DNA from: a virus
IMG/VR virus record: IMGVR_UViG_3300022204_000017
Location: 1-24,752 of that record
Direction: 5' to 3' (one strand)
DNA: 24,752 bases
The notes beneath the pieces were generated by a model. It did not search any database, was not told the DNA's origin, and worked only from the letters and a program-made list of their open reading frames with translations. A program made the translations under genes and the position numbers. Below are positions 1-24,752 of the stretch, piece by piece. Numbering within the stretch: position 1 is the stretch's first letter; each line of letters opens with the position of its first letter.

Positions 1-110
1 GTGGTGATTACTTTTGCTGGAAGAAGGGTGGGGACGGTGACAATGGTGAAACTCTAATGTATGAGATGGATATTTATTTTGAGTGCTTGGATGCAGGAGA
101 AAAATTATAA
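1..110 (+). CDS. C-terminal part of a small hypothetical protein, duplicate of the gene at 2864-3079 (5' end outside window)
   Basis: The first full codon is at base 3. The visible 35 residues begin GDYFCWKKGGDGDNGE and end in LDAGEKL. They are identical, protein and DNA, to the end of the 71-residue protein encoded at 2864-3079. I do not recognise a family. The segment is acidic and aromatic, with a GGDGDNGE turn and a short helix-like tail. The stop is TAA followed by CAA, as for most genes in this block. Perfect nucleotide identity means either a very recent duplication or an assembly feature. Whether the copy is complete upstream is unknown. Confidence 0.8.
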   Translation, partial: GDYFCWKKGGDGDNGETLMYEMDIYFECLDAGEKL

Positions 111-112
111 CA
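1..112 (+). repeat. 112-bp exact direct repeat, copy 1
   Basis: Bases 1-112 are identical to bases 2970-3081 (offset 2969). The match is cut by the window edge on the left and ends two bases after the TAA stop of the small gene it contains. The downstream sequence then diverges completely (AATAAGCTCAG here, CTGTGATATACG at copy 2). The two copies therefore flank the whole small-gene block in direct orientation. The true left extent of the repeat cannot be seen. Confidence 0.97.
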
Positions 113-153
113 AATAAGCTCAGTTGCCGTGGCTGAGAAAGGAGAAGAAGACA

Positions 154-360
154 ATGGGAAACGACAAAGAACAAGCACAGAGCGCAAATGAAGACCGTGA
201 CAACGGTCAAATGCAGCGCGGGGTTATGTGCCACTGTAAAAGATGTGAACAACCCTTTGAGGCATGGGAGGATATGGGAGAGATAGAAAGTAATATTTGC
301 CAACTTTGTAATTTTGATGAAGTAGATCAAATGTGCTGGGAACGGGATAGCTTTGATTGA
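154..360 (+). CDS. small zinc-ribbon-like protein
   Basis: This 68-residue protein starts at ATG 154, placed about 9 bases after AAGGAG (139-144). An in-frame TTG at 124 would extend it but has no ribosome-binding site and would run through the intergenic hairpin. It has a charged, Gln/Asn-rich N terminus of about 20 residues. Then come Cys26, Cys28 and Cys31, about 17 residues, and Cys49-x2-Cys52, the spacing of a two-knuckle zinc ribbon. The C terminus is acidic (ending ERDSFD). It probably binds one zinc and may contact nucleic acid or protein. No specific family is recognised. It is the first full gene of the accessory block and has its own ribosome-binding site. Confidence 0.75.
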   Translation: MGNDKEQAQSANEDRDNGQMQRGVMCHCKRCEQPFEAWEDMGEIESNICQLCNFDEVDQMCWERDSFD

Positions 361-440
361 TAAGATTGGCACATAACAGAGAAAGCTAACCGGATCGAAG
401 CCGCAGGCTGAGAGTCCAAACACCAAAAGAGGAGATTGAT

Positions 441-752
441 ATGACATGGGCAGAAGATGAATATTGTGGGACAGAAACTAAAGAGGAAGGGTTGAGCGCT
501 GGGTTATCTGGCATTCAACAAGCTATGGTAGAGGCTGTTAAAGAGCAAACAGCAGCAATTTTGGCTAGCGAAATAGCAACTCAACGGAGGCATGAAGAAG
601 AAATTGATCACAAGCGGAATATTAAAGAGCAGAATGTATGGTTGGCCGCTTGCACCGCCTATATGTCGAGTGGTTCATTAGCTAGCACAAGCGGAGCATT
701 AGAGGCCGCAGATGTAGTTAAGGAAGCCTTTAATGAAAGGTTTGCCAGATAA
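441..752 (+). CDS. hypothetical helical protein
   Basis: The product has 103 residues. The start is fixed by GGAG at 431-434, followed by ATTGAT and ATG. The 15 bases around this start (430-444) recur exactly at the start of the gene at 2209. The protein is mostly helical. An acidic N terminus is followed by a charged stretch (about residues 40-65, TQRRHEEEIDHKRNIKEQ) that could form a short coiled coil. An Ala/Ser-rich segment and a C-terminal helix ending EAFNERFAR come last. I recall similar small proteins of unknown role in phage genomes but cannot name a family. The stop TAA is followed by C, as in its neighbours. Confidence 0.75.
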   Translation: MTWAEDEYCGTETKEEGLSAGLSGIQQAMVEAVKEQTAAILASEIATQRRHEEEIDHKRNIKEQNVWLAACTAYMSSGSLASTSGALEAADVVKEAFNERFAR

Positions 753-798
753 CGATAGACTTAACTGGCTTGTGAGCCAAGCCCAAAAGGAGGAGAAA

Positions 799-1092
799 TT
801 GACCAAAGCGAACGAAGACACAAAAACGAAAACGCCCCTTAACAAGTCCAATGTTGAAGGACGGGTTATAGAACTTGTGTGGGGTTGCTTGGCTGGAATT
901 AATGGCACATGGGTATTAGGAAAGCCAGTTAATAAGCAAAAGGATAGGATTGATGTAATAGCATCTATAAGCAGACAGAAAGATGGAACATGGAATTGGG
1001 ACTTGCAGGATAACGAGCATCAAGGCAATGAACCTTCGCGAGAAGAGGCCATGAAGGAAGTTGAGAAGTATGTTGATGAGACAGTTCTATAA
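799..1092 (+). CDS. hypothetical protein, TTG start
   Basis: The ribosome-binding site GGAGGAG (789-795) lies just upstream of an in-frame TTG at 799, giving a 97-residue protein beginning (M)TKANEDTK. An ATG at 733 in the same frame would overlap the previous gene and cross the intergenic hairpin, so TTG is preferred. A basic, Thr/Lys-rich N terminus (about 20 residues) leads into what looks like a small beta-rich domain (VIELVWGCLAGINGTWVLGK, then IDVIASISRQKDGTWNWDLQ). A final helix, EEAMKEVEKYV, follows. No family recognised. Its stop codon lies at the 5' edge of the attC-like element at 1087-1144. Confidence 0.65.
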   Translation: MTKANEDTKTKTPLNKSNVEGRVIELVWGCLAGINGTWVLGKPVNKQKDRIDVIASISRQKDGTWNWDLQDNEHQGNEPSREEAMKEVEKYVDETVL

Positions 1093-1144
1093 CAACCAAG
1101 ATCAGCAGCCGCGTTAGCGGTCCGCTGGAGCGCCATGGTTATGT
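1087..1144 (+). repeat. attC-like intergenic element A (near-identical to element at 2133-2190)
   Basis: Fifty-two bases (1090-1141) match 2136-2187 at every position but one (A1101 against G2147). The element opens with TAAC, which contains the stop codon of the gene at 799. It holds a perfect CCGC-GTTA-GCGG hairpin flanked by CAGC/GCTG, and ends in GTTA 46 bases after the opening motif. The 3' box here (GTTATGT) is off the GTTRRRY consensus by one base, while the second copy has a perfect GTTAGGC. GTTAATC six bases further on (from 1150) is another possible 3' box. Confidence 0.6.
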
Positions 1145-1169
1145 GTGGCGTTAATCAATGGAGGGGTAA

Positions 1170-1436
1170 ATGGATTGGATGGAAACGACATTAAGAAAAG
1201 GGACCAAGACTCCTAAGGTTTGTAGAGATATGTTTATCACTGACAGTAGAGGTGTGTTTAGGTTTGCGATGGTAAAAAATGGCAGGATGAAACATGTTGA
1301 GATACTAAGTGAATCCGAAGCTAAGGAGATAATAATAGAACATAGGCTGGTGCCAACTCCAGCCCTTTTTAACAAGTGCTACACGTATAGAACTCAAAAA
1401 AGCACGGATTTAGTTTATAAGATATTAAACACATAA
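1170..1436 (+). CDS. hypothetical protein
   Basis: The product has 88 residues. ATG 1170 follows GGAGGGG at 1160-1166. The sequence reads as a small alpha/beta protein: basic N-terminal helix (LRKGTKTPKVCRDM), two hydrophobic strands (GVFRFAMVKNGRMKHVEIL) and a helix (SESEAKEIIIEHRL). The tail is polar (KCYTYRTQKSTDLVYKIL). No domain recognised. It begins just after element A and its TAA is followed by C, so it has the shape of a stand-alone cassette of one gene plus downstream inverted repeat. It shows no similarity to its neighbours. Confidence 0.7.
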   Translation: MDWMETTLRKGTKTPKVCRDMFITDSRGVFRFAMVKNGRMKHVEILSESEAKEIIIEHRLVPTPALFNKCYTYRTQKSTDLVYKILNT

Positions 1437-1478
1437 CAGATGGAATTAACTCGCCGCGTTAGCGGTCGAAAGGAGGAA
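1431..1478 (+). repeat. degenerate attC-like element
   Basis: The element begins ACATAAC around the stop codon of the gene at 1170. It contains the same core as elements A and B (GCCGCGTTAGCGGTC, 1453-1467), including the CCGC-GTTA-GCGG hairpin. The 3' arm is missing: the sequence runs directly into AAAGGAGG (1469-1476), the ribosome-binding site of the next gene. It looks like a truncated copy of the same repeat family. Confidence 0.5.
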
Positions 1479-1484
1479 CGACTG

Positions 1485-2138
1485 ATGTTGAATGTTGGGT
1501 TAGCTGCCCTCTTTGTAGAACATAAAGGGGCATACTATGGAATGCCTAATGTTGACCCCTGGGATGAACAGCGAGACGCTAGATCATATCCTGGGCCGTA
1601 TCCAGTAGTGGCCCACCCGCCTTGCCAGCGTTGGGGAAAAATGTGGGCGGGGCAACCTCTATGGATAAAGCGCACCGGACAAAGGAAGAAAAAAGGCGAT
1701 GATGGGGGGTGCTTTAAGGCGGCACTAGCGGCGGTGAGAAAATATGGGGGGGTGCTGGAGCATCCTTACGGGAGCCATGCCTGGAAACATTTCGGATTGA
1801 CCAAGCCGCCGCGCGAAGGTGGATGGATAAAAGCTGATGAATATGGCGGGTGGACTTGTTGCGTAGAGCAAGGCCGATATGGACATTATGCGCCAAAGCC
1901 CACTTTGCTTTATGCTGTAGGATGTGATTTGCCGGAATTAAAGTGGGGAGTTTATAAGGTGCTTGACGAAGACTTCCCTGCATGGGCTATGGAGAAATAC
2001 GGACGCAAAAAATGCAGAAAGGCCGGACTTCTTGCCTTCAAAGGAGGCGGTAAGGATAGTTCGCCCAGGATACACACGCCGATAGAGTTTAGAGATGTAT
2101 TAATTAAGATTGCTGCTACAGCGAACAAGGGCAGCTAA
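1485..2138 (+). CDS. phage protein with AHPPCQRW motif, possibly a minimal DNA-methylase relative
   Basis: The 217-residue product starts at ATG 1485, 8 bases after AAAGGAGG. An upstream in-frame ATG at 1440 lies inside the preceding repeat and is rejected. The conserved-looking core is VVAHPPCQRWGKMWAG (about residues 41-56). Then follow KGDDGGCFKAALAAVRKYGGVLEHP and SHAWKHFGL (about 69-104), GGWTCCVEQGRYGH, and a basic C terminus. I recall this layout from uncharacterised phage proteins. PPC followed by a polar residue resembles the catalytic PC loop of cytosine-5 methyltransferases, but no AdoMet-binding FxGxG motif is visible, so enzymatic activity is inference. The gene is visibly GC-richer than its neighbours, suggesting separate acquisition. 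Confidence 0.75.
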   Translation: MLNVGLAALFVEHKGAYYGMPNVDPWDEQRDARSYPGPYPVVAHPPCQRWGKMWAGQPLWIKRTGQRKKKGDDGGCFKAALAAVRKYGGVLEHPYGSHAWKHFGLTKPPREGGWIKADEYGGWTCCVEQGRYGHYAPKPTLLYAVGCDLPELKWGVYKVLDEDFPAWAMEKYGRKKCRKAGLLAFKGGGKDSSPRIHTPIEFRDVLIKIAATANKGS

Positions 2139-2190
2139 CAACCAAGGTCAGCAGCCGCGTTAGCGGTCCGCTGGAGCGCCATGGTTAGGC
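2133..2190 (+). repeat. attC-like intergenic element B
   Basis: The element spans 58 bases. Its 5' box AGCTAAC (2133-2139) includes the stop codon of the gene at 1485. Its 3' box GTTAGGC (2184-2190) fits GTTRRRY exactly, and CTAAC pairs with GTTAG. Inside are CAGC (2149-2152) pairing with GCTG (2170-2173), and CCGC (2155-2158) pairing with GCGG (2163-2166) around a GTTA loop. The size and nested-arm layout suit a minimal integron attC site. The 5' box departs from RYYYAAC at one base. Confidence 0.6.
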
Positions 2191-2208
2191 AAAACAAAGG
2201 AGATTGAT

Positions 2209-2466
2209 ATGATTAGTAATTTTAGTGTAAATCGAAGGAACCACGGGCATTGGGATATATGGAATGATAAGAGACGAATCTTTAGCATCAGAGGAGGCCC
2301 TAGCAATTATTTTATTCGAGATGAAAGAGAGGATAAGCCACAAAGGGAATTACAGGGATTTAAGACTGTAAACGCTTGCATGGCATGTATATGTGACGAA
2401 CTCATGTATGAGTTAATTGTGGCCGATGGACAAGAGCCAGCGATTATAGAAAGCTGGAATGTTTGA
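2209..2466 (+). CDS. hypothetical phage protein
   Basis: The product has 85 residues. The start at 2209 follows AAAGGAG, and the 15 bases around it repeat those of the gene at 441. The protein reads as beta strands (HWDIWNDKRRIFSIRGGPSNYFIRDERED) followed by a helix (FKTVNACMACICDELMYELI). I recall this pattern, a surface-exposed IRG/IRDE strand pair then a Met/Cys-rich helix ending DELM, from short uncharacterised phage proteins. No function is known to me. It ends in TGA, with the perfect-consensus attC-like element starting three bases later. Confidence 0.75.
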   Translation: MISNFSVNRRNHGHWDIWNDKRRIFSIRGGPSNYFIRDEREDKPQRELQGFKTVNACMACICDELMYELIVADGQEPAIIESWNV

Positions 2467-2468
2467 CT

Positions 2469-2551
2469 GCCTAACGGTGAGCTAAATTGCCGCCGCAAGA
2501 TGAACACTAAAAACAGATGCGCCCCTGGCGGTCAAAATTTGAGCGTTGGGT
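2469..2551 (+). repeat. attC-like element C, full consensus boxes
   Basis: This is the best match in the window. The 5' box GCCTAAC (2469-2475) fits RYYYAAC and the 3' box GTTGGGT (2545-2551) fits GTTRRRY. Bases 2469-2476 pair with 2544-2551 over 8 positions, two of them G-T. A second arm pairs 2482-2488 with 2536-2543, leaving a single extrahelical G at 2541. A third arm pairs CCGCC (2490-2494) with GGCGG (2527-2531). About 32 bases of variable terminal loop remain. Length is 83 bp. Arms separated by an unpaired spacer with an extrahelical base are the hallmark of folded attC sites. Confidence 0.68.
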
Positions 2552-2587
2552 TAAGCCGCATGAACCTTAAAAAGAAAGGATAAGAAG

Positions 2588-2776
2588 ATGCGATATGAGG
2601 CAAGAAAAGGATCACAGAGCGCTCATTGCTGTTTTGAAGCGACAGTGGTGGACACAACTAAACCTGACATGATTGGTGGGAAACAATACGAGGATCATTG
2701 CGAGATCATTTGTGAATGTTTTTCAATGGAAGATGCTGAGAAGATAGCCAAAGCCTTAAATGAGGTTGCGGCTTAA
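2588..2776 (+). CDS. hypothetical small phage protein
   Basis: The product has 62 residues. ATG 2588 follows AAAGGATAAGAAG. The layout is beta-rich then helical: strands around RYEARKG, FEATVVDT and HCEIICECF, then a C-terminal helix SMEDAEKIAKALNEVAA. Four Cys residues (HCCF, HCEIICEC) are notable but not spaced as a classic zinc site. The ICECFSMEDAEKIAKALN ending is a pattern I recall from short phage early genes of unknown function. Its TAA stop forms part of the 5' box of the next attC-like element. Confidence 0.72.
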   Translation: MRYEARKGSQSAHCCFEATVVDTTKPDMIGGKQYEDHCEIICECFSMEDAEKIAKALNEVAA

Positions 2777-2847
2777 CAAGATTGATAACCAGCGGCAGGA
2801 AACGAACACTTAAAAAGCAGAATGGCTGTTAGCCGTCTGCGTTAATT
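2771..2847 (+). repeat. attC-like element D
   Basis: The 5' box GCTTAAC (2771-2777) fits RYYYAAC and contains the stop of the gene at 2588. TTAAC pairs with GTTAA at 2841-2845, but the 3' box GTTAATT is off consensus by one base. An inner arm pairs TAAC-AGC (2786-2793, with extrahelical C2790) with GCTGTTA (2825-2831). The loop region resembles that of element C (CGAACACTTAAAAAGCAGA here, TGAACACTAAAAACAGA there), which suggests common descent. Confidence 0.55.
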
Positions 2848-2863
2848 AGGGGGTTATAATTTT

Positions 2864-3079
2864 ATGAGTGTAGAAAGAGACATAAACAAAAGGTGGGAGC
2901 AAGGCATAGACCACCATCCTAAAAGCGAAGAGCTAATGGAAGCCTTGATGAAAATTGATTTTGAGCTGTGTGGTGATTACTTTTGCTGGAAGAAGGGTGG
3001 GGACGGTGACAATGGTGAAACTCTAATGTATGAGATGGATATTTATTTTGAGTGCTTGGATGCAGGAGAAAAATTATAA
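2864..3079 (+). CDS. small hypothetical protein (complete copy of the duplicated gene)
   Basis: The product has 71 residues. ATG 2864 lies downstream of AGGGGG (2848-2853), with an A/T-rich spacer that is slightly long. The N-terminal half is helical and charged (SVERDINKRWEQGIDHHPKSEELMEALMKIDFE). The C-terminal half (GDYFCWKKGGDGDNGE ... DIYFECLDAGEKL) is the part repeated at 1-110. I recall the FCWK-GGDGDNGE-LMY-MDIYFE pattern from small phage proteins of unknown function. It is the last member of the small-gene block. Its stop TAA is followed by CACTG and a different hairpin from that after copy 1. Confidence 0.78.
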   Translation: MSVERDINKRWEQGIDHHPKSEELMEALMKIDFELCGDYFCWKKGGDGDNGETLMYEMDIYFECLDAGEKL

Positions 3080-3081
3080 CA
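2970..3081 (+). repeat. 112-bp exact direct repeat, copy 2
   Basis: Identical to bases 1-112. It covers codons 36-71 of the gene at 2864 plus its stop and the two following bases. The left limit of the match is set only by the window edge. Together the two copies bracket the small-gene block as direct repeats 2969 bp apart. Confidence 0.97.
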
Positions 3082-3104
3082 CTGTGATATACGGATCACC
3101 GGTG

Positions 3105-3434
3105 ATGCAGATGAATGAAAAACGATCAAGATGGCGTAAAAACCAAACAGAGAAGCGCAAAAGATTAATTTTAGAGCGTCCTGCGCCTGATTATCCTGAT
3201 GAGATTAATCATCAAGAATATTGGGATGAAATTACAGTAACTCGTCATACCCCTTATGGTGATAGACAGACTAAAATTATTTTATTCATGTGTCCAGATA
3301 AGATTGATTCACATTATTATAGTCGAGATGGGTATATGAGATTAAAGAATAAGCGTCCGCATAGAATTGGATCTTATAAAGTTGGGGAGTTGATCGGTAA
3401 ATTATTAGGTAGGCGAGGGAGGCATGATGAGTGA
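3105..3434 (+). CDS. basic hypothetical protein
   Basis: The product has 109 residues if started at ATG 3105 (ATG 3111 is the alternative). Neither start has a strong ribosome-binding site, and a start at 3030 would overlap the previous gene by 50 bases. The N terminus is very basic (NEKRSRWRKNQTEKRKRLI), as is the C terminus (LKNKRPHRIGSYK ... GKLLGRRGRHDE). The centre has a beta-like stretch (YWDEITVTRHTPYGDRQTKIILFMCPDK). The charge suggests nucleic-acid binding. No family is recognised. It overlaps the downstream nuclease gene by 11 bases, so the two are probably co-translated. Confidence 0.65.
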   Translation: MQMNEKRSRWRKNQTEKRKRLILERPAPDYPDEINHQEYWDEITVTRHTPYGDRQTKIILFMCPDKIDSHYYSRDGYMRLKNKRPHRIGSYKVGELIGKLLGRRGRHDE

Positions 3435-3723
3435 TTCACAAAAAGATATATTAGCTTTTATATTACAACACCCGAAAGTCTATGATGCGTGGGTAACTAC
3501 TCAAGGTAGGCTAAAGGGCAAATATAAAATAGGAAAAACGGGCGTTAGCGATATAATTGGATTTATGAAAAATGGCAGATTCCTGGCGGTTGAAGTAAAG
3601 AAGGTAGGCGAGAAGATATCAGATCAGCAACAGATTTTTATTGATAGTGTAAATATGTGCGGAGGTGTGGCAGGCGTGGCAATTACTATTGAAGACGCTA
3701 ATAAAATACTAGGCAATAAATAA
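3424..3723 (+). CDS. VRR-NUC family nuclease
   Basis: The product has 99 residues. GGGAGG lies just upstream of the tandem ATGs at 3424 and 3427. The PD-(D/E)xK core of the VRR-NUC family is visible: GVSDIIGF with Asp43, then FLAVEVKK with Glu57 and Lys59, then SDQQQIFID with the conserved Gln about 10 residues later. A following strand reads GGVAGVAIT. Stand-alone VRR-NUC proteins of about 100 residues are common in phages and act as structure-specific nucleases in DNA repair or replication. The usual length and all catalytic positions are present, so it should be active. Its neighbours (basic protein, helicase, methyltransferase) fit a DNA-metabolism role. Confidence 0.88.
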   Translation: MMSDSQKDILAFILQHPKVYDAWVTTQGRLKGKYKIGKTGVSDIIGFMKNGRFLAVEVKKVGEKISDQQQIFIDSVNMCGGVAGVAITIEDANKILGNK

Positions 3724-3905
3724 TGATGTCCCATAACAGCATATGCAGGCTTATGTGTCCCGAAATAAACGACAATCAAGCTATCTACAATCGCGTATGG
3801 TGGATGTTACCATTTGACCCTATACGTTGGGGTGCTTTACATATCCTTGATGATTACAGGGGGAATATAAGGTTGATTGCTTTTATGGTGGCGTTGTTAA
3901 TTTAG
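3723..3905 (+). CDS. small hypothetical protein (doubtful)
   Basis: A 60-residue reading frame whose ATG shares a base with the TAA of the nuclease gene (TAATG). This arrangement for coupled translation is its main support. ATG 3726 is an alternative start. The sequence has aromatic residues in the middle (VWWMLPFDPIRWGALHI) and a short hydrophobic C terminus (LIAFMVALLI) that is too short for a secure transmembrane helix. No family recognised. It ends two bases before the -35 box of the promoter at 3908. Confidence 0.5.
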   Translation: MMSHNSICRLMCPEINDNQAIYNRVWWMLPFDPIRWGALHILDDYRGNIRLIAFMVALLI

Positions 3906-3907
3906 GC

Positions 3908-3936
3908 TTGACAATATGAAATAAATAGGTTAAATT
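3908..3936 (+). promoter_or_regulatory. sigma70-like promoter P1
   Basis: A perfect TTGACA (3908-3913), a 17-base spacer and TAAATT (3931-3936). It lies in the gap right after a stop codon and directs transcription into the structured RNA at 3943-4052 and then the helicase gene. The TTGACAAT start and 17-base spacer are shared with the other promoters proposed here. Confidence 0.7.
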
Positions 3937-3942
3937 AGGTAA

Positions 3943-4052
3943 AAATCAGGTCGGAAAGTAGTGCATGACTTCCCGATAATAATTAAAGTTTATCCTTCGG
4001 GATGAACAAACTAGGCCCTTTTGTGAGATGCACCTCATGAAGGGGCCTTTTT
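3943..4052 (+). ncRNA. structured leader or small RNA 1, terminated before the helicase gene
   Basis: From the expected start of P1 to the T-run of the terminator is about 110 bases. Three hairpins can be read. First, TCGG-AAGT pairs with ACTT-CCGA around an AGTGCATG loop (3951-3976). Second, GTTTATCC pairs with GGATGAAC around a TTCG tetraloop (3988-4007). Third is the terminator at 4013-4052. The region has no plausible ORF. The RNA shares CAGG-(T)-CGGAA and AAGTTTA-CC blocks and the same hairpin order with the second RNA at 6628-6744. It may be a free small RNA, an attenuator, or an antitermination leader. Confidence 0.6.
4013..4052 (+). terminator. intrinsic terminator upstream of the helicase gene
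   Basis: A 15-bp stem: AGGCCCTTTTGTGAG (4013-4027) pairs with CTCATGAAGGGGCCT (4034-4048), using three G-T pairs, around an ATGCAC loop. TTTTT follows at 4048-4052. It sits between promoter P1 and the ribosome-binding site GGAGGAGG (4058-4065) of the helicase, so P1 transcripts should mostly stop here unless terminator function is overcome. Confidence 0.8.
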
Positions 4053-4066
4053 ATATTGGAGGAGGT

Positions 4067-5440
4067 ATGGATAAATACAAACAATTTATTGCTAATAAAA
4101 AACATTCAATAGGCAATTTTGGATTTGATAGGTTATGGTTGCCTGAATGTGCGTTTGACTTTCAGGGTAATGTAATTGATCGGGCAATAAAAAAGGGGAG
4201 GATAGGAATATTTGCGGATACTGGATTAGGTAAAACATTGATTCAAATTACTATAGCTGAAAACATAATCAGGCATACAAATAAAAGAGTTTTGATATTA
4301 ACTCCCTTGGCGGTGGCTTTTCAGTTTATTGATGAAGCTCATCGAATAGGGGTAGATGATATAGAACATTCAAAAGATGGGAAGTTTACAAAAAAGATCG
4401 TAGTATGTAATTATGAAAGATTGCATTTATTAAATCCTAATGACTTTGAATGTGTGATGCTAGATGAGTCAAGCATATTAAAAAACTTTCAAGGCAGGAT
4501 AAAAGATCAGATAATAGCTTTTATCAAGAAAGTGCCTTATCGGTTTTTGAGTACTGCGACACCGAGCCCGAATGATTTTATTGAGCTTGGCAATAGTTCA
4601 GAGGCTTTGGGATATATGGGATATATGGATATGTTGAGCAAGTTCTTCAAATCTAATCAAGGATCTGCCGATAGTAATAACAGGAATATCGGAGAGAAGT
4701 TTTATCTCAAGCCTCATGCAGAACGTGACTTTTTCGCATGGGTAAACCAATGGTCTATAATGATTAAAAAGCCGTCTGATTTAGGATTCAGCAATGATGG
4801 CTATGATATCCCTAAATTGCATTCAAACAAGCATATTATAAGGAATGATAAACAATGGACAATCGACGGGCAGGCCGCTTTATTTGCTATGCCTGCAAAG
4901 ACCATAACGGAAGTTAGGGCAGAGCAGAAACTTACAATCAATGAAAGATGTGAAACTGCTGTAAACCTTGCTAAAGACAAGACATCTGTTTATTGGTGCA
5001 ATCTTAATGAGGAAAGCAAATTGTTGTCTGATTTAGACAATGAGGCGGTCGAAATAATAGGGGGAATGACTATTGAGAAAAAGGAAGATATACTTTTAGC
5101 GTTTGCCAGGGGGGACATAAAGAGAATTATAACTAAGGCAAGAATGACTTCGATGGGATTAAATTGGCAGCATTGCAACCATACGGTTTTTTTCCCTACA
5201 TATAGTTATGAGCAATTTTATCAAGCTATAAGGAGGTTTTGGAGGTTTGGCCAGAAGAGGGAAGTTACTTGCGATATTGTCATAAGTGATGGACAGTCTC
5301 GAGTGATACAGGCGCTTGAAGAAAAGACACAAAAAGCAATAGAGTTATATGAAAATCTTGTATCTCATGCGAATCAAGATTTTAATATGACTGTTAAGGA
5401 ATTTGACAAAAACATTCAATTACCGGAGTTTATATCATGA
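4067..5440 (+). CDS. SF2 (Snf2-like) DNA helicase, partner of the adjacent methyltransferase
   Basis: The 457-residue product starts at ATG 4067 after GGAGGAGG (4058-4065). The in-frame ATG at 4028 lies in the terminator loop and is rejected. Visible motifs: ADTGLGKT (50-57, Walker A), VMLDESS (130-136, motif II with DESS), LSTATP (161-166, motif III) and QAIRRFWRFGQKR (386-398, motif VI with the arginine finger region). This is the two-RecA-fold layout of SF2 ATPases. DES in motif II and RxWRxGQ in motif VI are typical of Snf2-like phage helicases. It overlaps the methyltransferase gene by four bases (ATGA), so the two should be made together. Such pairs occur in phages and echo type III restriction-modification layouts, but no nuclease domain is present here. 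Confidence 0.9.
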   Translation: MDKYKQFIANKKHSIGNFGFDRLWLPECAFDFQGNVIDRAIKKGRIGIFADTGLGKTLIQITIAENIIRHTNKRVLILTPLAVAFQFIDEAHRIGVDDIEHSKDGKFTKKIVVCNYERLHLLNPNDFECVMLDESSILKNFQGRIKDQIIAFIKKVPYRFLSTATPSPNDFIELGNSSEALGYMGYMDMLSKFFKSNQGSADSNNRNIGEKFYLKPHAERDFFAWVNQWSIMIKKPSDLGFSNDGYDIPKLHSNKHIIRNDKQWTIDGQAALFAMPAKTITEVRAEQKLTINERCETAVNLAKDKTSVYWCNLNEESKLLSDLDNEAVEIIGGMTIEKKEDILLAFARGDIKRIITKARMTSMGLNWQHCNHTVFFPTYSYEQFYQAIRRFWRFGQKREVTCDIVISDGQSRVIQALEEKTQKAIELYENLVSHANQDFNMTVKEFDKNIQLPEFIS

Positions 5441-6459
5441 AAACAAAAGACCAGATAATAGAAAAAGATTATGCCCTGTACAATAGCGATTGCATGGAAG
5501 TATTGCCAAGCTTGGCCGATGAGTCTATTGATTTGTCAATATATAGCCCACCTTTCGCGGGGCTTTATAATTACTCGAGCAGTGAAAGGGATTTCAGCAA
5601 CTGCGAAAATAAAGAACAGTTTTTAGATCAATATGATTTCCTTATAAGTGAAATGGCTCGAGTAACAAAGGCCGGACGGATAACGGCTGTTCATTGTACA
5701 GATGTTTTTGATAATTCATGTTATCTTTGGGATTTCCCCCATGAGATTATTCGTATACATGAAAAGTATGGTTTCCAGTATCGGAATAGAATAACAATAT
5801 GGAAAGAGCCGCTAAAGGTTAGAATGAGGACAATGGTCAAAAGTCTTATGCACAAGTTGATAGTTGAAGATTCAACTCAATGTTTTACGGCCATGCCTGA
5901 TTACGTGTTAATCTTTACAAAAAAAGGCGAAAACAAAGTGCCGGTAACTCATCCTCATGGCTTTAAATATTATGCCGGTGATATCCCTATTTTGCCGAAT
6001 ATATTAAATGCCTGGAATAATGCTAACAACTGCAAATTGAATGCAGAAGAGTTATGGGACCATCTGAAAAACTCGTATTCAGATCATACGGACCCAAAAT
6101 CAAATAAACTATCTCACTATATCTGGCAAAGGTACGCTTCAAGCGTTTGGGATGATATCAGGATAGATAATGTTTTACCTTTCAGGGATGGTAAGGAAGA
6201 GGACGACGAGAAGCACGTACACCCTTTGCAGCTTGATGTAATTGATAGGCTGGTAGACTTGTATAGTAATAGGGGAGAAGTCGTTTTGACGCCATTTATG
6301 GGAGTAGGTTCGGAAGTTTATAGCCCTGTCTCTATGGGTAGAAAAGGATTAGGGATTGAGCTTAAAGATTCCTATTTTAAACAGGCTAAAATCAATTTGA
6401 AACTGGCCGCTTCTCGATTTGATAATGACGATACTTTAAAGCAAAAGAGTCTATTATGA
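5437..6459 (+). CDS. site-specific DNA methyltransferase (beta-class, N6-adenine or N4-cytosine)
   Basis: The product has 340 residues. It starts within the stop of the helicase gene (ATGA overlap). The catalytic motif IV is IDLSIYSPPF (31-40), followed by an aromatic-rich target region. The AdoMet-binding motif I is at the C-terminal end (VVLTPFMGVGSEVYS, about 282-296), followed by GRKGLGIEL (motif II-like acidic residue). Motif IV before motif I is the beta-class order. SPPF is compatible with either N4-cytosine or N6-adenine methylation. Length is normal for the N4/N6_Mtase family and nothing essential looks missing. Likely role: marking phage DNA against host restriction or, with the helicase, a modification system. 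Confidence 0.92.
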   Translation: MKTKDQIIEKDYALYNSDCMEVLPSLADESIDLSIYSPPFAGLYNYSSSERDFSNCENKEQFLDQYDFLISEMARVTKAGRITAVHCTDVFDNSCYLWDFPHEIIRIHEKYGFQYRNRITIWKEPLKVRMRTMVKSLMHKLIVEDSTQCFTAMPDYVLIFTKKGENKVPVTHPHGFKYYAGDIPILPNILNAWNNANNCKLNAEELWDHLKNSYSDHTDPKSNKLSHYIWQRYASSVWDDIRIDNVLPFRDGKEEDDEKHVHPLQLDVIDRLVDLYSNRGEVVLTPFMGVGSEVYSPVSMGRKGLGIELKDSYFKQAKINLKLAASRFDNDDTLKQKSLL

Positions 6460-6610
6460 TTGAAAGCGAGGATGCCTTGTAAGACGTTCGGGGGGTGTTG
6501 GCCTTGCGTTACCTAAGATTCCAATAAAAGAGGGCCAGCCGGAAGAGTATCAGATTGCATTGAAAATAATTAAAGAAGTGGAAAGAATAAAGTTGACAAT
6601 TAAGGCATGA
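6456..6610 (+). pseudogene. broken small ORF after the methyltransferase gene
   Basis: An ATG overlapping the methyltransferase stop (ATGA, 6456) encodes only MIESEDAL before TAA at 6480-6482. In another frame, bases 6464-6610 are open and encode a protein-like sequence, SGGVGLALPKIPIKEGQPEE followed by an amphipathic helix ending KEVERIKLTIKA. That frame has no start codon near its beginning. A run of six G (6490-6495) lies at the junction. The simplest reading is a small coupled gene disrupted by an indel, or the tail of a gene truncated when the methyltransferase was acquired. Promoter P2 overlaps its end. Confidence 0.5.
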
Positions 6611-6621
6611 TAGAGTACAAT
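6593..6621 (+). promoter_or_regulatory. sigma70-like promoter P2
   Basis: TTGACA (6593-6598), a 17-base spacer and TACAAT (6616-6621), the strongest -35/-10 combination in the window. It sits at the end of the broken ORF and drives the structured RNA at 6628-6744 and the replication operon beyond. Confidence 0.75.
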
Positions 6622-6627
6622 TATTGA

Positions 6628-6744
6628 ATTATAGAAGTTCACAGGCGGAATGGGTCTGAAATAGAACATAGAAGTTTACCCCGACAAGGGTTAAACCTAA
6701 AACCTCCCCTCAAAGGCCATTCCCCTTTGTTGTGGAGGTTTTTT
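6628..6744 (+). ncRNA. structured leader or small RNA 2, upstream of the replication operon
   Basis: About 117 bases from the expected start of P2 to the terminator T-run, with no credible ORF. Readable hairpins are CAGGC with GTCTG (6642-6658, one G-T), GTTTA-CCC with GGG-TAAAC (6674-6696), and the terminator at 6699-6744. Blocks CAGGCGGAA and AAGTTTACC correspond to CAGGTCGGAA and AAGTTTATCC in RNA 1. Both RNAs are placed between a promoter and the first gene of an operon. The role is unknown. Most of the otherwise empty stretch 6460-6759 is accounted for by the broken ORF, promoter and this RNA. Confidence 0.6.
6699..6744 (+). terminator. intrinsic terminator upstream of the replication operon
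   Basis: AAAACCTCC (6699-6707) pairs with GGAGGTTTT (6734-6742). CAAAGG (6711-6716) pairs with CCTTTG (6724-6729) inside it, and a T-run spans 6739-6744. It lies between promoter P2 and the next start codon at 6760. Confidence 0.78.
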
Positions 6745-6759
6745 ATTTAAGAGGTTATT

Positions 6760-6930
6760 ATGGAAAAATTAAAAGAAATTAAATGCGAAATATTGTTAGA
6801 TATTGGAGTTAATGATGCAGATATTAAAAATATAAAAAAGGCAATATCTATGATAAAAGGTGTTTATGTTATTTGCCATATTCATAAAAAAGAAAAAGAG
6901 ATTTTATGTACATGTAACAGGATTAGGTAA
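6760..6930 (+). CDS. small hypothetical protein
   Basis: A 56-residue product with ATG at 6760 after AAGAGG (6749-6754). The TAA stop shares its last base with the next ATG (TAATG), which supports real translation. It is Lys/Ile-rich: MEKLKEIKCEILLDIGVND, then a helix (ADIKNIKKAISMIKG), a strand (VYVICHIHKKEKEIL), and a short CTCNRIR end. Three Cys and two His (VICHIHKKE, CTC) could bind a metal, but the spacing is not a recognised motif. As the first gene after the leader RNA and terminator it heads the replication operon. Confidence 0.7.
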   Translation: MEKLKEIKCEILLDIGVNDADIKNIKKAISMIKGVYVICHIHKKEKEILCTCNRIR

Positions 6931-7769
6931 TGATTGGTTGGATTAAACTCCATAGAAAGCTTCTTATATCAGATATGTATCAAGACCTTAATGCTGTCCA
7001 GCGTGATGTATTATTGCAATGCCTACTTGCCGCTAATCATAAGCCTAAAAAATGGGAGTGGCAGGGTAAGATATTTGAATGTAAAGCAGGGCAATTTATC
7101 ACGTCATTAGACTCATTAATTAAGCTTTGTTCAAAAGGCACTTCAATTAGGAATGTAAGAACCGCTCTAGTCAAATTAGAAAAGTGGCAATTTTTGACAA
7201 ACGAATCGACAAAGACCGGAAGGCTAATAACTGTAATAAATTGGGACACTTACCAGAATTGTGATGAAGCGACTGACAAAGCTACTGACAAAGAAGCGAC
7301 AAAGAGCCGACAAAGCACTGACAAAGAGCCGACAACTAACAAGAATGTAAAGAAAGATAAGAATGAAAAGAAAGAAGATAAAACCTTTATGTCCGACTCT
7401 GAAGAGATCAGACTTGTTGATTATTTCATATCTCAAATTAAGATTAATAAACCTGACTTCAAAGAACCTAATAAACAAACTTGGGCTAAAATATTCGATT
7501 TGATGCTTAGACTCGATAAGAGACAACCGAGAGATATTGCCGAATTAATCAAGTGGTGCCAAAACGATTCTTTTGAGATGTCAAATGTTTTAAGTCCTGA
7601 TAAACTCAGGAAGAGATTTGACCAACTTATGATGAAAACCAAAAGAAAGCCATCTACAATAGGGATGAGTAGAACAGAAAAGAATACAGCCGCTAAAGAA
7701 GAGTTTTTAAGAAAGAATGGTATTTATGAAAAAGATATAACGCCAGAAATTAAAACACTGGAGGCATAA
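6930..7769 (+). CDS. replication initiator / replisome organiser-like protein
   Basis: The product has 279 residues. The N terminus, GWIKLHRKLLISDMYQD followed by a winged-helix-like domain to about residue 109 (KWQFLTNESTKTGRLITVINWDTY), is the pattern of phage replisome organisers of the lambda O / DnaD-like type. These bind the origin and recruit the helicase loader. A flexible, Lys/Thr/Asp-rich linker (about 112-152) follows, then a helical C-terminal domain (about 155-279) for partner binding. The linker DNA carries tandem GACAAAG iterons, as the lambda O gene carries its own origin. The gene is coupled to both neighbours by 1-base overlaps. The exact family is not certain. Confidence 0.75.
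   Translation: MIGWIKLHRKLLISDMYQDLNAVQRDVLLQCLLAANHKPKKWEWQGKIFECKAGQFITSLDSLIKLCSKGTSIRNVRTALVKLEKWQFLTNESTKTGRLITVINWDTYQNCDEATDKATDKEATKSRQSTDKEPTTNKNVKKDKNEKKEDKTFMSDSEEIRLVDYFISQIKINKPDFKEPNKQTWAKIFDLMLRLDKRQPRDIAELIKWCQNDSFEMSNVLSPDKLRKRFDQLMMKTKRKPSTIGMSRTEKNTAAKEEFLRKNGIYEKDITPEIKTLEA
7196..7383 (+). other. candidate intragenic replication origin: iterons plus purine-rich AT-rich tract
   Basis: GACAAAG or a close variant occurs at 7196 (GACAAAC), 7208, 7275, 7287, 7298, 7309, 7320 and 7331 (GACAACT). Intervals are 12, 67, 12, 11, 11, 11 and 11 bases. The repeats fall in all three codon frames of the organiser gene, so the DNA is conserved while the peptide is not. They are followed at 7341-7383 by a tract with no C, 38 of 43 purines and about 79% A+T, which would unwind easily. 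Iterons inside the initiator gene followed by a purine-rich tract is the lambda ori layout. Confidence 0.65.
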
Positions 7770-8485
7770 TGAAAGAATCAGATTTAAGAGAATTTACTGG
7801 AATAATGGATGACCTTGCCGAAATGTTAGGTGGTGATATGAGTCCAAGGAAGTATGAATTATATTTTGCTGCTTTATTTGATTTAGATATTGCAGATTTA
7901 AGGAAAGCTGGGAATTATATTGCAAACACGGCAACCTTCTTCCCAAAGCCTATAGACTTTAGAAACGCAATAAACGGGAACCAAGACGAGGCCGCAATAA
8001 TAGCTTGGGAGAAAGTACAGAAAGGAAAATCAAAGGCCGGTCAATATCAGTCTGTTAAATTTGATGATCCTGTTATCCATACCGTGATAAAGTTAATGGG
8101 TGGATGGGGGGCGGTATGTAGATTAGAGGGGCATGACGACGAGAAGTGGCAGAGAATCGAATTTGAGAAGACATACAAGGCAATACAAGGGTCTAATAAA
8201 GATCATCCCGAATATCTGCCAGGGATAGCCGATGTAGAGAATGAGGCAAGAGGTCTAGAATATAAAAAACCAATTATTATAATTACGTCACAACCAGAGA
8301 AGAAGGCATTGCCTCCAATAGAGAGAAAAGAATTGCCAAAGGTAGGCAATGTTTTAAGTAGGAAAGAAATAGAAGAGAGGATGAAAGAATTAGATTTTGA
8401 AACAAGGAAAGTAATTGAGACGGCTTTGGGAGAGTCACAGGAAGAGGAAAGCTTAAAGAAAATAGGAATGTGTAAGGAGAAATGA
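7769..8485 (+). CDS. probable replication partner / helicase-loader-like phage protein (DUF6475-like)
   Basis: The product has 238 residues. ATG 7769 shares a base with the stop of the organiser gene, and GGAGG lies upstream at 7760-7764. The N-terminal 70 residues are helical (FTGIMDDLAEMLGGDMSPRK, YELYFAALFDLDIADLRKAG, then FFPKPIDFRNAI). I recall this layout from a phage family of unknown structure (DUF6475) found directly after winged-helix initiators. The middle part contains KLMGGWGAVCRLEGHDDEKW and a helix to about 155. The C terminus is charged and probably flexible. Position suggests it loads or regulates the replicative helicase. No Walker A motif is visible, so it is not a DnaC-type ATPase. 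Confidence 0.65.
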   Translation: MKESDLREFTGIMDDLAEMLGGDMSPRKYELYFAALFDLDIADLRKAGNYIANTATFFPKPIDFRNAINGNQDEAAIIAWEKVQKGKSKAGQYQSVKFDDPVIHTVIKLMGGWGAVCRLEGHDDEKWQRIEFEKTYKAIQGSNKDHPEYLPGIADVENEARGLEYKKPIIIITSQPEKKALPPIERKELPKVGNVLSRKEIEERMKELDFETRKVIETALGESQEEESLKKIGMCKEK

Positions 8486-8946
8486 AAGACATGTTTCCAA
8501 AGTCTAAACGATATAAGAACGAAGCTTACAAAGAATATATAAAGCAACAACCATGTTGCATAACAGGTATGATTATGGTGAATGAGGCCACCGGAAAAGC
8601 TGAATCAGATCCTCACCATACTGTATCGAAGGGGGCAGGCGGCAGTGATTTATCTTGCGTACCGCTTCTCCATAGATTACATGTAGAATGTCATAATATC
8701 GGGCAAGAGACTTTCCAGGAAAAGTATGATATAAATTTTAAAAAGATTCGGCTTAAATTACTTGAACAATGGATAGAGGAGGTAGAAGATAACAGTGTTG
8801 AGATAATAGAGATTGAAGATGTATTATGGGATACCACAGAGAGTCATACTTACCCATATCAAGAAAAACCAACATTTGACTGGGATGAATTATTAAATGA
8901 GAAACCCGTTAAATTGACTATTGAAAGACCAAAGGGAGGGAAATGA
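8482..8946 (+). CDS. HNH-type nuclease, Ref/DUF968-like
   Basis: The product has 154 residues and overlaps the previous gene by four bases (ATGA). The N-terminal half has a Cys pair (QQPCCITG, 24-28), then DPHHTVSKGAGGSDLSCVPL (43-62) and HRLHVECHNIG (64-74). Next come ETFQEKYDI and a helix. This is the HNH/His-Me order seen in the phage Ref/DUF968 group: Cys near the N terminus, an HH pair, a GxGG-SD loop, PL followed by spaced His residues, and a FxxKY/YGI segment. Such proteins nick or cut branched DNA and are often Holliday-junction resolvases or recombination helpers. The C-terminal 60 residues are acidic and not recognised. Confidence 0.8.
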   Translation: MKDMFPKSKRYKNEAYKEYIKQQPCCITGMIMVNEATGKAESDPHHTVSKGAGGSDLSCVPLLHRLHVECHNIGQETFQEKYDINFKKIRLKLLEQWIEEVEDNSVEIIEIEDVLWDTTESHTYPYQEKPTFDWDELLNEKPVKLTIERPKGGK

Positions 8947-9128
8947 AAAAGAAATGCACCGGTAAATGTAGAGAGATAAAACCATTGGAGGATTTTTCAA
9001 TAGATAGAAGCAGTAAGACTGGGAGACGTTCACAATGTAAAAAATGTATAAAAGAATCAAGACCAAGTAGAGCTAGGAAGATAGAGAAGCCTAAGAAAAA
9101 GAATTGTATGCAGGAGTGGTGGAAATGA
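8943..9128 (+). CDS. small zinc-finger protein, HNH-associated type
   Basis: The product has 61 residues, coupled to the nuclease gene by an ATGA overlap after a GGGAGG site. Cys5-x3-Cys9 and Cys32-x2-Cys35 form a treble-clef-like zinc site around KPLEDFSIDRSSKTGRRSQC. This KxLxxF...GxxxxC motif is common at the N terminus of phage HNH endonucleases. Here the HNH catalytic part is absent. The C terminus is strongly basic (KESRPSRARKIEKPKKKN), suggesting DNA or RNA binding. It may be a stand-alone DNA-binding protein or the remnant of a longer HNH enzyme. Confidence 0.75.
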   Translation: MKKKCTGKCREIKPLEDFSIDRSSKTGRRSQCKKCIKESRPSRARKIEKPKKKNCMQEWWK

Positions 9129-9454
9129 TAACAGACGAGAGCGCAGAAAAGGCCGCAGAGTTTATAAGAGATAATGCAAGGAACTTTGGGAAGGCAAGAT
9201 CAGAACGTATTCAACTAGAAGAGTTTAGGAAGTCAAAGAAAGCTCTCCTAATGAATCAGGCAACAGGAACAGATAAAACAAGAGAGTCAGAAGCTTATGC
9301 GCATCCTCATTATATCGAATTACTGGATACAATAAAGCTTGCTAGGGAAGAGGAAGAAAGGCTAAGATGGCTAATGGTGGCAGCAGAACAAACAATAGAG
9401 ATATGGCGAACTCAACAGGCTAATAATAGGCGCATAGAGTACTCACATAGATGA
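9125..9454 (+). CDS. helical hypothetical protein, common phage early gene
   Basis: The product has 109 residues. ATG 9125 follows GGTGGA and overlaps the preceding stop by four bases. An upstream ATG at 9104 would lie deep inside the previous gene. Nearly all helix: AAEFIRDNARNFGKARSERI, then LEEFRKSKKALLMNQATGTD, then ESEAYAHPHYIELLDTIKLA, and a final helix containing EEEERLRWLMVAAE that ends IEIWRTQQANNRRIE. I recall this arrangement from many phage replication regions, without a known function. The long charged helices could form a coiled coil. Confidence 0.75.
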   Translation: MITDESAEKAAEFIRDNARNFGKARSERIQLEEFRKSKKALLMNQATGTDKTRESEAYAHPHYIELLDTIKLAREEEERLRWLMVAAEQTIEIWRTQQANNRRIEYSHR

Positions 9455-9491
9455 GGCTATGGGTATAAGGAAAAGCATATAAGGGGGAAAT

Positions 9492-9683
9492 ATGGAATTG
9501 AATATTAAAATAGCAGAAAACGGTTTTGTAATAGAGGAATCAATGCACAGGGAGATGAAAGGTAGAATATGGGCCTTTGAAACTCCAGAATCATTATCTA
9601 AATACATGCTAGAGTGGGGGCATAAAAACAAAGTCATAGATTCACCAAAGGTTGCCAAGGTATATAATAAGCTTGACAAATAA
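9492..9683 (+). CDS. small hypothetical protein
   Basis: The product has 63 residues, with AGGGGGAA just before ATG 9492. The fold looks like beta strands (ELNIKIAENGFVIEES) and a helix with Trp (GRIWAFETPESLSKYMLEWG). A Lys-rich end follows. The strand-then-WxFET-helix pattern is one I associate with short uncharacterised phage proteins. The last codons (CTT GAC AAA TAA) overlap the TTGACA of promoter P3, so it closes the early operon. Confidence 0.7.
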   Translation: MELNIKIAENGFVIEESMHREMKGRIWAFETPESLSKYMLEWGHKNKVIDSPKVAKVYNKLDK

Positions 9684-9701
9684 AGTCAAATAGGTTAGGC
9701 T
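9673..9701 (+). promoter_or_regulatory. sigma70-like promoter P3
   Basis: TTGACA (9673-9678), 17-base spacer, TAGGCT (9696-9701). The -35 box lies in the last codons of the preceding gene. Unlike P1 and P2 there is no structured leader; a ribosome-binding site (AGGAG, 9721-9725) follows within about 20 bases. It probably starts the packaging operon. The -10 box is weak. Confidence 0.5.
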
Positions 9702-9731
9702 ATCGGATATATAAAAATATCAGGAGTAACT

Positions 9732-10043
9732 ATGACATTTAATAAGGGAGAGTATGGATCTGTATTGAGGGTAAACCTTGACACGGATATTAGTGCTGGC
9801 ACTTCTTTAACAGTATACCTAGAGCCTCAAAGGGGAGATGAGAAAACCTTTACTACTAACGTGGTAGTAGGTAGTTCAAATGTAACCGTAGACGATGAAG
9901 GATTCCTTGCCAGCCAATACCTTGAATATACCCTCCAGGATGGAGACTTAGATCAAGCCGGACAATGGAGAGCAAGAGGCAGTGTAATAGTCGCAGGCAT
10001 ATTGATGAAATCTGATTATGTAAAATTTACGGTGCTGCCATGA
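9732..10043 (+). CDS. beta-sandwich virion-type protein
   Basis: The product has 103 residues, with AGGAG just upstream. The pattern is all beta: VLRVNLDTDISAGTSLTVYL, then KTFTTNVVVGSSNVTVDDEG, then LEYTLQDGDLDQAGQWRARG, and finally VIVAGILMKSDYVKFTVLP. The DTDISAGTSLTVYL and GDLDQAGQW segments match the small beta-sandwich domains (BppU-N-like) in phage baseplate or fibre proteins. Placement before the terminase genes is unusual for a tail part, so it could be a head-associated or accessory protein. It overlaps the next gene by four bases. Confidence 0.6.
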   Translation: MTFNKGEYGSVLRVNLDTDISAGTSLTVYLEPQRGDEKTFTTNVVVGSSNVTVDDEGFLASQYLEYTLQDGDLDQAGQWRARGSVIVAGILMKSDYVKFTVLP

Positions 10044-10195
10044 CAAAAGACGCTAAATTGAAGCTGAAAAAAGCATGTGTGGATTATTTAATGGTGTCTA
10101 TGCCTGATGTGTCTAAAAAACCTATTCCAGACTATGTAGGGGTAGTAATAATAACAATAATATTTTTAATAGCAATATTAATAAGGGGGATATAA
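10040..10195 (+). CDS. small single-TM membrane protein
   Basis: A 51-residue product that overlaps the previous stop (ATGA). It has a basic N-terminal region (TKDAKLKLKKACVDYLMVSM), a Pro-containing linker (KKPIPDY) and one clear transmembrane helix at the C terminus (VGVVIITIIFLIAILIRGI, about 33-51). No signal-peptide cleavage site is apparent. It may sit in the inner membrane with its N terminus in the cytoplasm. A holin-like or superinfection role is possible but nothing specific shows it. Confidence 0.65.
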   Translation: MTKDAKLKLKKACVDYLMVSMPDVSKKPIPDYVGVVIITIIFLIAILIRGI

Positions 10196-10196
10196 A

Positions 10197-10361
10197 ATGA
10201 CTGATAAAAAGAAAAACGGAATAGACCCCACCTCACATGAAGCTATACATGGCAAGACAGTTGCAGTAGGTAAAGAGACAGGTGAGAGGGTAGCTAAGAA
10301 AGCCACAAGTGCTATTAAACTCAGACAGGATTTAAGAAAGAAATTCCTAATGGAAACATAA
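10197..10361 (+). CDS. small basic hypothetical protein
   Basis: A 54-residue product. ATG 10197 follows AAGGGGGA by a good spacing and lies one base after the previous stop. It is hydrophilic and basic (TDKKKNGIDPTSHEAIHGKT, then VAVGKETGERVAKKATSAIK) with a Lys/Arg-rich C-terminal helix (LRQDLRKKFLMET). No family recognised. It lies just upstream of the small terminase gene. Confidence 0.6.
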   Translation: MTDKKKNGIDPTSHEAIHGKTVAVGKETGERVAKKATSAIKLRQDLRKKFLMET

Positions 10362-10381
10362 AGAAACATAAAGGACTCTAA

Positions 10382-10762
10382 ATGCCAGCAGGTAGACCAC
10401 CAATGTATGATACACCTGAACAGATGCAGGAAGTTATTGACGCTTACTTTGAAAGATGTAAGACAGAGAAGCTATTTCCTACTATGTCAGGTCTTGCCTA
10501 TGAACTACGATTCACCACACAAGCACTAAGGGATTATGAAAAGAAAGATGAATTTCTTTGTACTGTAAAAAGAGCCAAGCAATTTGTTGAGATGGCATGG
10601 GAGCAAGCCCTATTATCAGGCAAAGGTAGCGGCCCTATCTTCTGGCTAAAGAATAACGCAGGATGGAAGGATAAGACAGAGCAGGAGAGAAGTGGCCCTG
10701 AAGGTGGACCACAAGAGCATAAATGGACTATAGAGTTTGTAGAGGCTAATCATGATAAGTAA
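10382..10762 (+). CDS. terS: small terminase subunit (P22 gp3-like DNA-packaging protein)
   Basis: The product has 126 residues (P22 gp3 has 162). AAAGGA precedes ATG 10382. It opens AGRPPMYDTPEQMQEVIDAY, with a first helix, then FPTMSGLAYELRFTTQALRD, a helix-turn-helix-like segment. The middle, VKRAKQFVEMAWEQALLSGK and FWLKNNAGWKDKTEQE, is characteristic of the GP3-package family. It recognises the packaging site and forms a ring that delivers DNA to the large terminase. Its position at the start of the packaging genes matches P22. Confidence 0.88.
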   Translation: MPAGRPPMYDTPEQMQEVIDAYFERCKTEKLFPTMSGLAYELRFTTQALRDYEKKDEFLCTVKRAKQFVEMAWEQALLSGKGSGPIFWLKNNAGWKDKTEQERSGPEGGPQEHKWTIEFVEANHDK

Positions 10763-10883
10763 TATACAACTCATAGAGAACGAAGGTAAACGCCAAGGGT
10801 TACATGGCAGGAAGCTCAAAGGGTTTGTTAAGTCGAAGCTTAGAAAGATAATCAAGAAGCTACGGAAGGAAGGGAAGATATGA
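10752..10883 (+). CDS. very small basic protein
   Basis: A 43-residue product whose start overlaps the end of the terminase gene by 11 bases. It has 15 Lys/Arg residues, mostly in the C-terminal helix (KLKGFVKSKLRKIIKKLRKE). Tight packing between its neighbours (11-base overlap before, 4-base overlap after) is the main evidence that it is translated. No family recognised; it might bind DNA. Confidence 0.5.
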   Translation: MISNIQLIENEGKRQGLHGRKLKGFVKSKLRKIIKKLRKEGKI

Positions 10884-11038
10884 AAGAAACGATGTCGCAT
10901 ATATCGATAATGGCTATTATAATTATATTATTTAGTGTTGTTAATACGTTTTTCTTAGCCGCACAAATAAAAGATATTAAAAAAGAGATAGTTGAGATAA
11001 AGAAAGATTATAGCTATGATCCAAGGGATGCTAAGTAA
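10880..11038 (+). CDS. small membrane protein with short coiled-coil tail
   Basis: A 52-residue product, ATGA-coupled to the gene before and TAATG-coupled to the gene after. One transmembrane helix occupies residues about 9-28 (SIMAIIIILFSVVNTFFLAA). A charged amphipathic helix follows (QIKDIKKEIVEIKKD), and a polar end. The layout fits a small inner-membrane protein. A lysis role (holin or spanin-like) is possible but no lysis gene is nearby. Confidence 0.65.
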   Translation: MKETMSHISIMAIIIILFSVVNTFFLAAQIKDIKKEIVEIKKDYSYDPRDAK

Positions 11039-11316
11039 TGTTTTTGATGCCTGATGGAAATAGAATAGATGAATTGGCAATCATTGGCTATCGTATGGTA
11101 TCTGCATGGGTCGCAGATGGTAAAGTGCAAATAGACGCTTCTTTATATGTATATTTCCATAATCATCATATAATAATGACATTCACTAATGACCAAGAAG
11201 CTGAAGAGATGATGAAGGAGTTAGATATTATAAGTGATAAGAGTTTATATGTATTAGATAAGGTTCAAAGAACACAACAGGTTAAACATATTCTTAATGA
11301 ACGGTTCTACAATTAA
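11038..11316 (+). CDS. hypothetical protein between the terminase genes
   Basis: The product has 92 residues and is coupled on both sides by one-base TAATG overlaps. It looks alpha/beta: strands GNRIDELAIIGYRMVSAWVA and VQIDASLYVYFHNHHIIMTF, then a helix NDQEAEEMMKELDIISD, and a C-terminal helix DKVQRTQQVKHILNERFYN. The HNHH stretch is not in an HNH context. I recognise no family. Tight placement between the small and large terminase genes suggests a packaging or head-related accessory. Confidence 0.7.
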   Translation: MFLMPDGNRIDELAIIGYRMVSAWVADGKVQIDASLYVYFHNHHIIMTFTNDQEAEEMMKELDIISDKSLYVLDKVQRTQQVKHILNERFYN

Positions 11317-12746
11317 TGGCAGTAATGAGAATGAACAAGAAGCTGTCTCCCTTATTGCAAAAGACACAGCCTTTAATAATAATCATAGGGGGAAGGGGTA
11401 GCGGCAAGTCAATCGGTGTAGGTGATGCAATGTGTATGAAGATGCAGACCGAGAGAGCCGATATCTACTGCCTAAGAGAGTATCAGGATTCTTTAGCGGA
11501 CTCAGTTCATCGTGTGTTTAAAGGATCAATTCAGGATAGGCTAAAGCTGGAAGGCTGGACTATCCTAGAAAATAAGGTTATTGCTCCTAATGGAGCGCAA
11601 ACAACGTATAAGGGAGCCGCTAGGAATCCTGATTCTATTCAATCAGCACAAGGATATAAATATAGCTGGTTTGAGGAAGCACATAGAGCAAGCGAGGAGT
11701 CACTAGATAAGCTAATACCGACAATCATAAGGAACCCTGGCGCTCAGTGTATATTCACAGCTAATCCACAAAGCTCAGGAGATCCATTTAGTAAGCGGTT
11801 TATTAACCCTTACATGAAAGAACTTGAAAGAGATGGATATTATGAGGATAATGTCCATGTAATAACAGTAGTTAACTGGCGCGACAATCCTTGGTGGAAT
11901 GAAGAGCAGGAACGGTTAAGGAAGTGGGATTATGAGCATATCACAAGAGCTAAATACGATTGGATTTGGGAAGGAAAATTTAATGATACGGTTGAGAACT
12001 CTATCATCAAGCCTGAATGGTTTGATGCTTCTATTGATGCTCATATTAAGCTGGGGTTTACAGGTATTGGTGCTATCGTTTGCGCCCATGATCCTAGTGA
12101 TATGGGAGAAGATGCAAAGGGGTTTGCTGCAAGGCATGGCTCGGTTGTCTTGGATGTGTGCGACAAGGACACAGGTGATGTCAATGAGGGGTGTGACTGG
12201 GCCTTGGATAAGGCGATAAGTATTCAAGCAGATCATTTTACTTGGGATTGTGATGGACTAGGGGCGGCACTAAAGGCACAGGTTAACAAGTCTTTAGCTG
12301 GTAAAAAGATTGAGAGCGTTATGTTTAAAGGTTCGGAGTCGCCAGATAATCCAGAAGAGATTTACCAAGACCATATTGACTCTGATAAAAGGAAAGAGAA
12401 AACCAATAAGCAGACATTTAAGAATAAAAGAGCGCAATATTACACTAAGTTAAGGGATAGGTTCTATAATACATATAGGGCAGTAGTTAAGAATGAATAC
12501 ATTGACCCTGATACAATGATTAGTTTATCCTCTTCAATAGATAACCTGTCAGGACTAAGGGCGGAGGTATGCAGAATACCTTTGAAAGATAACGGGGGCG
12601 GGTTCATACAGATCATGAGTAAGATAGAGATGAAGAAACAAGGCATAGCAAGCCCTAACATGGCAGATAGTTTAATGATGCTTATGATGAACCCTGAAGC
12701 GCCTATATCGGTTGATTTAACCTTTGATTCGGAGTGGAGCAACTAG
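11316..12746 (+). CDS. terL: terminase large subunit
   Basis: The product has 476 residues (P22 gp2 has 499). Translation is coupled (TAATG); ATG 11325 is an alternative. The N-terminal ATPase has a Walker A loop GGRGSGKS (25-32) and Walker B SWFEEAH (117-123), followed by FTANPQSSGDPFSKRF, a coupling-motif region. The C-terminal RNase-H-like nuclease shows acidic positions in CAHDPSDMGEDAKG, FTWDCDGLGAAL and NMADSLMMLMM. This is the motor that cuts concatemers and pumps DNA into the prohead through the portal. It appears intact. The Terminase_3/6-like pattern is clear, although the closest packaging type (pac or cos) cannot be told by eye. Confidence 0.95.
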   Translation: MAVMRMNKKLSPLLQKTQPLIIIIGGRGSGKSIGVGDAMCMKMQTERADIYCLREYQDSLADSVHRVFKGSIQDRLKLEGWTILENKVIAPNGAQTTYKGAARNPDSIQSAQGYKYSWFEEAHRASEESLDKLIPTIIRNPGAQCIFTANPQSSGDPFSKRFINPYMKELERDGYYEDNVHVITVVNWRDNPWWNEEQERLRKWDYEHITRAKYDWIWEGKFNDTVENSIIKPEWFDASIDAHIKLGFTGIGAIVCAHDPSDMGEDAKGFAARHGSVVLDVCDKDTGDVNEGCDWALDKAISIQADHFTWDCDGLGAALKAQVNKSLAGKKIESVMFKGSESPDNPEEIYQDHIDSDKRKEKTNKQTFKNKRAQYYTKLRDRFYNTYRAVVKNEYIDPDTMISLSSSIDNLSGLRAEVCRIPLKDNGGGFIQIMSKIEMKKQGIASPNMADSLMMLMMNPEAPISVDLTFDSEWSN

Positions 12747-12807
12747 CCCTTTTTATTTGTCATATTATGTAAGCAACTATCTTACTTACTTTTACGGGAG
12801 TTTTTAA

Positions 12808-14895
12808 ATGGAGATGACCAAAGAACTACAGGCGATACATAAAGAGGCCCTTGAGCGCTTTGAGAATGTATCAACTGCGGAGCAAGACCAAAGAGAAAAG
12901 GCAATAGAGGATGCCAAGTTCGCACATGCCGAAGACGGGCAATGGGAAGAGGATGCCAAGGAGAAGCGTAAGGATAGGCCCAGGTATACACTTAATAGGG
13001 TAGCTGGAGCCTTAGATCAGGTTAATGGAGACCAGCGCCAGAATAGAACACAGATAAAAGTAAGGCCACAGACAGGCGGCAATAAGGAAGTCGCTAAGAT
13101 AAAGATGGGGCTAGCCCGTAGTATTGAGAATCAGTCAGATGCCGAGTCGATATATGATTCAGCCTTTGATGAGGTGATAACGTCCGGCTATGGTGGATGG
13201 CGTGTATTAACTCAGTTCACAGGTGATGATTCCTTTGAGCAGGAAATAGTAATAGCGCCTGTTAAGTCAGCGGCTAGTTCTTTATACTTTGATAACTCCT
13301 CAGAGAAGTATGACAAGCGTGATGCTTTATGGGCGTTTTACATTAAAGATATACCACAGGAAGCCTTTAGCAGAGAATTCCCCGATGCCGCCTTTAATGA
13401 CTTTGAAAACCCTATATATTATACAGGCACATGTAATGGATGGTTTAGGCAGAACAAAGTCAGGATAGCCGAATACTGGAGAGTCGAGCTTGTCGATGCT
13501 GAAATAGGCTTGATGTCAGATGGTAGAGTATTGAACCTTACCGAAGAGAAGGACGTAGTTGATGAACTAGCCTCAAAGGGTGTGACTGTATTAAAGACGC
13601 GGCAGACCAAGATACGTAAAGTTGAAAGTTATATCATGAACGGGGCTGAAATACTTCAGGGGCCGCAAGAGTGGGCTGGTAAGTATATTCCTTTAGTGCC
13701 TGTATATGGGCGTACATACAACATACAAGGCAAAGAATATATAAGGGGTATGGTTAGGATAGCTAAAGACCCTCAAAGAATATATAACTACGCAGCCTCT
13801 ACAGCTATTGAAACAACCGCATTAACACCTAAAGACCCGTATTGGGTTACGCCTAAGCAAGTATTAGGGCATGAAGACAAATATAGATCTTTTAATACCA
13901 TGAACTCTCCTTTCATGCTTTACAATGAAGATCCAGACAATCCAGGCCCACCCAAAAGAACGGGGTCGCCTACGGTACAGCAAGCACTTATTGAACAACG
14001 TACACAGGCAGCACAAGATGTATATGCCACTACAGGTATCTACCCTACTGCATTAGGTCTTAATCCTGGCTTACAAAGCGGCAAAGCTATTATAGCACAG
14101 GATAAGAAAGGCGACAGATCAACATTTGTATTCAGTGACAACCTTCATAAGTCTATTAAATATACAGGTGATGTACTTGAAGACCTTATGCCGAGGATAT
14201 ACGATACTGAAAGAGTCGTAACGATTCTTAACTTTGATGGCACAACAGAAGATGTAAAAGTAAATGCCGAGGGAATCAATGAGTTTAATAAGACAGTGAT
14301 AGATGAGCAAACAGGCAAGCCAGTAATAGTAAATGACTTGAGCGCGGGTAAGTATGAGACATATGTAGAGGCAGGGGCCGCATATACTACCCTTAGAGAA
14401 GAGTCTGCACAACAGCTCATAGAATTAGCCGCTGCATCTCCGAGGTTTGAAGCTATGGCAACTGATATGATAGCTAAGAATCTTAATGTGCTTGAAGGTG
14501 AAGAACTAACTAAGCGTATTAGGGCTGCAATGATTAAAGAGGGAACTATCCAGCCTACAGAAGAAGAGATACAAGAGCTTGGATTGAATCAAGGCCCGCC
14601 AGAGCCAAGCCCAGAACAAATAGCATTGCTCGAGAATCTACAAATGCAGACGGCTGAAATCATGGCTAAGATTGAAAACATCAATGCTGATACAGATGGA
14701 AAGGATGCCAAGACATTAGAGACTAAGTTAAAGGCTCAGAAGACGGCTATAGACGGCCTTAATGCTATGATGAGCGCATTTAAAGCACAAGTTGAGTCTG
14801 GCATACCTCTTGGAGTTACAGAGCAGCAAATAAGGATGGCACAAGAGGGTATAGTATCGCTATCTCAAGAAGAATTAGTATCAGGTAATATTTAA
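12808..14895 (+). CDS. portal protein, P22 gp1-like
   Basis: The product has 695 residues (P22 gp1 has 725). GGGAG precedes ATG 12808; ATG 12814 is in frame too. The N-terminal region (DGQWEEDAKEKRKDRPRYTL, then NRVAGALDQVNGDQRQNR) and SIYDSAFDEVITSGYGGWRV are the P22-portal signature. Next come a long alpha/beta body and the helical C terminus (about 560-690), which is Gln/Glu/Ala-rich and corresponds to the barrel region. It forms the dodecameric DNA channel and docks the large terminase and gp4-like factor. The gene is followed directly by promoter P4. Confidence 0.94.
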   Translation: MEMTKELQAIHKEALERFENVSTAEQDQREKAIEDAKFAHAEDGQWEEDAKEKRKDRPRYTLNRVAGALDQVNGDQRQNRTQIKVRPQTGGNKEVAKIKMGLARSIENQSDAESIYDSAFDEVITSGYGGWRVLTQFTGDDSFEQEIVIAPVKSAASSLYFDNSSEKYDKRDALWAFYIKDIPQEAFSREFPDAAFNDFENPIYYTGTCNGWFRQNKVRIAEYWRVELVDAEIGLMSDGRVLNLTEEKDVVDELASKGVTVLKTRQTKIRKVESYIMNGAEILQGPQEWAGKYIPLVPVYGRTYNIQGKEYIRGMVRIAKDPQRIYNYAASTAIETTALTPKDPYWVTPKQVLGHEDKYRSFNTMNSPFMLYNEDPDNPGPPKRTGSPTVQQALIEQRTQAAQDVYATTGIYPTALGLNPGLQSGKAIIAQDKKGDRSTFVFSDNLHKSIKYTGDVLEDLMPRIYDTERVVTILNFDGTTEDVKVNAEGINEFNKTVIDEQTGKPVIVNDLSAGKYETYVEAGAAYTTLREESAQQLIELAAASPRFEAMATDMIAKNLNVLEGEELTKRIRAAMIKEGTIQPTEEEIQELGLNQGPPEPSPEQIALLENLQMQTAEIMAKIENINADTDGKDAKTLETKLKAQKTAIDGLNAMMSAFKAQVESGIPLGVTEQQIRMAQEGIVSLSQEELVSGNI

Positions 14896-14896
14896 C

Positions 14897-14925
14897 TTGA
14901 CAAATATATATAAATATAGTAGCTT
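14897..14925 (+). promoter_or_regulatory. sigma70-like promoter P4
   Basis: TTGACA (14897-14902) starts two bases after the portal stop, with a 17-base very A/T-rich spacer and TAGCTT (14920-14925). It precedes the scaffold and coat genes, whose products are needed in the largest amounts. The -10 box is imperfect. Confidence 0.5.
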
Positions 14926-14938
14926 GATTTAAAAGAAA

Positions 14939-14966
14939 GTAAGTTAATTACTTACGCTCTTTGACA
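14939..14966 (+). promoter_or_regulatory. nut/rrn-like antitermination site: hairpin plus boxA
   Basis: A perfect hairpin, GTAAGT-TAATT-ACTTAC (14939-14955), is directly followed by CGCTCTTTGACA (14955-14966). The latter matches the rrn boxA TGCTCTTTAACA at 10 of 12 positions and lambda boxA CGCTCTTA at 7 of 8. Hairpin before boxA is the order in rRNA operon leaders. The site is in the 5' leader of the scaffold-coat transcript, downstream of P4. The TTGACA within it could also be read as a -35 box, but no good -10 follows. Confidence 0.55.
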
Positions 14967-15028
14967 ACTGAAGATAAAAGGTTACTGATTACTTTAAATC
15001 AGGCAATTTAACTCTTATGGAGGCAATG

Positions 15029-15808
15029 ATGGAACAATCAACAGGTGCGGAAGAAGTAGCAGAGCCAAGTATGGATGAAGTCGCAGGGGTAGTAGCGGAA
15101 GAGGTAGCCGCAGAAGCGACAGCGCCAGAAGTAGCTCAAACTATAGAAGAGGATTCACCACCTCAGATTGATGAGCCAAGTGACCCTGCACAAGATGCAG
15201 TTCAAAAGCGCATCAATAAAATAACAGCAGATAAATATGCAGAGAAGCGAAGAGCAGACGAGCTAGAGGCAAAGCTAAAGGCATTGGAGGCAAGCAAGAA
15301 ACCTTTGCCAGCCGCAGCACCACAGCTAGAGGATTACGATTATGATGATAGCGCACACCAGGAAGCGCTTATTGAATACCGAATCCAAAAGGCTCTCGAA
15401 ACTCAACAACAACTAACAAGGCAACAACAAGAAGAGCAGGCACTAAGGAAGATAGCTGATGATTTCACCACTAAAGAGGCTGAATACTTAGCAAAGCACC
15501 CCGAATATTCAACAGAGGTTGCTAATCTTCCAAGGTTCGGTACTGAAACACTTAACGCCATATATGAACTAGGGCCGCAAGTATCCCACTACCTAGCCAA
15601 GCATCTTGACGTTGCAAGTGAAATTGCAAGCGCTTCTCCTACTATGGCTGCTGTTAAACTTGGTCAGATTAGCATGGGGCTATCTGGCGACACAAAAACA
15701 GTTAAACCAACAACAGCGCCAGAACCAATAGCAACATTGAAAGGTGGAGCATCTATTTCTAAATCACTCGAAGATATGAGCATGGATGAGTTTTACCATC
15801 TACCGTAG
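15029..15808 (+). CDS. capsid scaffolding protein
   Basis: The product has 260 residues (P22 gp8 has 303). GGAGG (15019-15023) points to ATG 15029 or 15026; ATG 15017 overlaps that site and is rejected. The N terminus is highly acidic and Ala/Glu/Val-rich (about residues 1-50). It leads to QKRINKITADKYAEKRRADELEAKLKALE, a charged coiled coil (about 59-88). A Gln-rich helix follows, and the C terminus contains two Ser-rich segments. An acidic disordered N terminus with a coiled coil, located between portal and coat genes, is diagnostic. It guides coat assembly and leaves the head. The sequence itself is poorly conserved in this family. Confidence 0.85.
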   Translation: MEQSTGAEEVAEPSMDEVAGVVAEEVAAEATAPEVAQTIEEDSPPQIDEPSDPAQDAVQKRINKITADKYAEKRRADELEAKLKALEASKKPLPAAAPQLEDYDYDDSAHQEALIEYRIQKALETQQQLTRQQQEEQALRKIADDFTTKEAEYLAKHPEYSTEVANLPRFGTETLNAIYELGPQVSHYLAKHLDVASEIASASPTMAAVKLGQISMGLSGDTKTVKPTTAPEPIATLKGGASISKSLEDMSMDEFYHLP

Positions 15809-15832
15809 TTCTGGCCATAACAGGAGATTAAA

Positions 15833-17071
15833 ATGGCTAATAATTTTAAAAATACCAGTCTAGTTACCAAGTACGCACTCAAGGAATTTCTGAATGCTTT
15901 GGTGATGGGACAAAAGATTGACAGGCAGCTTGACGACAGTAGAATATTCTCAGGCGCTAAAGTAGGGGCAACCGCTTCTATACGTAGGCCTGTAATGTTT
16001 GAAGCTACAGCGAGTTCTACCTATTCAGCGCAGGATATTGAAGAGGGCATCGTACCTGTAACTATTAATAACCGTCAGCATGTAGGTTTTGATATTACAG
16101 ATGAAGACCTTTCTTTGAAGATCGAAGACGCTAACGAGCGTTATATCAAGCCTGCAATGGAAGAGCTTGCACAGGTAGTTGAATCGGCTATTGCGGCTGA
16201 ATACTGGCAGATACCCAACTTTGTAGGTACTCCAGGTACTACCCCTTCGACTTTCCTTGATATTGGAAACGCAAGCGCAGAACTCTCTAAGCTTGGCGTA
16301 CCGATGAATGATAGGTGTGCATTCTGGGATTCTGCAACGGCTCTAAGCCTTGCTAATGGCCTGAAAGGTGTATTTGTACAGAGTACAGCTAAAACGGCTA
16401 TAGAGGAGGCTTCTTTCGGTAGGTATAGCGGCTTTGACAACTTCGAGTCAAACAGCCTCAAGAGTCATACGGTTGGTGTAGCTACTGGAACTCCCCTTGT
16501 GAACGGGGCAAGCCAGAATGTTACTTATCTAACGGCAAAAGATACCGATTCTCAGACGCTTATTACTGATGGTTGGACTAATGACACAACCGGAATCCTC
16601 AAGCAGGGTGACGTTATCACTATTGCAGGGGTTAATTCGGTAAATAGGAGAACAAGGGAAGATACGGGAGACCTTCAGACCTTCACTGTCCTTGCTGATG
16701 CTAATTCAGGAGCTACTACAGGCCCCGCTACTATCACTATAGCGCCTCCTATCATCACAAGCGGTCCATATCAGACTGTAACTGCTGCACCTGCTAATGA
16801 TGCGGTAATTACTGTCAAGACAGGAACGGGTGGAACCAGCTATAAGCAAAACCTAGCTTTCCATAAAAACGCGATAACAATAGCGTTTGTTCCGCTTGAT
16901 GTTGCCGAGCCTGGAAGTGGTGTACAGCAAAGCAGAGAGAACTATAAGGGCGTGTCTATTACTACTACCAAGTTTTTCAGTGGTACAAGTATGACGCAAT
17001 CTTACAGGTTTGATATTCTCTTTGATGTCATAGTGCAAAATAGGTCTTTTGCATGTCGTATAACTAAGTAA
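15833..17071 (+). CDS. major capsid protein, P22 coat (gp5)-like
   Basis: The product has 412 residues (P22 gp5 has 430). AGGAG precedes ATG 15833. It begins ANNFKNTSLVTKYALKEFLN, then the segment GAKVGATASIRRPVMFEATA. NNRQHVGFDITDEDLSLKIE and the helical YIKPAMEELAQVVESAIAAE follow, with HK97-like spine-helix character. The central part (about 215-315; TLITDGWTNDTTGILKQGDV, ITIAGVNSVNRR) is the inserted I-domain seen in P22-type coats. The C terminus closes with FFSGTSMTQSYRFDILFDVI. It forms the icosahedral shell. A terminator-like hairpin lies just after the gene. Confidence 0.94.
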   Translation: MANNFKNTSLVTKYALKEFLNALVMGQKIDRQLDDSRIFSGAKVGATASIRRPVMFEATASSTYSAQDIEEGIVPVTINNRQHVGFDITDEDLSLKIEDANERYIKPAMEELAQVVESAIAAEYWQIPNFVGTPGTTPSTFLDIGNASAELSKLGVPMNDRCAFWDSATALSLANGLKGVFVQSTAKTAIEEASFGRYSGFDNFESNSLKSHTVGVATGTPLVNGASQNVTYLTAKDTDSQTLITDGWTNDTTGILKQGDVITIAGVNSVNRRTREDTGDLQTFTVLADANSGATTGPATITIAPPIITSGPYQTVTAAPANDAVITVKTGTGGTSYKQNLAFHKNAITIAFVPLDVAEPGSGVQQSRENYKGVSITTTKFFSGTSMTQSYRFDILFDVIVQNRSFACRITK

Positions 17072-17078
17072 CCAAAAT

Positions 17079-17108
17079 GGGGGCGGCTTCCATAGCGCCC
17101 TTTATTTT
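17079..17108 (+). terminator. terminator-like hairpin after the coat gene
   Basis: GGGCG (17081-17085) pairs with CGCCC (17096-17100) around a 10-base loop, followed by TTTATTTT (17101-17108). It lies between the coat gene and the ribosome-binding site (GAGGAGGT) of the next gene. A short stem and interrupted T-run suggest partial termination, which would raise coat expression over downstream genes. Confidence 0.6.
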
Positions 17109-17120
17109 GAGGAGGTATAA

Positions 17121-17435
17121 ATGTTTAATAATGATAGAGATGGAGATGCAGGGGGCGTAGTTAGTATTGCTCTTGATGTTGCTAGTGTGGCAGCTAATAC
17201 AAGCGCAGAGCAGACCTTCACCGTCCCTGGCCTTTCTACTGATATGATGGTTTTTGTCAATAAGCCAAGTGTAAGCGCTGGCCTTGTCGTAGGTAATGCA
17301 AGAGTAAGCGCTAAAGATACGCTAGCTTTGACTTTCGGCAACAGTACAGCAGGCGCAGTTGATCCGGCTTCTGAAACATATAAGATTCTATGGATTAAGG
17401 CTAACAAGATTTCAACAGGTGCAGCACAACTTTAA
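17121..17435 (+). CDS. putative capsid decoration or head protein
   Basis: The product has 104 residues, with GAGGAGGT upstream. All beta: GGVVSIALDVASVAANTSAE, QTFTVPGLSTDMMVFVNKPS, GLVVGNARVSAKDTLALTFG and NSTAGAVDPASETYKILWIK. The alternating TVPGL, DTLALTFGN and ETYKILWIK strands match small beta-sandwich proteins next to coat genes in many phages. These decorate or stabilise the shell. It is flanked on both sides by GC hairpins. P22 itself has no such gene at this place, so it is an accessory gain. Confidence 0.7.
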   Translation: MFNNDRDGDAGGVVSIALDVASVAANTSAEQTFTVPGLSTDMMVFVNKPSVSAGLVVGNARVSAKDTLALTFGNSTAGAVDPASETYKILWIKANKISTGAAQL

Positions 17436-17440
17436 TTAAC

Positions 17441-17454
17441 GCCCCTTCGGGGGC
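17441..17454 (+). other. stable GCCCC-TTCG-GGGGC hairpin
   Basis: A perfect 5-bp G/C stem closed by a TTCG tetraloop, six bases after the stop of the gene at 17121. The sequence that follows is CAAAACTTT rather than a T-run, so it is not a standard terminator. It could protect the 3' end of processed mRNA or give weak attenuation. Confidence 0.55.
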
Positions 17455-17479
17455 AAAACTTTAAACGAAAGGCAATATC

Positions 17480-17827
17480 ATGAGTAAAAGATGGATATAT
17501 CACGAGACTGAAAAACCTTTTATTATCGAAGATGAAGAGTTTGAAGAGTACGAAAAGAAAGGATGGAAGGACTCTCCGGCTTATTTTATCAAGTTGCCTG
17601 ATGTTGGTATAGACCCCGATGACGCGATGAAGGTGCAAGATTTTGGTGATGCAGTAGAAGGGGTTGTAAACTCCCTAAATGGTGCTCTGAATATCGGGGA
17701 GATGGAGAAGGACGAACTCGAAACATACGCAAGAGAGCACTATGGTTGTGAGCTTGACAAAAGGCAGAAACTAAAAACACTAAGAAAGCAAGTACAGAAG
17801 TTAATTGACGGGCCAACAGAACACTAG
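17480..17827 (+). CDS. head-gene-region protein with HeH/LEM-like C-terminal helices
   Basis: The product has 115 residues, with AAAGG upstream of ATG 17480. It begins SKRWIYHETEKPFIIEDEEF, the pattern of small phage proteins that read a residue strip, EFEEYEKKGWKDSPAYF. A middle region (DAMKVQDFGDAVEGVVNSLN) follows. The C terminus, MEKDELETYAREHYGCELDK followed by RQKLKTLRKQVQKLI, is a helix-loop-helix of the SAP/HeH/LEM kind often found in phage head completion proteins. The exact function is unknown. The position after the coat gene suggests a head-tail joining role. Confidence 0.65.
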   Translation: MSKRWIYHETEKPFIIEDEEFEEYEKKGWKDSPAYFIKLPDVGIDPDDAMKVQDFGDAVEGVVNSLNGALNIGEMEKDELETYAREHYGCELDKRQKLKTLRKQVQKLIDGPTEH

Positions 17828-17835
17828 AGGTTTAT

Positions 17836-18267
17836 ATGGCAACTGGAACAGAACTTGTAACAAGGGCGCTAACAAGGATAGGCATAAGGGCTTCGGAAAC
17901 TGCACTAGAAGCAAGTGAGCTTCAGGATGGCCTTGATATGCTTAATGACATGTTAAGCAACTGGGAAGAGTCTGGTTATAATCTAGGATTCTCCCCTATT
18001 GCCAACTTAACAGATGAGGTAAGAGTTCCAAGGGGTGCTAATGCGGCCATAATCGACTCTCTAGCTATTGTTTTAGCTCCTGAATACTCCAGGCCCATCT
18101 CTCCAGCTTTAGCGGCTTCAGTAAAGATACACTTTGAAAACATGTTAAGAGCGAACGTATTTATAGGGGATGTAGATTATCCCTCGACACTTCCAAGGGG
18201 CGCAGGAAATCAGTGCGATGATCTTGATGATACTTTCTTTCCTGAAAAAGACAAGAGGAACTTCTAA
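17836..18267 (+). CDS. tail accessory factor / head completion protein, P22 gp4-like
   Basis: The product has 143 residues (P22 gp4 has 166), with AGAGG before ATG 17836. ELVTRALTRIGIRASETALE followed by EASELQDGLDMLNDMLSNWE and EESGYNLGFSPI are the family signature. Next come ANAAIIDSLAIVLAPEYSRP and a C-terminal region with FIGDVDYPSTLPRGAGNQ. In P22 this protein binds the portal ring first and builds the head-tail neck. The last base of its stop begins the next start codon (TAATG). Confidence 0.9.
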   Translation: MATGTELVTRALTRIGIRASETALEASELQDGLDMLNDMLSNWEESGYNLGFSPIANLTDEVRVPRGANAAIIDSLAIVLAPEYSRPISPALAASVKIHFENMLRANVFIGDVDYPSTLPRGAGNQCDDLDDTFFPEKDKRNF

Positions 18268-18767
18268 TGAGCGTAGGCAGTTCACCAAAATTAGGCTCTA
18301 ATGAGTACGCGTGGGCGGGTTTATCAACAGCAACCAAGCCTACTGATGCGTTTATCGGCCAATTAGCAATAGAGACAGATACTGGCAATAAATTTGAATG
18401 GACGGGGCTATCATGGCAGCTAGTAAGTGCTAGCGGTTCTGTAGTATCTACAGGGGCTTCATTGTCATCAGCGGTAGGCGACAAAGCCACTTCTGGCGAT
18501 ACAACAGTTGTTACCATAGCGGCAGGAGATAAAGTAAGGGTTTATGGTGTGTCTATATCGACAGACGCTACTTTGACAGGTGATGTGTTGGTAAAAGTAG
18601 GAAGTACACAAAAAACGATAAAAATGAGAAATGCAATAGCAGGAGGGACTCACTGGATAATACCCTTATCTAGTAATTACATTGAAGGCGCTTTAGGTGA
18701 AGATGTCGTTTTAAATAATAGCGTAGCTGAAGATATAAGCTATGCAATTTATTATACAACGGTATGA
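18267..18767 (+). CDS. virion protein with shared N-terminal module, copy 1
   Basis: The product has 166 residues. Residues 1-50 (SPKLGSNEYAWAGLSTATKP ... AFIGQLAIETDTGNKFEW) match the N terminus of the protein at 20123, with 33 of 50 positions identical. This KP...FIGQL-IETDTG-FEW module is common in phage fibre, spike or head-associated proteins, where it packs against the virion. The remainder (about 52-166) is a beta-rich Ser/Thr/Gly/Val domain, KVRVYGVSISTDATLTGDVL followed by KVGSTQKTIKMRN. It looks like a small trimeric or beta-sandwich head domain. The next gene starts within its stop codon (ATGA). Confidence 0.7.
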   Translation: MSVGSSPKLGSNEYAWAGLSTATKPTDAFIGQLAIETDTGNKFEWTGLSWQLVSASGSVVSTGASLSSAVGDKATSGDTTVVTIAAGDKVRVYGVSISTDATLTGDVLVKVGSTQKTIKMRNAIAGGTHWIIPLSSNYIEGALGEDVVLNNSVAEDISYAIYYTTV

Positions 18768-20110
18768 TCGAGTTAATACACAAGCGTAAATGGGATTCTA
18801 AAGTCTTTGATACTGGCACAACAAAGCTAGTTGATGGAATAGAAAAGCCTATATATGGCACTAAGCTACAAAACGGCCTTCATGATATAGAGCCTGATGG
18901 TTCTTTTGTAGATATTAATACTTGGTTTCAGCCTTATGCGGTGGGTGTTTCTACTGATAGAGTTATCAGGAATAGATGCGGTGAGGTTAGGGCGTCTGAT
19001 ACTGCGAGTGAGTCAAAAGACCTAGCCAAAGTTAAGACTAAAAACCTATGTGGTGTAAGTCTTAAATTAAAAGGATATAGAACATACGGGCCTAAGTTTG
19101 ATGACCTTAAATCAACTTATTATACAACTAATGACGGTATTACTTTAAAGTATTACCCTAATTACAAAGGGGTTAATATTGTCATAGTTATAAACAATCC
19201 TCAAACTGCGGCTAATGTTTACAGGTTTTCTATACAAGAATATGGTTGCAGCTATACCTATGAGAAAATAGAAGGCGGCATTAAGTGTATAAGCTCTACA
19301 GGTAAAGATGATATTTATATCAAGGCTTTGTATGTTAAAGATGCTAATGATGATTATGGTGTAGTAGATATAGACCTTGATGGAGTTGAGAGCGGAAGAC
19401 AAATAATAAAGAAAACTATTGCACCCGTATGGCTTGGCAATGCAGTTGGTCCAGTTGAATTAGACCCTAGTGTTACTATTGAAGACGGGGTAGGTGGTGG
19501 GGTGATCGAGGATGCCAATTTAGGTTCTTTTAGTCCTGACCAAAATCAAGGGCTTAGAGATTTTATAGGTGTTCAAAGATATGCGGTGGATAATCATATG
19601 ACCTATTCTGCCAAAGCTAACCTTACTGCATACTCAGGAGTAACAGTAATTTCGGGAAGCTGGGAAGTAGATTTTTTTCAAGTTGATAATGCCTGTACTT
19701 TAGACACTTATAAAATATTGTTAGACTGGAATGAAGGTATCGGCAATCCATCCTCTCCTGCAAACCCTGGAGAAGTGACATGGAATAGTAATTTGCATGG
19801 AACTTCGACATGGAATACGGGCGGCTGTCAAGGAAGCGGAACAGATCATGAAGCCACGGCAGAATCAAACTATTCACTAACCGCTACGGGTTCAGGACAA
19901 ATACTTTCATTAACTGCGTCAACTATTCAAGGCTGGATAGATTCAGCTAGCACAAATCATGGCACTATTACCATGACAGATGATATCCCTGCCTTAAAGC
20001 TCATTAGGGCTAGGTCGTCTCAAGCAGTAACAGGGAATAAGCTTCGATTTTCTTTTGAATATACAGAAGGCAATTTCATCCCTTTCTTTTTTGACGCAGG
20101 ACATTATTAA
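18764..20110 (+). CDS. virion structural protein, DNRLRE-like
   Basis: The product has 448 residues. The N-terminal 230 residues are a beta-rich region (KRKWDSKVFDTGTTKLVDGI, YGTKLQNGLHDIEPDGSFVD, then KLKGYRTYGPKFDDLKSTYY). From about 235, SVTIEDGVGGGVIEDANLGSF and NQGLRDFIGVQRYAV open a carbohydrate-binding-like fold resembling the DNRLRE domain. LDTYKILLDWNEGIGNPSSP, GEVTWNSNLHGTSTWNTGGC and a terminal strand region follow. DNRLRE domains are found in surface proteins and phage fibres. It probably is a head or tail surface component. It is an accessory insertion between the P22 gp4 and gp10 equivalents. Confidence 0.7.
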   Translation: MIELIHKRKWDSKVFDTGTTKLVDGIEKPIYGTKLQNGLHDIEPDGSFVDINTWFQPYAVGVSTDRVIRNRCGEVRASDTASESKDLAKVKTKNLCGVSLKLKGYRTYGPKFDDLKSTYYTTNDGITLKYYPNYKGVNIVIVINNPQTAANVYRFSIQEYGCSYTYEKIEGGIKCISSTGKDDIYIKALYVKDANDDYGVVDIDLDGVESGRQIIKKTIAPVWLGNAVGPVELDPSVTIEDGVGGGVIEDANLGSFSPDQNQGLRDFIGVQRYAVDNHMTYSAKANLTAYSGVTVISGSWEVDFFQVDNACTLDTYKILLDWNEGIGNPSSPANPGEVTWNSNLHGTSTWNTGGCQGSGTDHEATAESNYSLTATGSGQILSLTASTIQGWIDSASTNHGTITMTDDIPALKLIRARSSQAVTGNKLRFSFEYTEGNFIPFFFDAGHY

Positions 20111-20122
20111 TAGGAGCATATC

Positions 20123-20833
20123 ATGGCAGTAGGAGATTCACCCGATAGGGGTTCAGATAAATATGTATGGTCAGGATTATCAACTGATACAAAACCTGCC
20201 AAGGCATTTATAGGTCAATTAGTTATTGAGACAGATACGGGGCTAGTTTTTGAATGGTCAGGATCGGGCTGGTCAAAAAGATTAGATGGTGTTGATATTG
20301 ATGCTCTTGTTAGCAGTGTACCGACTACTGGAACATTTCATCATTTAGGGCATGAAGGTAAGGTATTCGCTCACAGTGATAGACACCCTACAATCGCTGA
20401 TTCTGCTGTAGTTAACTACCATATAAGGGTCCCTGCTGGTGATGCAACTCGCCAAGTACATTTAAGATTTGGATTTATCGGAAAAGCGAACACTGGAACG
20501 CTTGATGTAGATATTGAATTTTTTAAAGGATGTACTGTTACAGGTCTTGGCTCAGTTGAAACGGTCATATCTACAAATGATGCCGATGTTAAGACGTCGG
20601 GAGTGCTTATATATTACAATTCGACTATCACTGATTATGGCGAGGCTAAAACCGTGACCGCTATGATAGGCGAAAAGAAAAGCGCAAGCAATTTAGATCA
20701 AGCAGTCCCTGAATGGATATTGGCGCCTGATGGGGCAAGCGCTAGAGATTATGCTTTTAAGGTAACAAATAATAGCGGTGGTACTTTAGATTTGATTGCA
20801 GGCATATTCTTTTATGACACAGGGGCGGCATAA
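20123..20833 (+). CDS. virion protein with shared N-terminal module, copy 2
   Basis: The product has 236 residues. TAGGAGCA precedes ATG 20123. Residues 1-50 (GDSPDRGSDKYVWSGLSTDT ... FIGQLVIETDTG ... FEWSGSGW) are paralogous to those of the protein at 18267. The C-terminal part is different and longer. SDRHPTIADSAVVNYHIRVP, AGDATRQVHLRFGFIGKANT and EFFKGCTVTGLGSVETVIST are beta strands of a likely receptor-facing or decoration domain. The final base of its stop begins the next gene (TAATG). Two proteins with one anchor and different heads suggest alternative appendages on the same virion site. Confidence 0.7.
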   Translation: MAVGDSPDRGSDKYVWSGLSTDTKPAKAFIGQLVIETDTGLVFEWSGSGWSKRLDGVDIDALVSSVPTTGTFHHLGHEGKVFAHSDRHPTIADSAVVNYHIRVPAGDATRQVHLRFGFIGKANTGTLDVDIEFFKGCTVTGLGSVETVISTNDADVKTSGVLIYYNSTITDYGEAKTVTAMIGEKKSASNLDQAVPEWILAPDGASARDYAFKVTNNSGGTLDLIAGIFFYDTGAA

Positions 20834-22266
20834 TGCCACAAATACCATTAAATATATTCGGTGGGTTTTATGAAAATCAATCCATTCCTATGTCTCACCA
20901 AAACTGCATTAATTGGATACCTCAGATTGCAGAGAGTGAAGCATTAAGTACAGGGGCTTTGATACAGCCAAAAGGCTTAACGCAATTCGGAACGACAGGC
21001 GATAACGCTAACAGGGGAGCTATTGTCATGGGGGGAATACCTTATGTAGTCAATGGCAATGCTTTATTTTCTTTTGACTCAGCCGGAGCTTACACTAATT
21101 ATGGCTTTATAAGTGGCACAGGTAGAGTATCAATGGCAAGTAACGGTACTAAACTAGCTATTGTAGTTCCTGGCGGCAATGCTTATCAGTTCGATAGCGG
21201 AACTTCAACTATTACACAAGTAACAGACCCCGATTATATAACGGCTGATACCGTTGTATTTAAAGATGGCTATTATGTATATACGGCCTCTGATGGAAGT
21301 GTATTTTTTAACTCCGCCTTGAACGATCCTTTAACTTTTGACGCTCTTGACTTCGGAACGGCAGAGATTAACCCTGACAGAATTATAGCGGCTCACGTTA
21401 ATCATAATGAGTTATTTATCCTTGGGGAAGAGACTATAGAAGTTTTTCAGAATATAGGCGGCTCTGGTTTTCCTTTTCAGCGTATACAGGGGGCTAATAT
21501 TCAAAAAGGTTGTTATGCAAAGTTTTCACCTGTTGAATTTGATAATACTTTTATGTTTATCGGGGGAGGTGTAAATGAGAAGGCCGCTATATGGAGGGTT
21601 ATAAGTAGTCAATCGGCTGTTAAAGTGTCAACTGATGCGATAGATAATGCAATACAGAAATTTACAGAAGCAGAAATAGCTTTAGCCTTCTCCTATACTT
21701 TCACTGTCAATGGTCAATTTATAGTGGCGTTTACCTTTGAATCAGACACTATCCCAGATGTTACCTTTTGTTATAACGGGACATCTAAGAGGTGGTTTCA
21801 GATGCAATCGGGTTTATCAGACAATAAATGGAGAGTAAACGCAATAGTACAGGCATATGGTGAAATTCTTTGCACCGATACCGAAGATGGCCGTATAGGA
21901 AAGCTTGATGACGTTTATACAGAATATGGGGAGACTATATATCAGGAAAGAACCTCACAGCCTTATATGATAGATGGGAGCGCTCAGTTCTGGTCTGAAA
22001 ATGAGTTATTCATGGAATCAGGCGTGGGGCTAACAAGTGGCCAGGGTTCAGACCCTCAAATCAGAATGTCTTATTCAGATGATGGCGGTAGGACGTTTTC
22101 AGCGGAACGGGCTAGATCGTTTGGCAAGATAGGTGAATATAAGAAGCGTATAGTATGGAGAAGGCTAGGTAGAGTTCCTTTTAATAGGGTAGTAAGGTTT
22201 GTTAATACAGACCCCGTAAAGGCGAATATACTCAAGATGGAAGGCACTTTAGAAGAAGGTTATTAA
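20833..22266 (+). CDS. packaged-DNA stabilisation protein / head completion, P22 gp10-like
   Basis: The product has 477 residues (P22 gp10 has 472). It begins MPQIPLNIFGGFYENQSIPM and SHQNCINWIPQ, the family signature. Repeated beta blades follow (GIPYVVNGNALFSFDSAGAY, then GTKLAIVVPGGNAYQF, then VFKDGYYVYTASDGSVFFN), then NHNELFILGEETIEVFQNIG and MFIGGGVNEKAAIW. The end includes RMSYSDDGGRTFSAERA and RRLGRVPFNRVVRFVNTDPV. In P22 it binds the gp4 ring and, with the tail needle, closes the DNA exit. Length and motifs look intact. Confidence 0.92.
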   Translation: MPQIPLNIFGGFYENQSIPMSHQNCINWIPQIAESEALSTGALIQPKGLTQFGTTGDNANRGAIVMGGIPYVVNGNALFSFDSAGAYTNYGFISGTGRVSMASNGTKLAIVVPGGNAYQFDSGTSTITQVTDPDYITADTVVFKDGYYVYTASDGSVFFNSALNDPLTFDALDFGTAEINPDRIIAAHVNHNELFILGEETIEVFQNIGGSGFPFQRIQGANIQKGCYAKFSPVEFDNTFMFIGGGVNEKAAIWRVISSQSAVKVSTDAIDNAIQKFTEAEIALAFSYTFTVNGQFIVAFTFESDTIPDVTFCYNGTSKRWFQMQSGLSDNKWRVNAIVQAYGEILCTDTEDGRIGKLDDVYTEYGETIYQERTSQPYMIDGSAQFWSENELFMESGVGLTSGQGSDPQIRMSYSDDGGRTFSAERARSFGKIGEYKKRIVWRRLGRVPFNRVVRFVNTDPVKANILKMEGTLEEGY

Positions 22267-22694
22267 TGGCTTTTATCTTACTTATACCACCAAGAAGGGG
22301 AGAGCCGATAGTTGATGCGGATGGCATAGCCACCCGTAGAATGACTGAATACCTAGAGCTTAATGCCGCCTTAGTTAATCAAGAGAGGACTTCCATTATT
22401 GAGCTTGGTGACTGGAATATGGACACTACCACCAATATTAATGTAGCTCACGGCCTTGCTTATGCCGATATTATCAAGACGGAAGTATTTATAAGAAATG
22501 ATGCTGATACAGCTAGAGACAATATAAACGTGGGGGCAAGTGCGGCAGATACTACGCCTCAAGGTTATGTAGGTACAACAGACAGTACTAATGTCAATAT
22601 AGTTCGCTTGACAGCGGGCAAGTTTGATGCAGCCGGGTATAGTACAACTTCTTATAATAGAGGATGGTTAATAATAACCTATAAAAATGACTGA
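22266..22694 (+). CDS. minor virion protein, tail-region
   Basis: The product has 142 residues, coupled by TAATG. It begins FILLIPPRRGEPIVDADGIA and TRRMTEYLELNAALV, a strand-helix of the kind that caps virion appendages. A beta-rich domain follows (IIELGDWNMDTTTNINVAHG, LAYADIIKTEVFIRNDADTA, then NVNIVRLTAGKFDAAGYSTT). I recall the GDWNMDTT-NINVAHGL pattern from small structural proteins of many phages. It occupies the place of the P22 tail-needle gene 26 but has no long coiled coil, so it is not a direct needle equivalent. Confidence 0.7.
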   Translation: MAFILLIPPRRGEPIVDADGIATRRMTEYLELNAALVNQERTSIIELGDWNMDTTTNINVAHGLAYADIIKTEVFIRNDADTARDNINVGASAADTTPQGYVGTTDSTNVNIVRLTAGKFDAAGYSTTSYNRGWLIITYKND

Positions 22695-23148
22695 TATAGC
22701 TGTTAAAGAATTTAGAGATGCAATAGCCAATCTTGAAGAAGATATATTAACGCTTGACGGTGTGCTAATAGGCAAGGAGAGCGAGGAGCTTTGCCCTGTA
22801 GTTCATTCGTTTGGAGATAATTGCTATATCAGACAAATATTCATGCCGAAGGGAACTTTACTTGTCTCTAAGATACACAAAGTAACACATCCTTACTTTG
22901 TGATGACAGGCAAAGCGTCTGTAGCTACTGAAGATGGTGTGGAAATTATACAAGCCCCATTTCAAGGCATTACTGAGGCCGGAACCAAAAGAGCCTTATA
23001 TATACATGAAGATATGGTGTGGATAACGGTTCACGTTACTAATGAAACTGATTTAGAAAAGATTGAGTCAGAAATAATAGCAAAAGATTTTAATGAGTAT
23101 GATTCCTTGTTAGATTCATTAAACGATTCGTTAAAGATAAAGGAGTAG
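22687..23148 (+). CDS. cupin-fold phage protein
   Basis: The product has 153 residues and overlaps the previous gene by 8 bases. The central part is a cupin: IRQIFMPKGTLLVSKIHKVT then HPYFVMTGKASVATEDGVEI, followed by IIQAPFQGITEAGTKRALYI and HEDMVWITVHVT. His residues in the HKVTHPYF strand and in HEDMVWITVH are where cupins bind metal, but the sequence cannot say whether metal is bound. It has a charged C-terminal helix (DLEKIESEIIAKDFNEYDSL). Such proteins are common in phage genomes near tail and ejection genes; their role is unknown. It occupies the place of P22 gene 14. Confidence 0.75.
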   Translation: MTDIAVKEFRDAIANLEEDILTLDGVLIGKESEELCPVVHSFGDNCYIRQIFMPKGTLLVSKIHKVTHPYFVMTGKASVATEDGVEIIQAPFQGITEAGTKRALYIHEDMVWITVHVTNETDLEKIESEIIAKDFNEYDSLLDSLNDSLKIKE

Positions 23149-23151
23149 ATT

Positions 23152-23862
23152 ATGTCGTGGTGGGGAATAGGAGCAGCGGTAGTTAGCACCGCTGCAAATT
23201 ATGAGAGCAACAGACAAGCAGCGAGAGCACAAGTAAAGTCAGCGAAAGAATTACAAGCAGAAGAACGGGCGCGATATGCTGAACAAAAGGCAAGGATGGA
23301 ACCTTTTGTGGCGCAAGGAGAATCGGCCTTGCAACAGCAAGCGGCATTGACTGGATTAGGCGGACAAGAACAACAGCAACAAGCTTATCAGGCTTTTGCA
23401 GATTCTCCAGGGCAGCAGTTTTTAAGAGAGCAACAAGAGAGAGCACTATTAAGAAATGCCTCTGCAATAGGTGGGCTAGGTGGTGGCAATATTAGAACAG
23501 CCTTACAACAACAAGCCTTTGGCCGAGCGCAAACAGATATCGGGCAGCAGTTTAATAGATTAGCTTCTATATCAGGTTCAGCACAGACAGCCGCTACTAA
23601 TTTAGGGCAATTCGGGGCGCAATCAGCGGCTAATATTGGTCAAGCGCAAATGGCAGCAGGTCAAGCTAGGGCTTCAGGGATATTAGGACAGTCTCAAGCC
23701 TTACAACAAGGGTTGGGTTCTGCTGCTGGTATATATGCTCAACAGGGGGGGTTTAGTCAGCAACCAACTACACCGCCTACCCAAACTACACAGCCTGCAC
23801 AAACTGGCACAGGCGGGTATTCAGTGTCAGGTGGATATGGGTTAAGGCCTTTAGGACAATAA
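23152..23862 (+). CDS. DNA ejection (injection) protein, P22 gp7-like
   Basis: The product has 236 residues (P22 gp7 has 229), with AAGGAG upstream. The N terminus SWWGIGAAVVSTAANYESNR is Ala/Gly-rich and could enter a membrane. AARAQVKSAKELQAEERARY is a charged helix. FADSPGQQFLREQQERALLR, RNASAIGGLGGGNIRTALQQ and QFNRLASISGSAQTAATNLG are typical of this ejection family. The C terminus is Gln/Thr/Pro/Gly-rich and disordered. In P22 such proteins leave the virion with the DNA and build the trans-envelope channel. Confidence 0.85.
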   Translation: MSWWGIGAAVVSTAANYESNRQAARAQVKSAKELQAEERARYAEQKARMEPFVAQGESALQQQAALTGLGGQEQQQQAYQAFADSPGQQFLREQQERALLRNASAIGGLGGGNIRTALQQQAFGRAQTDIGQQFNRLASISGSAQTAATNLGQFGAQSAANIGQAQMAAGQARASGILGQSQALQQGLGSAAGIYAQQGGFSQQPTTPPTQTTQPAQTGTGGYSVSGGYGLRPLGQ

Positions 23863-23872
23863 GGAGAATAAA

Positions 23873-24752
23873 ATGCCATTAGTTACATCACAACAATTTC
23901 AAGCCCCTTCTATATTATCAAGTATTCAACAAGGATTAGTAAATAGAGGGGAAATACAGCGGCAAGGCATGCTTACAAGAGAAGAGGCTAATAAGCAGAG
24001 ATTGCAAGGGTTGGCAGAACAGCAACAATCAGAGCAGAGGGGATTGTTACAGACTGCAATGGGAGTTGAAGGGGTTTCACCCGCAGAAGCAACTCCACAA
24101 GAAGCCGTTAATTTATTTTATGCTAACAATCCAGAAGAGGGTGAAAAGCTATTTAAGCGACTAGGTATTCAATCGAATGAACAAAAACAAGACTTAGCCG
24201 CCTTTGCAGATACCGCACTGGAAGCATATAAAAGTGACAAGCCTGAAGATGTCCAATTCCTTATAGATGAAAGAGTAAGGCAAATTAGCGCTAGGGATGG
24301 TGATCCTTCGGAAACTTTGATGCTAAAGGATTTATTGAAAAATGATCCTGATAAGTTTATACCAGCTATGCAAGGTGCAAAGGCGGCAGCTCTAACAGCC
24401 TTACAGCGTGAAGAAATAGGATTGAGAAAGGAAGGGTTGGAGCTAGAACGCGAAGGTATGGGAATAAAGAAAATTAACTTAGCTCAAAATATTAAGAAGA
24501 TGGAGATTGACCTAAAAAAGACCGAAGCAGAAGGAGCAGAAAAAAAGTTTGACCAAGAAGGCAAGTTAAGAAAAGGCTATACAGACGCAAGCCAAGAGTT
24601 TATTAAGTCGAGAGATGCTAATGATAGAATATTGGCATCATTAGAAGACCCGAGCGCAGCGGGGGACTTATCGCTTGTATTTAACTTTATGAAACTATTA
24701 GACCCTGGCTCAACAGTCAGGGAAGGTGAGTTTGCAAACGCTCAAAATTCTG
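23873..24752 (+). CDS. DNA ejection protein, P22 gp20/gp16-like, 3' end outside window
   Basis: Starts at ATG 23873 after AAGGAGA and is open to the window edge (293 codons, no stop). It begins PLVTSQQFQAPSILSSIQQG and has long charged helices: REEANKQRLQGLAEQQQSEQ, LRKEGLELEREGMGIKKINL, then KKMEIDLKKTEAEGAEKKFD. A block ASQEFIKSRDANDRILASLE, DPSAAGDLSLVFNFMKLLDP, GSTVREGEFANAQN follows. I recall this last block from DNA-transfer proteins of P22-like phages. Likely the second ejection protein, packaged in the head and released with the DNA. The full length is unknown. Confidence 0.8.
   Translation, partial: MPLVTSQQFQAPSILSSIQQGLVNRGEIQRQGMLTREEANKQRLQGLAEQQQSEQRGLLQTAMGVEGVSPAEATPQEAVNLFYANNPEEGEKLFKRLGIQSNEQKQDLAAFADTALEAYKSDKPEDVQFLIDERVRQISARDGDPSETLMLKDLLKNDPDKFIPAMQGAKAAALTALQREEIGLRKEGLELEREGMGIKKINLAQNIKKMEIDLKKTEAEGAEKKFDQEGKLRKGYTDASQEFIKSRDANDRILASLEDPSAAGDLSLVFNFMKLLDPGSTVREGEFANAQNS

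Follow-up and report, generated by a model that had tools for sequence, protein, structure and literature searches.

The window analysed here, a viral record of 24,752 bases, holds all its iterons inside one plus-strand open reading frame (6930-7769), whose product has 279 residues. In profile searches, PHROG 2514 ("DnaD-like helicase loader") matches residues 1-258 of this protein (E 1.1e-59), and PHROG 391 ("replication initiation O-like") matches residues 72-253 (E 2.7e-21). An AlphaFold2 model with a mean pLDDT of 81.8 predicts a winged helix, a low-confidence linker at residues 114-144 and a helical C-terminal domain. The locus comprises the following features, with their basis in brackets:

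6930..7769, plus strand: initiator gene; N-terminal winged helix (aa 1-112), disordered linker (aa 113-150) and O-like helical C-terminal domain (PHROG 2514, PHROG 391, structure model)
7146..7184, plus strand: recognition helix codons, aa 73-85 (structure model)
7149-7151, plus strand: codon 74 (AGG, Arg), the residue predicting unit bases 1-2 (unit/helix covariation)
7194..7235, plus strand: wing hairpin codons, strands aa 89-93 and 98-102 (structure model)
7196..7202, plus strand: wing iteron 1, GACAAAC (exact match)
7208..7214, plus strand: wing iteron 2, GACAAAG, 12 bp from wing iteron 1 (exact match)
7275..7337, plus strand: linker array of six iterons, spacing 12 and then 11 bp (exact matches)
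7338..7383, plus strand: A-rich tract with AAGAATG-type repeats, candidate unwinding element (composition, codon bias)
7769..8485, plus strand: next gene, PHROG 10105, DUF6475 (profile match)

The N-terminal domain is 43-53% identical to those of Bacillus phages Palmer and Pookie, Listeria phages and Lactobacillus phage iLp1308. The C-terminal domain resembles replication proteins of lambdoid, Vibrio and B. subtilis phages, and it also matched Escherichia phages. Because the two domains resemble different phages, the initiator gene is a mosaic. Phage_rep_O (PF04492) scored 13.8 bits with the N-terminal domain, below its cut-off of 28.7; the protein has no match to the DnaD domain TIGR01446 and none to RepA_N up to an E-value of 0.1. 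Searches of PDB sequences and with Foldseek returned only a generic winged helix. The top Foldseek match, TubR, was rejected and not used as evidence because its E-value is only 0.07. The best structural superposition of the N-terminal domain is with the DNA-binding domain of CAP/CRP (Z 8.6, 69 residues, rmsd 1.8). A Z of this size can reflect merely the common winged-helix arrangement, and the likeness is one of fold only, CAP/CRP being a transcription factor, unlike the window's initiator. An alignment by eye gives the idea that residue 74 corresponds to Glu181 of CAP.

The motif GACAA starts exactly at 7196, 7208, 7275, 7287, 7298, 7309, 7320 and 7331, with start-to-start spacings of 12, 67, 12, 11, 11, 11 and 11 bp. 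The initial annotation had placed six tandem GACAAAG-type units and two further copies at just these positions. Seven of the eight units read GACAAA and the one at 7331 reads GACAAC; there is no other GACAAA in the frame and none in the upstream region 6460-6929. The longer motif YGACAAAG occurs eight times in the whole window, six of them in the iteron region of 6930-7769, against 1.4 expected, and none of 100 shuffles reached eight. The array (7275-7337) encodes the protein linker, its units passing through the reading frames as TDK, TDK, ATK, RQS, TDK and PTT, as first read. The two upstream copies lie in codons of the first wing strand and turn region: the one at 7196 spans the third base of Leu89 to Asn91, the one at 7208 the third base of Ser93 to Lys95. 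They precede the array by 67 bp and are approximately in phase with it. The tract that directly follows the array is C-free, as had been described, and A-rich; its 43 bases (7341-7383) comprise 29 A, 9 G and 5 T, and encode a Lys/Asn/Asp/Glu-rich stretch, KNVKKDKNEKKEDK. No inverted repeats were found in 7000-7600. GC skew, which had been suggested as a check on the origin, is positive throughout the window and uninformative on this point.

Selection acts on these repeats as DNA, as had been proposed. In synonymous recodings, in which the protein was kept fixed and the codons were redrawn from the gene's own usage, the five GACAAAG of the array region (7258-7341) were reached in none of 20,000 trials, and the two GACAAA of the wing codons in 17 of 20,000. 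The same holds across the family. From 284 collected relatives, 152 were retained after dropping N-terminal domains more than 80% identical. The DNA just 3' of their N-terminal domain matches itself at a lag of 11 with a peak of 0.51, compared with 0.39 for synonymous recodings and 0.28 for a control region, and further peaks above the recodings follow at lags 22, 33 and 44. Unit spacings of 11 bp (326) and 12 bp (86) dominate. Family-wide, the first interval of an array is 12 bp in 62 cases versus 11 bp in 42, and the later intervals are 11 bp in 268 versus 12 bp in 21. The 12-bp interval is thus common at the array start, and it also separates the two wing copies (7275-7287 and 7196-7208 in the window). 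The units are spread about equally over the three reading frames (265/209/226). According to automatic motif calls, the unit itself varies widely between phages: GACAAAG, AACAAGC, GGCAAAG, TGTCCATC, AACCAAC, CGACAACAAAT and others. In the tract, Lys is written AAG in 77% of cases versus 33% elsewhere, and Asp is written GAT in 96% versus 66%; because its codon bias differs in this way, the tract is shaped as DNA as well.

The check on whether different units are matched to different N-terminal domains was positive: the unit follows the recognition helix. The window's clade supplied 46 non-redundant N-terminal domains. The 36 accompanied by AACAA arrays all have Gln at residue 74, and the 10 accompanied by G arrays (GACAA or GGCAA) all have Arg or Lys there. 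Arg74 pairs with GA (8 genes) and Lys74 with GG (3 genes, iLp1308 included). The comparison was extended to clades with the same helix type, the units being derived automatically from the arrays alone. The resulting rule fits 55 of 62 genes (Gln to AA 35/37, Arg to GA 10/14, Lys to GG 10/11); in three of the four exceptions with Arg, the unit reads AGCGACC, which is GACC in a shifted register. After thinning to below 60% identity, the rule fits 22 of 23 genes. Helix column 74 is where the mutual information with unit base 1 concentrates; in the two larger sets it exceeds shuffles by 0.62-0.85 bit. Column 75 informs unit base 4 more weakly. With the rule fixed beforehand, held-out genes were fetched from about 790 genomes, together with one contig found by DNA pattern, and all 15 obeyed it (13 Gln, 1 Arg, 1 Lys). 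A search with a GACAA pattern had yielded the Arg contig, and because a constant guess of AA would score 13, this set tests Arg and Lys once each. The rule also holds for three further relatives from plasmid records, of which one is close to a gene used before; clades with Ser74, Gly74 or Thr74 do not yet follow a simple rule. Gln-adenine and Arg-guanine are standard pairings in protein-DNA recognition. This covariation is the strongest evidence that the initiator would bind the repeats.

The copies at 7196 and 7208 are indeed present, but the view of them as stray, outlying units did not stand, since the pair is an integral feature of the family. The N-terminal domain of each relative was cut into 16-codon tiles, which were scored against the array of the same gene and against those of all others. 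For wing tiles the mean percentile of the match to the own array is 0.84-0.85, and for tiles wholly upstream of the wing 0.48-0.56. The wing peak persists after thinning to 60, 50, 45 and 40% identity (0.86 down to 0.79). Against its own synonymous recodings, the wing reaches a mean percentile of 0.89, and upstream control tiles 0.47-0.57. With reverse-complemented arrays the match disappears, so that it holds in direct orientation only. Silent positions take part in the agreement. In the window's clade, the third base of the wing Leu codon is G in 10 of 10 G-array genes versus 1 of 36 A-array genes (Fisher 2.7e-9), and the wing Ser-type codon gives the same counts (10/10 versus 1/36, Fisher 2.7e-9). 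GC3 bias as the cause of this covariation was rejected, as the window's other Leu and Ser codons have G at the third base in just 8%. The tree requires six array changes, three of them forced by well-supported branches; of these three changes, Leu accompanies 3/3 and Ser 2/3, numbers too few for significance by this strict test. Amino acids vary with the unit as well: all 6 genes with G at unit position 5 also have G (Asp) as the first base of codon 91, versus 1 of 56 others, and iLp1308 and locus L206, with GGCAAA-type units, have Thr-to-Ala at both wing positions. The agreement between wing and array is usually confined to a core of 6-7 bp, and the spacer bases differ. In the main family, wing-to-array distances cluster at 66-68 and 78-79, near multiples of 11, a clustering to which shared ancestry may contribute. 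A second initiator family (L026 type), whose arrays are weaker, gave no clear wing coupling signal; its member L388 has 11-bp linker repeats, e.g. CCAATGGACAA, with undetectable wing copies.

Two loci nearest to the window by their downstream gene, L463 and L464, hold unrelated initiators in the slot 6748-7754. From 7755 on, L463 matches the window at 97.3% identity, and at 6465-6747 at 84.5%; nothing matches in between, and the L463 initiator is of a different type (PHROG 2562); one gene has thus replaced the other. Because the flanks are near-identical and the initiators unlike, initiator and origin were apparently exchanged as a block, and the slot reads as a recent cassette swap. L464, related through the window's next gene (74% protein identity), has a different winged helix in an initiator protein without a PHROG match. 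Its GGAC units start at 1490, 1501, 1512, 1523 and 1534, in codons that by sequence pattern are putatively those of the wing, and at 1578, 1589, 1600, 1611 and 1623 in the linker. By hand-counted positions, these ten units form one 11-bp lattice with a 44-bp gap, the final unit being 1 bp off.

A non-coding remnant of a related initiator was observed in Porphyromonas phage005b (L468:30197-30383) and also in L470 and L479. Of the initiator gene, this remnant retains three elements only: the wing iterons, which read TTGACAAACGAATCGACAAAG, an array of GACAAAC units, and the AAGAATG tract. Its copies differ by one 11-bp unit. The remnant may be a solo origin like SPP1 oriR, or no more than a pseudogene of recent date. 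It sits at the edge of a reverse-strand gene block (L468:23730-30464) that has its own integrase and anti-repressor amid prophage structural genes and looks like an element inserted into the Porphyromonas prophage. Most matches to the pattern TGACAAACGACTGACAA outside initiators (among L469-L482) look like chance.

Upstream of the initiator gene, the window carries a promoter-like TTGACA-17-TACAAT (6593-6621), after which a structured stretch runs to a hairpin and U-run (6593-6747, fold z -2.3). The stretch is 85% identical in L463, has no match in Rfam and is possibly a small RNA or attenuator. Further upstream (4028-6459), a helicase frame and an N6/N4 methyltransferase frame have a few bases in common. 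PHROG 16, annotated as DNA helicase, matches each of them, which gives the impression of a split fusion gene.

Intragenic iteron origins are an established kind, and the window, with phased direct repeats in an initiator gene beside an AT-rich tract, fits their layout. The closest parallels are relatives in PHROG 2514. Phages Palmer and Pookie and Listeria phage vB_LmoS_188, with N-terminal domains 43-53% identical to that of the window, share its arrangement of wing iterons, 11-bp array and A-rich tract, and Lactobacillus phage iLp1308 has the same type of N-terminal domain in a shortened gene. The unit of these relatives is AACAA or GGCAA, compared with GACAA in the window. Their C-terminal modules differ, Palmer and Listeria phage LM 4-11-1 having the DnaD domain (TIGR01446) that the window lacks. 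Phage lambda has its origin within gene O (PMC7466680). The comparison with ori lambda made at the outset stands for the iterons and the AT-rich tract behind them, midway along an initiator gene, and the C-terminal domains are related too. The likeness does not extend to the N-terminal domain, which is not assignable to Phage_rep_O, to the iterons, which in lambda are 18-bp palindromes and in the window 11-bp direct, non-palindromic units, or to the wing copies, for which lambda O was tested and gave none.

In SPP1, oriL consists of direct repeats and an AT-rich unwinding element in gene 38, bound by G38P, and a separate second origin, oriR, is similarly organised (PMC6316719). By this published description, G38P and oriL resemble the window in having intragenic repeats beside an AT-rich element. 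In plasmid pSK41, the Rep boxes lie in the middle of the rep gene and are bound by the winged-helix N-terminal domain of Rep; the protein has a dispensable linker as its central part, and its domains are structurally similar to DnaD (PMC5703833). It differs in being a plasmid system with four Rep boxes and a RepA_N protein, a family that the window does not match. In pPR9, the N-terminal domain and origin were exchanged as a block (PMC5703833), which the exchange between the window and L463 resembles; among plasmids, pPR9 was not found as a relative of the window's initiator.

Taken together, the 11-bp period, the codon bias of the tract and the covariation of unit and helix support the original proposal of an iteron origin inside the replication gene. 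It is highly probable that the frame 6930-7769 holds an intragenic replication origin bound by its own initiator, the sites in the wing codons included. As its covariation with the unit suggests, the N-terminal winged helix would bind the non-palindromic iterons that recur with an 11-bp phase where its own gene encodes the linker, and the bound domains would all lie along the same face of the DNA. In the recognition helix, residue 74 would read the first two bases of the unit (GA in the case of Arg), and the winged helix would also bind the two iterons in the codons of its own wing hairpin. From the position of the elements and from lambda, SPP1 oriL and pSK41, we infer that the locus acts as an origin, in which the nucleoprotein complex would open the adjacent A-rich tract and the C-terminal domain would recruit a helicase or loader. 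The latter is perhaps the product of 7769-8485, a possible helicase loader judging by its position; in relatives, the initiator gene adjoins DnaC or helicase genes. The wing is likely dual-coded, its codons serving as origin iterons for the protein that they encode, with wing, array and residue 74 evolving as a block under the code Gln AA, Arg GA, Lys GG. Under such a code, iteron specificity should be predictable from the protein sequence.

The repeats might instead reflect a TDK/TNK-rich linker selected as a flexible peptide, with an incidental DNA periodicity, in keeping with its predicted disorder and low complexity. However, 11 bp is no multiple of a codon, the units use all three frames, the array is lost in synonymous recodings and the recognition helix predicts the unit sequence; this explanation is extremely improbable. 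The sites could also be operators, through which the initiator only regulates transcription or brakes copy number while replication starts elsewhere. Binding within its own gene would then produce the same covariation of helix and unit, and the promoter-like site at 6593-6621 is a strong one. Yet GACAAA is absent upstream (6460-6929), and the sites lie within the coding region, beside an A-rich tract that is conserved and has a codon bias of its own, in the layout of lambda and SPP1 oriL, which makes a purely regulatory role quite unlikely.

A further possibility accepts the array as a real binding site and regards the wing copies as non-functional by-products that short gene conversion or copying driven by repeats keeps like the array. 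Homogenisation is possible among repeats of the same gene, and in L347 the wing and array have a longer exact stretch, AAATCGACCAGCAAAA, in common. In most genes, however, only the short core agrees and the spacers differ; moreover, the wing protein remains intact, the silent third bases agree, and the wing and linker units of L464 share one lattice. Copying is therefore rather doubtful as the source of the wing iterons, and both it and the operator-only explanation are less well supported than an origin bound by its own initiator.

The open-access literature contains intragenic phage and plasmid origins, and the search of it found no wing-encoded iterons, no large phage family in which one helix residue predicts iteron bases and no such conservation at silent codon positions, although this does not prove their absence. 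With an origin of this kind, many unannotated phage "DnaD-like" genes would become mapped candidate origins with predictable specificity. The covariation would represent a natural protein-DNA recognition code, open to single-substitution tests, and the wing a DNA-binding element constrained simultaneously as protein and as binding site. The findings also suggest that the replication specificity of a phage may be exchanged in one step, the initiator domain and its sites moving as a block.
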